From assembly GCA_030373325.1 (NCBI GenBank), contig JAUCZB010000001.1, positions 124,001 to 188,000 of the forward strand: 64,000 nucleotides of DNA, in the 5' to 3' direction. The translations under genes and the position numbers were made by a program. The notes beneath the pieces were generated by a model that ran no database searches, was not told the origin of the DNA, and worked only from the letters and a program-made list of their open reading frames with translations. Origin of the DNA: Cyanobium sp. CZS25K. GTDB taxonomy: Bacteria; Cyanobacteriota; Cyanobacteriia; PCC-6307; Cyanobiaceae. Each line of letters starts with the position of its first letter. Positions within the stretch are counted from its first letter, which is position 1. This document shows, piece after piece, positions 1 to 64,000 of this stretch.

Positions 1-296
1 TCATCGTCGCTACCCGACTTAAAATCGTCTGGACGAATAACTAATGACTTCTTTCCACTTTGTTTTTCCTTATCAGGTTACGCAGTAGGAGTTTTTCCGC
101 AAGGATGTGCGGTTGGAGAACTGGCCTCTGGTTCCCGGTGGGAGGCCGCCTGTCACCGAATGCCCCTGCCGGACCCGGCTGCTGACCACCTTCATGGGTC
201 TGTCTGACAGCAACTGGCTGCAACTTTTACAGGACGGCGATCCGATCCCGCGGCTGCCGCGGCCCCTGCGAGCCCTGCTGTCTCAGCGTCGCCTGC
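1..296. other. Window-edge stretch without a recognised gene
   Basis: The first ~115 bases are noticeably AT-richer than the rest of the window, and the remainder returns to high GC. Short open frames occur on both strands, but none has a recognisable motif or convincing start. The segment lies downstream of the arsM stop, so it probably holds the 3' flank of arsM and intergenic DNA running past the window edge. Confidence 0.4.
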
Positions 297-1394
297 TCAG
301 CAGCAGGAGCCGCTGGTGGCGGCGGCGGTGGCCGCTTGGAGCGCGGGCCCGTCGGCGTTAGGGGCGAGCGTGGCCTCAAATGGAATGGTGCTGCCGCAGC
401 CCTCGAATAGGCCGAAGTGGCGGCTGAAATCGCCGATGAAGTCGAAGTGGGGCGCCAGCCGGCTTTCAGCCAGCATGCGGAAAGTGTTGCCACACACCGG
501 AAACACCCGGCCCGTCTCGATGTGGTGGTGCTTGTCGAAGGCCAGGGCGTCAGGGTGGCCGGCGATGCTGCCGCGGTAGATCACCGCCTGGCCGTGGTCT
601 TCGCAGGCGTCTTCCAGGGCCTCGATGTGGAACAGGCGGTAGGTGGCGGAGAAGAAGCGGATCGCGCCGGTGCGCCCGGCCAGCTCCGGGTCGGTGATCT
701 CCAGGGGGCGGTCGTCCACCAGGCGGGCATCGGCGAAGCCGGCGCGGCGGGCCAGCCGCAGGAAGTCGTTCCAGTAGAGGGCGCCGCTGAGGCATTCGCC
801 GTGCAGCACCGGGTCGTGGCGCAGGGCTTCGGGCACGCGCCGGTCGGCGTAGACGTCGGCGAAGAAGAACTCGCCGCCGGGCTTGAGCAGCCGCCGCACC
901 CCGTTCAGCACCGCCAGCTTGTCGGGCGAGAGGTTGACCACGCAGTTGGAGATGACCAGATCGAAGCTGCCGGGCTCCAGGGGCAGGGCCTCCAGCTGCT
1001 CGATGCGGCCCTCCAGGAAGCGCACATTGGCGTAGCCGAACGTCTCGGCGTGGTGCTGGCTGTGGCGCCGGGCCACCTCCAGCTGCTCCGGCGTCATGTC
1101 GACGCCCACCACCTCACCGCCGGCCCCCACCAGCTGGGCCAGCAGGTACACATCGCGGCCGCTGCCGCAGCCCAGGTCGAGCACCCGCAGGCCTTCCAGC
1201 AGCGGCGGCACCACCAGGCCGCAGCCGTAGTAGCGGCTCAGCACCTCGGGGTGCAGGCGGGCCAGCAGGGGCCGCAGGGGCGCCGGCACGCTGCTGGCAT
1301 CACAGCAGGCGTTGGTGCGCAGGTCGGCGCTGCTGCTGAGGGTGGAGCCGTAGTACTCCTGAACGCTGCGCTGCAGATCGGTGGCGCTGGTCAT
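297..1394 (-). CDS. arsM: Arsenite S-adenosylmethionine methyltransferase ArsM
   Basis: A 365-residue class I methyltransferase predicted to methylate As(III) in the cytoplasm, for detoxification and as first step toward arsenosugars. The SAM-binding motif LDLGCGSG is at residues 72-79 and the acidic loop VGVDM near 96-100. The three cysteines that bind arsenite in ArsM proteins are present: C58 (YYGCG), C151 (SNCVVN) and C201 (HGEC). A CC pair at 30-31 and a terminal SGSCC add more thiols. The ATG at 1394 is chosen because similarity begins there; the upstream open frame is low-complexity. The fusion gene upstream (start 3640) is co-oriented with a 56-nt gap. arsS a few genes away supports the arsenosugar assignment. 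Confidence 0.93.
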   Translation of the reverse strand: MTSATDLQRSVQEYYGSTLSSSADLRTNACCDASSVPAPLRPLLARLHPEVLSRYYGCGLVVPPLLEGLRVLDLGCGSGRDVYLLAQLVGAGGEVVGVDMTPEQLEVARRHSQHHAETFGYANVRFLEGRIEQLEALPLEPGSFDLVISNCVVNLSPDKLAVLNGVRRLLKPGGEFFFADVYADRRVPEALRHDPVLHGECLSGALYWNDFLRLARRAGFADARLVDDRPLEITDPELAGRTGAIRFFSATYRLFHIEALEDACEDHGQAVIYRGSIAGHPDALAFDKHHHIETGRVFPVCGNTFRMLAESRLAPHFDFIGDFSRHFGLFEGCGSTIPFEATLAPNADGPALQAATAAATSGSCC

Positions 1395-1450
1395 GGTGGG
1401 GGTCGGAGGGGGCGGTGGGGATGGGTGGGTGTGTTTCTGTGGCGTTGGGC

Positions 1451-3640
1451 TCAGCCCTGGCGCCGCCAGGCGTGGTAGCGGCGCAGCCAGGGCAGTAGAT
1501 GCTGGGGCACCCGCTGCTTCTTCCAGACACCGGCGGTGGTCTTGTTGGCCTCGGCCAGGGTGGGATAGGCGTGGATCGTCCCGAAGATCTTGCCCAGTCC
1601 CAGGCCCCATTTCATAGCCAGCACGATCTCGGCCAGCAGTTCGCCGGCGTGCTCGCCCACGATCGTGGCGCCGAGGATCCGGTCGCTGCCCGGTGAGGTG
1701 AGTACTTTCACGAACCCCTGCTCGGCACTCTCGACGATGGCGCGATCGAGTTCGTGCAGGGGGAATCGCGTCACCTCCACCGTCACCCCCTGGGCGGCCG
1801 CCTCGGCTTCGGTGAGCCCCACCGTGGCCACCTCCGGTTCGGTGAAGGTGGTGCGTGGGATCACGCGGTTGTCGACCTTGAAGGAGCGAAACTGGCCGAA
1901 CAGGGCATTCACTGCGGCGTACCAGGCCTGGTGGGCGGCGGTGTGGGTGAACTGGAACGGCCCGGCCACATCACCGGCGGCGTAGATGTTGGGGTAGTTG
2001 GTTTGCAGGCAGGCGTTGGTGGTGATCGTGGCGCCGGTGGGAATGCCCAGCTCCTCAAGGCCATAGCCCTGCAGCCGGGCACGGCGGCCGAGGGCGCAGA
2101 GCACGGCGTCGCAGGCGATCCGCTCCCGCCGCTCCCCCTGCCGCACCAGCACCGTCACCGCCCCGCCGGGGGCGGGATCCGGCTCGAAGCCGAGCACCTC
2201 GGTGCCCATGTGCAAGGTCACGCCGTCCTCCTCCAGGGCCCGCCGAACCTCGGCCGCTACATCCGGGTCCTCCTTCCTCAACAGGCGTTCGCTGCGCTGG
2301 ATCTGGGTGATCGGCAGCCCCAGCTGGGCCAGGGCCTGGGCCAGTTCGCAGGCGATCGGACCGCCCCCCAGCACCGCCAGCCGTGGCCGCTCCAGCGGGC
2401 ACTGGGCCAGCCAGCCCCAGACGGTCTCGCTGGTCAGCAGGGGCACCGCCTCGCTCCCCGGCCAGTCGGGCAGCATCGGCTCGGCGCCGGTGGCCAGCAC
2501 GATCGCGCGGGTTGTGAGCCGCCGCTCCTCGCCGTCGCGATCGGTGATCGCCACGGTCCAGGGATCGAGCAGGCGGGCCTGGCCGCGCAGCACCTCCACC
2601 CCCAGGCCCTCGTAGCGCTCGACGCTGTCGTGGGGGGCCACGGCCTCCACCTTGGCGGCCACCCGCTCCAGCACCCGGCGCAGGTTGGGCCGCGGCTCCA
2701 GCGGCTCGAGTCCGTAGCGGTCGGCCCGGCGCAGGCGTGCCGCCAGCCGGGCCGAGCTGATCAGCGCCTTGCTGGGCACGCAGCCGGTGTTGAGGCAGTC
2801 GCCGCCCATGGCGCCGCGCTCCACCAGCGTCACCCGCGCCTTCACCGTGGCGGCGATGTAGGAGGTCACCAGTCCCGCTGCGCCGGCGCCGATCACGATC
2901 AGGTTGCGATCGAAGCGGCGGGGGCGCCGCCAGGGGCGGTAGAGCCGCCAGATCTGCCAGCGGCGGGTGGCCGCCTTGGCCAGCCAGGGGAACAGGGCCA
3001 GCAGCAGCAGGGACCCCAGCAGGGCCGGGCTGAGGATGCCGCCGACCCCGCGCAGCTGGGCCAGCTGGGTGCCGGCGTTCACGTAGACGACCGTGCCGGG
3101 CAGCATGCCGATCTGGCTGGTGAGGTAGAAGCTCGCCGCCCGGATCGGCGTCAGTGCCATCAGCAGGTTCACCAGGAAGAAGGGGAACACCGGCGCCAGC
3201 CGCAGGCTGAGCAGGTAGGGCACCCCATCGCGGGCCACCCCGGCTTCGATCGGGGCCAGCTGGCGGGCGAAGCGTCGCCGCACCGGTTCCCGCAGCAGGG
3301 TGCGGGCCACCAGAAAGGCCAGCAGGGCGCCGATGCTGGAGGCAAACGACACCAGCAGGGTGCCGAGCCCGAGGCCGAAGATCGCCCCGCCGGCCAGGGT
3401 GAGCACCGCGGCCCCCGGCAGCGACAGGGCCGCCACCAGCACGTAGATCAGCAGGTAGGCGCCCGCCACCGGCAGGGGGGCCTGGCGGCGCTGCTCCAGC
3501 AGGGCGCCATGGGCCGCCTGCAGGGCCTCCAGGGTGAGCTGGCGGTGCAGGCCCAGTGCGAAGAACAGAACCACCACCAGGGCGATGGCGGCGAGCAGCA
3601 GCCACTGGCGCCAGCGGGAAGGCGAGAGCGGTGGGGTCAT
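1451..3640 (-). CDS. TVP38/TMEM64-family membrane domain fused to a mercuric-reductase-like flavoprotein disulfide oxidoreductase
   Basis: A 729-residue two-domain protein. Residues ~1-235 are a polytopic TVP38/TMEM64 (SNARE-associated) domain. Residues ~245-729 are a class I pyridine-nucleotide disulfide oxidoreductase with FAD motif GAGAAG (251-256) and redox-active pair C282/C287 in GGDCLNTGCVPSK. The C-terminal signature reads HAYPTLAE, with Tyr where lipoamide dehydrogenases carry the catalytic His (HAHPT). There is no N-terminal heavy-metal domain and no C-terminal Cys pair, so genuine Hg(II) reductase activity is doubtful. It shares orientation with arsM (56-nt gap), suggesting a membrane-linked thiol or metalloid redox role. 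The substrate is unknown. Confidence 0.85.
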   Translation of the reverse strand: MTPPLSPSRWRQWLLLAAIALVVVLFFALGLHRQLTLEALQAAHGALLEQRRQAPLPVAGAYLLIYVLVAALSLPGAAVLTLAGGAIFGLGLGTLLVSFASSIGALLAFLVARTLLREPVRRRFARQLAPIEAGVARDGVPYLLSLRLAPVFPFFLVNLLMALTPIRAASFYLTSQIGMLPGTVVYVNAGTQLAQLRGVGGILSPALLGSLLLLALFPWLAKAATRRWQIWRLYRPWRRPRRFDRNLIVIGAGAAGLVTSYIAATVKARVTLVERGAMGGDCLNTGCVPSKALISSARLAARLRRADRYGLEPLEPRPNLRRVLERVAAKVEAVAPHDSVERYEGLGVEVLRGQARLLDPWTVAITDRDGEERRLTTRAIVLATGAEPMLPDWPGSEAVPLLTSETVWGWLAQCPLERPRLAVLGGGPIACELAQALAQLGLPITQIQRSERLLRKEDPDVAAEVRRALEEDGVTLHMGTEVLGFEPDPAPGGAVTVLVRQGERRERIACDAVLCALGRRARLQGYGLEELGIPTGATITTNACLQTNYPNIYAAGDVAGPFQFTHTAAHQAWYAAVNALFGQFRSFKVDNRVIPRTTFTEPEVATVGLTEAEAAAQGVTVEVTRFPLHELDRAIVESAEQGFVKVLTSPGSDRILGATIVGEHAGELLAEIVLAMKWGLGLGKIFGTIHAYPTLAEANKTTAGVWKKQRVPQHLLPWLRRYHAWRRQG

Positions 3641-3710
3641 GGGGAGAGCCGTTCCCCCCTCCTACCGGCGAGCCGGCGTTTCGGATGGCCCCGGCCCCGG
3701 GCGGACGGCC

Positions 3711-3726
3711 ATCCATCCATCCATCC
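3711..3726. repeat. ATCC tetranucleotide repeat, four copies
   Basis: Four perfect ATCC units lie between the divergent oxidoreductase fusion gene (start 3640) and the glycosyltransferase gene (start 3769). The tract is in the only intergenic space that can hold their promoters. Short tetranucleotide runs can vary in length by slippage; four copies is too few to claim this. Confidence 0.6.
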
Positions 3727-3768
3727 ATTCGATCCCTTCGCCGGTACGGTCATGAGCAAGGGGATTCC

Positions 3769-4497
3769 ATGCCCAACCCGGGATCGGCCATGGCGATGGA
3801 GGCCATTCAGGTGGTGATTCCGGCTCGCGACGAACGCCAGACGATCGGCCACGTCATCGGCCAGCTGCGGGGTCAGGGGCTCAGCCGCATCCGGGTCGTC
3901 GACAACGGCAGCAGCGACGACACCGCCGCCATCGCCCGGCAGCTGGGGGCGGAGGTGCTCAGCGAACCCCGTCCCGGCTACGGCCGGGCCTGCTGGCGGG
4001 GGTGCCTCGCGCTCGCCCCCGACGTGGAGTGGCTGCTGTTCTGCGATGGCGATGGCGGCGACCCGATCGAGGAACTGCCCCGCTTCCTGGAGCTCCTCAG
4101 CGACCACGACCTGCTGCTCGGCGACCGCACCGCCACCGCCGCCGGGCGGGCCACGCTCACCCCCCTGCAGCAGGGGGGCAACCGGCTGGCCACGACGCTG
4201 ATCGGCCTGGGCTGGGGCTTCCTCTACCGCGACATGGGGCCGCTGCGGCTGGTGCGGCGCGAGGCCTTCGCGGCGATGGCCCTGCGCGACCGGGGCTTCG
4301 GCTGGACCCTGGAGATGCAGGTGCGGGCCATTGAGCTGGGCCTGCGCATCCGCGAGGTGCCGATCTCCCATCGCCCTCGCCAGGCCGGTACGTCGAAGAT
4401 TTCCGGGCGCTGGGGCGCCAGCCTGCGGGCCGGGTGTGTGATCCTCACGACCCTCGGCGGGCTGTGGCTGCGGCGAGGGCTGCGGGAATGGCGCTGA
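3769..4497 (+). CDS. Family 2 glycosyltransferase (polyprenyl-phosphate sugar transferase-like)
   Basis: A 242-residue GT-A fold enzyme. VVIPARDERQTIG near the N-terminus is the nucleotide-sugar binding strand, VVDNGSSDDT follows, and DGDGGD is the metal-binding acidic motif. The short single-domain layout resembles dolichyl/undecaprenyl-phosphate sugar transferases without the membrane tail. The ATG at 3769 is chosen as the first start before the conserved strand; ATGs at 3790 and 3796 are alternatives. The stop overlaps the next gene by 10 nt, implying translational coupling with the membrane glycosyltransferase. Between arsM and arsS it is a candidate for a sugar-transfer step in arsenosugar metabolism (inference). 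Confidence 0.85.
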   Translation: MPNPGSAMAMEAIQVVIPARDERQTIGHVIGQLRGQGLSRIRVVDNGSSDDTAAIARQLGAEVLSEPRPGYGRACWRGCLALAPDVEWLLFCDGDGGDPIEELPRFLELLSDHDLLLGDRTATAAGRATLTPLQQGGNRLATTLIGLGWGFLYRDMGPLRLVRREAFAAMALRDRGFGWTLEMQVRAIELGLRIREVPISHRPRQAGTSKISGRWGASLRAGCVILTTLGGLWLRRGLREWR

Positions 4498-5780
4498 CCT
4501 CCCGGTTGCAGCGTCTGCAGCTGCCGGCCAGTGCCCTGCTGCTGATCGTTGGGGCGCTGCTGATGCGGCCCCACGGCGACCTGTTCGACGCCGCCCAGAT
4601 CTTGCCGTTCTGGCGGGCGGCCGCGGTGATGGGGCTGGGTTTCGCCCTGTCCTGGTCGCTGCCCGCCATCCCCCGCGCCCTGTTCTGGGCCGTGGCGGTG
4701 CTCACACGCCTGCTGCTGCTGGCCATGGAGCCCGGCGACGACATCTGGCGGTACCTCTGGGAGGGAGGCATCCAGCTGCACGGGTTCAATCCCTACCGGC
4801 TGCCACCGGACGCCGCGGTGCTGGAGGGGTTGCGCACAGCCTGGTGGTCGCTGATCAACCACCCCGACACCACCGCCATCTACCCGCCCCTGGCGCAGCT
4901 GCTGTTCCGGCTGCATGCCGCCGTGGCCCAGCAGGTGCTGCTGTTCAAGCTGTCGTTCACGGCCGCCGACCTGGCGATCTGCGCGTTGTTGGCGGCCCGC
5001 TTCGGAGCGGCACCCGCGGCGCTCTACGCCTGGAATCCGCTGGTGATCTACGGCATCAGCGGTGGCGGGCACTACGACAGCTGGTTCCTGCTGCCGCTGG
5101 TGGCCGCCTGGCTGCTGGCCGAGCGGGATCCCCCGCCCCAGGGTCCCCGCCCCCAGGCCTGGGTTGATCTGTTGCTGGGGCTGAGCGTGGCCCTGAAGTG
5201 GATCTCCCTGCCGCTGCTGCTGCAGCGGGCCTGGAGCCGCTGGCGCCAGTTCCGGCGCCCCGCACCGGTGCTCAGCACGATGCTGCTGGGGTTGGCGCCG
5301 TTGCTGCTGGGGGCCTCCCTGTTCTGCGGTCTGCGCAGCTGCCCGCTGCTGCCCACCGGTTCCACCTTCATCCGCCACGGCCGCAGCGCCGAGTGGCTGC
5401 CGCATTGGATCGCCCAGCTCTGGCCCTGGACCCTGCAGACCAATGCCGTGCACGGGCTGCTGCTGCTCCTGGCGCTGGTGCTGCTGCTGGCCACAACCGC
5501 CCGGCTGGGCGTCTTCGCCTGGCGCTGGCTGCTGGCCCTGCTGCTGCTTTCGCCGGTGGTGCACGCCTGGTATTTCATCTGGCTGATGCCCTTCGCCGTG
5601 CCCAGCCAGAACTGGGGGGCAAGGCTGGTGAGCCTCTCTGCGTTTGTGTATTTCGTGCTGCCCTCGCGGTTGCCGGACTGGCAACTCACCACCCCCGAGC
5701 GGCTGCTGCTGTGGCTGCCCCTGCTGCTGGGGCTGCTGCTCAGCGCCCGCGGCCGAACCGAATCGCCCCTTCGCGGGTAA
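4488..5780 (+). CDS. Polytopic membrane glycosyltransferase-like protein (mannosyltransferase / GT87-like)
   Basis: A 430-residue, very Leu-rich membrane protein with roughly ten hydrophobic segments. The first loop carries PGDDIWRYLWEG followed by GFNPY and IYPPLAQ, the arrangement seen in polyprenyl-phosphate-dependent mannosyltransferases, where acidic residues in the first extracytoplasmic loop are catalytic. The ATG at 4488 lies inside the end of the preceding glycosyltransferase gene, so the two are likely co-translated. The preceding enzyme may make a lipid-linked sugar that this protein uses as donor. The exact family and acceptor are not determinable here. Confidence 0.72.
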   Translation: MALTSRLQRLQLPASALLLIVGALLMRPHGDLFDAAQILPFWRAAAVMGLGFALSWSLPAIPRALFWAVAVLTRLLLLAMEPGDDIWRYLWEGGIQLHGFNPYRLPPDAAVLEGLRTAWWSLINHPDTTAIYPPLAQLLFRLHAAVAQQVLLFKLSFTAADLAICALLAARFGAAPAALYAWNPLVIYGISGGGHYDSWFLLPLVAAWLLAERDPPPQGPRPQAWVDLLLGLSVALKWISLPLLLQRAWSRWRQFRRPAPVLSTMLLGLAPLLLGASLFCGLRSCPLLPTGSTFIRHGRSAEWLPHWIAQLWPWTLQTNAVHGLLLLLALVLLLATTARLGVFAWRWLLALLLLSPVVHAWYFIWLMPFAVPSQNWGARLVSLSAFVYFVLPSRLPDWQLTTPERLLLWLPLLLGLLLSARGRTESPLRG

Positions 5781-5805
5781 AGCTCTGGTGCATCCCCGCC
5801 CTGCC

Positions 5806-6675
5806 ATGGTTCCCGTCCGTTCCCGCACCCCGCTGCTCCTGGTCTGCAGCCTGGTGCTGATCACCGCCACGGGCTGCGGCCGCGGGCCGGCCACGACGTT
5901 GATGGCTGGCGACGCCCGCCGCCCTTCGCTGGCGGCCGTGGCCCCCCAGCCCCCCCTCGATCCAGCCCCATTGAGCGCGGTGCTGCAGAAGGTGGTCGAT
6001 GGGCGGGGCCTGGTGGATTACACCGCCCTGCAGCGGGATCCGGCCCAGCTCGATCGCTACATCAAGGCGCTGGGCGCCCTGGCCCCCGAGCGCTTCGCCT
6101 CCTGGTCCGAGGCCGAGCAGATCGCCCTGCTGATCAACGCTTACAACGCCTTCACCCTGCGCGCGATCATCGACAACGATCCGATCCGGCCCAGCATCAA
6201 GGCGATTCCCGGCGTGTGGAAGTTCCGCCGCCACCAGCTCATGGGCCGTGGCCTCACCCTCGATGCGATCGAGCACGAGATCCTGCGGCGCGAGTACAAC
6301 GAGCCACGCATCCACGCGGCCCTGGTGTGTGCCGCCATCAGCTGCCCGCCGCTGCGGCAGGAAGCCTTCACGGGCCCGGCCCTCGACCGGCAGCTGGAGG
6401 ATCAGACGAACCGCTGGCTGGCCAGCCCCGTGGGCCTGAAGATCGACCGGGCCGCCGGAACGGTGCAGATCTCCCAGATCTTTCAGTGGTTCGCCGAGGA
6501 CTGGCAGCGCGCCGATCCCACCGCCGCCGCCGTGCCGGGCCACCGGAAGCAGAGTGCCGTTCTGCGCTTCATCGCCCGCCACCGCCCCGCCGAGGAGCCT
6601 GGGCTGATCCTGGCTGGCGACTACCGCCTCAGCCACCTCCCCTACAACTGGGACCTCAACCGCCAGGGCCCCTGA
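5806..6675 (+). CDS. DUF547-family predicted lipoprotein
   Basis: A 289-residue protein beginning with a basic start, a hydrophobic stretch and a Cys in ATGC, consistent with a lipoprotein signal. The mature part is a DUF547 domain: GLVDYTAL, then SEAEQIALLINAYNAFTL, IKAIPGVWKF and VCAAISCPPLR. DUF547 has a papain-like fold with a conserved Cys, here probably in the AAISCPPL segment; the substrate is unknown. The start at 5806 is preceded by 25 nt after the previous stop, in the same orientation as both glycosyltransferases. Its stop is 30 bp from the convergent arsS stop. DUF547 genes often sit near arsM/arsS-type genes in marine bacteria and cyanobacteria (recollection). Confidence 0.82.
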   Translation: MVPVRSRTPLLLVCSLVLITATGCGRGPATTLMAGDARRPSLAAVAPQPPLDPAPLSAVLQKVVDGRGLVDYTALQRDPAQLDRYIKALGALAPERFASWSEAEQIALLINAYNAFTLRAIIDNDPIRPSIKAIPGVWKFRRHQLMGRGLTLDAIEHEILRREYNEPRIHAALVCAAISCPPLRQEAFTGPALDRQLEDQTNRWLASPVGLKIDRAAGTVQISQIFQWFAEDWQRADPTAAAVPGHRKQSAVLRFIARHRPAEEPGLILAGDYRLSHLPYNWDLNRQGP

Positions 6676-6705
6676 GCGGCCCAGGGGACTTCAGCTCAGG
6701 GGGCT

Positions 6706-7677
6706 TCAGCTGAGGGCACCTCCGCAGCTGGAGCCGGCACCGGCGGTGCAGCCGAAGCAGTGCTCGGCCACGGCGATCCGCTCCCCTTCAGGGTCCTGCT
6801 CCAGCAGCTGACGCAGGTGGGCCCGGGGGCGGCCGCTGCCGGCCGGGAGGCCGAGCATCTGGTTGAAGTCACAGTCGTAGAGGAATCCCTGCCAGTCGAC
6901 GCTGAGCGTGGTGCGGCACATCACCTGGGCCAGGTTGGCAGGGTTGTGGTGCTGGCGCAGCTGCGCCATGTAGCTCTCCAATTGCCCCTGCTGGCGCAGC
7001 ACCGCCGCAAAGCGCTGGATGGGCATGTTGGTGATCGTGAACAGCCGGTTGAAACGGAGGCCGAAGCGATCGGCCAGCTCCCGCCGGTAGTCGGCCTCCA
7101 GGGCGGCCTGGGGCGGGGGCAGGTTCGGTCCCTGGGGGTTGTACACCAGATCCAGCTCCAGGCCTGAGCTGGGGTCGCCGTAGCCGAGGGCGTTGAGCTG
7201 GCGCAGGCCCGAGAGGCTGCGCGCGAACACCCCATCACCGCGCTGCCGGTCGACGTTGTCGGCGCTGTAGCAGGGCAGCGAGGCCACCACCTTCACCTGC
7301 TCGTGCGCCAGGAAGGAGGCGAGGTCCTCCTGGCCGGGCTCACTGAGGATCGTGAGGTTGCAGCGGTCGATCACCGAGGCCCCCAGGGCGCGGGCCTGGC
7401 GCACCAGCGCGCGGAATTCCGGGTGCAGCTCCGGCGCGCCACCGGTGAGATCCAGGCTGGTGAGGCCCCGCGCCCGCAGCACCGCCGGCACCAGGGCGAT
7501 GGTCTGTGGATCCATCATCTCGGTGCGGCTGGGGCCGGCGTTCACATGGCAGTGGCTGCAGCTCTGGTTGCAGCGGTAGCCCAGGTTCACCTGCAGGGTG
7601 TCGAGCCGGCCGCGGCGCAGGGCCGGGAACGGTGGGGCCAGGGTGGTGGTGGGGCCGTTCAGATCGGCAACGCCCAT
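6706..7677 (-). CDS. arsS: Arsenosugar biosynthesis radical SAM protein ArsS
   Basis: A 323-residue radical SAM enzyme. The [4Fe-4S] motif is C36-x3-C40-x2-C43 (GYRCNQSCSHCH), followed by the GG motif LTGGAPELHP. The C-terminal part carries MCRTTLSVDWQGFLYDCDF and a Cys-rich end (HCFGCTAGAGSSCGG), as in the family that attaches the 5'-deoxyadenosyl group of SAM to dimethylarsinous acid to start arsenosugars. With ArsM in the same locus, that role is well supported. The gene is convergent with the DUF547 gene (30-nt gap) and has its own promoter region upstream of 7677. Confidence 0.92.
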   Translation of the reverse strand: MGVADLNGPTTTLAPPFPALRRGRLDTLQVNLGYRCNQSCSHCHVNAGPSRTEMMDPQTIALVPAVLRARGLTSLDLTGGAPELHPEFRALVRQARALGASVIDRCNLTILSEPGQEDLASFLAHEQVKVVASLPCYSADNVDRQRGDGVFARSLSGLRQLNALGYGDPSSGLELDLVYNPQGPNLPPPQAALEADYRRELADRFGLRFNRLFTITNMPIQRFAAVLRQQGQLESYMAQLRQHHNPANLAQVMCRTTLSVDWQGFLYDCDFNQMLGLPAGSGRPRAHLRQLLEQDPEGERIAVAEHCFGCTAGAGSSCGGALS

Positions 7678-7746
7678 GGAGGAAGGGGAGGGATACCGGA
7701 GGTACCGGCAGGGCGGCGAATCGGATGGACCGGGCGGCCGGGCGGA

Positions 7747-9087
7747 TCAGGTGGGCTGAGCCGCGGCCTCCGACTGACCACCGATCACAAGCCGCAGCAG
7801 AACCGGGGCCAGGAAGGTGGTGCCGATCACCATCAACAGGATGGCGGCCTCGAGGGCCGGGGTGAGGATGCCCGCCTGGGTGCCCAGACCCAGGAAGATC
7901 AGACCGACTTCACCGCGGGGCATCATTCCCAGCCCCACCACCAGACGGTTGGTGGGGTCCTTGCTGGTGTAGGTCCAGCCCGCCGCCACCTTGCCCACCA
8001 CGGCGACCACCAGCAGGAACAGGGCGACCACCAGGCCTGCGCGGTTGGCGGGATCGAAGGGATTCAGCACCGACAGGTCCATGCCGGTGCCGATCAGCAC
8101 GAAGAACACCGTGGCGAACAGGGCCACCAGGGGCTTGACCGCACTTTCGATGTCGTGGGTGTGCTTGGAGGCGCTCAGGATCAGGCCGGCGGCGAAGGCC
8201 CCCAGGGCCGCTTCCAGTCCGATCGCCTGGGCGGCGAAGCAGCAGAGGGTGAGCACCACGAAGCTGGCCACCGCCACATCACCGGGGGCCTTGAGGTGAT
8301 CCACCACCCAGTCGAAGGCCGGCGCGGCGAAACGGCTGAGCACCAGCGCGACGGCCACGAAAATCACCGCCGCGGTGCAGAGCTTCAGGATCGGGCCCAG
8401 GGTGAAGGACCCGCCACCGGCCAGGGAGACCACCACCGCCAGGATGACGATGCCGAGGATGTCGTCGAGCACGGCGGCGCCGATGACGATCTGCCCCTCC
8501 TTGCGCTTCAGCCACTGGAGTTCACCGAACACGCTGGCCGTGATGCCGATCGAGGTGGCCGTCATGGCGGCGCCGGCGAAGACGGCCGGGATGAACGGCA
8601 CGTGGAAGAGGTAGTAGAGGCCGGCGGTGCCGAGGGCGAAGGGCAACACCACCCCGGTGAAGGCCACGGTGCCGGCCTGGATCCCCACGGCGACGAGCTC
8701 ATCGAGCTCGCTCTCGAGGCCCGTGAGGAAGAGCAGGGAGAACAGGCCGATCTCGGCCACCACCTGGAGGCTGGAAAAGGTCTCGCTGTAGAGCGAAGTG
8801 ACGGCTTCCGGCGACATCCCGCCCAGGGAGCTCAGCAGCCCGAGGACCGCACCGCTCAACTGGACCTGGGCCTCGGGGGGGACCACCAGATGCAGGCCGG
8901 AGGCACCGATGATCACCCCGGCCACCAGTTCGCCCAGGATGGTGGGGAGCTGCAGGCGCACCATCAGCTCCGCCATGAAGCGGGCTGCCACGAAAATCAC
9001 CAGAAATCGACCAACCCCGATCAGGGTTTCCGTCACTTCAACCTGGTGGCTGCCGACTTCCATCAGCAGCGTGGGCATCAAATCCAT
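7747..9087 (-). CDS. CPA2-family Na+(K+)/H+ antiporter
   Basis: A 446-residue membrane protein with about 12 hydrophobic segments and cation/proton antiporter hallmarks: early PTILGELVAGVIIGAS, a middle block VIGAAVLDDILGIVIL carrying the paired Asp residues of the transport site, and GMMPRGEVGLIF near the C-terminus. It is the third gene reading out from sbtA-sbtB. Both SbtA and BicA are Na+-driven, so an adjacent antiporter that restores the Na+ gradient makes functional sense (inference). The start could be at 9087 or the Met three codons in. There is no C-terminal TrkA domain. Confidence 0.88.
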   Translation of the reverse strand: MDLMPTLLMEVGSHQVEVTETLIGVGRFLVIFVAARFMAELMVRLQLPTILGELVAGVIIGASGLHLVVPPEAQVQLSGAVLGLLSSLGGMSPEAVTSLYSETFSSLQVVAEIGLFSLLFLTGLESELDELVAVGIQAGTVAFTGVVLPFALGTAGLYYLFHVPFIPAVFAGAAMTATSIGITASVFGELQWLKRKEGQIVIGAAVLDDILGIVILAVVVSLAGGGSFTLGPILKLCTAAVIFVAVALVLSRFAAPAFDWVVDHLKAPGDVAVASFVVLTLCCFAAQAIGLEAALGAFAAGLILSASKHTHDIESAVKPLVALFATVFFVLIGTGMDLSVLNPFDPANRAGLVVALFLLVVAVVGKVAAGWTYTSKDPTNRLVVGLGMMPRGEVGLIFLGLGTQAGILTPALEAAILLMVIGTTFLAPVLLRLVIGGQSEAAAQPT

Positions 9088-9134
9088 TAGGTGGCGTCGG
9101 GGGTGGGAGCTGTTTTAGTAGGAAGGAGGCGCGA

Positions 9135-9156
9135 CCGGTTGTCTTGAAGACACCGG
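9135..9156. terminator. Hairpin downstream of sbtB
   Basis: An inverted repeat with arms CCGGTTGTCTT and AAGACACCGG, one bulged T and a 1-nt centre, lies between the sbtB stop and the antiporter start. There is no U-tract on either strand. It may partially terminate or protect sbtAB mRNA. Confidence 0.35.
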
Positions 9157-9198
9157 AATCCAGAGGATCCCGTGATGGGTCCGATCAGCGGTCGTGAT

Positions 9199-9224
9199 CG
9201 ATACCGGTGACCGATACCGGTGAC
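9199..9224. repeat. Two tandem 13-bp repeats between sbtB and the antiporter gene
   Basis: The unit CGATACCGGTGAC is repeated exactly twice, followed by a partial third copy (CGATC). Each unit contains the palindrome ACCGGT. It lies in the 268-nt non-coding gap upstream of the antiporter start, where it could form part of a regulatory site. Confidence 0.75.
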
Positions 9225-9355
9225 CGATCGGGAAGGAGAGGTGGAGCCCAGGGTTGAGCGGGCCGTGGAACCGGAGGTTACTGCGGCAGCCAGCCCCCTT
9301 GAGCAAGCCTGTCCCGCCCCGGCAGGAACGAAGGCAGCCAGGGGATCCCGGTGGA

Positions 9356-9670
9356 TCAGAACTTGTGATCGCGCAGGGCTTCCACCTGATAGATGTAGGT
9401 GATGATCGAGAAGTCCGCGTAATACTTGGCTTCGATCTCACGGGTGATGGTATCGGCCAGCTCGCGGGTTCCGGTGAGCACTTCGATTTTGACATTGGCG
9501 AGGGTGTGGGACACGCTTGGTTCTCCCGTGGAGCGCACATTGCGGCTCCCTTCACCGCCGGCTGCATTGACGGTGTAACCGGTGGCGCCTGCTGCCTTGA
9601 TGAGCTTGATGAGTTTCTTGGAGAGAATTTCCTCTGCCACGATGACCAGCTTCCAGATCTGTTGACTCAT
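9356..9670 (-). CDS. sbtB: PII-like signalling protein SbtB, regulator of SbtA
   Basis: A 104-residue PII-like protein that binds adenine nucleotides and gates the bicarbonate transporter Sbt[20 protein letters not shown] is the first beta-alpha unit, the T-loop spans roughly residues 36-55 ([18 protein letters not shown]), and [15 protein letters not shown] is the second unit. The protein ends at [11 protein letters not shown] and lacks the C-terminal extension with two redox-active cysteines found in some SbtB proteins. The start 53 nt after the sbtA stop has GAGG upstream, so the pair should be co-transcribed. Confidence 0.95.
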
Positions 9671-9722
9671 GGGTTTGGCCTCAAATTGTTGGTATGCGGA
9701 AAAGGATATTTAGGGGGAGAGT

Positions 9723-10730
9723 TTAACGGCCAAGGAGCACTTCTGCAATCCCGATGAACAGCGGGATGCAGATGGCGATCGCCACGGGAGTGCCGATGGC
9801 CGTGGAAGCACCGATGTAGGCCGAGGGATTCGCCGACGGGATCCCGGCACGAAGGGTGGGGGGACCAGAGATGTCCGAGCTGGACGCGGCGATCACCGCC
9901 AGAACGACCGCGCCACCGATGCTGAAGCCGGTGAGCTTGTGGATGATCAGGCCAAGACCGAAGGCCAGAAAACCATGCACGATGGGGGAGATGAAGGCGT
10001 AGATGGCAAACCACTGGGCAACCTTGCGCAGCTCGTTCATGCGCTGGGCGGCCTCCATTCCCATGATGATCATCAGAATGGCGAGGAAGCCGCGGAACAG
10101 GGGGTTGAAGAAGCTCTCGTAGACGGGCTCCGGCTTGGTGAGGATGCCAAGGGCCACGCCCAGGAGGAGTGACGTGACGGCCGAGCTCTGCACGCTTTCC
10201 TTGATGATCGGCCAGATCTCGACGTTCTCGGACGCATTGCCGGTCTTCTTGCTGAGGTAAACACTGGCCACCACGATGGCCGTCACCAGGGCCGGGATGT
10301 CCATGAAGGGATAGAGGGCCGCCGTCCAGGCCTCGTAGGGGATCTTGGCGGAATCCAGCTGCGGCAGCACCGCCGCCAGGGTGGAACCACTCACCGCACC
10401 GAACAGACCACCGGTGGCCAGGGCGTCGGTCACCTTGATGCCGGGCAGTTGTCCCAGGGTGTAACGAGCGATGAAGACGATGGCGATGCCGATCAGAACA
10501 GCCGCGAGCGCCGGGAGAAAGATTTCGGAGGGGTTGGAATTCCGAATGGCGATCCCGCCCGTCAGGCCGATCTTCATCAGCAGGAAGAAGCTGATGAACT
10601 TGTAGATGGAATCTGGAATGGCCAGCTGGCTGCCAAGGGCGGCGACGACGATCCCGCCGACCAGGAATCCGAGGGTCGGGGACTGAAGCTGCTGCAGGAA
10701 GAGAGGGACGAAGTCGGAGAGGAATGTCAC
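9723..10730 (-). CDS. sbtA: Sodium-dependent bicarbonate transporter SbtA
   Basis: A plasma-membrane Na+/HCO3- symporter of ~335 residues with ten hydrophobic segments. Family signatures include KIGLTGGIAIRNSN, DALATGGLFGAVSGSTLAA, ALYPFMDIPALVTAIVVAS and ASSSDISGPPTLRAGIPSAN near the C-terminus. The GTG at 10730 is preferred because it gives the N-terminus (M)TFLSDF that aligns with the usual MDFLSxF. A GTG at 10748 would add six residues; neither has a strong ribosome binding site. First gene of the sbtA-sbtB-antiporter series, divergent from bicA across ~640 nt, so both carbon transporters probably share a low-CO2 control region. Confidence 0.95.
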   Translation of the reverse strand: MTFLSDFVPLFLQQLQSPTLGFLVGGIVVAALGSQLAIPDSIYKFISFFLLMKIGLTGGIAIRNSNPSEIFLPALAAVLIGIAIVFIARYTLGQLPGIKVTDALATGGLFGAVSGSTLAAVLPQLDSAKIPYEAWTAALYPFMDIPALVTAIVVASVYLSKKTGNASENVEIWPIIKESVQSSAVTSLLLGVALGILTKPEPVYESFFNPLFRGFLAILMIIMGMEAAQRMNELRKVAQWFAIYAFISPIVHGFLAFGLGLIIHKLTGFSIGGAVVLAVIAASSSDISGPPTLRAGIPSANPSAYIGASTAIGTPVAIAICIPLFIGIAEVLLGR

Positions 10731-11367
10731 GTTGAGAGTATGCAGCACCTGAATTTAACGAGTGGAAGGTAGCAGGTTTATGCGGCCGATACCTGAGTGA
10801 TCAGAGCGATAAGGCATCGTTATCTCCACCTGTTCCGTTGTAGATAGGCGAGCTGCAAATCCGTATCATCAGTTGTGTTTTCTTTCCAGCTGATGTGCTC
10901 AGTTATGTCGTTAAAGATCATTGGCTGGTGCTGTTCATGGGCAGGCCTCGAGCGACGATTCCGCTTTGCATCCAGGGTTCCCAGGGTCGCCGGCTGGGTC
11001 GAGGGAAAGTGAAATCTCGGCTGCTCGGGTGCGTGCAGGCTGCGTTGTCAGAAGCCCAGTCGCGCCAGGCTTTCTGGGCGTGCGGAGGGAATGGCGGAGC
11101 CTTCGCAATGCGCCGACCGCGTTCCACGCATCTGAGCAGGAAAGGCTCTGCAGGTATCGCCGCAAGCCTGCACTTCTTCAGGGGCGATGCTGCGCGACCC
11201 AGGCCGGATGGGTTCTGATGCGGGCAGGCAGGAGCTTGCCGACAGGGAGGGCCGGCGGGCCCTGCCCAAGATTGCGATTCTCTTCGGCCGTGGTCCTGCC
11301 AGGCCGGGTGACACCCAGCGGTCCTGATTTACCCCTATGGTTGCGCCCACCACACCGGCAGGTAGCG
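10731..11367. other. Divergent sbtA/bicA control region (non-coding)
   Basis: A ~640-nt gap between the two divergently read bicarbonate transporter genes. The ~150 nt closest to sbtA is AT-rich relative to the window and contains the GATAA-N7-TTATC inverted repeat. The part nearer bicA is GC-rich with only short, unconvincing open frames (for example 10895-11218 on the + strand). In other cyanobacteria these genes are controlled by LysR-type regulators (CcmR/CmpR), whose sites would be expected here. Confidence 0.6.
10808..10824. promoter_or_regulatory. Inverted repeat GATAA-N7-TTATC upstream of sbtA
   Basis: A perfect 5-bp inverted repeat separated by 7 bp, about 78 bp upstream of the preferred sbtA start and in the AT-rich part of the control region. 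Spacing and composition resemble LysR-type operators (ATAA-N7-TTAT). Assignment to CcmR or CmpR is inference. Confidence 0.4.
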
Positions 11368-13074
11368 ATGGCAACCGTTTCGGCCCCTCCAGGCCCACCC
11401 CCTTTCCGTTTGCTGAATCACATCAGCACCCGGAACATCAAAGGTGACCTGTTCGGGGGGGTCACGGCCGCCGTGATCGCCCTGCCGATGGCCCTGGCCT
11501 TCGGTGTGGCCTCCGGGGCCGGGGCCGCTGCCGGGCTCTGGGGTGCGGTGCTGGTGGGCCTGTTCGCCGCCCTCTTCGGCGGCACCCCCACGCTGATCTC
11601 CGAGCCCACCGGGCCGATGACGGTGGTGATGACCGCCGTCATCGCCAGTTTCACCGCCCAGGATCCGGAGAACGGCCTGGCCATGGCCTTCACCGTGGTG
11701 ATGCTGGCGGGGGTGTTCCAGATCCTCTTCGGGATGCTCAAGCTGGGCCGCTACGTCACCCAGATGCCCTACACGGTGATCTCGGGCTTCATGAGTGGCA
11801 TCGGCATCATCCTGATGGTGCTGCAGCTCGGTCCGTTCCTCGGCCAGGCCATCCCCAAGGGCGGCGTGATGGGCACCCTCACCAACCTGCCCCAGCTGCT
11901 GGCCGGCGCCCGCTCCGCTGAGGTCACCCTGGCCCTGGTGACGCTGGCGATCCTCTGGTTCACCCCTGGCAAGGTGAAGAAGGTGGTTCCGCCCCAGCTG
12001 ATCGCCCTGGTGCTGGGCACCATCCTCTCCCTCACCCTGCTCACCGGGGGCGGCGGCGGGGCGGAAGCCGCTGGTGAGGGCATCCGCCGCATCGGCGAGA
12101 TCGCCTCCGGTTTCCCGAGCCTGCATCTGCCCCACTTCGCGCTGCCCCAGCTCCGCGTGATGCTGATCGACGCCGCCGTGCTCGGCATGCTCGGTTGCAT
12201 CGACGCCCTGCTCACCGCCGTGATCGCCGACAGCATCACCCGCACCGAGCACGACCCCAACAAGGAACTGATCGGCCAGGGCCTGGGCAACCTGGCTTCC
12301 GGCCTGTTCGGCGGCATCGCCGGCGCCGGCGCCACCATGGGCACCGTCGTCAATATCCAGGCGGGGGGCCGCAGTGCCCTCTCCGGCATCAGCCGCGCCC
12401 TGATCCTGATGCTGGTGATCCTGGCCGGCAGCCGCCTGGCGGCCCAGATTCCCCAGGCCGTGCTGGCCGGCATCGCCCTGAAGGTGGGCTTCGACATCGT
12501 CGACTGGGGGTTCCTCAAGCGCGCCCACCGCATCTCGCTCACCGGCGCGCTGATCATGTACCTGGTCATCGGCCTCACCGTGCTGGTGGATCTGATCGCG
12601 GCGGTGGGCATCGGCGTGTTCATCGCCAACATCCTCACGATCGACAAGATGAGCGCTCTGCAGAGCAAGTCGGTCAAGTCGGTCTCAACCGGCGACGGCG
12701 ATCTGCTGCTCAACCCCGAGGAGAAGACCCTGCTGGACCAGGGCAAGGGGGAGGTGCTGCTGTTCCAGCTCACCGGCGCCATGATCTTCGGCGTCGCCAA
12801 GGCGATCGGCCGCGAGCACAACGCCATCGGCGTCTGCAAGGCGGTGGTGTTCGACCTCACCGAGGTGTCCCACCTCGGGGTGACGGCGGCCCTGGCGGTG
12901 GAGCTGGCCGTCGAGGAGGCGATCGAGAAGGGCCGCCAGGTGTTCGTGGTCGGGGCCAGCGGCACCACCCGTCAGCGCCTTGAGAAGCTTGGTCTGTACG
13001 CCAAGCTTCCGCCGGAGCGCACCAGCCTCAGCCGCCACGACGCCCTGCAGCAGGCGGTGGCTGGCCTGGCCTGA
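11368..13074 (+). CDS. bicA: SulP-family sodium-dependent bicarbonate transporter BicA
   Basis: A 568-residue SLC26/SulP transporter with a ~420-residue membrane domain and a C-terminal STAS domain (~residues 435-560). Seen features are FGGVTAAVIALPMALAFGVA, GTPTLISEPTGPMTVVMTA, the TRTEHDPNKELIGQGLGN segment, AGAGATMGTVVNI, and in STAS LLFQLTGAMIFGVA with VVFDLTEVSHLG. Length and sequence fit cyanobacterial BicA (about 566 residues), a high-flux, low-affinity HCO3- importer. The ATG at 11368 follows GGTAG and matches the family start; the open frame extends upstream but is not conserved-looking. A sulfate transporter is less likely given the divergent sbtA neighbour. Confidence 0.92.
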   Translation: MATVSAPPGPPPFRLLNHISTRNIKGDLFGGVTAAVIALPMALAFGVASGAGAAAGLWGAVLVGLFAALFGGTPTLISEPTGPMTVVMTAVIASFTAQDPENGLAMAFTVVMLAGVFQILFGMLKLGRYVTQMPYTVISGFMSGIGIILMVLQLGPFLGQAIPKGGVMGTLTNLPQLLAGARSAEVTLALVTLAILWFTPGKVKKVVPPQLIALVLGTILSLTLLTGGGGGAEAAGEGIRRIGEIASGFPSLHLPHFALPQLRVMLIDAAVLGMLGCIDALLTAVIADSITRTEHDPNKELIGQGLGNLASGLFGGIAGAGATMGTVVNIQAGGRSALSGISRALILMLVILAGSRLAAQIPQAVLAGIALKVGFDIVDWGFLKRAHRISLTGALIMYLVIGLTVLVDLIAAVGIGVFIANILTIDKMSALQSKSVKSVSTGDGDLLLNPEEKTLLDQGKGEVLLFQLTGAMIFGVAKAIGREHNAIGVCKAVVFDLTEVSHLGVTAALAVELAVEEAIEKGRQVFVVGASGTTRQRLEKLGLYAKLPPERTSLSRHDALQQAVAGLA

Positions 13075-13088
13075 TCACCGGGCCGGTG

Positions 13089-13110
13089 CCATCACCAAAG
13101 ATGGTGATGG
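13089..13110 (+). terminator. Perfect 8-bp hairpin between bicA and mazG
   Basis: CCATCACC, loop AAAGAT, GGTGATGG, beginning 15 nt after the bicA stop. There is no U-tract. The 3' arm ends 15 nt before the mazG ATG at 13126, so the structure could also cover the mazG ribosome binding region. Confidence 0.5.
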
Positions 13111-13125
13111 TTGTCCCCGCCCGCG

Positions 13126-14025
13126 ATGTCCGGTTCCCGGCCGCTTTCCGCTTCTGATGCCGATGGGGCGAGCCTGGAGGCCCTCAGTGAGTTGGTGGCG
13201 GTCGTGGCCCGGCTGCGGGATCCGGAGGGTGGCTGCCCCTGGGACCTGGCCCAGACCCACAGCTCCCTGATTCCCTACGTGCTGGAGGAGGCCCACGAAG
13301 TGGCCGATGCGATCCGCCAGGGGGATGACGGCCATCTGGCGGAGGAACTGGGCGACCTGCTGCTTCAGGTGGTGCTGCACGCCCGCATCGCCAGCGAAAC
13401 CGGCCGCTTCGATCTGGCCGCCGTTGCCCGTGGCCTCGTCGACAAGCTGGTGCGCCGCCACCCGCATGTGTTCGACCCGGCGGCCGAGCGGGCCGCCGAC
13501 CCCGAGGCCGTGCGCCGCAGCTGGGAGGCGATCAAGGCCGCCGAGCGCGAGCTGCGCGAGCCGGCCGCCGCCAACTCTGGGCCGGAGGCGAAGGCCGCCA
13601 GCCCCCTCAGCGACCGGCTGGCGCGGAAGGTACGCGGCCAGCCGGCCCTGGCCGGCGCCATGACCATCTCCCGCAAGGCCGCCGCCGCCGGCTTCGAGTG
13701 GGACGCCATGGAGGCGGTGTGGGCCAAGGTGCAGGAGGAGATGGACGAACTGCGGGAGGCCGTGGCCCGTGGCGACAGGGCCCATGCCCAGGAGGAACTG
13801 GGCGACGTGCTGTTCACCCTGGTGAACGTGGCCCGCTGGTGCGGCCTCGACCCCGAGGAGGGCCTGGCCGGCACCAACGGCCGCTTCCTGGATCGCTTCT
13901 CCCGGGTGGAGGCCGCCCTCGGCGGTGATCTCGGCGGCCGCGGCATCGCGGAGCTGGAGGTCCACTGGCAGGCCGCCAAGGCCCGGATCCGCGCCGAGCA
14001 GGGCGGGCCGGACTTCGGCGACTGA
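13126..14025 (+). CDS. mazG: Nucleoside triphosphate pyrophosphohydrolase MazG
   Basis: A ~299-residue two-domain MazG that hydrolyses NTPs to NMPs and pyrophosphate. The N-terminal domain has GGCPWDLAQTHSSL, EEAHEVADAI and EELGDLLLQVVLHA, giving the EExxE...ExxD helices that bind Mg2+. The second MazG domain has GFEWDAMEAVWAKVQEEMDE and EELGDVLFTLVNVARW. The ATG at 13126 is preferred over a TTG five codons upstream. It leads the mazG, speE, speB, gcvT, aspS backbone block, although arfB and the carbonic anhydrase gene lie in between on the other strand. Confidence 0.93.
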   Translation: MSGSRPLSASDADGASLEALSELVAVVARLRDPEGGCPWDLAQTHSSLIPYVLEEAHEVADAIRQGDDGHLAEELGDLLLQVVLHARIASETGRFDLAAVARGLVDKLVRRHPHVFDPAAERAADPEAVRRSWEAIKAAERELREPAAANSGPEAKAASPLSDRLARKVRGQPALAGAMTISRKAAAAGFEWDAMEAVWAKVQEEMDELREAVARGDRAHAQEELGDVLFTLVNVARWCGLDPEEGLAGTNGRFLDRFSRVEAALGGDLGGRGIAELEVHWQAAKARIRAEQGGPDFGD

Positions 14026-14036
14026 ATCTCCCGGCC

Positions 14037-14474
14037 TCAGCCCTCCTCAGGTCCGCTCCGCTGCCGGCGGGCGCTCTTGATCGAACTTCGCTGCCGCTTG
14101 GCCTTCAGCCGGCGCTCCACCGATCCCCGCGTCGGACGGGTGCCCCGCCGCGGCGCCGCCGGCGGGGCGCAGGCCTCCCGCAGCAGGGCCACCAGCCGCC
14201 GCTGGGCCGCCTGACGGTTCTGCCACTGGGAGCGGTGCTCCGCCGCCACGATCACCAGGCCGGCCGGGGTGAGCCGTGCGGCCAGCCGCCGCAGGGCCCG
14301 CTCCCGCAGCGACGGCGGCAGGGCGCTGCTGCTGGCCAGGTCGTAGACCAGCTCCACCCGGGAGTCGGTGGTGTTGACCCCCTGGCCCCCGGGCCCGGAG
14401 GCACGCGAGAACCGCCAGCCCAGCTCGGCGGCCGGGATCACCAGGCCGTTGCCCAGGGACAGATCACTGGTCAC
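14037..14474 (-). CDS. arfB: Alternative ribosome-rescue factor ArfB (codon-independent peptidyl-tRNA hydrolase)
   Basis: A 145-residue class I release-factor-like protein. The catalytic GGQ lies in [20 protein letters not shown], and the basic C-terminal tail ([19 protein letters not shown]) is the type that reaches into the empty mRNA channel of stalled ribosomes. No codon-recognition domain is present. It starts with GTG at 14474, overlapping the carbonic anhydrase stop by 4 nt (GTGA), so translation is probably coupled to that gene. The functional reason for pairing with a carbonic anhydrase is not apparent. Confidence 0.88.
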
Positions 14475-15244
14475 ACCAGGCTCACTTCGCCGCTGGCGAT
14501 ATCGAAGTAGGCCGCCTGGATGCGCAGCCGCCCGTCGGCCACCGCTTCGCCCAGCAGGGCACTGCGCCGGGGCAGCTCGGCGGCGGCGGCGGCGGCGTTG
14601 GTGCGCACCGCCTGGGCCAGGTCCGCACCGGGCCGCAGCGTGGCCCGGATCGGCGCCACCAGATCCTCCAGCAGGGGTGTGAGCGGCGCGCTGGCCATGG
14701 CGGCGGTGACCGCACCGCAGCCGCTGTGGCCCATCACCAGAATCAGGGGCATCGCCAGTTCCGCCACGGCGTACTCCAGCGAAGCGATGCCTTCGGCGAA
14801 GGCCGTGTTGCCCGCACTGCGCACCTCGAACAGCTCCCCGGCGCCGCAGGCGAAGATCCACTCGGGCGCCACCCGCGAATCGGCGCAGCACAGCACCGAG
14901 GCCCAGGGCCGCTGACCGTCGGCCAGGGCATCGGGCCGCACCTGGCAGTGGAGCGGCCAGGTTTCGTGCAGCAGGGTGGCCCGTCCCTGGGGATCCTCGC
15001 TGCGCTCGGCCGCCTGCCAGGCCTGGCAGAAGTCGCGGTTGCGGCGCAGCAGCTCCTGGAGCGGGTCGCCGCTGGGACGACACACCGAGAGCCGCTCCAC
15101 CAGGGTGCCGTCCGTCTCCGCCGCCACCTCCCCGGCCGCCGCCACCTCCGCGGCCGCCGCCGCCCCGGGGCCCAGGGTGTCCAGGGCCACCCCGGCGCCC
15201 GCCAGAGCGAGGATCCTCATCAGGTGGCGTCGGGAATGTGCCAT
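14471..15244 (-). CDS. Beta-class carbonic anhydrase with a Tat-type signal peptide
   Basis: A 257-residue zinc enzyme interconverting CO2 and HCO3-. Zinc ligands C120, H173 and C176 and the D122/R124 dyad are visible in CCADSRVAP and MGHSGCGAV. The N-terminus carries SRRHLMR followed by a hydrophobic stretch and AAAAA, a Tat-like signal, so the enzyme likely acts in the periplasm or thylakoid lumen and not in the carboxysome. Two kilobases from bicA/sbtA, an exported anhydrase could supply HCO3- to these transporters (inference). The ATG at 15244 is chosen because it precedes the twin arginines; the ATG at residue 9 would remove them. Confidence 0.9.
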
Positions 15245-15301
15245 GGCGCCGTGACAAGGGGTCCTGCCGAAGGTTTAGCTGGAAAGCCACGAGCCAACCG
15301 C

Positions 15302-16195
15302 ATGGGTCCGCAACAGCCACCGGCCGCTTCCCCCCCCGCAGCGGGCTGGGTGGACGAGCAGCTGGACGGGGTGCGCTACGGCCTGGCCGCCACGGTGGTG
15401 GAGGAGTGCACCAGCCCCTACCAGCGCATCACGATCATCGACAGCCAGGCCTATGGCAAAGGCCTGCTGCTCGACGGCTGCTGGATGACGGCGGAGCGGC
15501 AGGAGCGGCACTACCACGAACCGCTGGTGCATCCGGCCCTCTGCGCCGCAGCGTCGATCGAGCGGGTGCTGGTGATCGGTGGCGGTGACGGCGGCACCGC
15601 CCGGGAGTGCCTGCGCCATCCCGGCGTCGCCCATCTCGATATGGTGGAGATCGACGGGCTGGTGGTGGAGCTCTCCCGCCAGCACCTGCCGAGCCTCGGC
15701 GGCGACGCCTGGAGCGACCCCCGCTTCCACCTCACCGTGGGCGACGGCATCGCCTGGGCCGCTTCTGCCCCTGACGCCAGCTACGACGTGGTGCTGGTGG
15801 ACGGCTCCGATCCCGCCGGACCGGCCGAGGGGCTGTTCAACCGCAGCTTCTTCCAGCACTGCCGCCGCCTGCTCCGCCCCGGCGGTGTGTTCGCCACCCA
15901 GAGCGAATCCCCCGAGGCCTTCCGCCAGGTGCACATCGACACCGTGCGGCTGCTGCGCCAGGTGTTCGGCCATGCCGATCCGCTGTACGGCTGGGTGCCC
16001 ATGTATCCCAGCGGCTGGTGGAGCTGGACCTTCGCCTGCCCCGACGGCCCCCGCTACCGGGAGCCGCTGCCGGAGCGCGCCGCGGCGGTGGCGCCGGGCT
16101 GCAGCATCTGGTCGCCCCGCTGGCAGCGGGGTGCTTTCGAGGCGGTTCCCGCCTTCGTGGAGCGCCAGCTGGCCGACGCCAAGGCCCAGCCATGA
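15302..16195 (+). CDS. speE: Polyamine aminopropyltransferase (spermidine synthase)
   Basis: A 297-residue spermidine synthase transferring aminopropyl from decarboxylated SAM to putrescine. The dcSAM-binding loop [15 protein letters not shown], the acidic MVEIDG and the catalytic-site loop [14 protein letters not shown] are present, as is the N-terminal [21 protein letters not shown]. The ATG at 15302 begins a normal-length protein; the open frame upstream is antisense to the carbonic anhydrase gene. The stop overlaps the agmatinase start by 4 nt (ATGA), linking two polyamine steps in one transcript. Confidence 0.95.
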
Positions 16196-17052
16196 GCCTG
16201 GAGCTGTTCGATACCGAAGGGGCGATCTACATGGGGGCCCGCCGCGAGCCGGACGGCTGCGCCGTGGGGTTGTTCGGCGTGCCCTACGACGGCACCACCT
16301 CCTTCCGCCCGGGGGCCCGCTTCGGTCCGGCGGCGATCCGGGAGGTGAGCAGCGGCCTGGAGAGCTACGACCCCCAGCTCGATCTGGATCTCGAGGACCT
16401 GGCCTTCGCCGACCTCGGGGCCGTGGCGATCCCCTTCGGTGCCCCCGAGCCGGTGGTGGCGGCGGTACGCCGGGCCACCGAGGCGCTGCTCGACCTGGGC
16501 CTGGCGCCCCTGATGCTGGGGGGCGAGCACTCGATCAGCAGCGGGGCGGTGGCGGCGGTGGCGCAGCGCTTCCCCGATCTGGTCCTGGTGCAGCTCGATG
16601 CCCACGCCGACCTGCGCCAGATCTGGCTCGGTGCGCGGCACAGCCACGCCTGCGCCATGCGCCGCTGCCTGGAGGTGCTGCCCAGCGGCGAGCTGCGCCA
16701 GATCGCCATCCGCAGCGGCACCCGCGAGGAGTTCCAGGAGTTGCACGCCAGCGGCCGGCTGGTGCCGATCGAGGCGATGGCCGCGGCGCTGGCCCCCCTG
16801 CGGGGCCGGCCCACATACCTCACCGTCGACCTCGACTGGTTCGATCCGGCCGTGCTGCCGGGCACGGGCACGCCGGAACCCGGCGGTTTCCACTGGCCTC
16901 AGTTCGCCGAGCTGGTGGAAGAACTGCGACACCACCAGCTGGTGGCCGCCGATGTGGTGGAACTGGCCCCCCAGCTCGACCCCAGCGGCGTCAGCGCGGT
17001 GCTGGCCGCCAAGGTGACCCGGAGTCTGCTGCTGCTGCTCGGCGCTCAGTAG
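16192..17052 (+). CDS. speB: Agmatinase
   Basis: A 286-residue ureohydrolase splitting agmatine to putrescine and urea. All metal ligands are visible: H113 (GGEHS), D136/H138/D140 (DAHADLR) and D213/D215 (TVDLDWFD); the substrate loop is [10 protein letters not shown]. It is translationally coupled to speE. The urea released could feed the urease whose accessory genes lie later in the window, although ureABC are not here. Its stop overlaps the end of the convergent downstream gene by 7 nt. Confidence 0.94.
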
Positions 17053-17450
17053 CAGCAGGTGCCGCTGGCGCGTTGCTCCCGCAGGCGGGTGTGTTGCTGG
17101 CCGATGAGCTGCACGGCCAGGGTGGGGTGGTTGTGCAGCAGGTTGAGGAAGCGGAGGCGATCCAGACGCAGCACCTCGACGGGCGTTCGTGCGAAGGCGT
17201 CGCTGCGGTGGCTCAGCTCGCGCCAGGTGATGTCCTGGTAGCTGAACAGTTCCCCGGGGCGGTAGCAGGTTTTCTCTCCCTGCTCGCCCACCAGCTCGAC
17301 GATGCCGCGACGGACGGCATAGATGGCATTGGCGCTGGCGCCGCGGCAGAAGACGTGGGCCCCCGTGGGGAGGGTGAAGGTTTCACAATCCACATGAACG
17401 GCCATCAGCTCGAGGGGTGATGGTGATGGGGATGTGGCAGTTCTGATCAA
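17046..17450 (-). CDS. Small cyclic-nucleotide-binding-fold protein
   Basis: A 134-residue single-domain protein with a cupin-like cyclic-nucleotide-binding roll: ETFTLPTGAHVFCRGA, AIYAVRRGIVELVGEQG, then YRPGELFSYQ and a C-terminal helix ending SGTCCY. There is no helix-turn-helix, so it is not a complete Crp/NtcA-type activator. The region where Crp-family proteins bind the phosphate of cAMP lacks the usual RxA signature, so ligand binding is uncertain. The 3' end overlaps the convergent speB stop by 7 nt. Alternative ATG starts exist at residues 16-20. Function unknown. Confidence 0.7.
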   Translation of the reverse strand: MIRTATSPSPSPLELMAVHVDCETFTLPTGAHVFCRGASANAIYAVRRGIVELVGEQGEKTCYRPGELFSYQDITWRELSHRSDAFARTPVEVLRLDRLRFLNLLHNHPTLAVQLIGQQHTRLREQRASGTCCY

Positions 17451-17544
17451 TTCAGGGGACCTCCGTGGTGTGGGTCGAAGCGGTTCTGCCTTCCTAGGGC
17501 GAAACGGGGCGTTCCGCTACCGGAAGCCGGGCTGGATCGGCAGC

Positions 17545-17578
17545 AAAAAGGCGAAACGGAATCATCCGTCACGCTTTT
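17545..17578. terminator. Terminator-like hairpin, U-rich on both strands
   Basis: Arms AAAAGGCG and CGCTTTT (one bulge) enclose an inner CGGA-ATCA-TCCG stem-loop. The structure ends in CTTTT on the + strand and CCTTTTTG on the - strand, so it could terminate transcripts from either direction. Its minus-strand partner would be the small Cys/Trp-rich frame just upstream. Confidence 0.5.
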
Positions 17579-17595
17579 GCACTTGTGCTTGGAAT

Positions 17596-17835
17596 TCAGG
17601 ATAGGCCGGTGGCCAGGCTCAGCTGCTGACTCCCCACCGGCCCGATGGCCGGCCTCGGCAGGCCTTCGGGGGCCACCACCGGCAGGCGCGGGGGTCTTGC
17701 CGTCCAGTGATGGCACCAGAGGTCGGCGACCAGCTCGGCATGGATGGACAGCTGACGCAGCTGGCACCATCCCATCTGCATCCCCACGGGCGGGGTGCAG
17801 TGACGGCAGCTGCGGCAGTTGGGACGGTTGCCCAT
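17596..17835 (-). CDS. Possible small Cys/Trp-rich protein
   Basis: A 79-residue frame. Residues ~6-45 read as a compact Cys/Trp module (CRSCRHCTPPVG, MGWCQLRQL, ADLWCHHWTARPP) like the short C-x2-C ... C ... W-C proteins common in marine and freshwater picocyanobacteria. That pattern is unlikely in random GC-rich DNA and could bind zinc or another metal. A purine-rich AAGAGG immediately precedes the ATG with too little spacing, so the true start may be later. A terminator-like hairpin follows at 17545-17578. No function is assigned. Confidence 0.45.
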   Translation of the reverse strand: MGNRPNCRSCRHCTPPVGMQMGWCQLRQLSIHAELVADLWCHHWTARPPRLPVVAPEGLPRPAIGPVGSQQLSLATGLS

Positions 17836-18017
17836 CCTCTTGACCCATCGGGTGACTCAAGGTACGCATTTCCACGCCGGTGTCATAGGGGTGGAAGCCG
17901 AATCACAGGCTTTCTTCGGTATTGGAGCCGACAGCGCCGCCCCGGGTCGCTGCCTATCCCCTCCATAGGATCGCCCCACCGTGCACCGGCGTTCCCTTGG
18001 CCGGCCGGCCGCTCTCC

Positions 18018-19133
18018 ATGGATTCCACCCCCCTGCGCCGAACGCCTCTGGATGCCGCGGCCATCGCCGCGGGGGCCCGCATGGTGCCCTTCGCCGGCTG
18101 GCAGATGGCGATCCAGTTCGCCGGCCTGGTGCAGGAGCACAACGCCGTGCGCCAGCACTGCGGTGTCTTCGACATCTCCCACATGGGGGTGCTCACCCTG
18201 CGGGGGGAAGGCACCAAGGATGCCCTGCAGCGGCTGGTGCCCACCGACCTGTTCCGCATCGGCCCCGGTGAGGCCTGCTACACGGTGCTGCTCAACGAGG
18301 CCGGTGGCATCCTTGACGACCTGATCGTCTACGACCGGGGCCGGGTGGACGGCCCCGAGGGGGTGCGGGATGAGCTGGTGCTGGTGATCAACGCCGCCTG
18401 CGCCGAGGCCGACACCGCCTGGATCAACCGCCAGCTGGAACCCGAGGGGATCGTCATCAGCGACCGCAAGGGCGATGGGGTGCTCCTGGCCCTGCAGGGG
18501 CCGGAGGCGCCCGCCCGCCTCGAGGCCCTCACGGGCACCAGCCTGGCGGGACTGCCCCGCTTCGGCCACCGGGAGCTGAGCATCGATGGCGCGCCGGTGT
18601 TCGTGGGTCGCACGGGCTACACCGGTGAGGACGGCTTCGAGCTGCTGCTGGGCCGGGAGGCCGGCCTGGCGCTCTGGCAGCGGCTGCTGGCAGGCGGCGT
18701 CACCCCCTGCGGGCTCGGGGCCCGCGACACCCTGCGGCTGGAGGCGGCGATGCACCTCTACGGCAACGAGATGGATGCGGCCACCAGCCCCCTGGAGGCG
18801 GGGCTGGGCTGGCTGGTGCACCTGGAGATGCCCGCCGACTTCATCGGCCGCGCCGCCCTTGAGCGCCAGACCGCCGAGGGGGTGGGCCGGAAGCTGGTGG
18901 GGCTGAAGCTGCAGGGTCGTGCCATCGCCCGCCACGGCTATCCGGTGCTGCAGGACGGCGTGCCGGTGGGTGAGGTCACCAGCGGCACCTGGTCCCCCAC
19001 CCTGGGGGAGGCGGTGGCCCTGGCCTACGTGCCCGCGGCGGCGGCGAAGCCCGGCACCGAGCTGGCGGTGGAGATCCGCGGCCGGGCCGAGCCGGCGCTG
19101 GTGGTCAGGCGGCCCTTCTACCGGCGCGGCTGA
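18018..19133 (+). CDS. gcvT: Aminomethyltransferase, glycine cleavage T-protein
   Basis: A 371-residue T-protein that transfers the methylene group from aminomethyl-lipoyl H-protein to tetrahydrofolate in photorespiratory glycine cleavage. Signatures are [56 protein letters not shown] and [19 protein letters not shown]. The ATG at 18018 matches the family N-terminus (TPLRRTPL). aspS follows in the same direction after 83 nt. The P and H proteins are not in this window. Confidence 0.95.
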
Positions 19134-19216
19134 GGGCGCCCGGCCCCTTGCCCGGTGATCCCTGGGCAGGCGGCCGGCGCCCTGTGGGAAACTCGCGGAT
19201 TGATGTGTTCTTCCCC

Positions 19217-21043
19217 ATGCGCAGCCACGGGTGCGGCGATCTGCGCAACGACGCCATCGGCCAGCAGGTCCAGCTGTGCGGCTGGGTCGACCGCCGCCGC
19301 GACCACGGCGGGGTGATCTTCATCGACCTGCGCGACCTCAGCGGCACCGTGCAGATCACGGTGGATCCCGACCTGGCCCCCGCCGCCTTCGCCGTGGCCG
19401 AGCGGCTGCGCAACGAGACCGTGCTGCGGGTGGAGGGCAAGGTGCGGGCCCGGCCGGCCGAGTCCCTCAACGAGCGCCTGGCCACCGGTGCGATCGAGGT
19501 GCTGGCCGCCGGCATCACGGTGCTCAACGAGGTGCGCGGCAACCTGCCCTTCCCGGTGTCGGTGCACGACGAGGAGAACACCCGCGAGGAGCTGCGCCTG
19601 CGCCACCGCTACCTCGACCTGCGCCGCGAGCGCATGGGCCGCAACCTGCGCCTGCGCCACGCCACCGTGAAGGCCGCCCGCGGCTATCTGGAGGGGGAGG
19701 GCTTCATCGAGGTGGAGACCCCGGTGCTCACCCGCTCCACCCCCGAGGGCGCCCGCGACTACCTGGTGCCCTCGCGGGTCTGCGGCGGCGAGTGGTTCGC
19801 CCTGCCCCAGTCGCCCCAGCTGTTCAAGCAGCTGCTGATGGTGGGGGGCATCGAGCGGTACTACCAGGTGGCCCGCTGCTTCCGCGACGAGGACCTGCGG
19901 GCCGACCGCCAGCCGGAGTTCACCCAGCTGGATATGGAGATGAGCTTCATGGACCAGGAGCAGATCCTGGCGCTCAACGAGGGCCTGATCGCCGCCATCT
20001 GGAAGCAGGTGAAGGGCATCGAGCTGCCGCGGCCTTTTCCCCGCCTCACCTGGCACGAGGCCATGGCGCGCTACGGCACCGACCGGCCCGACACCCGCTA
20101 CGGCATGGAGCTCACCGACGTGAGCGACCTGGTGGCCGGCATGGGCTTCAAGGTGTTCTCCGGCGCGGTGGCGGCCGGTGGTTCGGTGAAGTGCATCGCT
20201 GTGGCCGGCGGCAACGAGGCCGTCAGCAACGTGCGCATCAAGCCCGGTGGTGATGTGTTCAGCGAGGCCCAGAAGGCGGGCGCCGGTGGCCTGGCCTTCA
20301 TCCGGGTGCGGGCCGGCGGCGAGATCGACACGATCGGCGCCATCAAGGACAACCTCACGGCCGAGACGAAGGCGGAACTGCTGCAGCGCACCGGCGCCGG
20401 CGAAGGCACCCTGCTGCTGTTCGGCGCCGGCGACACCGCCACCGTCAACAAGGCCCTCGACCGGGTGCGCCAGTACCTGGCCCGCGAACTCGGCCTGGTG
20501 CCGGCCGAGCGGGACAACGACCAGTGGAACTTCCTCTGGGTGGTTGATTTCCCGATGTTCGCGTTCAACGCCGGCGAGAACCGCCTCGAAGCCCTGCACC
20601 ACCCCTTCTGCGCCCCCAACGCCGAGGATCTGGGCAACGACCCCGGCCAGTGGGCGGCCACCCTGCCCACGGCCCGCGCCCAGGCCTACGACCTGGTGCT
20701 CAACGGCCTGGAGCTGGGCGGCGGTTCGCTGCGCATCCACGATGCGGCCCTGCAGCGCCAGGTGCTGCAGACCATCGGCCTGCCCCTGGAGGAGGCCGAG
20801 CGCCAGTTCGGCTTCCTGATGGAGGCCCTGGACATGGGCGCCCCGCCCCACGGCGGCATCGCCTTCGGCATGGACCGGCTGGTGATGCTGCTGGCGGGCG
20901 AGGAGTCGATCCGCGACACGATCGCCTTCCCGAAAACCCAGCAGGCCCGCTGCCTGATGACCCAGGCTCCGGCGGATGTGGCGCCGAAGCAGCTGGAGGA
21001 GCTGCACGTGGCCAGCACCTGGGAGGAGGGGGGGGACGGCTGA
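19217..21043 (+). CDS. aspS: Aspartyl-tRNA synthetase
   Basis: A 608-residue bacterial-type AspRS: N-terminal OB-fold anticodon domain ([20 protein letters not shown]), class II motif 2 ([21 protein letters not shown]), the GAD insertion domain of bacterial enzymes in the middle, and motif 3 ([14 protein letters not shown]). The ATG at 19217 is chosen by similarity of MRSHGCGDL. It is the last gene of the conserved backbone block before the accessory region; in other picocyanobacteria pyrG is expected soon after aspS (recollection). Confidence 0.96.
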
Positions 21044-21058
21044 GCCCGAACCCCCTGC

Positions 21059-22753
21059 ATGCAACGCCTCCTCCAGTTCCCCGCCGCCGAGCCCCGCGCC
21101 CTCTGGATCGCCCTGGTGCGGGAGGCCGGTCTGCGGCAGGTCGGCACGCAGGTGGGGCTCACCCTGATCGTCAGCCTGCTGGATGTGGGAGGTCTGGGGG
21201 TGGCGATCCGGCTGCTGCTCGCCCAACCGGGCGGTATCGCCATGTCGCTGCAGGTCTCGCTGCCGATCCTGTTCGCTCTGGTGGTGGGGCGCTCGGCGCT
21301 CCAGGGCCTGGCCAGCGTGCGGCGGGAACAGCTGCAGAACGGCTTCAGCGATCGGCTGCGGCACGACCTGCTGGCCCTGGTGCTGGCGGCGCCGGCGAAC
21401 CAGGTGCAGACCGTGGGACGGGGGGACCTGCTCGGTCTGCTGGTCAGTGACATCAGCCGCAGCACCCTGGCCCTCGATCAGGGGGTGCGCGCCCTGCAGA
21501 ACCTGATGGCCCTGTGCATCTACGGCCTGGGGGTGCTGGTGGTGGCGCGCAGCGCCGCCTTGCCCCTGGTGCTCGGCCTGGGCGCCGCGGCCACGGCGGC
21601 CCTGCTGCGCCGATCGGGCGCCTGGCAGCTGGGACGCCTCCAGACCCAGCTCAATGGCGCCATCCAGCGCACCGTGGGCGATGGCCTGCACGGCCTCAAG
21701 GCGGTGCGGGCGGCCGGCGCCGAGCCCTGGCTGCTCGACCGCTTCGCCCTGGAGACCATGCAGGTGCGCCAGGTGCTGCAGCGCACCGTGCGTCGGCAGG
21801 CCAGTTACACAGTGCTGCGCGATGGCCTGGCCCTGGCGGTGCTGGGTCTGTGGCTGTGGCTGGTGCGGAGCAGCCTCACCCCGGAGGCGGTGGCCACCAC
21901 CCTGCTGCTGGTGTACCGGGCCGCCAGCTCGCTCGGCACGGTGATCAGCAACCTGCGCTACGGCCTCGGCGCCCTGCCCGGCTACGGGGAGCTCCGCCGG
22001 CTGCGCCAGCGACTGCGGCCTCCCGGGCCCGATCCGCACACCACCACCACCGGCCGGCCGGCGGAGGGCTCCGAGGGGCCGGCTCCTCAGCCGCTGCTGC
22101 GGGTCTGCTGGCACGACCCCCAGCTGACGGTGGACCTGGCGCGGGGGAGGCTGACCGCAGTGGCCGGACCCTCCGGCAGCGGCAAGACCACCCTGCTGGA
22201 TGGATTCGCCGGCCTGCTGGGGGAGGAGAGATCCTGCTGGGAGCTGCATGGGCCGGCGGGCGCCAGCGTCTGGAAGGGCCGCGCCGGTGCCCGGCGCTGG
22301 CGGCAGCTGGTGGCCTACGCGCCCCAGGATCCGGTGCTGTTCGAGGGCAGCCTGCGGGACAACCTGTTGCTGCAGCGCAGCGGCTCCGGTCAGTGGACCG
22401 ACGCTGCCCTGCGGGTGTGGCTGGAGCGGCTGGATCTGGTTCACCTCCTGGCACGCCCGGAGGGTCTCGATGGCCGGCTGCATCTCTCGCTCGACTGTTT
22501 CTCCGGTGGTGAGATCCGCCGGCTGGTGCTGCTGCGCACCTGGCTGATCGATCGACCGGTGGAGGTGCTCGACGAACCCACCGCCTCCCTGGATCCGGGC
22601 AGCGCCACCCTGGTGCGTCAGATCATCCGGGAGCGCTGCCGGGACCATCTGGTGCTGGTGGCCAGCCATGACAGGGAGCTGCTGGCCGCGGCGGACCAGA
22701 CGATCCGACGCAGCCTGTGCGACCGCGACCAGGCCCGGGCCCTGCACGACTAG
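21059..22753 (+). CDS. ABC transporter, fused membrane and ATPase domains (candidate RiPP exporter)
   Basis: A 564-residue half-transporter: residues ~30-310 hydrophobic, six predicted membrane segments, then an ABC ATPase with Walker A GPSGSGKTT (~369-377), a signature-like FSGGE (~480) and Walker B VEVLDEPTASLDP (~500). No C39 peptidase domain is present, matching lasso-type clusters where a separate B2 protein removes the leader. It starts 16 nt after aspS. The next gene is on the opposite strand with a 4-nt tail overlap, so membership of the RiPP locus rests on position. The Q-loop reads YAPQDPVLFEGSLRDN, typical of lipid or peptide exporters. Confidence 0.85.
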   Translation: MQRLLQFPAAEPRALWIALVREAGLRQVGTQVGLTLIVSLLDVGGLGVAIRLLLAQPGGIAMSLQVSLPILFALVVGRSALQGLASVRREQLQNGFSDRLRHDLLALVLAAPANQVQTVGRGDLLGLLVSDISRSTLALDQGVRALQNLMALCIYGLGVLVVARSAALPLVLGLGAAATAALLRRSGAWQLGRLQTQLNGAIQRTVGDGLHGLKAVRAAGAEPWLLDRFALETMQVRQVLQRTVRRQASYTVLRDGLALAVLGLWLWLVRSSLTPEAVATTLLLVYRAASSLGTVISNLRYGLGALPGYGELRRLRQRLRPPGPDPHTTTTGRPAEGSEGPAPQPLLRVCWHDPQLTVDLARGRLTAVAGPSGSGKTTLLDGFAGLLGEERSCWELHGPAGASVWKGRAGARRWRQLVAYAPQDPVLFEGSLRDNLLLQRSGSGQWTDAALRVWLERLDLVHLLARPEGLDGRLHLSLDCFSGGEIRRLVLLRTWLIDRPVEVLDEPTASLDPGSATLVRQIIRERCRDHLVLVASHDRELLAAADQTIRRSLCDRDQARALHD

Positions 22754-23910
22754 GGGCGCAGCCGCTCCTGGACCCGGCCCAGACGGGAGGCGAGGGCAGC
22801 GGCCAGGCTGCGGTCCTCGCCGGAGCAGGGATCGTTGAACGCCGCCGGTGGCAGCGCATAGGCCGCGGCGCTGCGCAGCCAGTCCTGGGGGGAGCGGCTG
22901 AGGGCCACCCGCTGGTACCAGAGATCCCAGGCGCGGTTCAGCCGCCACGGCCCCCGCTGATGCAGGAACAGGGGTTCCCGCTGGGCCTTTCTCGCCACGT
23001 CCACGGCCCAGCGCTGCCGTCGCGACAGCCGGGTGGGATCGCCCGGACCCGGCAGACGAACCTCCAGCAGCGTGACGGCCACGGCCCAGGCCAGGGCCAC
23101 CGCCGGCCGCTTGCACAGATCCTGCTGCAGCGCCTCGCCCCGCAGCCGCATCAGCCGCACCAGATCCACCAGGGCTCGCAGCTCCCCCCAGCGATCATCC
23201 AGCGCGTGGGCGGCCAGATGCTCAAGGGCATGGGCCAGGCTGAGGGTGGGAACGGGCCGGCCCTGGATCGGGATCGCCAGCCGATCGCGCCAGGCGGCCT
23301 CGAATCCCGGCCGATCCCGCCGCACGTTGGTGAGGGCCCAGTGGAGATCCACCACCAGCGGCCCCCGGGCCAGCGGCAGCTCCTTCATCGCCCAGCGGGC
23401 GTAGCGCCAGGCACGGCGCTGAAGCTGGCGTGGCGCATAACCCGGCAGCCGCCGGAAGCCTGCCCCCTCCAGCACCGCCAGGGCCCCGGCCACGGCCTCC
23501 GGATCCACCAGCAGATCCAGGTCGCCGCTGCCCCGGGCGCCCAGGTCGCCGCAGGTCTGGGCCGCCAGCAGGGGCCCCTTGAACACCAGCACCCGCACCC
23601 CCGCCGCCTCGAAGCGGGGGATCAGCTCCCGGGCCAGCCCCGCCAGTGCCAGGCCGCCGAGCCGCTGCAGCCCGGCGCGGCGCCGCAACTCCTCCACCAC
23701 GGCGGCGGGAAACCCGAGGGCGGCGGCGTGGGGGCTGAGGCAGGGCTCGAGCCGGTGGCGGGCGACGGCCGCCAGCAGGGGCCCGGGCTCCAGGGCGGAA
23801 CAATCGGGGGCGGCGGCGGCAGCATCACCCTGCTCAGCCGCCAGCATCCAGCCCAGAACACGGCGCAGAGCCACCAGCTCGGCCGGATCCCGGCCATAGG
23901 GTGTGCCCAT
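22750..23910 (-). CDS. Nucleotidyltransferase-fold protein (PF14907-type), RiPP/polysaccharide-cluster associated
   Basis: A 386-residue protein of the nucleotidyltransferase-fold family that recurs beside lasso-type and HPr-kinase/PqqD gene sets. VLVFKGPLLAAQT (108-119) and GSGDLDLLV (127-135, acidic D130 and D132) form the catalytic signature; VVDLHWALTN follows. A modification role (adenylylation of the peptide or a partner) is plausible but unproven. Its ATG at 23910 overlaps the start of the divergent B2 gene. An internal Met at residue 22 could be the true start and would leave ~60 bp of promoter space. Confidence 0.75.
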   Translation of the reverse strand: MGTPYGRDPAELVALRRVLGWMLAAEQGDAAAAAPDCSALEPGPLLAAVARHRLEPCLSPHAAALGFPAAVVEELRRRAGLQRLGGLALAGLARELIPRFEAAGVRVLVFKGPLLAAQTCGDLGARGSGDLDLLVDPEAVAGALAVLEGAGFRRLPGYAPRQLQRRAWRYARWAMKELPLARGPLVVDLHWALTNVRRDRPGFEAAWRDRLAIPIQGRPVPTLSLAHALEHLAAHALDDRWGELRALVDLVRLMRLRGEALQQDLCKRPAVALAWAVAVTLLEVRLPGPGDPTRLSRRQRWAVDVARKAQREPLFLHQRGPWRLNRAWDLWYQRVALSRSPQDWLRSAAAYALPPAAFNDPCSGEDRSLAAALASRLGRVQERLRP

Positions 23911-24406
23911 GGGAATGCCCTCCGCCCCTGCCCATCATCGCGGGCGCTGGCACCGCTGGAGCCGGTTGAGCGCCCGGCAGCGGCGGCTGACGCTGCAGGC
24001 CTGGCTGCTGCTCCCCGCCGCCGGCGCCGCCGTGCGGATCGTGCCCCTGCGCCGGTTGCTGGCGCTGCTGGAGCTCCGCAGCACCGACGAACCCGGCCCC
24101 CTCCCCAGCCAGCGCACGCCAGCCGCCCCCGGCGACACCCTGAGCCGCGACATCGCCGCGGCGATCACCCGGGCGGCCGCCCAGCCGCCCGGTGGCAGCA
24201 CCTGTCTGGCCCAGGCCCTGGTGGGCACTGTGCTGCTGCACCGGCACGGCCGACCGGCCGAGCTCACCCTGGCGGTGGCGAACCCCGGCGAAGGGCTGGC
24301 GGCCCATGCCTGGCTGGAGAGCGACGGAGCCCCGATCAGCGGCTTTCCCGTGCCTGCCACCTGGCAACCACTGGTACGGTTCCGCGGACGAGTGGAACCA
24401 TCGTGA
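23909..24406 (+). CDS. Lasso peptide biosynthesis B2-type leader peptidase
   Basis: A 165-residue transglutaminase-like Cys protease. The hydrophobic N-terminal segment AWLLLPAAGAAVRIVPLRRLL precedes the catalytic domain; C99 (GGSTCLAQAL) and H133 (AAHAWLES) are the family's Cys-His pair. In lasso pathways B2 cuts the leader delivered by the B1 (PqqD-like) protein. ATG 23909 is preferred because AGGG lies 7 nt upstream; ATG 23915 is also possible. The stop overlaps the cyclase GTG by 4 nt. Confidence 0.87.
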   Translation: MGMPSAPAHHRGRWHRWSRLSARQRRLTLQAWLLLPAAGAAVRIVPLRRLLALLELRSTDEPGPLPSQRTPAAPGDTLSRDIAAAITRAAAQPPGGSTCLAQALVGTVLLHRHGRPAELTLAVANPGEGLAAHAWLESDGAPISGFPVPATWQPLVRFRGRVEPS

Positions 24407-26262
24407 TCGTTCCGATGGCCGGCCTGCTGCGCCGCCGCTCCTCCGCGCCGCTCCCTCCCCTGCCCCTGGAATCAGGCGCTGCGGAGCGGCAGGAACTGAT
24501 CCGGCCGCACCTCCACTGGCGCGGAAGCCTCTCGCACCACGGCCCCTCCGGCACGGTGTGTCTCGGATCAGCCCGGATCGACAACCGCCGCGAGCTGCTG
24601 GAACTGCTGGAGCTGAACGTGGAGGCGTGGGGCGCCGAAACACCCCGGGAGGTGGCCTGCGACGACACCCACCTGATCCACCGGGCCTGGCTGCGCTGGG
24701 GCGAGGCCTGCTGCGAACGGATGTATGGCGACTGGGCCTTCGCGATCTGGAACGAGCAGGAGCGCTCCCTGTTCCTGGCCCGCGATCACATCGGCATCAC
24801 CTCGCTCTACTACGTGCTCACCGACACGCTGCTGGCCTTCGCCACCGAGCAGTCGCTGCTGATCGATCTCCAGCTGCTGCCCTACGCGATCGACGAGCTC
24901 TATGTGGCCCAGGTGCTGGTGGCGTGGCAGGCGTACCACGGTGGGCAGAGCGTGCGACGCGGCATCCATCGGCTGCCGCCCGCCCATCGGCTCACGGTCA
25001 CCCGGGAGCGGCACCGGCTGGAGCAGTACTGGTATCTGGAACGCACGCCACTGCTCCGCCTGCGCGACAGGCGCGACTACGTGGCCGGCTTCCTGGAGGT
25101 GTTCGATGAGGCGGTGCGCTGCCGCCTGCGGCGCGACCGGGGCGGGCTCGTAGGCAGCACCCTGAGCGGGGGCCTCGATTCCGGCTCGATCAGCGCCACC
25201 GCCGCCCGGATGCTGGCGGCCTCAGGGGAGGAGCTGCGGGCCTTCACCTCGGTGCCGATCGCCGACACCACCCCGTTCACCGGCGAGCGCTTCGGCGATG
25301 AGTGGCCCTTCGCTGCCGCCACCGCCGCCGCCGCCGGCATCCGCCACCACGAGCCCGTGGAGGCGGCCGATCTGGCGCCGATGGCGGCGATTCAGGCGCT
25401 CCTGGAGATCCACCGGGAACCCAGCCATGCCGCCGGCAATGCCTTCTGGATGCTCAGCCTCAACCGCCTGGCCCGGCAGGCGGGCTGTTCGGTGCTGCTG
25501 ATCGGCCAGAGCGGCAATGCGGGACTCTCCTGGGCCGGCAGCCCGTGGTCCCAGCCGCTGGGGTACCAGTGGCAGCGGCTGGGACCACGGGAATGGCTGC
25601 GCCAGCGGGCCCTGCGCAGTGCTCCAGCTGCGCTTGTGCAGCGGTGGCGCCGCTGGCGCCTGCGGGAGTTCTGCTTCGACGGCTCCGCCCTGGCGCCCGC
25701 GGCGGCCGAACGGCTGCAGCTGAAGGAGCGGATGCTTGCGGACCCCGATCTTTTCCCCGCCCGCGACGCCCTGCAGGAGCGTTCCTGGCTGATGCCGGGC
25801 CGCTCCTTCGTGGGGGCGCTCCACGCCCAGATGGGTCGGGCCGCCGGCCTGGAGATCCGTGATCCGAGCGCGGATGCCCGGCTGCTGGCCTACACCTGGT
25901 CGGTGCCGGATCAGGTGTTCATCGATCCGGAGCGCGGCGAGGATCGCTGGCTGATCCGGGCCGCCATGCAGGGGCGGCTGCCCGATCGGGTGCGCTGCCA
26001 GCGACGCCTCGGCATCCAGGCGGGGGACCTGGCGGTGCGGCTGCGGCACGACGCCGCCGCGGTGGAAGCGTGCCTCGCCGCGCTGGAACGGTCGGACCAG
26101 GCCCGGGCCTTGGTCGACGTCGGCAAAGTCAGGGAATGCTGGCAGAAGGTTCAGCAATCCGACGACGTTCCATCCCTGCGGGTCAGCGGCTCTATCGTTC
26201 TGAGGGGGCTGATGGCGGTATTATTCATGCGATCATTCGGCCAGGCTCGGCTAATGTCCTGA
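24403..26262 (+). CDS. Asparagine-synthetase-like lasso cyclase (C protein)
   Basis: A 619-residue AsnB homologue. The N-terminal class II amidotransferase-like domain lacks the catalytic Cys after Met, as usual for lasso cyclases; DWAFAIWNEQERSLFLARDH is recognisable near 110-129. The ATP-pyrophosphatase loop SGGLDSGS is at 255-262. Such enzymes adenylate an Asp/Glu side chain of the core peptide so the N-terminal amine can form a macrolactam. The GTG at 24403 overlaps the B2 stop (GTGA); ATG 24415 is the alternative. The precursor gene follows 33 nt downstream. True asparagine synthetase is unlikely because of the missing Cys and the neighbours. Confidence 0.88.
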   Translation: MIVPMAGLLRRRSSAPLPPLPLESGAAERQELIRPHLHWRGSLSHHGPSGTVCLGSARIDNRRELLELLELNVEAWGAETPREVACDDTHLIHRAWLRWGEACCERMYGDWAFAIWNEQERSLFLARDHIGITSLYYVLTDTLLAFATEQSLLIDLQLLPYAIDELYVAQVLVAWQAYHGGQSVRRGIHRLPPAHRLTVTRERHRLEQYWYLERTPLLRLRDRRDYVAGFLEVFDEAVRCRLRRDRGGLVGSTLSGGLDSGSISATAARMLAASGEELRAFTSVPIADTTPFTGERFGDEWPFAAATAAAAGIRHHEPVEAADLAPMAAIQALLEIHREPSHAAGNAFWMLSLNRLARQAGCSVLLIGQSGNAGLSWAGSPWSQPLGYQWQRLGPREWLRQRALRSAPAALVQRWRRWRLREFCFDGSALAPAAAERLQLKERMLADPDLFPARDALQERSWLMPGRSFVGALHAQMGRAAGLEIRDPSADARLLAYTWSVPDQVFIDPERGEDRWLIRAAMQGRLPDRVRCQRRLGIQAGDLAVRLRHDAAAVEACLAALERSDQARALVDVGKVRECWQKVQQSDDVPSLRVSGSIVLRGLMAVLFMRSFGQARLMS

Positions 26263-26295
26263 GACGGCTTGCTTTTGTCTTCCACAGCTCGACTG

Positions 26296-26454
26296 ATGAA
26301 TACTTCCGCCAAGCCCATTCCAGCTGGATCCCCCGCCGTGCATCGGCGCAAGCTCGAATGGCGCCAGCCCTTGGTGAAGAGAATCTCTCTGGAGATCACG
26401 CTTGCGTCTGCTGGAAGCACTGGTGATGGAGTCGGAGGGGGTCCGAATCCTTGA
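26296..26454 (+). CDS. Candidate lasso-type RiPP precursor peptide
   Basis: A 52-residue peptide between the cyclase and kinase genes. The leader holds WRQPL (W22, P25, L26), resembling the YxxPxL element bound by PqqD-like B1 proteins, and T35 at the conserved penultimate leader position. The predicted core is ASAGSTGDGVGGGPNP (37-52). Cleavage after L36 would place A1 and D8 correctly for an 8-membered macrolactam. The tail is short, Gly-rich and lacks bulky plug residues, which is unusual for a threaded lasso, so an unthreaded or otherwise modified product is possible. W22 lies two residues nearer the core than in the best-known systems. Confidence 0.72.
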   Translation: MNTSAKPIPAGSPAVHRRKLEWRQPLVKRISLEITLASAGSTGDGVGGGPNP

Positions 26455-26490
26455 TAGAAAGATTCTTAATCCCGGCCTCAGACCTGAAAG

Positions 26491-27423
26491 TTGATATTCT
26501 CTGCTCCTTCCCAGTTTCTTCCAGCTGATTGCCTCCTACGTACTCACCGCCGCCTCTCCTGCGAGCTGCTCATCCGGGCCCCCTACCCAGGCCACTTTTT
26601 CCTTGATGCCGGCCCTCGGGTCGGCCGTTTTTTTGTGGAGGGGGGACACACCATTCACTTCGAGCCCGCCGCCGACCTGGATTCCGCCCGTGCCGAGTTC
26701 GTGCTCGCCCATCCCGTGCAGGCCGCCCTCCACCGCCATCGGGGCGATCTCGTTCTGCACGCCAACACCCTCCACTGGCGCTACGGATTGATCGCGATCT
26801 CCGGCAGTTCCGGTGCCGGTAAATCCACCACCGCCGCCGGCCTGATTCAGCGGGGCGCCATCCAGATCGCCGACGATCTCACCGTTCTCCGCGCCGGCGA
26901 CCATGGCCAGTTGGTGGTCCGCCATGGTGCTCCCCAGCTCCATCTCACCCGTGTCGCCGCCGAGCGGCTCGGCCTGATCCACGGAGCCCGGCCCAGTCCT
27001 GTCCGCTCCGACAAGGTGGTCGTCCCCCTGGATGGCCCCACCGCCAGCCCGCTCCCCCACGCCGCCGCCGAGCCCGGGGGCTGGCCCGACCCCTCCGGAC
27101 CCGGTCTGCGCGACCTGGTGCTGCTCGAACCGGGCGACGGCCCGGAGGTTGAGCTCAACCGCCTCCGCGGCGCCGACCTGTTCCTCGCCCTGCAGCACGG
27201 CCTCTACGGCCCCTTGAAACCCTGCGACACCCCCGCCAGCTTCCGTCTCCAGGCCCTGCTGGCCCGCAGCGTCAGGGTCTGGTCCCTTAAGCGGCCCCGG
27301 GAGCGGTGGTGCCTTGATGAGGTGCTCGACGCCCTCGAGCAGGCCCTGGCGGCGACCCCCGCACCCCTCGGCGAGGATCCTCCCGCCAGCGCTGAGCCCC
27401 GCCTGCCCCCAGCCCATGGATGA
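26491..27423 (+). CDS. HPr-kinase-like protein of RiPP cluster
   Basis: A 310-residue protein with the HprK/P C-terminal fold: P-loop GSSGAGKST (105-113) followed by QIADDLTVL, the Asp pair that polarises the acceptor. Homologues in lasso clusters phosphorylate the precursor or mature peptide, typically on Ser, and here the core contains S38 and S41 as possible targets. A TGA lies in frame two codons upstream and no ATG is available, so the TTG at 26491 is the likely start. It overlaps the B1 gene by 8 nt. A role in sugar-system HPr regulation is unlikely because no PTS genes are nearby. Confidence 0.8.
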   Translation: MIFSAPSQFLPADCLLRTHRRLSCELLIRAPYPGHFFLDAGPRVGRFFVEGGHTIHFEPAADLDSARAEFVLAHPVQAALHRHRGDLVLHANTLHWRYGLIAISGSSGAGKSTTAAGLIQRGAIQIADDLTVLRAGDHGQLVVRHGAPQLHLTRVAAERLGLIHGARPSPVRSDKVVVPLDGPTASPLPHAAAEPGGWPDPSGPGLRDLVLLEPGDGPEVELNRLRGADLFLALQHGLYGPLKPCDTPASFRLQALLARSVRVWSLKRPRERWCLDEVLDALEQALAATPAPLGEDPPASAEPRLPPAHG

Positions 27424-27706
27424 CCACACCCTGATCTCGCGACGCGCCGACGTGATGGCCACCGACATCGATGACGCCACCGTGATCCTCAGCCTGCAGA
27501 GCAACTGCTACGTCAGCCTTGAGGCCATCGGCCAGCGGATCTGGGCCCTGCTGGAGCCCCCGATCAGCCTGGACTCCCTGCTGGAAGGGCTGCAGGAGGC
27601 GTTTGAGGGCGACCCCGGCGCCATCCGCCGGGATGTGGAACACTTCCTGGGCGAACTCGAAGCGGATGGCCTGGTGACCCTGCAGTCCACGGAACCACCG
27701 GCCTGA
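27416..27706 (+). CDS. PqqD-like RiPP recognition protein (lasso B1)
   Basis: A 96-residue winged-helix RiPP recognition element. The pattern ISRRADVMATDIDDATVIL, then CYVSLEAIGQRIWALLEPP and a final FLGELEADGLVTL is typical of PqqD/B1 proteins, which bind the leader by adding its beta strand and present it to B2 and the cyclase. The ATG at 27416 lies inside the kinase stop region, so the two proteins are probably made together. Confidence 0.88.
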   Translation: MDDHTLISRRADVMATDIDDATVILSLQSNCYVSLEAIGQRIWALLEPPISLDSLLEGLQEAFEGDPGAIRRDVEHFLGELEADGLVTLQSTEPPA

Positions 27707-27729
27707 CCCCCTCCGGCGGATCGCCCCCC

Positions 27730-29121
27730 ATGCCTGCGACTCCCCTCGGCCCGCAAAGCCGGCTCGACCGGCTGGCCGGCCAGCTGGGGATCGCCATCGT
27801 GCTGGCCTCGATCCTGGGGGGGCTGTCCTTCCTGCTGCGCCACATCGGCCTGATCGATCCGGCCGGCTACGCCGCAGACCTCGCCCGTTTCTGCCACCCG
27901 CCGCTGCAGACCCTCTGGTTGCCGGCCTCGTGCCGTGCCTGGAGCTGGCTGGACGGGGCGGGCGGTGCCATCACGCGCCTCGACATGGCGAGGCTCTACC
28001 AGATCAGCCCGCCGGAGCTGCTGCTCAAGCTGCTGCGCCACGGCCTGATGGCGGGCCTGGTGCTGATCTCCGGCCTGGTGGTGTGGCGCCATCCTGCTCT
28101 GCGCCTGCCCCCCCGCCAGCTGCTGCTCTGGGTGCCGCTGCAGCTCTCGCTGGGGGTGGCCCTGTGGATCGGCCTGCAACGCGGCCCTTTGCCCGCCGTT
28201 CTGGCCGGCCTGCCTGGCCAGCTCTGGGTGCCCCTGGTGCCGCTCTGTGGCTGGCTGCTGCCGCGCCGGCGGCTGCAGCGGCTGGTGGATGCGGTGGCGG
28301 CGCTGCTGCTGCTGCACCTGCCGGTGCTGGTGCTGGAGGCCATGCGGGGCCTCCCCTTGCGCCATGCCACCCGGCTCTGGGGGGTGCCGCTGCCGGGGCG
28401 CCTGCCGGGCCTGATGGGCCAGCCCAACACCCTGGGGGTGGTTGTGGTGCTCGGCCTTGCGTTCTGCCTGGCCTTTTCCGCTCGGGCCTGGCACCGCCCC
28501 GTGCTGGTGGCGGCGGCGCTGCCCCAGCTGCTGCTGGCCCGCTCCGGTATGGGTCTGCTCGCCCTGGCCCTGCTGCTGCTGTGGCCCAGCCTGCAGCGCC
28601 AGTGGCAACGCCATCCCCGGCGGGCGCTGCTGCTGGCCCCGGTTCTGGCGGCCGCTCTGCTGCTGGTCCTGCCCCACCTGCTGGGACGGCCGGATCTGCT
28701 GGAGTCGATCAGCGGCCGCTGGGGCATGGTGGGTTCCGCCGTGCGCTCGGCCACCCCCTGGCAGCTGCTGCTCGGCCGAGGCCTCGGTAGTGGTGGCGTG
28801 GTGGTGTCGCGCTGGCAGGAGGTGAGCAGTGGCCTGCCGCCCCTGTTCTCCCCCCTGACGCTGCCCAGCGAGGCGGCGGCGGGCCCTGCGCTGTGGCCCA
28901 CCGATTCGTTCTTTCTGCATCAGTTCATCGAGGCCGGCCTGCTGGGGCTGGCGGCCCTGCTGGGGCTGATCGCCGCGGCTCTGCGAAGGGATCGGGCCAG
29001 CCGGCCCTTTCTGCTGCTGGTCCTGCTGTGCGGGCTGAGCCTCAATCTGGGCGAGGTGTTTCCCCTCGGCCTGCTGCTGGCGGTGAGCCTGTGCCATGCC
29101 CTGGCGCCGGGCCATGGCTGA
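27730..29121 (+). CDS. O-antigen ligase / Wzy-like polytopic membrane protein
   Basis: A 463-residue, strongly hydrophobic protein with about twelve membrane segments. Features of the Wzy/WaaL group are GRLPGLMGQPNTLGVVVVLG in the middle and the periplasmic loop LLGRGLGSGG near the C-terminus with DSFFLHQFIEAGLLGL. Such proteins polymerise or ligate undecaprenyl-linked oligosaccharides. It starts 23 nt after the RiPP B1 gene in the same direction, and its end overlaps the beta-helix gene by 8 nt. It is therefore transcriptionally joined to the RiPP genes although its biochemistry looks like surface polysaccharide assembly. Confidence 0.78.
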   Translation: MPATPLGPQSRLDRLAGQLGIAIVLASILGGLSFLLRHIGLIDPAGYAADLARFCHPPLQTLWLPASCRAWSWLDGAGGAITRLDMARLYQISPPELLLKLLRHGLMAGLVLISGLVVWRHPALRLPPRQLLLWVPLQLSLGVALWIGLQRGPLPAVLAGLPGQLWVPLVPLCGWLLPRRRLQRLVDAVAALLLLHLPVLVLEAMRGLPLRHATRLWGVPLPGRLPGLMGQPNTLGVVVVLGLAFCLAFSARAWHRPVLVAAALPQLLLARSGMGLLALALLLLWPSLQRQWQRHPRRALLLAPVLAAALLLVLPHLLGRPDLLESISGRWGMVGSAVRSATPWQLLLGRGLGSGGVVVSRWQEVSSGLPPLFSPLTLPSEAAAGPALWPTDSFFLHQFIEAGLLGLAALLGLIAAALRRDRASRPFLLLVLLCGLSLNLGEVFPLGLLLAVSLCHALAPGHG

Positions 29122-30748
29122 TCCCCGCGCTGGCCACGCTGGCAGGACCATGGCCTGGGTCCTGGCCGCCCTGATGGCCGGAGTGGTGTACGTGCAGCCC
29201 CCAACCACCTGGATGCGCCGTGGGGTGGTGCATGTGGCACCCGATGGTTTCGATGGCTGGCCCGGCGCCGATCGGCGAAGCGCGGTGCGCACGATCCAGC
29301 GCGGCCTCGATCTGGCCCGTGCCGGCGAGTCCGTGCTCGTCTGGCCTGGGGTGTACCGCGAATCGCTGCGGCTGCGCCACGGCGGCCGGGCCGGCCGGCC
29401 CCTGATCCTGCGGGCGGCCGTTCCCGGCCAGGCCGTGATCTCCGGCACCGCCGACCCCAGCGTCAGCCGCCGCTGGAGCTGGCAGTCCGTGGGGCCCCGT
29501 CGCTACCGCACCCGCACCCCCTGGCGGATCGATGGACTGCGGGTCGACGGTGTGATGGCCTACCGGGCCCGACGGGCCAGCGACCTCGACGCCCTTTGCC
29601 GTCGTCCCGGGGCGATGCCGGCCTTCCAGATGCGGGGCGACCACCAGCTCGACATCTGTCTCCCCCAGGGCCGCCCTCCGCAGCAGCGGCGGCTGGAGGT
29701 GAACCGCCCCATGCCGGCGCGCCGCCGCTCCGGGGGCCATCAGGTGGCCCTGCTCTGGGTGGAGGCCCCCCATGTGGAAATCCGTGATCTGGTGTTCGAT
29801 TTCCCCGTGATGGCCGCCATCCAGCTCTGGAACACCCACCACCTGCGCATCAGCGGCAACGCCTTCCATGGTGCCGATGTGGCGATCGACGGCAGCGCCG
29901 GTCTGCGCCAGCCCCACCAGCTCCTGATCGATCACAATGCCAGCGACTGCCGTCCCCTCTACCAGTGGCGCCAACGGGGCTGGCTGAGCTGGGCTGAGGT
30001 CTATCCCTACTCCAACTGCAGCCTCACCTGGATCCAGGGGCTTGACATCACCCTGCGCCACAACCTGATCAGCGAAGCCGGTGATGGCATCAAGCTCTCG
30101 CCCCTGGGGGGCCGCAACCGCATCGATGCCAATGTGATCGCCTTCACCACCGATGACGGCATCGAATTTGATGGTGCGGCCTCCCATCTGGAGGTGAGCC
30201 ACAATCTCGTGGTGGGCACCTGGGCCAGCCTTGGCATCAGCCCGGTGAGCACCGGCCCGCTGCGCATTCACCACAATCTCTTCCTGCAGCAGCGCCAGAA
30301 CTCCCTGGTCGGCAACGGCGTCTGGCTCAAGCTGATGGGCGGTCCGATCCAGGGGGTGACGCTGGACCACAATCTTTTCCTTGGCCTGCGGCTGGCCTGG
30401 AGCGTGCCCGATTCCCCCGTCAGCGACTTCAGCCTGAAGAACAATCTGCTGCTCCTGGTGGATCCGGCCGAAGCCGGCTTCGATGCCCGCCCCCAGGTCA
30501 CCTGGCAGGACAACCGGGAGGTGGGTCTGGCCTGGGCGGCCTGGCCGTTGCCGGAGCAAGGCCCACCGGCCTTGCTGGCGCTGCTGGAGTCCGCAGGTGG
30601 GGACGGCCCATCCCCATCCCCATCCCTGCCACTGGAGCTGCCGCTGCCGATCCTGCGGCCCGGTCCCGCCTGGTATCGCCTCGAACAGGGTGCGTCCGGC
30701 CGCCAGCTGAAGGCCCTGCTGGATGCCGGCTGGATCCGCAGCCGATGA
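29114..30748 (+). CDS. Exported right-handed parallel beta-helix protein
   Basis: A 544-residue protein with an N-terminal hydrophobic segment (AWVLAALMAGVVYV) and VVHVAPDGFDGWPG, AVRTIQRGLDLARAGESVLV and PGVYRESL, the opening common to NosD/pectate-lyase-like beta helices. Later rungs show repeated hydrophobic/Asn patterns such as HLRISGNAFHG, DITLRHNLISEAGDGIKL, NRIDANVIAFTTDDGIEF and LRIHHNLFL. These folds cut or epimerise acidic polysaccharides. With the Wzy-like neighbour (8-nt overlap) this suggests a polysaccharide lyase or epimerase; no catalytic residues can be assigned. Confidence 0.8.
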   Translation: MADPRAGHAGRTMAWVLAALMAGVVYVQPPTTWMRRGVVHVAPDGFDGWPGADRRSAVRTIQRGLDLARAGESVLVWPGVYRESLRLRHGGRAGRPLILRAAVPGQAVISGTADPSVSRRWSWQSVGPRRYRTRTPWRIDGLRVDGVMAYRARRASDLDALCRRPGAMPAFQMRGDHQLDICLPQGRPPQQRRLEVNRPMPARRRSGGHQVALLWVEAPHVEIRDLVFDFPVMAAIQLWNTHHLRISGNAFHGADVAIDGSAGLRQPHQLLIDHNASDCRPLYQWRQRGWLSWAEVYPYSNCSLTWIQGLDITLRHNLISEAGDGIKLSPLGGRNRIDANVIAFTTDDGIEFDGAASHLEVSHNLVVGTWASLGISPVSTGPLRIHHNLFLQQRQNSLVGNGVWLKLMGGPIQGVTLDHNLFLGLRLAWSVPDSPVSDFSLKNNLLLLVDPAEAGFDARPQVTWQDNREVGLAWAAWPLPEQGPPALLALLESAGGDGPSPSPSLPLELPLPILRPGPAWYRLEQGASGRQLKALLDAGWIRSR

Positions 30749-31206
30749 GCTTGCCATCCGCCTGGCTCCGCCTCGGTGCTGGCCTGGCCGGCCTGCCCGC
30801 CGCTCTGGCCACCGCCCTGCTGGCGGGCTGGCTGCTGCAGCCCTGGAGTGTGGACCGACCGATCGCCCCCTCGGAGCTGCTGGACTGGGGCTGGCGCTGG
30901 GGACTGATGCTGAGCACCCTGCTCTGGGGAGCGGCCTGCCTGGGCCATCGCCGGCCGGCCTCCCCCCAACGGGTGCTGGGCGGCGTGGGGCAGGCGGTGG
31001 GAGTGCTGCTGGGCCTCACCGTACTGGGAGTGCTGGCGGCTCTGCTGGCGCTGCAGCTCGGCTGGGTCGGTCACGACTGGAGGGTGCCCGCTCGCCGGGG
31101 CCTGATGCTGCGCATGGCCACGGAGACAGGACTGCAACAGCTGGGCCTGCCGGCGGCCTTCAGCGCCGCCGCCCTGCTTTGGAGATCCAGGCGAGGTTCG
31201 GCCTGA
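30745..31206 (+). CDS. Small hydrophobic membrane protein of unknown function
   Basis: A 153-residue protein overlapping the beta-helix stop by 4 nt (ATGA). Three or four hydrophobic segments are visible (approximately residues 10-32, 50-68, 83-108 and 128-145), with a basic end (RSRRGSA). No family recognised. The tight coupling suggests it serves the same polysaccharide step as the two genes before it. The 174 nt that follow are non-coding apart from short frames. Confidence 0.65.
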   Translation: MSLPSAWLRLGAGLAGLPAALATALLAGWLLQPWSVDRPIAPSELLDWGWRWGLMLSTLLWGAACLGHRRPASPQRVLGGVGQAVGVLLGLTVLGVLAALLALQLGWVGHDWRVPARRGLMLRMATETGLQQLGLPAAFSAAALLWRSRRGSA

Positions 31207-31380
31207 CCGCGTCCCGTTGCGGCCCTGCACCATCCGTTCTGCTCCTCTCCAGCCCCCAGCCCTGGGCCCGAGCCCTGTCCTACGAACGGGTGCTCAGCCT
31301 CGGGGCAGGACAGCTGCCGGGATGGCGATGGGGCACCGAGGTGAGCGCGGTACGCAGGCCGTGATCAGCAGAGGCAGGAC

Positions 31381-32184
31381 TCAGGTCGTGGTGGTGACTG
31401 TTTTGCCGGTGTCATTGGTGGGTTTTCTGCGCTTGCGTCTGGAGCCCAGAGGCGCGATTCCTGCTCGCCTGGGAGGTGGCAGCACGCCGGCCAGATAGGC
31501 GAAGGTGATGGCATAGCCCGCGGCGGAAATGACGATGCGGAAGGTTTCCTTCACCAACTCATCCGGCCTCCTGCCGGCCTGGGCCTCGATCTGCTGCTTG
31601 AGTTGATTGGAGGCCTGCTCCGCCCGTGCCAGCAGGATGTTGCGCAAGGTCCCGATGGGTGTGCTCAGTTCCGCCGGCGAGAGACCGGCGTTTGGGCCGA
31701 AGAGAAACCGCACCTTGTTCTGGAGCTCCTCATGGGTGTTGGCGCTGGTGATGGCCTCGCGCAATTGCGTGAGTCTCTCGGAGGCCTGGCTGATCTGTTT
31801 CTCCTGGACAAGGGTCACGGACGTGTGGAAGCTCCAGGCCGCGAAGAGCTGAAGGGGAATCAGCAGCAGGAACCCCAGGGATGCGGCCACGATCCAGGGG
31901 CGCCACGCGTTCCAGCGGTCCCGCAGCCTTGGGCGGATGGGATCGAACCCGAGGGCCAGGACCAGCAACAGGACACCCATCAGCGCCATGAAGGCGTTGT
32001 TGATCAGCGCAGCACTCACGCCCAGCTGCCAGGAGAGATCGAGCAGCTTCGGCGGCGCTGCGGCGATGACCATGGCGGCTAGGAACATCACCAGCAAGAT
32101 CAAGGAAAGCGCAGCCAGCAGCTGAGCCACCGCCCCTCTGTTCCATTCTTGCGCCGGAAGAGGCGGAAAAGCGAGGCGTACCAA
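31381..32184 (-). CDS. HpsJ-like membrane protein
   Basis: A 267-residue protein with four membrane segments around residues 20-43, 60-78, 96-118 and 210-230, separated by a long alpha-helical, Gln/Glu-rich periplasmic region (SQASERLTQLREAITSAN ... SNQLKQQIEAQAGRRPDEL) and a basic Thr-rich tail. This layout resembles HpsJ-type proteins associated with polysaccharide secretion in cyanobacteria. Assignment is by overall pattern and is moderate. It is convergent with the membrane gene upstream. Confidence 0.55.
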   Translation of the reverse strand: MVRLAFPPLPAQEWNRGAVAQLLAALSLILLVMFLAAMVIAAAPPKLLDLSWQLGVSAALINNAFMALMGVLLLVLALGFDPIRPRLRDRWNAWRPWIVAASLGFLLLIPLQLFAAWSFHTSVTLVQEKQISQASERLTQLREAITSANTHEELQNKVRFLFGPNAGLSPAELSTPIGTLRNILLARAEQASNQLKQQIEAQAGRRPDELVKETFRIVISAAGYAITFAYLAGVLPPPRRAGIAPLGSRRKRRKPTNDTGKTVTTTT

Positions 32185-32489
32185 CGGACGATCAGCGACA
32201 GATGAAAGTTACATGGAAGTCAGGGAGTGGGGAGGTGCACAGCCCGATCGGAAACAACCCGTGTTCCCGTCTCCTTCGGATGGCCTGTTCTTGCCACGGC
32301 CGTCACTGCTCCGCCCCCCCCACGCGCCATCGGCATCCCGGAGGCCCAGCGCAACCAGATCGCTGCCGGCCCTGGCCGCGTGCTGGCTGGAACGTCACCG
32401 GGCTGTCGCCGCTCCAGATCCACGGGCTTGATCACTGGAGGCGTCGACCGGTGTCTGCCCCGCCCCACGGCGGCCCAGCAGACGACGTA
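32185..32489. other. 305-nt gap containing a decayed dps fragment
   Basis: Between the HpsJ-like gene start and the present stop of the frameshifted ATP-grasp gene. It holds the dps remnant (32296-32403) and the stretch (32395-32489) that would encode the original C-terminus of the ATP-grasp protein in another frame. No other gene was seen. Confidence 0.7.
32296..32403 (+). pseudogene. Decayed 5' fragment of dps
   Basis: Translating this stretch gives AVTAPPPPRAIGIPEAQRNQ followed by IAAGPGRVLAG, clearly the N-terminus of the intact Dps at 37148 ([18 protein letters not shown] then [11 protein letters not shown]). The initiator ATG is ACG at 32296. After GTGCTGGC about 40 nt are missing relative to the intact gene before the match resumes at TGGAACGTCACCGG, then homology stops. 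Both copies have the same orientation and bracket the ACP operon. Confidence 0.88.
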
Positions 32490-33638
32490 TCAACCGCCCA
32501 AGGCGATGGTTGCGCAGGCGGGAACGCAGAGTGCCTCGCAGTCTCTGCCACTCCCAGGCCTCGATCGCCTCGTCCCGCCGCAGACGCAGATCCCAGGTCC
32601 CCGGGCGCGCCAGGATCCAGGGCCGGGCCACGGTCCAGGAGAGGGTCTGCAGCGCGTACTCCGGTGCGCGGGGGAAGAGATGGATCTCTCCCGGCCCTGA
32701 ACGGGCAGCCCCTGGGGCTGCAGGGGCCTGGGCGGAGGCGTTGCCGCGGCCATCAGGGCCCCCCAGTCCAGCCCCAGGCTGGGGCCGAAGGCATGCCAGG
32801 CATTGGGACGGGGATCAGCCTCAAACAACAGGGGCGCCGACCCGTCTTCCGGCATCCGAAAACCGCAGTTGAACAAGCCATGCAGACCCGCCACCCGACC
32901 GAGGGCCTGCAAGGCGGCCGTCACACCGGCCGGCACGATGGCCACGAAGCGGCGGCTCAGGTTTGGACCGAAGGGACCTGTTGCGTGCAACGGCCGCGAC
33001 GCCTGAAGCCCCAGCAGCTCGCCATCGCCGAACAACGCCTCGACGGCAAAGTCCTCCCCGGCCACCCAGGCCTGCAGCAGGAGGGGGTACCAGGCCAACG
33101 GCGGCGGGTCCGCCAGCACCGCGGCCGCGCCTGGAACGCAGCGCACCTGCTGTCCCCCTGAGCCGTGATCGGCTTTGAGCATCAGGGGCCCATGGCAGCT
33201 CGCGAGGGCAGCGGCCAGCTGGCTCGGGGAGTCCACCACCTGGGTCCCTGGGGTTGGGATGCCATGCCGCGCAAGCAGCTGGGCCAGCCCTGCCTTCGAG
33301 CCCACCATGGCCAGCCCCTGGGGTCGGCGGATCGGCAGCAGGGCGAGCCGGCGCTTCAGCGGCAGCTCAGCCCTGGCCAGGGCATGGGGCAAGGCGTCGT
33401 TGGCATGGATGACCCAGTCCGCCGCACCGTCGACGGGACAGGTCTCCGCCAGAAGGGCGTTGGTCCATCCCTCCAGCGAAAATGGGCCCGCCAGCGGCAC
33501 AAAGTGATCGATGAAGCGGCTGTGGCGGAAGGGACTGGCCTCACTCCCCAGCGCCACCAGTTCGAGACGATGGCCCGCCAGCACCTCCGGCAGCCGCGCT
33601 GTGACCTCGCTGCAACCGATCAGAACGACGCGACGCAT
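32490..33638 (-). CDS. ATP-grasp enzyme, C-terminus altered by an apparent frameshift
   Basis: As read, 382 residues. VVLIGCSEVTARLPEVLAG forms the N-terminal nucleotide-like fold; LLARHGIPTPGTQVVDS, LMLKADHGSGGQQVRCV and LLFEADPRPNAW are ATP-grasp elements that join an activated carboxylate to an amine or thiol. After GRE (near 32691) the sequence turns into Pro/Arg/Ser nonsense. Shifting frame restores IHLFPRAPEYALQTLSW and a basic helical tail ending at 32395. The shift lies in GAGAGA (32690-32685); removing one GA repairs it. Start overlaps the hydrolase-like gene by 19 nt. May be inactive, phase-variable or a sequence error. Confidence 0.78.
   Translation of the reverse strand: MRRVVLIGCSEVTARLPEVLAGHRLELVALGSEASPFRHSRFIDHFVPLAGPFSLEGWTNALLAETCPVDGAADWVIHANDALPHALARAELPLKRRLALLPIRRPQGLAMVGSKAGLAQLLARHGIPTPGTQVVDSPSQLAAALASCHGPLMLKADHGSGGQQVRCVPGAAAVLADPPPLAWYPLLLQAWVAGEDFAVEALFGDGELLGLQASRPLHATGPFGPNLSRRFVAIVPAGVTAALQALGRVAGLHGLFNCGFRMPEDGSAPLLFEADPRPNAWHAFGPSLGLDWGALMAAATPPPRPLQPQGLPVQGRERSISSPAHRSTRCRPSPGPWPGPGSWRARGPGICVCGGTRRSRPGSGRDCEALCVPACATIALGG
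32685..32690 (-). other. GAGAGA dinucleotide run at the ATP-grasp frameshift
   Basis: Three GA units on the coding strand mark the point where the conserved-looking frame changes. Two GA units would give GRE followed directly by the restored frame. The site is compatible with replication slippage or with a read error. Confidence 0.65.
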
Positions 33639-34750
33639 CCCGCCTCACCATCCGGGGTCAAGGGGCGCCAGCGGGCACGGCGGGCCAGAAGCCGCCCGCG
33701 ATGCTGCCTCTGTTCGTCCGGGAACAGCAGATCCGCCACCACGGGAACCAGCGCATAGCCGCGGCGTTGCAGCTCCACCAGCAGGTTGTGGTCACGGCAG
33801 CCGCGGTAGGCCCGGGTCTGGAGGCTGCCGAGCGGCAGATCCCAGCGGGCCACCGTCGCCCGGGCCAGGGCCGTTCCCCTGATGTCGGAAGCGCAGCCGG
33901 CGGAACAGCAGAGACGCAGATCAGGCCCAGCCGCTCGCGGTGGCGGCAGGGCGGATCGCAGCCCCTGCATCCAGGCGCGGTCCAAGGTCACCGCACCCTG
34001 AGGCGGCCAGCCTCCCAGGGACACCCCCCGATCCGCACCCAGGGCCACCGCCGCCACCGCCGCGGCAAACCCGCCGCCGCTGTATCCGATGGTCACCACC
34101 TGGTCATAGAGCTCCAGAGGAACCAGAGCAGGGAGAGCCTCCAGCAGGCGGGCCATCGCACTGGAAGCGCCATCCCGGCCAAAAAAGGTTTGCTGGTGAG
34201 GCCGCTCCCGCAGCACCAGCACCACGTCGGTGGCGAACGGACCCATCAGCTGCAGAAAGCAGGGCGCGATCATGGCGACGGCATTGGCGTTGGACCCGAA
34301 CGCCACCACCAACTTCCGCGCCGGTCCTGCGGCGACCCGTGCACGGCGGTACCAGTGCATCCGAACCGCTCCCAGATCCCGTACCGCCACCGCTTCGTCG
34401 TAGGGGGCGGGGGCAACGAGCAGGCCGGGGGCGTCCGTACGGGTTTCGCACAACCAGGACGCCAGAGGCTGGGACGGCTCGCCCGAGGCCAGCCAGGCCA
34501 ACAGGAGACCCTGCAGCTCCAGGGGCCGCATCACCCGGTCGTGCCGCATCCGCAGCTGATTCGACCGGTTGGTCGACTGGCCTCGAAAGCGCAGATACAA
34601 GGCCTGGGATTCCTGGGACAGCCCCGCCACCAGCTCCGGCCTGCGGCGCACCAGCCACCGTGACTGCTGCAGATGCCAACGCACCCTGAAGCGCTCACGA
34701 TGGAACCGGAACCAGGCCATGGCCTGGTGAAAGGGGCGAACCCCGATCAC
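33620..34750 (-). CDS. Alpha/beta-hydrolase-like protein of ACP operon
   Basis: A 376-residue protein. A basic N-terminal region precedes a hydrolase-like core with KLVVAFGSNANAVAM, VVLVLRERPHQQTFFGRDG and the nucleophile elbow YDQVVTIGYSGGGFAAAVAA (S224 in G-x-S-x-G). A His-containing C-terminal part (YRGCRDHNLLVELQRRG) may supply the base. It could release or transfer an acyl group from the ACP, as thioesterases do (inference). The GTG at 34750 overlaps the ligase stop by 4 nt; ATG 34720 is an alternative. The C-terminus overlaps the ATP-grasp gene. Confidence 0.62.
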   Translation of the reverse strand: MIGVRPFHQAMAWFRFHRERFRVRWHLQQSRWLVRRRPELVAGLSQESQALYLRFRGQSTNRSNQLRMRHDRVMRPLELQGLLLAWLASGEPSQPLASWLCETRTDAPGLLVAPAPYDEAVAVRDLGAVRMHWYRRARVAAGPARKLVVAFGSNANAVAMIAPCFLQLMGPFATDVVLVLRERPHQQTFFGRDGASSAMARLLEALPALVPLELYDQVVTIGYSGGGFAAAVAAVALGADRGVSLGGWPPQGAVTLDRAWMQGLRSALPPPRAAGPDLRLCCSAGCASDIRGTALARATVARWDLPLGSLQTRAYRGCRDHNLLVELQRRGYALVPVVADLLFPDEQRQHRGRLLARRARWRPLTPDGEAGCVASF

Positions 34751-36360
34751 GAAAGAGCATGCCGTCGTGCGAGCTCGCGCCGCAACGGCTTGCCGCTCGC
34801 TCCCCGAGGCATCTCCTCCACCGGGATCAGGGCCTTCGGCGCCCGGAATCCCATGGCGTCCTGGCAAAGGCGTCGCAGTCGTGGCAGCTCCTGATCCGCA
34901 TCCGTGTCGGGACGGAGTCGCACAGCCGCCATCGGCACCGCTCCATAGACGCTGGAGGGGGCACCAAAGGCCACCACCTCCAGCACCGCCGGATCCTCCG
35001 CCAGCACATCCTCGATCTCCTGGGGTGAGATGAGCACGCTGCGGAAGAGAAAGACGTCGTTGGCCCGACCCACGAAGGAGAGCAGGCCATCGGGCCATTG
35101 GCGCAGCAGATCGCCGGGGCGGGAATCCTCAACGGTGTGCTCGAGGTCGATCGGACCGTGCTCGGGGTGCAGCAGCCGCACCCGCCAGGTCTTGGCCACC
35201 ACGGCCTCCCCGATGCCCAGGGCCTGCCAGGCGGGGGCCGCATCCGGATCAAAATGGAAACGCACATTCGCTAACGGCACGCCCACCGTTTCGCCGTCAT
35301 GGGCCAGCAGCTGATCAGCCGGCAGCAAGGTGAGCGGACCGAGGCGGCTGTTGGCCAAGGCGATCGTCAGACGGGCGCCGAAGCGACCATGAAAGCGCCG
35401 CCGCAACCCGCCCGGGACCCGGTCCGTGCCCGTCACGAATGCCAGGGAGGCAGGAAAACGCCGCTCCAGCCGCTCCGCCAGCATGGTCTCGATGTAAGGC
35501 GGATTCACCGATAGCGTGTCGGCCTCCAGGAGGCCCGCCAGCTCGGGCAGATCCTGGCGTTCCGACACCCGCGCACAGCAGAGGGTCGCCCCCTCCAGCA
35601 GGATCCGCGCTGCCCAGGCGCGCGAGGCCCCGAACTGCAGGCGGAAGCTCATCAGCATGCGCAGACTCGGCGGCCACTCCGGAAACTGCTGCATCGCCAG
35701 CCACTCCAGGTAGGAACTGCGCTGAATGGCCGGCACCCCCGTGGTGGTGCCGGAGCTGAGGGCCAGGCCCGCCGCCCGCTCAAGCCGAATCCGGGCTTCC
35801 TGCGCCACGCCCGCCAGCGCCAGGGGGCGATCCGGAGGGTTCCAGGCCGGTTCTGGCGACCCTGCAGCGGCACGGTCCGGGCCGGCCAGCGGCGTCCAGA
35901 TCTCCCAGCCCTGCGCCACCGTGGTCCGGCGGTGCATGCCCATGGCCGCTGGCAGGGGTCGATCGCTGAGGACGGCGCCGACTCCAGCCCGCAGGGCCAG
36001 GGTGGCCCGTTCCGCCTCGGTGGCATGGAGCGGCAAGAGCAGCAACGCCCGACCGGAGAAGAGCTGGGAGAGGCCGAGAAGCAGGTTGTCGATCGTGTCG
36101 CCGCCGTGGATGGCCCAGATCAGATCCGGGTCGCTGCAGTCACAGCGGGTCGCCGCAGCCTCGACCTGCTCCTGCCAGCGATCGATTCGGGGCAACAGAT
36201 CCCCGTGGGTCATGGTGTGATCGCTGAACCGCAAGGCTTCCCGCCCAGGGTTGGCGGCGACCCGTAGCCGGTAGAGCTCCCGCAACATCCAGCCCGCCGG
36301 CGGAATGGGCCCTGGCGGCAGAGGTAGGGGTGGGGGCAGGTGCACCGCTGGCGCCGTCAA
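34747..36360 (-). CDS. Acyl/aminoacyl adenylate-forming ligase (AMP-binding family)
   Basis: A 537-residue ANL-superfamily enzyme: phosphate-binding core LALSSGTTTGVPA (199-211), VTGTDRVPGGLRRRF, the hinge region RPGDLLRQWPDGLLSFVGRANDVF, and C-terminal GASGKPLRREL with catalytic K524. It activates a carboxylic acid as acyl-AMP and, with a free-standing ACP encoded 10 nt upstream, most likely loads it on the phosphopantetheine arm. Substrate cannot be read from sequence. The ligase stop overlaps the hydrolase-like gene, so the proteins are probably made as a set. Confidence 0.85.
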   Translation of the reverse strand: MTAPAVHLPPPLPLPPGPIPPAGWMLRELYRLRVAANPGREALRFSDHTMTHGDLLPRIDRWQEQVEAAATRCDCSDPDLIWAIHGGDTIDNLLLGLSQLFSGRALLLLPLHATEAERATLALRAGVGAVLSDRPLPAAMGMHRRTTVAQGWEIWTPLAGPDRAAAGSPEPAWNPPDRPLALAGVAQEARIRLERAAGLALSSGTTTGVPAIQRSSYLEWLAMQQFPEWPPSLRMLMSFRLQFGASRAWAARILLEGATLCCARVSERQDLPELAGLLEADTLSVNPPYIETMLAERLERRFPASLAFVTGTDRVPGGLRRRFHGRFGARLTIALANSRLGPLTLLPADQLLAHDGETVGVPLANVRFHFDPDAAPAWQALGIGEAVVAKTWRVRLLHPEHGPIDLEHTVEDSRPGDLLRQWPDGLLSFVGRANDVFLFRSVLISPQEIEDVLAEDPAVLEVVAFGAPSSVYGAVPMAAVRLRPDTDADQELPRLRRLCQDAMGFRAPKALIPVEEMPRGASGKPLRRELARRHALS

Positions 36361-36370
36361 GACGTTCCCC

Positions 36371-36643
36371 TCAGGCCCTGGGGGCGGCGGCGATTCGACA
36401 GAGAAGTTGATCGGCGGAATACAGGGAACCCATCTCTTCCGGAGTGATCAGCACGCCATGATCGATTTCCAGAGTGATGCAGGCCTCCATACGACCAAGA
36501 CTGTCGAGGCCAAGATCCTCCAGGGTCAGACGAGCGGGGTCGGAGCGCAAAACAAGCATCAACCTGTCGAGGTCCGACGGTGGCACACTGATCGAGGCAA
36601 GCGCCGTCAGAAGCAGGGCCACCGGCTCGGATGCGACGCTCAT
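36371..36643 (-). CDS. Free-standing acyl/peptidyl carrier protein
   Basis: A 90-residue carrier protein with the phosphopantetheine attachment site at S48 in LEDLGLDSLGRMEA, followed by TLEIDHGVLITPEEM as helix II/III. It is too short and too divergent to be the housekeeping fatty-acid ACP and it heads an operon with the adenylate-forming ligase. The ATG at 36643 is chosen because the upstream frame has no ACP similarity. It defines the operon's 5' end, divergent from dps across ~500 nt. Confidence 0.85.
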   Translation of the reverse strand: MSVASEPVALLLTALASISVPPSDLDRLMLVLRSDPARLTLEDLGLDSLGRMEACITLEIDHGVLITPEEMGSLYSADQLLCRIAAAPRA

Positions 36644-37147
36644 CGATGCAGGATCAGGATCTGAACCAGTTTCCGCCCCGCTGCTGGCAAGGATGACTAA
36701 CGGGTGGGAGCAGTTTCTCCAGAGAAGCCAGGAATGGAGGTGTTTCGCCGGGGGGCCGACTAGGCCCGGTTTCGCCAGGGCCGAGCAGAACGGGGCCTGT
36801 CTCACCCACGCGGTCAACAAGCTGTGAAGATGCCATTGGTTTCATCCGAAGCCCGCAAAACGAAGCGCGTCTCCGACCAGGCCAATCCGGCGACTCGGCA
36901 GTTCGTCACAGGGCTTAAGGCCTGCACAATCCGGGCGCAATCTGGATTCCATCCAGCTGATGCGCTGGGCTGATGCGCTGGACGGTCCGCTGTGGCGACT
37001 TCGCCATGGCCGCACCGCAAGGCGATTTCCATCCCGCGCCTGCCTGGGACCGTTCAGGCAAGGGAGAAACATCCAGGCCAGCCGCGCCATCAGCACGAAC
37101 GCCGGAAAGCTCGGTACCTTCACTGAAGACCCACCCCACTCCCCGCC
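36644..37147. other. 504-nt divergent control region between the ACP operon and dps
   Basis: No convincing reading frame. The region should hold promoters for the ACP operon (minus) and dps (plus). A tandem 13-bp repeat lies at 36956-36981. No PerR, Fur or NtcA site could be identified with confidence. Confidence 0.55.
36956..36981. repeat. Two tandem 13-bp repeats upstream of dps
   Basis: GCTGATGCGCTGG occurs twice head to tail with no mismatch, about 165 bp upstream of the dps start. It could be a duplicated operator half or a simple slippage product. Confidence 0.75.
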
Positions 37148-37633
37148 ATGGCCGTCACCGCACCCCCCATCGACATCGGCATCCCTGCGGAGCAGCGGGA
37201 GCAGATCGCCGCCGGCCTCGGTCGCGTGCTGGCCGACAGCACCGTCCTCTACGCCAAGACCCACGGCTTCCACTGGAACGTCACCGGACCGATGTTCAAC
37301 ACACTCCACCTGATGTTCATGGACCAGTACACCGAGCTCTGGAACGCCCTCGACCTGATTGCCGAGCGCATCCGTGCCCTCGGCTGTCCGGCCCCCTTCG
37401 GCGGGTCCATCTATGCCGGTCTTTCCTCGGTGCCCGAGGCCGAGGGGGTGCCCGCCGCCCTCGCCATGGTGCGGGAGCTGGTGGAGGGCCATGAGACGGT
37501 GGCCCGCACGATCCGCGCGGTGTTCACCACGGCGGACGAGGCCAACGATCAGCCCACCGCCGACCTGCTCACCCAGCGGTTGCAGATCCACGAAAAGACC
37601 GCCTGGATGCTGAGGAGCCTCCTGGAGGGTTGA
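37148..37633 (+). CDS. dps: Dps-family ferritin-like protein
   Basis: A 161-residue DNA-protection/iron-storage protein. The fold signature [18 protein letters not shown] and the AERIRALG helix are clear. Ferroxidase ligands by the usual spacing are H42, H54, D69 and E73, but the position normally Glu/Asp four residues after H54 is Met (M58), with D59 next to it, so iron chemistry at the intersubunit site may be altered. An inactivated 5' copy lies ~4.7 kb upstream (32296-32403) in the same orientation, with the ACP operon between the two. Confidence 0.93.
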
Positions 37634-37637
37634 GCCT

Positions 37638-37704
37638 GAGGGGGCTGGCCTGCACCGGGGCGCGCCCGCTCGGCGGGCAACGCCCGGCGCAGGCCAGCCC
37701 CCTC
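37638..37704 (+). terminator. Large inverted repeat after dps
   Basis: A perfect 16-bp inverted repeat (37638-37653 against 37689-37704) encloses a 35-nt GC-rich centre that can form further stems (GCCCG/CGGGC). It begins 4 nt after the dps stop. There is no U-tract; it is likely a strong terminator or stabilising structure. Another smaller stem (CCCAGG ... CCTGGG) follows before pyrG. Confidence 0.6.
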
Positions 37705-37804
37705 TGGCACCCCCCAGGAGGCCGGGCAGGCCCCGCCTGGGATGGTGCTGGAGTGGGCTGGGCGGGGGTGTCCTCGGCGCGCCCGGACTGGAAGAGGTCG
37801 GTAG

Positions 37805-39526
<1,722 letters not shown>

Positions 39527-39623
39527 CGCCCGCAGGGGATCGGCTCGCCAACAACGGGCAACCCAGCGTGCTGGCTCGCCCGTAAACTGGTCTTCCAGCA
39601 GTCCTGCGCTGATAAAAACGACC

Positions 39624-39911
39624 TTGGACCTGCCGGACCACCTCTTGCGCCAGGCCAAGCAGCGAGCCCTTCAGCAGGGCCGCACCCTCAAGGAACTCGT
39701 GGCTGAGTCCATCCGTCAGGGCCTCCATGCCGGCAAGACGGCGTCTGTTCCCGCCGCCAGCGATGGGGTGATGGTTGATTCAGCCGGGCTGCCGGTGTTC
39801 CGGTGTGAAAGAGCCAGCGACCGGCCGGGAATCGATCTGGCCACGGCCTTGCAACTGGAGCAACAGGGCCTGGAGCTGGAGGACCTCCGCCGTGCCGGCC
39901 GATCTGCTTGA
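39624..39911 (+). CDS. VapB-like antitoxin
   Basis: A ~95-residue protein: an N-terminal DNA-binding segment (TTLDLPDHLLRQAKQRALQQ then GRTLKELVAESIRQGL) of the ribbon-helix-helix type, and a C-terminal toxin-binding tail (PGIDLATALQLEQQGLELED). The natural N-terminus should read MKTTLDLPD, but the codon at that Met (39612) is ATA; the first usable start is the TTG at 39624, which would remove the first strand residues. Either ATA is used or initiation is altered. It overlaps the toxin gene by 20 nt. Confidence 0.75.
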   Translation: MDLPDHLLRQAKQRALQQGRTLKELVAESIRQGLHAGKTASVPAASDGVMVDSAGLPVFRCERASDRPGIDLATALQLEQQGLELEDLRRAGRSA

Positions 39912-40302
39912 TGTGAACGTGTGGGGTGCGGCGGCTTTCGCGGCCCATCCAGGCCATCACTCCGCCCAGGCGGTGCTGCTTCAGGCCACGCCCGCGGCTC
40001 CGGCCCTGTTCTGCCGAGCCACCCAGCAGAGCTTTCTGCGGCTGGTCTCCACTCCGGCGATCTGCACGACCTACCAAGCGGCGTCGATCACGAATCAGGA
40101 TGGGCTGGCTGCTTTGGAGGCCTTTCAGGCCCTGCCCCAGGTGGACCTGGTGGACGAGCCGATCGGGATGGACGCCTATCTGGCGGCCTTCGCCATCAGC
40201 AGCTTCACCCGAATGGTCACGTTGGATCAGGATTTTCGCCAGTTCTTCAGGGCGGGGCTTGACCTTGAACTCTTTCGGGCCGATTCCCATGGCGGAGGTT
40301 GA
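39892..40302 (+). CDS. VapC-like PIN-domain ribonuclease toxin
   Basis: A 136-residue PIN-domain protein: LLDVNVW (first acidic residue), central FCRATQQSFLRLVSTPAI, and the final acidic cluster in TRMVTLDQDFRQF. PIN toxins cleave RNA and are held inactive by the partner encoded just upstream. The GTG at 39892 sits within the antitoxin gene. The end overlaps the first 14 nt of queE, so the module is wedged into the pyrG-queE gap without a terminator of its own. Confidence 0.78.
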   Translation: MPADLLDVNVWGAAAFAAHPGHHSAQAVLLQATPAAPALFCRATQQSFLRLVSTPAICTTYQAASITNQDGLAALEAFQALPQVDLVDEPIGMDAYLAAFAISSFTRMVTLDQDFRQFFRAGLDLELFRADSHGGG

Positions 40303-40948
40303 GGTGCCTGCCCCAGACCTGCCAGTGATGCCCGTGGTGGAAACCTTTCACTCTCTGCAGGGGGAAGGGCTCCATGCCGGGCGCAGCGCCTTCTTCCTCC
40401 GCCTGGCGGGTTGCGATGTGGGCTGCCCCTGGTGCGACACCAAGCACTCCTGGCCGGAGGCGGCCCATCCACGGCGCCCCCTGGGCGAACTGGCGGCCGA
40501 GGCCACCGCTGCCGCCGCCGCCGGTGCCGCCTTCGTGGTGATCACCGGCGGCGAACCGCTGCAGCAACCCCTCGACGCCCTCTGCACCGCCCTGGCGGCG
40601 GCGGGCCTGCCGCTGCATCTGGAAACCAGCGGCGTGGGGGAGTTCAGCGGCCGCTTCGACTGGATCACCCTCTCCCCCAAGCCCCACCGCCCCCCCTCCG
40701 CCGATCTTCTGGCCCGCTGCGACGAGCTCAAAGTGGTGGTGCACGAGCAAGCTGACCTTGGCTTTGCCGACGCGATGGCCCGCGCCGCCAGCACGACCCG
40801 CGCGGGGAGCGACTCCGAACCGCCTGTGCTGTTGCTGCAACCCGGCTGGCAGAGCGCCGAGGGCCAGAGTCTGGCCATTGATTACGTTCAGTCCCATCCC
40901 GCCTGGCGGCTGAGCCTGCAGAGCCACAAGTGGCTGGGGGTGCGCTAG
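40289..40948 (+). CDS. queE: 7-carboxy-7-deazaguanine synthase QueE
   Basis: A 219-residue radical SAM enzyme of queuosine/7-deazaguanine synthesis. The cluster motif C-x3-C-x2-C is in LAGCDVGCPWCDTKHSW, with VVITGGEPLQQPL and the conserved start VVETFHSLQGEGLHAG. The ATG at 40289 is the first; the ATG at 40328 immediately precedes the conserved VVETFHS and could be the true start. The former overlaps the toxin gene. QueC, the next enzyme but one in the pathway, is encoded 1.6 kb downstream. Confidence 0.93.
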   Translation: MAEVEVPAPDLPVMPVVETFHSLQGEGLHAGRSAFFLRLAGCDVGCPWCDTKHSWPEAAHPRRPLGELAAEATAAAAAGAAFVVITGGEPLQQPLDALCTALAAAGLPLHLETSGVGEFSGRFDWITLSPKPHRPPSADLLARCDELKVVVHEQADLGFADAMARAASTTRAGSDSEPPVLLLQPGWQSAEGQSLAIDYVQSHPAWRLSLQSHKWLGVR

Positions 40949-40952
40949 CCCC

Positions 40953-41510
40953 TCAGAGGGCCTGGGCCGGCTGCTGCACCTTCTCCGCCTTCCAGAGCCG
41001 CCAGCGCAGCTGCAGATCCTTCGGAGTGAAAACGACAATCGGCCGGCTGGCGTCGTAGGGCACCACGAAGGGTTTGCTGCCCATCGGCACGAACACCTTT
41101 CGTATCGCCCGGCCGGGGGGGCAGGCCATCCGGGTCGACACCATCGGGCCTACATCGCTCACCGTGTAGATGCTGACGCCCAGGCCCTTCAGCTTGCTGG
41201 CCCGGAAGCGTCCGCGGAAGGCCTGCGGGTTGCAGTCAGCCTCCACCACCCGGCCGGGGATCAGCTGCACCCGCCAGTCGTGCGGGCTGGTGGACAGGCG
41301 CGGATCGGCGCCGGGCGGCAACACGCCGGGCAGCTGGATCACCCAACGGGTCTGGCCGGCGGTGGGGAGTGGATAGGGCTTCAGATCCAGCCGGGGGATG
41401 GCCCCGGCCGGCGGCAGCCATGCCCCCAGCAGGAATGGCAGGGCGACGGTGGCCGTGGCGGCGGCCGTGGCGGTGGCCGTTGCAGCGGCGTTGCGCAGGG
41501 CTTGGGCCAT
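40953..41510 (-). CDS. eco: Ecotin-family periplasmic serine protease inhibitor
   Basis: A 185-residue protein with an Ala/Thr-rich signal peptide (cleavage near PPAGA, residue ~37). The mature part follows ecotin: RWVIQLPG, VEADCNPQAFRG, GLGVSIYTVSDVGPMVST, RMACPPG and PIVVFTPKDLQLRWRLWKAE. C93 and C130 form the expected disulfide. The reactive-site P1 residue, Met84 in E. coli ecotin, aligns with R127 here, pointing to trypsin-like targets. It lies opposite to queE and the following genes. Confidence 0.85.
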   Translation of the reverse strand: MAQALRNAAATATATAAATATVALPFLLGAWLPPAGAIPRLDLKPYPLPTAGQTRWVIQLPGVLPPGADPRLSTSPHDWRVQLIPGRVVEADCNPQAFRGRFRASKLKGLGVSIYTVSDVGPMVSTRMACPPGRAIRKVFVPMGSKPFVVPYDASRPIVVFTPKDLQLRWRLWKAEKVQQPAQAL

Positions 41511-41577
41511 GGGGAACCTCTAGAGGGGCAACAGCCTGGAACGATCACGATGGCATCCACCGAGCCACCCGGCACCG

Positions 41578-42539
41578 ATGGCCCCTGCTGGCCGCCCCTC
41601 CCTGTTGCCGCTCACGCTGGCCATCACCCTGATGGGGGCGCCCACGCTTTCGCTGCCGGTTGCCGCCGACCTGCTCCAGCAGGAGTTCAACTTCACCCCC
41701 TGCAGGGGTGATCCCCAGCGGCAGGACAGGCTGCCGATGGTGCCGGGAAGGGTGGAGCTGGCGCTCAACGGCTACCCCCTGGTCGATGGGGAGATCGCGG
41801 CCGATGAGGCCCTGGTTCTGTTCCGGGAACGGCGGATCTCCCCGGGGCTGGTCATCAGCACCCTGGGCATGGGGTCGCTGCTGCGCCGTGGCACGAACCA
41901 GCTGACACTGCGTTTCGTTCCCACGGACCCGGGCCCTCCCTATCGGGGCCGGTTGCAGTGGACCGCGATCACCGACCGGATCACCCGCACCCCGGGGCCG
42001 GAGGGCGAGGGCCTCACCAACGAGCGTGCCACCGGCCGGCAGGACCTGGCGGCGCAAGGGGTGCTGGAGCTGAGCCATCCATTCGAAGCGCCCTTCGCCC
42101 CGGACCGGCCCTGGCACCATCTGCCGGTCATCGGTGGGTTGGACGCTGCCGACCGGGAGTCCCTCGCGGCCCTGGTGGGCAACGGGCCGCCAGCTTCGCG
42201 CCACCCTTCACATCCGCCTACGGACGCCTCAGCCAGCCTGGCGTTGCCAATGGGACAGCCATACGCAAGGCCCGCTGTCTGGAGCGCGGCTACGCGGCGG
42301 GTCTGCGGGTGACCCCGGCAGCCCCGGACCAGCTCCGGTACCAGGGGGGATCGCTGCCGGCGGTGCTGGTGGGTGGGCGGGACAGGCCGCTGTTCGGGCT
42401 CACCTTCCCCAGGAGCCTGCCCGAAACGCTGGGGGAGGACGGTTCGATCTACCTGAGCATCGCCGTGGCCGTGCTGTTTCCCCCCCACCTGATCGGCATC
42501 CGGGACGGGGGCGGAGGCTGGCGATGGGCCGACCCATGA
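41578..42539 (+). pseudogene. Secreted protein of unknown function, interrupted by a frameshift
   Basis: Reads from ATG 41578 with a signal peptide (LPLTLAITLMGAPTLSLPVA) and a coherent sequence to about VGNGP (residue ~204). It then becomes low-complexity and stops at 42312. A second frame continues naturally from ASFAPPFTSAYGRLSQPG (near 42191) through LRYQGGSLPAVLVGG and SIYLSIAVAVLFPPH to 42539. Restoring one C at 42188-42192 (GGGCC[C]GCC) joins the parts into a ~320-residue exported protein. No family recognised. Whether it is a true pseudogene or a base-call error is open. Confidence 0.65.
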
Positions 42540-42582
42540 GCCGGGGCGAACCGGCCCCTGACACCCTCCTGCCGCTTTCAGA

Positions 42583-43307
42583 ATGGGGACCACCCGCGCT
42601 GGAGCGCTCCCATCGCCCCCCCCCTCGCCATCGCCCTGCTCTCCGGCGGGCTGGATTCCGCCACCGCCGCCGCCCTGGCGATCGAGGCGGGCCATCGGGT
42701 GATCGGTCTTTCCTTCGACTACGGCCAGCGCCACCGGCGGGAGCTCGCCGCCGCCGCCGCCGTGGCCGACGCCCTGGCCCTGGAGGAGCACCACGTGATC
42801 GCGGTGAACCTGGCGGCCTGGGGCGGCTCGGCCCTCACCGATCCGGCCATTCCCGTGCCCGATGAGGGGGTGCGCGAGGGGGTGATCCCCACCACCTATG
42901 TGCCCGGACGCAACACGGTCTTCATCGCCCTGGGGCTGAGCCTGGCCGAAGCCCGCGGTGCCTGCAGCCTGGTGCTCGGGGTCAACGCGGTGGACTACTC
43001 GGGCTATCCCGATTGCCGCCCCGACTACCTGGCCGCCTTCCAGAGCCTGGCCGACCTGGCCAGCAAGGCGGGCAGGGAGGGCCATGGAGCCCGCCTGTGG
43101 GCGCCGCTGGTGGCTTGGGACAAGACCACCATCGTGCGGGAGGCCCTGGGGCTGGGGGTGCCGATCGCCGCCACCTGGAGTTGTTATGGCGGCGGTGACC
43201 TCCCCTGTGGCCGCTGCGACAGCTGCCGCATCCGCGATGCCGCCCTGATCGCCGCGGGCCGTGACGATCTCACCAGCGCCGCCGTCCGCGCCGGAGCCGG
43301 CCTTTGA
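42583..43307 (+). CDS. queC: 7-cyano-7-deazaguanine synthase QueC (start region frameshifted in a C-tract)
   Basis: An ATP-dependent ligase making preQ0. [19 protein letters not shown] is the PP-loop, [14 protein letters not shown] follows, and [16 protein letters not shown] supplies the zinc cysteines. The frame of the conserved protein has no ATG, GTG or TTG before SGGLDS. An ATG at 42583 gives [12 protein letters not shown] in another frame; the two join if the 9-C tract at 42616-42624 had ten Cs (predicted length ~241). Without that, translation could only start at the GTG at 42699, losing the PP-loop. Its stop overlaps pabB by 4 nt. Confidence 0.85.
42616..42624 (+). repeat. Poly-C tract (9 C) in the 5' end of queC
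   Basis: A run of nine cytosines exactly where the upstream ATG frame and the QueC frame must be joined; ten would restore the reading frame. Such tracts slip in replication and are also a common source of read errors. Confidence 0.75.
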
Positions 43308-44620
43308 GGAGCGACCCGCTCCCCTGGCTGGAGCCCCGGGCCCTGGCCCGGGTCCTGACGAACCGCTTCGGCCAGGACGGCCTGGTGCTGCTCGACGGCG
43401 ACGGCGGCCCCCTCGGCCGCCGCGGCGTGCTCGGCGTGGATCCGGTGGCCACGGTGTGCTGCCGGGGCCTGCCGGGCAACGCCGGCGCAGGCGATCCCTT
43501 CGCCGTCCTGGCGGATCTGGAGCGCCAGGGCGGTCCCTGGCTGGGCTGGCTCGGCTACGAGGCCGGGGCCTGGGTGGAGCCGGCCGACCACTGGCAGGCC
43601 CCTGACACGGCCACCCTGTGGGCCGCCCGCCACGACCCCCTGATCCATTTCGATCGGGGCGGGGAACGGCTCTGGCTGGAGGGACGCGACCCCGGCCGGC
43701 TGGCGGCCATGGCGCGGCTGCTGGCCTCCCCCGCCACGGGCGCGGCGGTGGCCGAGGTCACCGAAGGCGCCGAGCAGGGGGCGGCCATCCCACGGGCGGC
43801 GTGGCATTGGCACACCTCTGCTGAGGGATACGCGGCGCAGGTGCGGATCCTGCGCGAGTGGATCGCGGCCGGCGACCTCTTCCAGGCCAACCTCACCGCC
43901 TGCTGTGAGAGCCTGCGGCCGCAGCAGCCCGACCCCCTGACGCTCTACCGCCGCCTGGTCCGGCACGGACCGGCCCCCTTTGCGGGCCTGGCGATCGCCG
44001 GCGAGGAGGCGGTGATCTCGGCCTCCCCCGAGCGTTTCCTGCGCCTGCACGCCGATGGGCGGGTGGAGACGCGGCCGATCAAGGGCACCCGGCCGCGCCA
44101 CGGCGACCCCGACGCTGATGCAGCCAGTGCCGCCGCCCTGATCTGCGATCCCAAGGACCGGGCCGAGAACGTCATGATCGTCGATCTGCTGCGCAACGAC
44201 CTGGGCCGGGTCTGCGTGCCGGGGTCCGTGCACGTGCCCCAGCTGCTGGGGCTGGAGAGCTATGCCCATGTGCACCACCTCACCTCGGTGGTGATGGGTC
44301 AGCTTGCCGAAGGCCGTGGCCTGGTGGACCTGCTGCGGGCCTGCTGGCCGGGGGGCTCGATCACCGGTGCCCCCAAGGTGCGCGCTTGTCGGCGCCTGAA
44401 CCAGCTGGAGCCGGTGCCGCGGGGGCCCTACTGCGGCTCCCTGTTCCACCTGGGTGCCGACGGCAGCTTCGACAGCAGCATCCTGATCCGCAGCGTGATG
44501 CAGAAGGGCCGCCGCCTGCGGCTCCACGCGGGCGGCGGCATCGTGGCCGACTCCGATCCGGTGGGTGAGGCCCTGGAGATGGGCTGGAAGATCGAACCCC
44601 TGCTGGAGGCGCTGGCATGA
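43304..44620 (+). CDS. pabB: Aminodeoxychorismate synthase component I
   Basis: A 438-residue chorismate-using enzyme: GLFQANL-type [59 protein letters not shown] and [12 protein letters not shown] are hallmarks of the PabB/TrpE family. The adjacent pabC favours folate over tryptophan biosynthesis. The start is TTG at 43304, overlapping the queC stop (TTGA). It makes 4-amino-4-deoxychorismate with a glutaminase subunit not encoded here. Confidence 0.9.
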
Positions 44621-45483
44621 ACGGGGGCACCGACCCGCGCGGCAAGGCCATCGCCTGGATCGACGAGCCGCTGCCGGGCGGCTCCTGGGGCGATCCGGAC
44701 CGGCTCTGTCTCCCCCTCAGCGACCGCGGCCTGCTGCTGGCCGATGGCCTGTTCGAAACGGTGCTGATCCAGGCGGGGATCCCCCGGCTGCTGACGGAGC
44801 ACCTGGCGCGCTGGCAGGCCTCCGCCGCCAGCCTGGGCATGGCCTCCCCCCCCGGCACCGATCGGGTGGTGCCGCTGCTGGCGGAAGCCGTGGCCCGCAG
44901 CGGCCTCCGCGGGGACGGTGCGCTGCGGCTCAACTGGAGCCGCGGGAGCGGCGGCCGGCGGGGTCTGGCGCTGCCGGCCGCGGGCGAACCCCAGGGCCGT
45001 CCACGCTTCTGGCTGCAGCTGAGCCCCTGGACGCCTGTTCGTGCGCCGGTGGCGGTGATCGTCAGCCGCCTGGAGCGCCGCAACGCCGACAGCCTGGTGA
45101 GCCGCTGCAAGACCTTTGCCTACGCCGGCGCCATCCAGGCCCTGCGCGAGGCCCGGGCCGCCGGCGCTGATGAGGCGCTGCTGCTCGGCAGCCGGGGCGA
45201 CCTCTGCTGTGGCACCAGCGCCAACCTGCTGGTGCGGCTGCGGGGCGGGTGGATCACACCGCCCCTGGCCAGCGGCTGTCTGCCGGGGGTGATGCGGGGG
45301 CGCGGCCTGGCCCTGGGCCTGGTGCGGGAGGGCCGCCTGGGCATGGCGGACCTGCTGGCCAGCGAGGGGGCCCTGCTGATCAACAGCCTGGGCTGCCGCC
45401 CGATCCGGCGCTGCGATGCCACCGATCTGCCCCTGGCGACCGGGGCCGACGACCTCTGGGAACAGCTGCTGGCGTCGTCATAG
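44617..45483 (+). CDS. pabC: Aminodeoxychorismate lyase (class IV aminotransferase fold)
   Basis: A 288-residue PLP enzyme of fold type IV. SDRGLLLADGLFETV near the N-terminus, the PLP lysine in SRCKTFAYAGAI, and CCGTSANLLV with GCLPGVMRG are typical of PabC. It overlaps pabB by 4 nt (ATGA), so synthase and lyase are co-translated for p-aminobenzoate. A D-amino-acid or branched-chain aminotransferase is possible by fold alone but unlikely given the coupling. Confidence 0.88.
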   Translation: MNGGTDPRGKAIAWIDEPLPGGSWGDPDRLCLPLSDRGLLLADGLFETVLIQAGIPRLLTEHLARWQASAASLGMASPPGTDRVVPLLAEAVARSGLRGDGALRLNWSRGSGGRRGLALPAAGEPQGRPRFWLQLSPWTPVRAPVAVIVSRLERRNADSLVSRCKTFAYAGAIQALREARAAGADEALLLGSRGDLCCGTSANLLVRLRGGWITPPLASGCLPGVMRGRGLALGLVREGRLGMADLLASEGALLINSLGCRPIRRCDATDLPLATGADDLWEQLLASS

Positions 45484-45509
45484 GTTGACTGGCGCACTGA
45501 TCGATCACC

Positions 45510-46001
45510 TTGTCCGACGCTGTGGGGGGCCTGGGGTCCCGGAAGCACCTGGCAGGACTGTTGGCCTGTGTGGCGGTGGCCGGCTGCGGCGCTGCGTCCA
45601 AGGAGGTGGCCATCCAGAACGCCAAACCGGGGGACCTGCTGGTGGAGGTCGACGGCCGTCGGGTGGAACTGGTGCGGGCGTTCACCCCAGGCGTTGCCAA
45701 TGGCCTGCACAAGGGGGTCGTGAAGATCAGCTCAGGTGACGGAGATAACCAGGGACAGATGTACGAAACAACCGTCATCTGCAGCGTCAAAGGAGAGCCG
45801 AACTGGCCCACCTATGACAACATCTTCGGGGATCCGATCAACGATCTCAAGGCCAAGAGGCCATTCCCGGTGAAGGATCGCTGGCAGGTCCTCTACCACT
45901 TTGACGGTCGGACCGAAAAGATCGGTAAGCTTGACTACAGTGGCTGGGTCTCGCGATTGAAGGATAATCTCTGTCGTAAAGGGGATTTCGACGACACCTG
46001 A
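45510..46001 (+). CDS. Predicted lipoprotein of unknown function
   Basis: A 163-residue protein with KHLAGLLACVAVAGC, a good lipobox giving a lipidated Cys around residue 26. The rest is a mixed beta-rich sequence (PGDLLVEVDGRRVELVRAF, MYETTVICSVKGEPNWPTYD, WQVLYHFDGRTEKIGKL) without a recognised domain. The TTG at 45510 or GTG at 45522 would serve as start. It is read in the same direction as pabC but separated by 26 nt. Base composition of the 3' half is less GC-rich than neighbours. Confidence 0.68.
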   Translation: MSDAVGGLGSRKHLAGLLACVAVAGCGAASKEVAIQNAKPGDLLVEVDGRRVELVRAFTPGVANGLHKGVVKISSGDGDNQGQMYETTVICSVKGEPNWPTYDNIFGDPINDLKAKRPFPVKDRWQVLYHFDGRTEKIGKLDYSGWVSRLKDNLCRKGDFDDT

Positions 46002-46041
46002 TTGTCCGGGTTTCTTGGCCTGGGCAATGGTCGGACCAGGC

Positions 46042-46056
46042 TGATAATGATTATTG
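46042..46056. promoter_or_regulatory. Fur-family-like operator upstream of fmdA
   Basis: TGATAAT-G-ATTATTG fits the 7-1-7 palindrome TGATAAT-N-ATTATCA of Fur/Zur-type regulators at 12 of 14 arm positions. It lies in the 160-nt gap before fmdA and just upstream of a hairpin. The regulator is inferred from pattern only. Confidence 0.4.
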
Positions 46057-46058
46057 GC

Positions 46059-46080
46059 GCGCTCCCCAAGGGGTGAGCGC
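46059..46080 (+). terminator. Hairpin between the lipoprotein gene and fmdA
   Basis: GCGCT-CCCC ... GGGG-TG-AGCGC with a 2-nt bulge, starting ~58 nt after the lipoprotein stop. No U-tract. Likely marks the end of the pab/lipoprotein transcript. Confidence 0.4.
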
Positions 46081-46165
46081 AGGCGGCGGTTTCCTGTAGC
46101 AATCGACACCTTCAAGCGGCGGGCCTTCCTATTGGATGGAAGCGAAATTGCGCCTCGTTGTTTCG

Positions 46166-47371
46166 ATGCCAAAAACACTCTTCTCCGTCGATCTCACCAA
46201 GCCGATGGATCAGCAGGAGATGCCCGGTCACAACCGCTGGCATCCCGACATTCCTGCCGTGGCCTCGGTGAATCCTGGTGACGTGTTCCGGATCGAATGC
46301 AAGGACTGGACCGATGGCCAGATCAAGAACAACGACGACCCGAAGGACATCGAAGATGTGAATCTGGAAGTCGTCCATGTTCTGAGTGGGCCCATCTGGG
46401 TCAACGGAGCCCAGCCCGGCGACATCCTGGTGGTCGACATTCTCGATGTCGGTGCGCTGCAGGGTGACGAATGGGGCTTCACGGGCATCTTCGCCAAGGA
46501 GAATGGTGGTGGGTTCCTCACCGATCACTATCCCAAGGCCGCCAAGGCCATCTGGGATCTGGAAGGCATCTACACCTCCTCCCGGCACATCCCCGGTGTG
46601 CGCTTCGCCGGCATCACCCACCCGGGCCTGATCGGTTGCGCCCCTTCCCAGGAGCTGCTGAACGAATGGAACCGCCGGGAGAAGGAACTGGTCAAGACCG
46701 CCCCCGATCGCCGCACCTACGGCGCCGGCCTTTCCGGCAGCGAGCCGGTGCTGGCGGCCCTGCCCAACCCCAACAGCGCCATCCTCGGCACTCTCCCCGC
46801 CAGTGAGTTCGAGCGGGTCGCCAATGAAGCCGCCCGCACCGTGCCGCCCCGGGAGCACGGCGGCAACTGCGACATCAAGAACCTCACCAAGGGGACACGC
46901 ATCTATTTCCCCGTCTATGTCGAAGGGGCCAAGCTCTCGATGGGCGACATCCACTTCTCCCAGGGGGATGGGGAGATTTCCTTCTGTGGTGCCATCGAGA
47001 TGTCCGGCTACCTCGATCTCCATGTCGAGATCATCAAAGGCGGCATGGCCAAATATGGGATGGTCAATCCCATGTTCAAGACCAGCCCGGTGGAGCCCCA
47101 CTACAGCGACTATCTGGTTTTCGAAGGCATTTCAGTGGATGAATTCGAGGGCAAGCAGTACTACATGGATGTGCACATCGCCTACCGGCGTGCCTGTCTA
47201 AATGCCATCGAGTATCTCAAGAAGTTCGGCTACACCGGCGAGCAGGCCTACCTGCTGCTGAGTTGTGCTCCGGTGGAAGGAAGGATCAGCGGCATCGTTG
47301 ATATTCCCAACGCCTGCTGCACCCTGGCCATACCCACCTCGATCTTCGACAAGGACATTCTCCCCTGCTGA
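46166..47371 (+). CDS. fmdA: Formamidase (acetamidase/formamidase family)
   Basis: A ~401-residue amidohydrolase releasing ammonia from formamide. The family pattern is clear: SVDLTKPMDQQEMPGHNRWH, VFRIECKDWTDGQI, DWTDG-type motifs, GFLTDHYPKAAKAIW, THPGLIGCAPS, PPREHGGNCDIKNLTKGTRI and MGDIHFSQGDGEISFCGAIE. The ATG at 46166 (MPKTLFSVDL) matches the usual N-terminus; ATG 46136 would add ten residues. fmdB follows 88 nt downstream and the urea importer comes next, so this is a nitrogen-scavenging region. A near-match GTA-N8-CAC at 46096 is too weak to call NtcA control. Confidence 0.94.
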   Translation: MPKTLFSVDLTKPMDQQEMPGHNRWHPDIPAVASVNPGDVFRIECKDWTDGQIKNNDDPKDIEDVNLEVVHVLSGPIWVNGAQPGDILVVDILDVGALQGDEWGFTGIFAKENGGGFLTDHYPKAAKAIWDLEGIYTSSRHIPGVRFAGITHPGLIGCAPSQELLNEWNRREKELVKTAPDRRTYGAGLSGSEPVLAALPNPNSAILGTLPASEFERVANEAARTVPPREHGGNCDIKNLTKGTRIYFPVYVEGAKLSMGDIHFSQGDGEISFCGAIEMSGYLDLHVEIIKGGMAKYGMVNPMFKTSPVEPHYSDYLVFEGISVDEFEGKQYYMDVHIAYRRACLNAIEYLKKFGYTGEQAYLLLSCAPVEGRISGIVDIPNACCTLAIPTSIFDKDILPC

Positions 47372-47458
47372 TCAGCAAGGCGGATGGGGGGCCTGAACAT
47401 CAGGCCCCCTTTTCTTGTGTGCCACGGTTGAGATCTCTTCCATTTCCCCTTTTCTGCG

Positions 47459-47731
47459 ATGCCTGTCTACGAATACAGTTGCACCAACGGCTGCGAAAAC
47501 TATGAGGTCTGGCGCCGCATCGATGAGCGCCAGCAGGAGACCAACTGCCCGGCCTGCACCGCCGAAGGCAGGCGGGTGTTCACCCCCGTCATGTCGCTCA
47601 ACGGCTCCTTCAGGCTGAAGCAGGAGCAATCCGAACCGCGCCTGGTGCGCAAGGAAACCAAGGACGTGGCCGGCAAACCGCGGCTCAAGGAGAGCGGCAC
47701 CCGTCCGTGGATGCTCAATCGCGGCTGCTGA
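47459..47731 (+). CDS. fmdB: FmdB-family zinc-ribbon protein
   Basis: A 90-residue protein with an N-terminal zinc ribbon (MPVYEYSCTNGC ... TNCPACTAEG) as in FmdB, historically linked to formamidase operons as a putative regulator. The C-terminal half is basic and of unknown role. It lies just after fmdA, in the same direction, followed by a strong hairpin. Confidence 0.88.
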   Translation: MPVYEYSCTNGCENYEVWRRIDERQQETNCPACTAEGRRVFTPVMSLNGSFRLKQEQSEPRLVRKETKDVAGKPRLKESGTRPWMLNRGC

Positions 47732-47793
47732 GATCGAACGCGGCTGCTGAACGCGAATCTCCGCCAGGGGGCTGGCAAACAGAACCAGGTTCT

Positions 47794-47830
47794 CCCCGAC
47801 CACGGCAACCCTTGGAGGCCGTGGTCGGGG
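47794..47830. terminator. Bidirectional terminator between fmdB and urtE
   Basis: A perfect 12-bp stem (CCCCGACCACGG / CCGTGGTCGGGG) with a 13-nt loop between two convergent genes. There is no long U-tract, as is usual in GC-rich genomes. Confidence 0.75.
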
Positions 47831-47848
47831 TTCGACCGGTTGGGAGCT

Positions 47849-48574
47849 TCAGACCGTGAGGAATTCCTTGATCACGTCGTCGGAGAGCTGATCGGTATTG
47901 CCACTGGAAACGATGCCGCCGCGCTGCATGGCGTAATAGAAGTCGGACTGGCGCACGAAGTGCAGGTGCTGCTCCACCAGCAACACGCTGATGCCGGTCT
48001 CTTTCATGATCCGCTGCACGGCATGTTCGATGTCGAGGATGATGGAGGGTTGAATGCCTTCGGTGGGTTCATCGAGGAGCAGCAGTTTCGGCTTGCCCAG
48101 CAGGGCGCGGGCAATGGCGAGTTGTTGTTGCTGACCGCCGCTGAGGTCGCCCCCTTTGCGCTTGAGGAATTTCTCGAGAATCGGGAAGAGATCGAAGATC
48201 AGCGGGTCGATATGGCGGTTCTTTTCCAGGCCCCCAGGCAGCGCCTCCATGCCGAGCAGCAGATTCTCCTTCACCGTCACCTGGGGAATGATGTCCCTGC
48301 CCTGGGAGACATAGCCAATGCCCGCACGGGCTCGCCGGTAGGGAGGTTGGTTGGTCAGCTGGCCGTCCAGGTAACGGATGGTTCCCGACCGTTGCTGAAG
48401 CAGTCCGATGACCGTCTTGAGAAAAGTGGTCTTGCCGACGCCATTGCGACCGATCAGACAGACCATTTTCCCTTCGTGGATGGTCAGGTCAACATTACGG
48501 AGAATGTGGCTTTCTCCGTAATACACATTGAGGTCGGAGACGTGAAGCAGGGGTTGGGTGCTGGTGGTGGACAT
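47849..48574 (-). CDS. urtE: Urea ABC transporter ATP-binding protein UrtE
   Basis: A 241-residue LivF-type ATPase: Walker A GRNGVGKTTF, signature LSGGQQQQLAIARAL, Walker B LLLLDEPTEGIQPS. YYGESHILRNVDLTI and IGYVSQGRDIIP are typical of UrtE. It forms the ATPase dimer with UrtD for high-affinity urea import. Last gene of the urtABCDE operon; 29 nt separate it from urtD. Confidence 0.95.
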   Translation of the reverse strand: MSTTSTQPLLHVSDLNVYYGESHILRNVDLTIHEGKMVCLIGRNGVGKTTFLKTVIGLLQQRSGTIRYLDGQLTNQPPYRRARAGIGYVSQGRDIIPQVTVKENLLLGMEALPGGLEKNRHIDPLIFDLFPILEKFLKRKGGDLSGGQQQQLAIARALLGKPKLLLLDEPTEGIQPSIILDIEHAVQRIMKETGISVLLVEQHLHFVRQSDFYYAMQRGGIVSSGNTDQLSDDVIKEFLTV

Positions 48575-48603
48575 CGGGTCGGTGAGTGATGGGCAGGAAG
48601 CAA

Positions 48604-49356
48604 TTACTGTTCGGGCGGCCCCAGGTAGACCTCGATGACCCGCGGGTCGGATTTCACCTGATCCAGCGGACCCTCGGTGAGCACCTGTCCCTGGTGCAGC
48701 ACGGTGACGTCGAATCCGAGGTCGCGGATGAACTCCATGTCGTGCTCGATCACCACCACGGTGTGGTCACCGGCGAGCGACTTGATCAGTTCGGCCGTGC
48801 GCAGGGTTTCCTCGTCGGTGAGGCCAGCAACCGGTTCATCCAGCAGCAGCACTTCCGGTGCCTGGGCCACAAGGGAGGCAATCGCCAGCCACTGCTTCTG
48901 GCCGTGGGAGAGGGAGCCGGCCTTGACGTTGGCAAACGGCGAGAGACCCACGTAATTCATGATGCGATGCACCTCATCCTTCGAGGACTGGGGAAGGCCG
49001 GACCCCAGCAGGCTGAAGGCGTTCTTGACGGGCGAGGCGGAGAGCTCGAGGTTGCGCAGAACGGTGAGATTCTCGAAGACCCTCGGCGTCTGAAACTTGC
49101 GGCCGATTCCCTCACGGGAGATGCGCTGCTCGGACACTCCGAGCAGGGATTCCCCCTTGAAGGTCACCGTTCCCTTGGTGGGCCGAACCTTGCCCGTGAT
49201 GACATCCAGAAAGGTGGTCTTGCCGGCTCCGTTGGGGCCGATGATGGACTTCAGCTCACCCTTGTAGAGCTTCAGGCTGAGGTCCGTGAGGGCATAGAAG
49301 CCGTCGAAACTCACGCTGACATCATTGAGCTCGAGGAGAGGTTCTGACATGGACAT
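48604..49356 (-). CDS. urtD: Urea ABC transporter ATP-binding protein UrtD
   Basis: A 250-residue LivG-type ATPase with NDVSVSFDGFYALTDLSLKL, Walker A GPNGAGKTTF, signature LSHGQKQWLAIASLV and Walker B VLLLDEPVAGLT. The LSHGQ form of the signature is normal for LivG/UrtD. Pairs with UrtE. Confidence 0.95.
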   Translation of the reverse strand: MSMSEPLLELNDVSVSFDGFYALTDLSLKLYKGELKSIIGPNGAGKTTFLDVITGKVRPTKGTVTFKGESLLGVSEQRISREGIGRKFQTPRVFENLTVLRNLELSASPVKNAFSLLGSGLPQSSKDEVHRIMNYVGLSPFANVKAGSLSHGQKQWLAIASLVAQAPEVLLLDEPVAGLTDEETLRTAELIKSLAGDHTVVVIEHDMEFIRDLGFDVTVLHQGQVLTEGPLDQVKSDPRVIEVYLGPPEQ

Positions 49357-49420
49357 CGGAAGGGTGCGAAATCGAAAAAGCAGTCACAGCAGACAAGCCA
49401 GGAAGGGTCCTCCTGGAGGA

Positions 49421-50527
49421 CTAATCCACGGGAACAACCTCCTTCTCGAGTTGTGGATAGGTATTGGACTTCTTGGCGATGCCGAAGGCGGCCAGAAAGG
49501 TGCGGAATCCGCCATTGGTGAGCCAGCCGTAGATGCCATCGGGCATCAGAACCACTACGAAGATGAACAGGGCCCCCTGCACGAACAACCAGGCATCCGG
49601 CAGAGCTTCGCTCACCAGGCTGCGCAGATAGTTGACCAGGGTGGCACCGATGATCGGTCCCACCAGGGTGCCCCGTCCTCCCACGGCGACCCAGATCACC
49701 ATCTCGATCGAGAAGGAGATCGACATGTACTGCGGTGAGACGATGCCGGACTGGACGGTGTAGAGGGCACCGGAGATGCCGCACAGGGCACCCGCCACCA
49801 GAAAGACGATCGTCTTGAAGGGGACGGGGTTGAATCCGGCGAAGCGCAGGCGGGTCTCGTCGTCACGGATGGCGATCAGGGCATCACCGAAGCGGCCGCT
49901 GGTGAAGTAGCGGCAAACGAGGAAGGCCAGCGGCAGCAGCACCACCGTGAGGCGGTAAAACCACACCTGCATGTCGGGGGAGCCGACCAGTTGGCCGAAC
50001 AGCTCGGTGGTGCTGGTCTTGAGGCCGTTGGTGCCGTCGAACAGCTTCTGCTGGCCGTTGAAGAAGTGGAAGAACACCATCAGAGCGGCCTGGGTGATGA
50101 TCGAGAAATACACCCCCTTGATGCGATTTCGGAAGATCAACCAACCCACCAGCCCTGCGACGGCCGCCGGAATCACCCACATGGCGATCAGGGTGAACAC
50201 CGGCGACCAGAAGGGCTGCCAGAAGAACGGCAGCTGGTCGACGCCGTAGTTCTCGAAGAACTTGGGGATGCCATTTCCACCCGCCAGGCTCTTGGTGTTG
50301 AGCATCAGGTTCATGGCCACCGCGTATCCCCCCAGGGCAAAGAAGATGCCCTGCCCCAGGCTCAGCAGACCGGTGTATCCCCAGATCAGGTCGATCGCCA
50401 GAGCCGTAATCGACAGCGCGAAATAGCGGCCGAAGAGGTTGAGGCGGAAATCGTCGAGCGCCGCAGGAAGGATGAACAGGGCGATCGCCAGGAGAATCCA
50501 GGGGACGAGTCGTTGGAAGATTTTCAC
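49421..50527 (-). CDS. urtC: Urea ABC transporter permease UrtC
   Basis: A 368-residue LivM-type permease with about ten membrane segments. Recognisable blocks are ALAIDLIWGYTGLLSLGQGI, FFALGGYAVAMNLML, the cytoplasmic RFGDALIAIRDDETRLRFAG coupling loop, and VGGRGTLVGPIIGATLVNYL. Urea passes through the UrtB/UrtC heterodimer. Confidence 0.94.
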   Translation of the reverse strand: MKIFQRLVPWILLAIALFILPAALDDFRLNLFGRYFALSITALAIDLIWGYTGLLSLGQGIFFALGGYAVAMNLMLNTKSLAGGNGIPKFFENYGVDQLPFFWQPFWSPVFTLIAMWVIPAAVAGLVGWLIFRNRIKGVYFSIITQAALMVFFHFFNGQQKLFDGTNGLKTSTTELFGQLVGSPDMQVWFYRLTVVLLPLAFLVCRYFTSGRFGDALIAIRDDETRLRFAGFNPVPFKTIVFLVAGALCGISGALYTVQSGIVSPQYMSISFSIEMVIWVAVGGRGTLVGPIIGATLVNYLRSLVSEALPDAWLFVQGALFIFVVVLMPDGIYGWLTNGGFRTFLAAFGIAKKSNTYPQLEKEVVPVD

Positions 50528-50587
50528 AGGTAGGGCCTCCTGGTCGGGAGATGGAACGGGGATCTGCGGCGGGTTGGAAGGATGGGG

Positions 50588-51745
50588 TCAGGCATCGACC
50601 GAGCGACCCTTCTGGGGGAACATCCCGTTGGGACGGAACTGCAGGAAGACGATGATGAAGATGAACACCAGTACCAGGGACATGCTGGTGGTGGCAAAGA
50701 ACTCGATAACCCCTTTGGCCGCCTCCGGCAGATTCGGGAAGACGGTGAGAATGGTGCCCGATCCGATCACCGACTGGATGATGCCCAGCAGCAGTGAGGC
50801 CAGCACGGTGCCCAGCAGATTGCCGACCCCACCGAGGACGATCACCATGAAGCAGGAAACGATATAAGCCGCCCCGAGGTTCGGGCCCACCGATCCGAGC
50901 AGGGTGATGGCACATCCGGCCACACCGGCAAGGCCAGATCCGATCCCGAAGGTGATGCTGTCCACCCGGTCGGTGGGAATGCCGAGGCAGTTGCTCATCT
51001 GGCGGTTCTGGGTCACCGATCGGATGCGCAGACCCCAGACACTCTTGTTGAGGAACCAGTAGGTGGCGAGCAGCAACAGGGCCGAGAGAAGGATGATGAA
51101 GATGCGCAGGCCTGGGAGTTCAATGCCGCCGATCATTCCCCAGCTTCCCTGCAGCCATTTGGGCGCGGTCACATCAATGTTTCGGGGGCCGAACCAGGCC
51201 TTGGAAAGCGGGCGGATCTGATCAAACAGGTTGACGGCGATCAGACCGATACCAATGGAGATGGCCCAGCCCAGTCCATTGAGATAGGTGAAGAAAGGCT
51301 TATCGGAGAACTTGGCTGCGAGTACTTTGGAGAGAAGAAACCCAACCACGACACCCACAATAATGCCAAGCATCATGGCGGTTGATATGCTTCGGATCAG
51401 CTGGATCAAGATCAGGCTGACTCCCCAGGTGGCCAGAAGCGTTTCAAGAGGTCGGCCGTAGAGCTGTCTGATCAACGTTCTTTCCAGCAGTACCCCGATG
51501 AGCGCCGTCACAATGAAGGACAGGACCAGCGAGACCGGGAAATACAGTTCGAAGATCACACCACCCATCGGCTTGAAGGCCGACTGCACCACATAGGTGA
51601 CATAGGCCCCGAGCATCATGAACTCGCCATGGGCGAGATTGATGACTCCCATCAGTCCGAAAACGATGGCCAGACCCGTGGCTGCAAGCAGCAACACAGA
51701 TCCGATGCTGAGACCATCGAGGATCTGAGAAAAGAAAAGTTCCAA
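50588..51745 (-). CDS. urtB: Urea ABC transporter permease UrtB
   Basis: A 385-residue LivH-type permease: LDGLSIGSVLLLAATGLAIV, FGLMGVINLAHGEFMMLGAY, the coupling segment LRIRSVTQNRQMSNCLGI and VLGGVGNLLGTVLASLLLG. Two hairpins separate it from urtA (139-nt gap), consistent with more binding protein than permease being made. Confidence 0.94.
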   Translation of the reverse strand: MELFFSQILDGLSIGSVLLLAATGLAIVFGLMGVINLAHGEFMMLGAYVTYVVQSAFKPMGGVIFELYFPVSLVLSFIVTALIGVLLERTLIRQLYGRPLETLLATWGVSLILIQLIRSISTAMMLGIIVGVVVGFLLSKVLAAKFSDKPFFTYLNGLGWAISIGIGLIAVNLFDQIRPLSKAWFGPRNIDVTAPKWLQGSWGMIGGIELPGLRIFIILLSALLLLATYWFLNKSVWGLRIRSVTQNRQMSNCLGIPTDRVDSITFGIGSGLAGVAGCAITLLGSVGPNLGAAYIVSCFMVIVLGGVGNLLGTVLASLLLGIIQSVIGSGTILTVFPNLPEAAKGVIEFFATTSMSLVLVFIFIIVFLQFRPNGMFPQKGRSVDA

Positions 51746-51766
51746 CGGAATGCAGGTTGAACGTTA

Positions 51767-51796
51767 GATCCAGCGTTGCGGAAGCGACGCTGGATC
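51767..51796 (-). terminator. Intercistronic hairpin 1 between urtA and urtB
   Basis: A perfect 10-bp inverted repeat (GATCCAGCGT / ACGCTGGATC) with a 10-nt loop, ~22 nt upstream of the urtB start. It can act as partial terminator or processing/stability element. Confidence 0.55.
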
Positions 51797-51830
51797 GGGT
51801 CGTACGTGGTGGTGTGCCGAAGTGGAAAGC

Positions 51831-51852
51831 GGTGGTTCCCGGAGGAACCACC
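51831..51852 (-). terminator. Intercistronic hairpin 2 between urtA and urtB
   Basis: A perfect 9-bp stem (GGTGGTTCC / GGAACCACC) around a 4-nt loop, beginning 33 nt after the urtA stop. It probably protects the urtA 3' end. Confidence 0.55.
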
Positions 51853-51884
51853 CAGCTTTCATTCCCTCACGGATGGCTCCGTGA

Positions 51885-53180
51885 TCACATCTTGAACTTG
51901 CCGGCGTCAGGACGGTCCTGGGTCCAGTCGCAGGTGAAGCCCTTGGTCTCGGGTACGAACTGGTTCCAGGGAATCGGGGGGATGGCCTTGACGCTGTCGT
52001 ACAGGATCTTGAACTGGCCCGTGGGCTCGGCTTCGCCGATCAGCACCCGCTCGGAGGTGTGGTGGTTGGGGAACATCTTGATCTCGCCCTGGGGAGCGGC
52101 GAAGGTGATCCCGATCATGTCGGTGCGAACCTTGTCGAGGTCCTCAAAGGTGCCGGCCTTCTCGACGCCATTTTTCCAGAGGTAGACCATGTTGTAGGCG
52201 GACTCAGCAGGGTCACCGACCACCCGGTCGGCACCATACATGGCCTGGAAGTCTTCGGTGAACTTCTTGGAGGCCGGGGTGTCCAGGCTCATGAAGTAGT
52301 TCCAGGCGGCGTAGGTGCCGGTGGTGTACTCAGGACCGATCTGACGGATCTCCTCTTCCGCGATCGAGAAGGACATGATCGGGTACTTGGCAGGGTCGAT
52401 CCCCGAGGCCTTGAACTGCTTGAACAGAGCGACGTTGGAGTCACCGTTCAAGGTGTTGATGATGATGCCACCATCGGGGAAGGCCTTCTTGATCTTGGCG
52501 ATGATCGGTGCCACCTCAGTATTGCCGAGGGGGATGTAATCCTCGCCAACGGTTTCACCGCCAAGGGCCTTCATCTGCTCCTTGATGATGGTGTTGGCCG
52601 TGCGCGGATAGACGTAATCCGAGCCGACCAGGTAGACCTTCTTGCCGAGCTTGTCGCCGAACTTGTCCATCAGCCACTGAACGGCGGGCTCAGCCTGCTG
52701 GTTCGGAACCGCGCCGGTGTAGAAGATGTTCTTCGAGCACTCCTGACCCTCGTACTGAATCGGGTAGAAGAGCATGTGGTTCTTCGATTCGAAGACCGGC
52801 AGCATCGCCTTGCGGCTGGCGGAGGTCCAGCCGCCGAAGACCACGGCAACCTTGTCGGAGTCGATCAGCTTCTGGGCCTTCTCCGCGAAGGTGGGCCAGT
52901 CGGAGGCGCCGTCTTCAGCAACAGCGACGATTTTGTACGACTTGCCGTCGACTTTGACGCCGCCGGCGTCATTGATTTCCTTGATCGCCATTTCCTCGAC
53001 TTCTTTCAAAGTCGTTTCGGAAATGGCCATAGTGCCGCTGAGGGAATGAAGGATGCCAACCTTCACTTCACCATCGAAATTGCCGCCGGATCCGGACTCG
53101 CCTCCACAGGAGACGAGGGTTACGCTCACGGCAGATGCGGCGAGAGCAGCTGCCAGTCGCCTTGAAAGATGCAGAGACAT
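51885..53180 (-). CDS. urtA: Urea-binding lipoprotein UrtA
   Basis: A 431-residue LivJ-type substrate-binding lipoprotein: lipobox VTLVSC after a basic-hydrophobic signal, then VKVGILHSLSGTMAISETTL, YYP-like MLFYPIQYEGQECSKNIFY, GAVPNQQAEPAVQWL and the Gly/Asp-rich hinge regions. It captures urea in the periplasm for UrtBCDE. The ATG at 53180 matches the usual signal peptide start; ATG 53225 would add 15 residues and is unlikely because the NtcA-type promoter places the transcript start near 53224. Confidence 0.95.
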   Translation of the reverse strand: MSLHLSRRLAAALAASAVSVTLVSCGGESGSGGNFDGEVKVGILHSLSGTMAISETTLKEVEEMAIKEINDAGGVKVDGKSYKIVAVAEDGASDWPTFAEKAQKLIDSDKVAVVFGGWTSASRKAMLPVFESKNHMLFYPIQYEGQECSKNIFYTGAVPNQQAEPAVQWLMDKFGDKLGKKVYLVGSDYVYPRTANTIIKEQMKALGGETVGEDYIPLGNTEVAPIIAKIKKAFPDGGIIINTLNGDSNVALFKQFKASGIDPAKYPIMSFSIAEEEIRQIGPEYTTGTYAAWNYFMSLDTPASKKFTEDFQAMYGADRVVGDPAESAYNMVYLWKNGVEKAGTFEDLDKVRTDMIGITFAAPQGEIKMFPNHHTSERVLIGEAEPTGQFKILYDSVKAIPPIPWNQFVPETKGFTCDWTQDRPDAGKFKM

Positions 53181-53230
53181 TGAAGCCTGTTCAAGATGAA
53201 TTGTAGTCGCCGTAACCGACGGCAAAATGA

Positions 53231-53272
53231 AAGGTAAAGAAGCACGGCCTTAGGTCCGGTATCCAAAGAGAC
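53231..53272 (-). promoter_or_regulatory. NtcA-activated-type promoter of urtA
   Basis: On the minus strand GTC-TCTTTGGA-TAC (53272-53259) matches the NtcA core GT-N10-AC. Exactly 22 nt later stands TACCTT (53236-53231), a TAN3T -10 box. GTN10AC-N22-TAN3T is the classical layout of NtcA-activated cyanobacterial promoters, and urt operons are known NtcA targets. The predicted transcript starts near 53224, ~44 nt before the urtA ATG. Confidence 0.75.
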
Positions 53273-53276
53273 AGAA

Positions 53277-53294
53277 GGCAGGCCAGGGCCTGCC
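53277..53294 (-). terminator. Hairpin after ureG
   Basis: GGCAGGCC-AG-GGCCTGCC, a perfect palindromic stem immediately upstream of the NtcA site, followed on the minus strand by the pyrimidine-rich TTCTGTCTCTTT. It would isolate ureG transcription from the urtA promoter. Confidence 0.55.
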
Positions 53295-53392
53295 GTGGTG
53301 AGCATTTGAACGCCGCTGGCCCGTCGATATGTTGCATTGCCTACGGTTTTGCTGAGAAACGGGCGCCACCCAACTACCGAAGCCTTTCGTGC

Positions 53393-54007
53393 TCAGGCGG
53401 CCGTGGCCGCGGGCAGTTGTTTCAGCAGGAAGCTTTCGACCCGATCGAGGCCCTCTCCACTGCGCAGATTCGTGAAGCACCAGGGACGGCCACCACGCAT
53501 GCGTTGGGTGTCTTCTTCCATCACCGTCAGGTTGGCGCCGACCATGGGAGCCAGGTCGATCTTGTTGATCACGAGCAGGTCGGAGCGGGTGATGCCGGGC
53601 CCTCCCTTGCGGGGGATCTTGTCACCGGCGGCCACGTCGATCACATAGATGCAGAGATCCACCAGTTCCGGACTGAAGCTGGCCGCCAGGTTGTCCCCCC
53701 CGCTCTCCACCAGCACCAGATCAAGGTCCGGGAACGCCTCCTCCAGCTCCTGCACCGCCGCCCGGTTGATCGAGCAGTCCTCGCGGATGGCGGTGTGGGG
53801 GCAGCCTCCGGTCTCCACGCCCCGGATCCGCTCGGGGGCCAGGGAGCCGGCCCGGGTGAGGAACTGGGCGTCCTCCTGGGTGTAGATGTCATTGGTGACG
53901 ACCGCCAGCTGCAGCCGTTCCCGCAGCCGGCGGCAGAGGGCATCGACCAGGGCTGTCTTGCCCGATCCCACCGGCCCGGCGACGCCGACCCTCAGCTTGC
54001 TGCCCAT
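53393..54007 (-). CDS. ureG: Urease accessory GTPase UreG
   Basis: A 204-residue SIMIBI GTPase delivering nickel to urease. [10 protein letters not shown] is the P-loop, [14 protein letters not shown] and [14 protein letters not shown] the metal-binding/switch region (Cys-Pro-His), and VINKIDLAP the guanine-specificity motif. It is separated from ureF/ureE by an oppositely oriented gene pair, and ureABC are absent from the window. Confidence 0.95.
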
Positions 54008-54048
54008 CGCCCCATTCCAGGATCGGTGCCATCCTGACGCCAGCGCCG

Positions 54049-54678
54049 ATGGCCGCGGTGAGTGACGAACCGATCCAGAGGCTGATCCGTCGCTTCGAGC
54101 GCCTGGATGCCCGTCTGGTCGTCACCGTGACCGGAACCGGCGTGGTGGTCTGCCTCGGGTTCATCGAGCTGCTGCGCAGTCCCCTGCAACAGCTCTCCAG
54201 GCTCACGATCGAGCTGCTGGCGGTGCGGGCCCTGCTGTTCCTGGCTCCGCTGCTGGTCAGCCTGCTGCTGCTGCTGCGGGATGGTCCGCTGCTGCTCGGT
54301 GATCGCCGGCCCCCCAGCTCCTGGGGGCCTGACCTGCTGGCCAGTGGTCTGCTGAGCGTCGTGCTGCTGCTCTATTTCATGGCGGCGGCGATCGTCACCG
54401 CCACCCTCCTGCTCAACCAGGGGGATGTGGTGGGGGAAGTGGGCTTCCTGATCGGCCAGCTGGAGCCGGCCCGCTTCGCCGCCACCCTGGCCCGGGCGGG
54501 CGTCTATGGCGCGATCTGCGCGGCCATCTGTCTGCACCAGGCCCGGCGCGGTGCCCCCGGCGCGATGGACATGGCCTCCCGCATGGCCCGCGCGTTCCTG
54601 CTGGGCATCGCCATCCTCTTCTGTCTCGACCTGCTCTGGACGATCGCCATCGATCCCCTGCAGATGGGGGGCAGCTGA
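54049..54678 (+). CDS. Membrane protein paired with an MCE protein
   Basis: A 209-residue protein with about four hydrophobic segments (around residues 25-45, 60-78, 98-122 and 180-200) and no recognised family. It starts 42 nt from the divergent ureG start and its stop is 2 nt before the GTG of the MCE gene, so the two are coupled. Not an MlaE-type permease by visible motifs. It could anchor or assist the MCE protein. Confidence 0.65.
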
Positions 54679-54680
54679 CC

Positions 54681-55550
54681 GTGGCCCCTCCAGAACAGCA
54701 GCGTCTCCCCGGCCCCCAGAGCCTGGTCTTCCTGGCAGGAGCGGTGGGGTTGCTGGGGGTCTTCGTCCTGGGGATCGCCCTTGCCGGCAACTGGCTCGCC
54801 CCCAGCGTGCGCCTCCAGTTCCGCACCCTCGACGCCGCCGGCCTGCAGAAGGGCATGGCGGTGCGGATCTCGGGGTTTCCCGTCGGCCAGGTGCGTCGGA
54901 TCCTGCTGCAGCCCGATGCCCAGGTGCTGGTGGAACTGGAGCTTCGGGACCCCTACCGCTCCATGGTGGGTCGCCGCAGCCGGGCGGAGCTGGCCCAGAC
55001 GGGGCTGCTGGGGGACAGCTACATCGCCATCACCCCTGATCCGGCGGCGGTTGGCCAGCCCCCGATCGGCGATGGCGAGACGCTCGTTTTCACCAGCCGT
55101 CCCGACCTCGACGATCTGCTCACCGAGGTGGCCAGCAGCCGCATCCCCCTCCAGCGCGCCCTCAGCAGTGGCCTCAACCTGGCGGAGACCCGCCTGCCCC
55201 GCAGCCTCGATCAGCTCGACCGCACCCTGGCGGCCACCCGCCGCCTGGCGACGCGCCTGGAGGCCGATGCCCAGCGCAGCAGCACCGAACTGAACCGGAC
55301 CCTGGCCGTCACCCGTGCGCTGGCCGAGCGGCTGGAGGGCCGGGCCGACGGCACCGCCGCGGACCTGTCGGCCCTGATCCGTCGCCTGGAGAGCACCGAA
55401 ACCCAGACGCGCCCCTTGCTGCTCAACACCCTACGGGAGCTGTCCACCATGGCCAACGCCACCAACCGCCTGGTGAAGACCCTCAATGACAGCTGGCTGT
55501 TCGAGCTGGTCGACCGGCCCGGGGAGCACCTGCGCGACCGCCGGCGCTGA
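54681..55550 (+). CDS. MlaD-family (MCE) lipid-transport protein
   Basis: A 289-residue protein: one N-terminal membrane segment (SLVFLAGAVGLLGVFVLGIA), an MCE domain (VRLQFRTLDAAGLQKGMAVR, GFPVGQVRRILL, RAELAQTGLLGDSYIAI) and a long helical C-terminus with repeated coiled-coil-type Leu/Arg patterns (residues ~150-280). MCE proteins form hexameric channels that move lipids between membranes. The GTG at 54681 is the start. The ATPase and permease partners are not adjacent. Confidence 0.85.
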   Translation: MAPPEQQRLPGPQSLVFLAGAVGLLGVFVLGIALAGNWLAPSVRLQFRTLDAAGLQKGMAVRISGFPVGQVRRILLQPDAQVLVELELRDPYRSMVGRRSRAELAQTGLLGDSYIAITPDPAAVGQPPIGDGETLVFTSRPDLDDLLTEVASSRIPLQRALSSGLNLAETRLPRSLDQLDRTLAATRRLATRLEADAQRSSTELNRTLAVTRALAERLEGRADGTAADLSALIRRLESTETQTRPLLLNTLRELSTMANATNRLVKTLNDSWLFELVDRPGEHLRDRRR

Positions 55551-55578
55551 AGCGCTCCGGTCGCCTCGGTGTGGCTCA

Positions 55579-56592
55579 TCACCCCACCAGCCGGTTGGCC
55601 TGCCGCAGCAGCTCCGGCGGGAACATCACCCCAATGGCCAGGGCCGTGCGGCGATTCAGCAGCAGCAGCTTCCGGGTCACCGGTGCGAAGGGCAGATCGG
55701 CGGGGGAACGGCCGCGCAGCACCTGCACCGCCAGATCGCCGGCCAGGGCCCCATCGGCTTGCGGGTCCCAGCCCACCACCGCCAGGCACCCCGGCGTGGT
55801 GATGTCGGAGGGATCGACGGAATAGACCGGCAGGCGATGGCGCAGCCCCGCCGCGGCCAGGGCGGGGAAGCCCACGCTGGTGGCATAGTCGCCCACCCGC
55901 ACCAGCGCCCCCACCCGGCGGCTGGCCAGGGCGTCGGCGGCTCGGTCCACCTCCCCCGGTCCCGACACCGGCTCGATCACCACGGTGATGGAGCGCACGG
56001 TCGCCTCGCGGCGCAGCAGCTCCGCTTCGAAGCTGGCATTGGCCTCGGAGGGATTGAAGATGAGACCGACGCTGGCCAGCGAGGGTGTGATCCGGCGGGC
56101 GAGGTCAAGCTGCTCGGCGAGGGGACTGGTGCTCACCGTGCCCACAACGTTGGGCCGGTGACGGGTGTAGCTGGTGCCGGCCCCCGCCCCCCAGGGGTTG
56201 GAGCAGTAGCAGAACACCACCGGCACCCGGGCGGGGGCGATGGCCAGGATCGCTGTCAGGGGAGGGGTGCCGATGGCCACCAGCATGTCGACCCCGCCCT
56301 CCAGCAGCTCTTCGACCTGGGCGCGGCTGGTGGCCATGCTGCCTGCGGCAAAGCGCTCCAGCAGGATCACGCTGGCCCCCTGGCGGAAGCCACCCCTGGC
56401 CAGGGCCTGCACGAATCCGCGGCGGGCGGCATCGGGGGCAGGAGCGCGCACGTACTGGAGCACACCCACCCGGGGCGGACCCTGCGGCCGGGAGCGGGAC
56501 CTGCAGCCGGCGACGAGAAGGGCCCCGCCGGCCGTGGCACCACCAAGAAGGCGCAGGGCCTGACGCCGGCTGGTCCTTGGCGCCATGGCCAT
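55579..56592 (-). CDS. ABC-type substrate-binding lipoprotein (PF04392-like) coupled to ureF
   Basis: A 337-residue exported lipoprotein. TSRRQALRLLGG is a Tat-like motif and LLVAGC a lipobox. The mature part matches the ABC substrate-binding family with VGVLQYVRAPAPDAARRGF, LVAIGTPPLTAILA and VGLIFNPSEANASFEAELL. No permease or ATPase gene is adjacent. The start ATG overlaps the ureF stop by one nucleotide (TGATG), a strong coupling signal, suggesting a ligand used with urease maturation or urea metabolism (inference). Confidence 0.82.
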   Translation of the reverse strand: MAMAPRTSRRQALRLLGGATAGGALLVAGCRSRSRPQGPPRVGVLQYVRAPAPDAARRGFVQALARGGFRQGASVILLERFAAGSMATSRAQVEELLEGGVDMLVAIGTPPLTAILAIAPARVPVVFCYCSNPWGAGAGTSYTRHRPNVVGTVSTSPLAEQLDLARRITPSLASVGLIFNPSEANASFEAELLRREATVRSITVVIEPVSGPGEVDRAADALASRRVGALVRVGDYATSVGFPALAAAGLRHRLPVYSVDPSDITTPGCLAVVGWDPQADGALAGDLAVQVLRGRSPADLPFAPVTRKLLLLNRRTALAIGVMFPPELLRQANRLVG

Positions 56593-57275
56593 CAGCTGCG
56601 GAACAACCGCGAGTAGAGCTCAGCATGGCCCAGCTGGGCCATGCCCGCCCCCACACCCCCGTTCCAGAGGGTGTGGGGATCGGCGTCGGTCAGCACCGCC
56701 GCCCGGGAGGTGATGCTGGGCGCCAGGGCCAGCTGCAGCCGCTGGGCTTCGGTGGGGCCCAGGGGCACGAGACGCACGGCGGCGCTGAGCTGGGTGGCGA
56801 TCCAGCCGTAGAGGTAGGCCTCCACCAGCTCCTGCGGCGCGATCTCGAGGGCCAGTCCCGCCCACGCCCAGGCCGCCGGCCAGGCCAGCTTCGGTGAGCG
56901 CCCCCCCGGCAGGGGCAGGCCCAGATCCGAGAGCAGCTGCAACAGGGAGCGACCCATCTGCCGTTGCTGGGCCCTCAGCTCGGCCGCCTCCCGCTGGGCC
57001 AGCAGCCAGCCGTCCAGGTCGAGCACCTCCTGCCAGGCTCCCCCGTCCGGTGTCTCACGCCATCGGGTCAGGGCCTGCATCAGCCGGGGCAGCGCGGCCG
57101 CCTCGATCGCCAGCGCCCCCCGCTGGAGCTCTGCCTCCAGCCAGTGGGCCACGCCATCGGCATCGGTCAGCTCCCCGGCCTGCACAAGCACCTCCAGGCC
57201 TTCGGAATAGCTGAATCCCCCCACCGGCAGGGCGGGACTGACGAGTTGGAACAGCCGCAGCCGGGCGATGCTCAT
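56592..57275 (-). CDS. ureF: Urease accessory protein UreF
   Basis: A 227-residue helical protein that bridges UreG and UreD on the urease apoenzyme. FQLVSPALPVGGFSYSEGLE is diagnostic, as are YLYGWIATQLSAAVRLVPLG and the C-terminal HAELYSRLFRS. It overlaps ureE (ATGA) upstream and the binding-protein gene downstream. Confidence 0.94.
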   Translation of the reverse strand: MSIARLRLFQLVSPALPVGGFSYSEGLEVLVQAGELTDADGVAHWLEAELQRGALAIEAAALPRLMQALTRWRETPDGGAWQEVLDLDGWLLAQREAAELRAQQRQMGRSLLQLLSDLGLPLPGGRSPKLAWPAAWAWAGLALEIAPQELVEAYLYGWIATQLSAAVRLVPLGPTEAQRLQLALAPSITSRAAVLTDADPHTLWNGGVGAGMAQLGHAELYSRLFRS

Positions 57276-57817
57276 GGGTGGCCATGGTGGTGGTCATGGC
57301 CATGGGTGTGGCCGGAGCGTGCGTAGGCCCCAGGTTCGGGCAGAAAAGGCCCCGTGATCCGCTCCACGGTCAGACCCCGATGCCGCAGCAGATCCTCGAG
57401 CACGTTGTCGACGCCCAGGCGCAGCTCGTCGCGGTGCAGCTCCATGGCCACGTGGCGGTTGCCCAGGTGATAGGCCGCCTGCAGCAGGGCCAGGGGATCG
57501 GCAGCCCGCACCACCATCAGCGGCTCACGGGCGGCCTCCACCACCACCAGGGGCCCACCGGCCTCCGGTGCCAGCCGGTCGCCGGGCTCCAGGGCCGCGC
57601 CGCGGGGCAACTGCAACAGGAGGTCCCGTCCACAGGCGCTGCGGCGATGGCCCCGCAGGCTCGTGCGCTCGTCGGCACGGAGCGGCAATCGCAACGGCGG
57701 TTCCGGCGGCGGCGACGGATCGGGCCCTGGGGCCTCCCCCTGACGCAGCTGCCGCACCAGCACCAGGGGCACGGTGGCATCGGAAACCGTGGCAGCGGAA
57801 ACAGTGGAGCCGGGCAT
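57272..57817 (-). CDS. ureE: Urease accessory nickel chaperone UreE
   Basis: A 181-residue metallochaperone. The N-terminal peptide-binding domain (RLPLRADERTSLRGHRR) and the metal-binding domain (HLGNRHVAMELHRDELRLG) are recognisable, and the tail HTHGHDHHHGHP is the His-rich nickel reservoir. First gene of the ureE-ureF-lipoprotein series, divergent from ureD. Confidence 0.93.
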   Translation of the reverse strand: MPGSTVSAATVSDATVPLVLVRQLRQGEAPGPDPSPPPEPPLRLPLRADERTSLRGHRRSACGRDLLLQLPRGAALEPGDRLAPEAGGPLVVVEAAREPLMVVRAADPLALLQAAYHLGNRHVAMELHRDELRLGVDNVLEDLLRHRGLTVERITGPFLPEPGAYARSGHTHGHDHHHGHP

Positions 57818-57928
57818 GGAGCAGGCCAGCGGGCGACGGTTGGCCGTCTCACCCTGGCCAGCCGTTGGCGGGCGGCCCTGTGTCGGCTGCTACCGAATCC
57901 AGGCCCTTGGGGCCCCACCATCACCGCC

Positions 57929-58843
57929 ATGCAGCTCTCTGCTCCCGATCCCTGGAGAGCCCAGGCCCGGCTTCGTTTCGAGACCGGCACCGGCGTGGAC
58001 GCTGCCACCCGGCACCAGGGCGGTGCGACAGCACCGTTGAAGATCCAGCGGGCTTTCGCCGCCGCCGATGGCCGCTGCGAACTGCCCTTGCTGCACACCG
58101 GCGGGGGGCTGGTGGGCGGCGATGAGCTGGCCATCGACGCCGACCTCGGCCCCGGCAGCCGCGCCCTGATCACCAGCGTGGCGGCCCAGAAGGTGTACGG
58201 GACCGTGGGCCGCTCCCGGCGGGTCCCCGCCGGCAGCTGGACCCACCAGACCCTCGACTTCCGACTCGCCGCCGGGGCCGATCTGGAGTGGCTGCCCCAG
58301 GAGCTGGTGGTCTTCCGGGACGGCCTGTTCCAGCAGACCTGCCGGGTGGAGCTGGCCCGGGGAGCCAGCTGGCTGGGGGCGGAGGTGGTGCGGCTGGGGC
58401 GCAGCGCCGACGGCGAGACACTCGGATCCGGCCGCTGGCGCTCCTTGCTGGAGATCCGGCGGGAGGGGCAGTGGGAACTGGTGGACCGGCTCGAGCTGGG
58501 CGGCGCCAGCCTGGAGAGCCCCCACGGACTGGGGGGAGAGCCGGTGTTCGCCAGCCTGGTGTGGGCCGCCTCCGGGCCGGTGGGCGAGCCCCTGCTGGAG
58601 GCCTGCCGCGCCGAGCGCCACGGGCTGGAGGGGGCGATGGCCTGCGGCCGGCTGGAGCGGGGCCTGGTGGCCCGCTACCGGGGCCGCTCCACCCAGGCGG
58701 CCCGCTTCTGGTTCACGCGCATCTGGGCCCGGATCCGGGCCGAGCGGGGGCTGGCGGCTCCGGTGCTGCCCCGGGTCTGGCCGTTCCAGGAGCAGCCCCT
58801 GAACCAGGACCCGCTGCCGGTGACCACGGCCCGCAGCTGGTGA
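57929..58843 (+). CDS. ureD: Urease accessory protein UreD
   Basis: A 304-residue protein, the scaffold of nickel delivery. ARLRFETGTGV, LLHTGGGLVGGDELAIDADL, ALITSVAAQKVYG and LEWLPQELVVFRDGLFQQ are standard UreD features. The ATG at 57929 begins a normal N-terminus. In many cyanobacteria ureD precedes ureABC, but here a Coq4-like gene follows after 52 nt. Confidence 0.93.
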   Translation: MQLSAPDPWRAQARLRFETGTGVDAATRHQGGATAPLKIQRAFAAADGRCELPLLHTGGGLVGGDELAIDADLGPGSRALITSVAAQKVYGTVGRSRRVPAGSWTHQTLDFRLAAGADLEWLPQELVVFRDGLFQQTCRVELARGASWLGAEVVRLGRSADGETLGSGRWRSLLEIRREGQWELVDRLELGGASLESPHGLGGEPVFASLVWAASGPVGEPLLEACRAERHGLEGAMACGRLERGLVARYRGRSTQAARFWFTRIWARIRAERGLAAPVLPRVWPFQEQPLNQDPLPVTTARSW

Positions 58844-58895
58844 CCCCCGGCCAGGCGCAACAGCGGGCCTAGGTTCGGCCCAGGCGCAGCCCCCG

Positions 58896-59573
58896 ATGCA
58901 TCGCTTCCAGCTCTCCCTGCAGGCCCTGGGTCAGGCGCGCCACCTGATCGCGGTCGGCCGCAGCCAGGGGGATCTCGCCAGGATCGCCGACCTGGTGGAC
59001 AGCTTCCTGGACACCCCCCAGATGGACGCCTGCATCGCTCGTTTCCGGGCCCTGCCGGGCGGGGCGGCGATGATGGATGAACGCTATCCGCCCCTGCAGC
59101 CGGACCTGGAGCGGCTCGAGGTGCTGCCGGAGGGGAGCCTGGGCTACCGCTACGCCGCCCTGATCCGCCGCTTCAACTACGACCCCGAATTCTTCCGCCC
59201 CCGCCCCGTCGACACGGAGGGCCGCTGGCTCACCCAGCGGATCGCCACCACCCACGACATCCACCACGTGGTCAGCGGCTTCGGCACGGCGCCGGTGGGG
59301 GAGAACGGCGTGCTGGCCATCACCGCCGTGCAGATCGGCTTCCCCGCCTACGTGAGCCTCACCCACGCCGCCCAGATCGCCGCGTTCCGCTTCAGGCTCG
59401 ACGGCTACGAAATCCTCAGCCGGGCCATCAGCCATGGCACCACGATCGGCTTCACCGCCCATCCCTTCGCCACGGCGCGCTGGGAGGAGGGATGGGAGCT
59501 GCCGGTGGCCGAATGGCGGCGGCGGCTGGGGGTGACCCTGCCGGCGGATGGGGAGCCCTACGGGATCCCCTGA
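58896..59573 (+). CDS. Coq4-family protein
   Basis: A 225-residue Coq4 homologue. [20 protein letters not shown] provides the HDxxH ... E metal-binding motif typical of Coq4, which organises or helps C1 decarboxylation/hydroxylation in ubiquinone synthesis. Cyanobacteria make plastoquinone, so its precise substrate here is unknown. It is adjacent to ureD without functional link that I can see. Confidence 0.85.
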
Positions 59574-59589
59574 GGTTCCCCGTCCGCCC

Positions 59590-60366
59590 ATGAGCAGCGA
59601 TCTGCCCTTCGGGATCCAGGCGCTGGTGGCGGCCCTGGCAGCGATCGCCGCCGGTGCGATCAACGCCCTGGCCGGTGGCGGGTCGTTGATCAGTTTCCCC
59701 GCCCTCACGGCCATCGGGCTGCCGGCGGTGATGGCCAACATCACCAACACCGTGGCGCTGGCCCCCGGCTACCTGGGTGCCACCGTGGCCCAGCTCCAGG
59801 ACCTGCACGGCCAGCGCCGCCGCCTGTGGCTGCTGCTGCCGGCCGGTGCCGCGGGGGGCCTGGTGGGCGGCCTGCTGCTGCTGCAGACCGGCGAGCGGCT
59901 GTTCACCCAGCTGGTGCCGTTCCTGATCCTGTTCGCCTCCGGGCTGCTGGCGGTGCAGGAGCCCGTGCGCCGCTGGGTGCAGCGCCGCTCCGAGCGCCAC
60001 GGCCGCCGACCCTCGGAGCTCTGGGCCGTGCCGCCGGTGTTCCTGGCGGCCATCTACGGCGGCTTCTTCGGCGGCGGGCTGAGCGTGATCGTGCTGGCCG
60101 TGCTGGCCCTCACGCTCGAGGACAACCTCACCCGCCTGAATGGGCTCAAGCAGGCGGTGGCGTTCGCCACCAACCTGACCGCGGCCGCCTTCTTCCTGTT
60201 CTCCAGCCAGGTGGCCTGGGCCCTGGCGGCCGTGATGGCCATCGGCGCCATCCTCGGTGGGGCGCTGGGGGGCCGGCTGGCGTCCCGGATCCAGCCCGCC
60301 AGCCTGCGCACCCTTGTGGTGGTGGTGGGCGTGGTGGTGGCGCTGATCTATCTCCTCAGGACATGA
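59590..60366 (+). CDS. TauE/SafE-family membrane exporter
   Basis: A 258-residue membrane protein with about eight hydrophobic segments. The two family repeats begin [20 protein letters not shown] and [19 protein letters not shown], and [16 protein letters not shown] is typical. Members export organosulfur compounds or sulfite; the substrate is not predictable. It starts 16 nt after the Coq4-like stop. Confidence 0.85.
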
Positions 60367-60405
60367 GCGGCCCCTAGGCTTGGGGTCAGACCCCGGCCTG
60401 GGGCG

Positions 60406-60957
60406 ATGCCGCTGCTGCTGATCCTGGTGGCCGCCGCGGCCGTCGGGTTGATCCTGATCTACAACCGCCTGGCCCAGCTGCAGGTGCTGGCGGACAACGC
60501 CTGGGCCGACATCGACGTGCAGCTCAAGCGGCGCCACGACCTGATCCCCAACCTGCTGGAGACGGTGCGGGGCTACGCCAGCCACGAAAAGGAGAGCTTC
60601 CGGACCGTGATCGAGGCCCGCAACGCCGCCGTCGCGGCCCGGGGGCCCCGGGAGCAGCAGCAGGCGGAGCAGGCCCTGGGGGCCTCCCTCGGCCAGCTGT
60701 TCGCCCTGGCGGAGGCCTATCCGGCCCTGCGGGCGGTGGAGAGCTTCCAGACCCTGCAGGCCAACCTCAGCCAGATCGAGGAGTCGCTCCAGAGCGCCCG
60801 TCGCTACTACAACGCCGTGGTGCGGGACCTGAACACGGCGATCGTGCAGTTCCCCTCCAACCTGGTGGCCGGCGGCTTCGCGATCCGCCCGCGCACCTAT
60901 TTCGAGCTGGAGAACCGGGCCGAAGCGGCCGTTCCCGCCGTCCACTTCGATGGCTGA
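60406..60957 (+). CDS. lemA: LemA-family protein
   Basis: A 183-residue LemA protein: one N-terminal membrane helix, then YNRLAQLQVLADNAWADIDV, QLKRRHDLIPNLLETVRGYA, NLSQIEESLQSARRYYNAVV and FPSNLVAGGF. Cellular role unknown. It overlaps the next gene by 8 nt, the common LemA/DUF2207 pairing. Confidence 0.92.
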   Translation: MPLLLILVAAAAVGLILIYNRLAQLQVLADNAWADIDVQLKRRHDLIPNLLETVRGYASHEKESFRTVIEARNAAVAARGPREQQQAEQALGASLGQLFALAEAYPALRAVESFQTLQANLSQIEESLQSARRYYNAVVRDLNTAIVQFPSNLVAGGFAIRPRTYFELENRAEAAVPAVHFDG

Positions 60958-62764
60958 GGGCATTCCAGCCGCCCGGCGGCTGTGGCGGCGCTGGCGCTGG
61001 GGGCTGGGGGGGCTGTTCGGCCTGGCCCTGTCGCTGCTGCTCCTGGCTCCCTGGGGGGCGGGCGCCGCGCTCAGTGCCGCCGAGCGCCAGCTCACGCTCA
61101 CCGATTTCCAGATGCAGGCGGTGGTGGAGCCCACGGGAACTGTCCTGGTGCGCGAAACCATCACCGCCCGCTTCGATGGCTCCTGGAACGGGCTGGTGCG
61201 CCAGATCCCCCTGCTGGCACGGCGGCCCGGCGGGCTCGAACCCCTCGGGATGCGGCTGCTCGCGGTCACCGACCCCGAGGGCCGGCCCTACCGCTACGAG
61301 AGCAGCCACCCGGGCTCCGACCTGAAACTGATGATCTGGATCCCCGGCGCCGGGAACACCAGCCGCACGGCCGTGATCAGCTACCGGCTGAAGCGCGGTC
61401 TGCGCTTCTACCCGGACCATGACGAGTTCAACTGGAACGTGACCGGCAACGCCTGGGAGGTGCCGATCGAGCGGGCTTCGGCCCTGGTGCAGCTGCCGTC
61501 GGGCGTGTCCGGGCTGCACGCTTCCGTTTACACCGGGCCCCGAGGCGCCCGGGATCAGAACGCCACCCTGACGATTGGCGAGGACACGGTGGCGAGCACC
61601 ACCACCCGGCGGCTGGAGCCCGGTGAGGGCTTCACCCTGGCGGTGGGCTTCGCCAAGGGGCTGGTGCCGCCACGGTCAGCCTTCGCCCAGCTGGTCGACT
61701 GGTGGCAGGGGCGTCTGGCGCTGCTGCTGCCCCTGCTGAGCGTCGGTGTGCTGGGCCCGCTCTGGTGGCGGATCGGACGGGATCCGGCCGTCGGCGCGGT
61801 GCCGGTGGCCTACGAGCCCCCGGAGGGGCTGCCGCCGGCGGTGCTCGGCAGCCTGGTGGCGGAGCAGGTGAGCGGATCCGCCCTTTCGGCCACCCTGGTG
61901 GCCCTGGCGGTGAAGGGCCGGCTGCGCATCGAACAGGAGGAGCAGAAGCTGCTGTTCCTCAAGCTGGGCAAGCGCTATGTGTTCACCCTGCTGGGCGAGC
62001 CGGCCCAGCGGTCGGCGCTGCTGCCCCATGAGGCCTACCTCCTCGAGACCCTCTTCCCCTCAGCGGAGCCGGGGGCGACGGTCAGCACCGACCAGCTCCG
62101 CGACCACTACTACGTCCATGTGCCCGGCTTCGAGCGGCTGGTGATGCAGGCGGTGCTGGCGGAGAGGTTCTTCCGGCGCTGGCCGCAAACGGTGCGGGCC
62201 CTCACCTTCTTCGGCGGCCTGGGACTGGCGGCCGCTGTGTTCGTGCTCGCCTCGGCGCTGCTGCCCCACGACATCGCCATGCTGCAGGGGGGGGCGCACC
62301 CGTGGCTGATCCTCGCTTCCCTGGCGCTGACGGTGGTGCTGGTGGCCGTGTTCGCCTGGATCATGCCCAGCCGCACCCCACGGGGCACGGCGGTGCTGCG
62401 TCAGACCCTCGGTTTCCAGGAGTTCCTGCGCCGGGTGGAGGCGCCGCGGCTGGAGCGGGTGGTGCTGACGCCGGGGCTGTTCGAGCGCTACCTGCCCTAC
62501 GCGATGGTGGCGGGCCTGACGCGCCAGTGGACGGCGGCCTTCCAGGGGATCCTCGCCGTGCCCCCCAGCTGGTACGTCGGCGACGGCATCGACTTCGATG
62601 CCAACGATTTCGATGCCAACGATTTCGGCACCAGCCTCGAGGACTGTTTCACCGCCACCAGCGGCGCCATGCAGTCGTCGCCGAGCAGCTCCAGCAGCTC
62701 CAGCAGCTCCGGCGGGGGCAGCTCCGGCGGCGGCGATGGCGGCGGCGGCGGTGGCGGCTTCTGA
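60950..62764 (+). CDS. DUF2207-domain membrane protein with Ser/Gly-rich tail
   Basis: A 604-residue protein: signal/membrane helix, extracytoplasmic DUF2207 domain (ITARFDGSWNGLVRQIPL, RTAVISYRLKRGLRFYPDHD, DEFNWNVTGNAWEVPIERA), a membrane segment near 250, a cytoplasmic domain and two more membrane segments near 410-470. The end has DFDANDFDANDFG (a tandem duplication), then a Ser run and Gly/Ser tail. Coupled to lemA. Confidence 0.87.
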   Translation: MAEGIPAARRLWRRWRWGLGGLFGLALSLLLLAPWGAGAALSAAERQLTLTDFQMQAVVEPTGTVLVRETITARFDGSWNGLVRQIPLLARRPGGLEPLGMRLLAVTDPEGRPYRYESSHPGSDLKLMIWIPGAGNTSRTAVISYRLKRGLRFYPDHDEFNWNVTGNAWEVPIERASALVQLPSGVSGLHASVYTGPRGARDQNATLTIGEDTVASTTTRRLEPGEGFTLAVGFAKGLVPPRSAFAQLVDWWQGRLALLLPLLSVGVLGPLWWRIGRDPAVGAVPVAYEPPEGLPPAVLGSLVAEQVSGSALSATLVALAVKGRLRIEQEEQKLLFLKLGKRYVFTLLGEPAQRSALLPHEAYLLETLFPSAEPGATVSTDQLRDHYYVHVPGFERLVMQAVLAERFFRRWPQTVRALTFFGGLGLAAAVFVLASALLPHDIAMLQGGAHPWLILASLALTVVLVAVFAWIMPSRTPRGTAVLRQTLGFQEFLRRVEAPRLERVVLTPGLFERYLPYAMVAGLTRQWTAAFQGILAVPPSWYVGDGIDFDANDFDANDFGTSLEDCFTATSGAMQSSPSSSSSSSSSGGGSSGGGDGGGGGGGF

Positions 62765-62792
62765 ACTCCTGGCTCCCACCCGTTCCCCAGCT

Positions 62793-64000
62793 CTAGGAGC
62801 CTGTTTCCATCTCCAGCCCGGCGCGGGTGAGGTTCCAGCGGTGGATGGCCAGCGCCAGCGAGGACTGGGCCCCCTGCAGATCCCTCTGAGTACTCAGGAC
62901 ATCAAGAATGGGACCGATCCCGGCGCGATAGCGCAGCAGGGCATCGCGGACCGCCCGCTCTCCGGCGGTGGTGGCCGCTTCGGCGGCGGTGATCTGCTGG
63001 GCGGCGGCCTGGTGGGAGTACCACAAGGTCTGGACGCTCTGGACGATGGCCTGCTGGGCCGTAGCGATGGCGATCTGCTGCTGTTCGGCCTGTCGTTGCG
63101 CCAGGGCCGCCGAGGCCCGGGAGCTACCGCCATCGAACAGGGGCTGGCGCAGGGCCAGAAGGGCCCCCCAGTCGTAGAACGTGCCCGACTGGCTGGTGCT
63201 CACGTTTTGCTGGGGCAGGTTGAGGCTGGGGCCCGAGCCGATCGCCGCTGTGGTGTTGTTCGTGGAAACCGGCAGGTCGATCCGGTTGGCGTTGATGCCG
63301 CCCCCCATCACCACGCCGACCGAGGGCAGCAGGGCGGAGCGAGCCAACCTCACCTGGGCCAGTTGAGCCTGCCGCTGCTGCTCCAGGGCGGTGAGGCTGG
63401 GGCGATCGAGGAGGGAGCGGCGAATCGAGCCTGGGAGATCCAGCCCCCAGTCCGGACCAGGCCGCAACGCATCGCTGGCGACCACCAGCTGATCCTCAGG
63501 CAGATCCAGCAACCGCGCCAGGGCGTTGCCGGCGATCTGCACCTGGGCTTCCGCCTCCACCAGCCCCTGGCGATCCTTCTGGACCAGGGCCTCGGCCTGG
63601 AAGCTTTCAAGGCGGCTGGCCAGGCCGCGGGCGCGGATAGCGGCCACATCCCGTTGCAGGGTGGTGGACACCGCCAGCGAGCGCTGCCACACGGGGACCA
63701 GCGCATTGGCGAGCTGCAGGTTGAGGTAGGCGGCCTTGATGGCGAAGCGACTGAGCCGTTGCTGCTCCAGCTCTCCAGCCTGTGAGGCAGCCAAGCCTGC
63801 CTTCGCCGCATCCCGCAACGGCCCACGACGGAAATCAACCAGCTGATAGGTGAGCGCCAGGCCGAGATTGCCGAAGGTGTTGCGCACCACCGCATAACCC
63901 TTGCTGCCCAGGTTGAGGTTGAGGTCGCCGATGAAAGAGAGGTTGCTGACGAAGTTGATGTCGGTGCCCACCTGGGCGTAGGTGGCCAGACCCACCAGAT
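62793..64000 (-). CDS. TolC-family outer-membrane efflux protein (N-terminus beyond window)
   Basis: At least 400 residues, with the start off the right edge. Two TolC-type halves are visible: SRFAIKAAYLNLQLANALV with SLAVSTTLQRDVAAIRARGL, and FDGGSSRASAALAQRQAEQQ, followed by the closing RYRAGIGPILDVLSTQRDLQ. Such proteins form trimeric channels for type I secretion or efflux. Its partner pump would be outside the window. Confidence 0.85.
   Translation of the reverse strand, partial: LVGLATYAQVGTDINFVSNLSFIGDLNLNLGSKGYAVVRNTFGNLGLALTYQLVDFRRGPLRDAAKAGLAASQAGELEQQRLSRFAIKAAYLNLQLANALVPVWQRSLAVSTTLQRDVAAIRARGLASRLESFQAEALVQKDRQGLVEAEAQVQIAGNALARLLDLPEDQLVVASDALRPGPDWGLDLPGSIRRSLLDRPSLTALEQQRQAQLAQVRLARSALLPSVGVVMGGGINANRIDLPVSTNNTTAAIGSGPSLNLPQQNVSTSQSGTFYDWGALLALRQPLFDGGSSRASAALAQRQAEQQQIAIATAQQAIVQSVQTLWYSHQAAAQQITAAEAATTAGERAVRDALLRYRAGIGPILDVLSTQRDLQGAQSSLALAIHRWNLTRAGLEMETGS

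Follow-up and report, generated by a model that had tools for sequence, protein, structure and literature searches.

Lasso peptide kinases are described as acting on a C-terminal Ser. In paeninodin and pseudomycoidin the kinase phosphorylates this residue, which is described as extremely conserved wherever a cluster encodes a kinase of this type (PMC9266682). Paeninodin is produced in Paenibacillus dendritiformis from a cluster (PadeA, K, C, B1, B2 and D) that combines split B1 and B2 proteins, an AsnB-like C, an ABC exporter and PadeK, an HprK-like kinase containing a His-Lys-Asp-Asp motif, with a WxxP-type leader carrying Thr at its penultimate position, Thr(-2). Paeninodin-like leaders almost always have Trp at -15, the W/YxxP motif being the part bound by B1 proteins (PMC13381572), and the His-Lys-Asp-Asp motif is necessary in the kinase ThcoK (PMC9266682). 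Pseudomycoidin, from the psm cluster of Bacillus pseudomycoides, is both phosphorylated and glycosylated, and lasso clusters with a kinase and an NTP-transferase are a known type (PMC9266682); its kinase PsmK and its NTP_transf_5-type protein PsmN act on the C-terminal Ser. The linear polyphosphorylated peptides (LPP) of Paenibacillus are likewise encoded with an RRE, an HprK-like kinase, an NTP transferase and an ABC exporter, but their clusters have an SpI-type peptidase and neither C nor B2, and their kinase modifies an internal core Ser, as LppK does at Ser3 of the core of LppA (PMC13381572). Cyanobacteria have been described as underexplored with respect to lasso peptides (PMC7533575), and the literature searched contained no description of a Cyanobium lasso peptide.

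The window, which denotes here the whole 64,000-nucleotide stretch of Cyanobium sp. CZS25K DNA that was analyzed, belongs to a Cyanobium-like genome of 3.1 Mb in 34 contigs, whose closest named relatives are Cyanobium sp. Cruz-8D1 and FGCU6. Between aspS (19148-21043) and pyrG (37829-39526) it carries a cluster that, together with its precursor, is very probably of the lasso type. The same gene set occupies the same aspS-pyrG site in FGCU6, and the corresponding stretch of Cruz-8D1 likewise begins with aspS. The genes follow one another in the order ABC exporter, NTP_transf_5 protein, B2, C, a 52-codon ORF, HprK-like kinase and PqqD-type B1, most of them overlapping or separated by a few tens of bases, and all but the NTP_transf_5 gene lie on the forward strand.

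The CydC/MsbA-like ABC exporter (21059-22753; PF00005) corresponds to the lasso D gene, and its homologues adjoin other lasso clusters of the family. The nucleotidyltransferase-like NTP_transf_5 protein of the PsmN type (22750-23910, reverse strand; PF14907, 4e-38) has a conserved GSGDLD-type motif and homologues at loci L046, L048, L079 and L044. B2, a transglutaminase-like leader peptidase (23903-24406; PF13471, 1e-19; NF033537 lasso_biosyn_B2, 76.5 bits with a cutoff of 33), contains the Cys and His of the catalytic triad, with STCL and HAWLE conserved. The AsnB-like macrolactam synthetase C (24415-26262, with a start at either 24415 or 24400; PF00733, 2e-35) has an intact SGGLDS, and among NCBIfam models it scores best with NF033535, for cyanobacterial lasso cyclases, reaching 249 bits where the cutoff is 525. 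The kinase K (26491-27423, with an uncertain TTG start) is assigned by PF07475 (28.6 bits, slightly under cutoff), by invariant columns, by its position in the kinase tree and by a structural model (pLDDT 77) that a PDB fold search places in the HprK/PEPCK fold. B1, the predicted leader binder (27416-27706; PF05402, 5e-13; NF033536, 3e-14), is a PqqD-type RRE that resembles the solved lasso B1 protein TbiB1 (PDB 5v1u, E 5e-9). The locus thus unites the class-level features of lasso clusters, with B2, a B1 RRE and an AsnB-like C together, a W/YxxP leader with Thr(-2), and an acidic residue at core positions 7-9. Every component listed in the earlier note (nucleotidyltransferase, B2, AsnB-like cyclase, kinase and PqqD-like B1) is present by Pfam or NCBIfam matches. 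Its assignment of a lasso cluster to 22750-27706 stands, but the limits do not, since the exporter begins at 21059 and the cluster is often accompanied by another two genes (27730-30748).

The 52-residue ORF at 26296-26454, forward strand (MNTSAKPIPAGSPAVHRRKLEWRQPLVKRISLEITL / ASAGSTGDGVGGGPNP, predicted ring A1-D8), lies between C and the kinase gene, at distances of 33 and 36 bp respectively, and was proposed in the earlier note as an easily missed precursor. Easily missed it is: none of the NCBIfam precursor models, including the paeninodin model NF033524, matches it even at E 10, and a relative in genome G012 gives only a weak match to NF033524 (15.9 bits of 27). We built a leave-clade-out HMM solely from the precursors of other clades and searched it against 590 small ORFs of the window; it matches 26269-26454 at E 4.7e-5, the next best ORF scoring E 1.6. 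The precursor is conserved in Cruz-8D1 and FGCU6, the ATG at 26296 being kept in the latter. Over the 26 codons from KLEW to D8, 20 differ between the window and FGCU6 (12 silent, 8 replacement), and 17 of the 29 base differences fall at third positions (binomial p 0.0045). It is therefore highly improbable that this ORF is something else and that the real precursor went unnoticed; the lack of any matching curated precursor family speaks for that view, but the profile match is the only one in the window and in the genome, and the ATG, leader and D8 are conserved with a third-position bias.

A matching short gene adjoins C in the window, Cruz-8D1, FGCU6, genomes G176, G236, G762 and G733 and a proteobacterial MAG, and in a Wallbacteria MAG a short precursor gene lies on the opposite strand, some 350 bases away from C. 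The window precursor and that of FGCU6 keep W(-15), P(-12), T(-2) and D8, spaced as in lasso leaders of the paeninodin type; in the relatives, too, Trp, Pro and Thr occupy -15, -12 and -2, with a Pro-to-Thr spacing of 10 and, in one relative, one extra residue between Pro and Thr. Thr(-2), the penultimate leader Thr noted before, occurs in every homologous precursor, and an acidic residue (Asp or Glu) stands at core position 8 or 9 in all of them (D8 in the window, Cruz-8D1, FGCU6, G176, G762 and G733; D9 in G236), which supports the A1-D8 ring suggested earlier. A different conserved precursor gene, or a lack of conservation at Thr(-2) and Asp8, had been named as grounds for abandoning the proposal, and the homologous loci do not refute it. 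A search of the genome to E 10 for a second precursor returned only noise, although at 88.5% completeness a Ser-ending second copy could escape it.

A more telling fact, overlooked in the earlier note, is that the C-terminal Ser, the usual kinase target, is lost in the window clade: the cores of its three genomes end in PNP, PNPP and PPTP. Most WxxP-type relatives have cores ending in Ser (G176, G236, G762, G163, G012, G168, G496 and the proteobacterial MAG), and in G733 the contig breaks off at the Ser of the core. The Wallbacteria MAG, with a Thr-ending core, is an exception, as are some additional KLEW copies of G168, G756 and G042. We also asked whether a frameshift could give the tail a terminal Ser, since a second frame of the window ends in RPES, but rejected this because FGCU6 offers no counterpart and its TGA stop is aligned with that of the window. 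The window locus therefore shares with paeninodin all the components given above, and with pseudomycoidin a kinase and an NTP_transf_5 protein in a lasso cluster, but its precursor ends in Asn-Pro and so does not have the terminal Ser on which PadeK, PsmK and PsmN act. Relative to the paeninodin-like phosphorylated peptides, the kinase motif is present and the terminal Ser is absent, which places the locus outside that group; paeninodin also comes from a different phylum. The presence of C and B2 separates the locus from LPP clusters, and the nine window proteins scanned gave no signal-peptidase match.

A kinase without a terminal Ser is not unique to the window clade, as the extra KLEW copies in other picocyanobacteria and the clusters of filamentous cyanobacteria demonstrate. 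In filamentous and other cyanobacteria a kinase likewise accompanies most of the B1-B2-C clusters found, whose leaders are of the form YxxPxLxxxG with a Pro-to-Thr spacing of 12, and the YxxP-type precursors beside kinases in filamentous cyanobacteria mostly end in R, N, F, P, K, D or T rather than in Ser. Since most such precursors have no Ser end, the substrate of the kinase is a general question in cyanobacteria. HprK-like kinases with YxxP-type precursors mostly lacking a Ser end were recorded at loci L105, L110, L111, L113, L117, L118, L125, L133, L043 and L103.

The window kinase itself appears functional. His90, Lys111, Asp128 and Asp129 are invariant in the 12 aligned kinases, and comparison with the FGCU6 kinase (dN 0.174, dS 0.485), with dN/dS between 0.22 and 0.36, indicates purifying selection. 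These observations, and the tight placement of the gene between A and B1, make it unlikely that the kinase no longer modifies the window peptide, acting instead on a sugar or another peptide or handling the precursor in a chaperone-like manner, with an unphosphorylated product; such a change of role would nonetheless fit the missing Ser in all three genomes, the rebuilt C-terminal half of the kinase, which is divergent and without the FRPRFVRGLG stretch of its relatives, and the stem branch of 2.6 changes per column. Because the usual C-terminal Ser is missing, an internal hydroxyl is the more likely kinase target, and such a target is possible because LppK, a relative by family, modifies Ser3 of its core. 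Ser5 is the best candidate, being present in the window, Cruz-8D1, FGCU6, G236, G762 and G733 and absent from G176. It may, however, be conserved for ring folding, since sisters that retain the C-terminal Ser keep Ser5 too.

The closest clusters outside the window clade are those of the sister Cyanobium genomes G176, G236, G762 and G733 (loci L046, L048, L079 and L101), which have the same WxxP leader, Thr(-2), D8 or D9 and short Gly-rich core, together with ABC, NTP_transf_5, membrane-protein and beta-helix genes, and cyclases 51-53% identical to that of the window. They differ in their Ser-ending cores (that of G733 cut by the contig end), in the gene order K-B1-B2-C-A and in kinases only about 29% identical. 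In the cyclase tree the window clade is sister to these genomes (SH-aLRT 100), but the kinase tree separates it from them, and therefore the window kinase has either been replaced or changed very fast. One possible account, though not the one we consider most probable, is a mosaic cluster in which the kinase, perhaps with B1 and B2, came from another lasso lineage without Ser-ending precursors, the precursor tail changing with it; this would be compatible with the functional readings. Placing the window kinase in one clade with those of G176, G236 and G762 has a p-AU of 0.018, against the well-supported cyclase grouping, and the order B2-C-A-K-B1 of the window differs from that of the sisters. 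However, uniting every picocyanobacterial kinase in a single clade is not rejected (p 0.37), nor is the constraint on the B2 tree, which shows a similar, weaker pattern (p 0.18), and with such long branches fast divergence in place explains the data equally well. Kinase transfer from another lineage is thus suggestive only. Plasmid records searched for kinase and cyclase homologues contained none. Separately, the sister cyclases at L046, L048 and L101 lack the SGGxD ATP-binding pattern, which the window cyclase retains as SGGLDS.

The sequence itself shows the genes, the precursor with its conserved leader and D8, the absence of a terminal Ser and an intact kinase motif; from these we infer the ring, the cleavage site, the modification site and the export route. 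B1 would bind the W(-15)xxP(-12) leader and B2 would cleave after TL, where Thr is at -2; C would then link the Ala1 amine to the Asp8 side chain, giving an eight-residue ring with a GVGGGPNP tail, and the ABC protein would export the peptide. The kinase would remain active and most likely phosphorylate an internal precursor hydroxyl, with Ser5 the best candidate, and the NTP_transf_5 protein may add a sugar at the phosphorylated internal residue. As a whole, this reading of a paeninodin/pseudomycoidin-type lasso cluster with an A1-D8 ring and a kinase shifted to an internal residue is our preferred one, held tentatively and at a little short of an even chance. With its active-looking kinase and no terminal Ser, beside sisters that keep the Ser, the window clade makes the kinase substrate rule directly testable and could reveal a new modification site, and it adds the picocyanobacteria to the sources of lasso peptides.

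The GVGGGPNP tail has no aromatic, long or bulky side chain, and was described in the earlier note as plug-free and unlike known lasso peptides. That contrast is not borne out among its nearest kin: the sister Cyanobium precursors also have short Gly/Ser tails, of 5-7 residues, so the plug-free tail is a family trait. Given these tails, threading appears doubtful for the whole sister group. There is a real but lesser possibility that maturation yields a branched-cyclic peptide without threading, an outcome that the earlier note allowed for alongside phosphorylation or nucleotidylation of the product. C would close the A1-D8 ring, and the small tail would either fail to thread or slip out again, under either reading of the kinase. 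The small tail, set against the bulky residues that typically hold class II lassos (PMC13352647), and the short sister tails are consistent with this, whereas the B2/C machinery is lasso-type and conserved, the FGCU6 tail includes Leu-Arg-Ile, and a phosphate or sugar could act as a plug. A more specific version of the preferred internal-target reading, in which the kinase has exchanged the C-terminal Ser for a ring residue (Ser5 or Thr6) as its target, the mature ring carries a phosphate and perhaps a sugar, and this group may alone hold the plug-free tail or replace threading, we consider improbable as a complete statement.

Downstream of B1 lie two associated genes on the forward strand. 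The first (27730-29121) encodes a hydrophobic membrane protein with multiple helices, which resembles an O-antigen ligase in size and topology alone and for which Pfam and NCBIfam gave no match and the AF2 model (pLDDT 50) is too poor for identification by structure; it adjoins the sister lasso clusters. The second (29096-30748) encodes a right-handed beta-helix protein (PF13229, 2e-5, under cutoff) and travels with the first. Within the genus, the seven genomes that encode a close cyclase all have both genes, and five further genomes have the membrane gene without a window-type cyclase. In G150, whose precursor is the same as that of FGCU6, the two genes are on other contigs, and in FGCU6 they are likewise elsewhere. 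We therefore rejected them as core lasso genes on the basis of their location in FGCU6 and their occurrence without a window-type cyclase; they are associated, not core. As a pair (27730-30748, and on contigs of G751, G126, G168 and G150) they travel with lasso clusters and also occur alone. The beta-helix gene is followed by about 4 kb (30748-34747) that contain no ORF of typical codon composition before the next clear gene is reached.

The comparison also brought out a second picocyanobacterial lasso-type family (loci L044, L080, L083 and L084, in G012, G672, G168 and G163), with KLEW(V/I/Q)TP leaders and mostly Ser-ending precursors. Its members have a kinase, an NTP_transf_5 protein and a sulfotransferase (PF00685, 4e-19), with several precursor copies per genome, and the G163 member has a very divergent cyclase.
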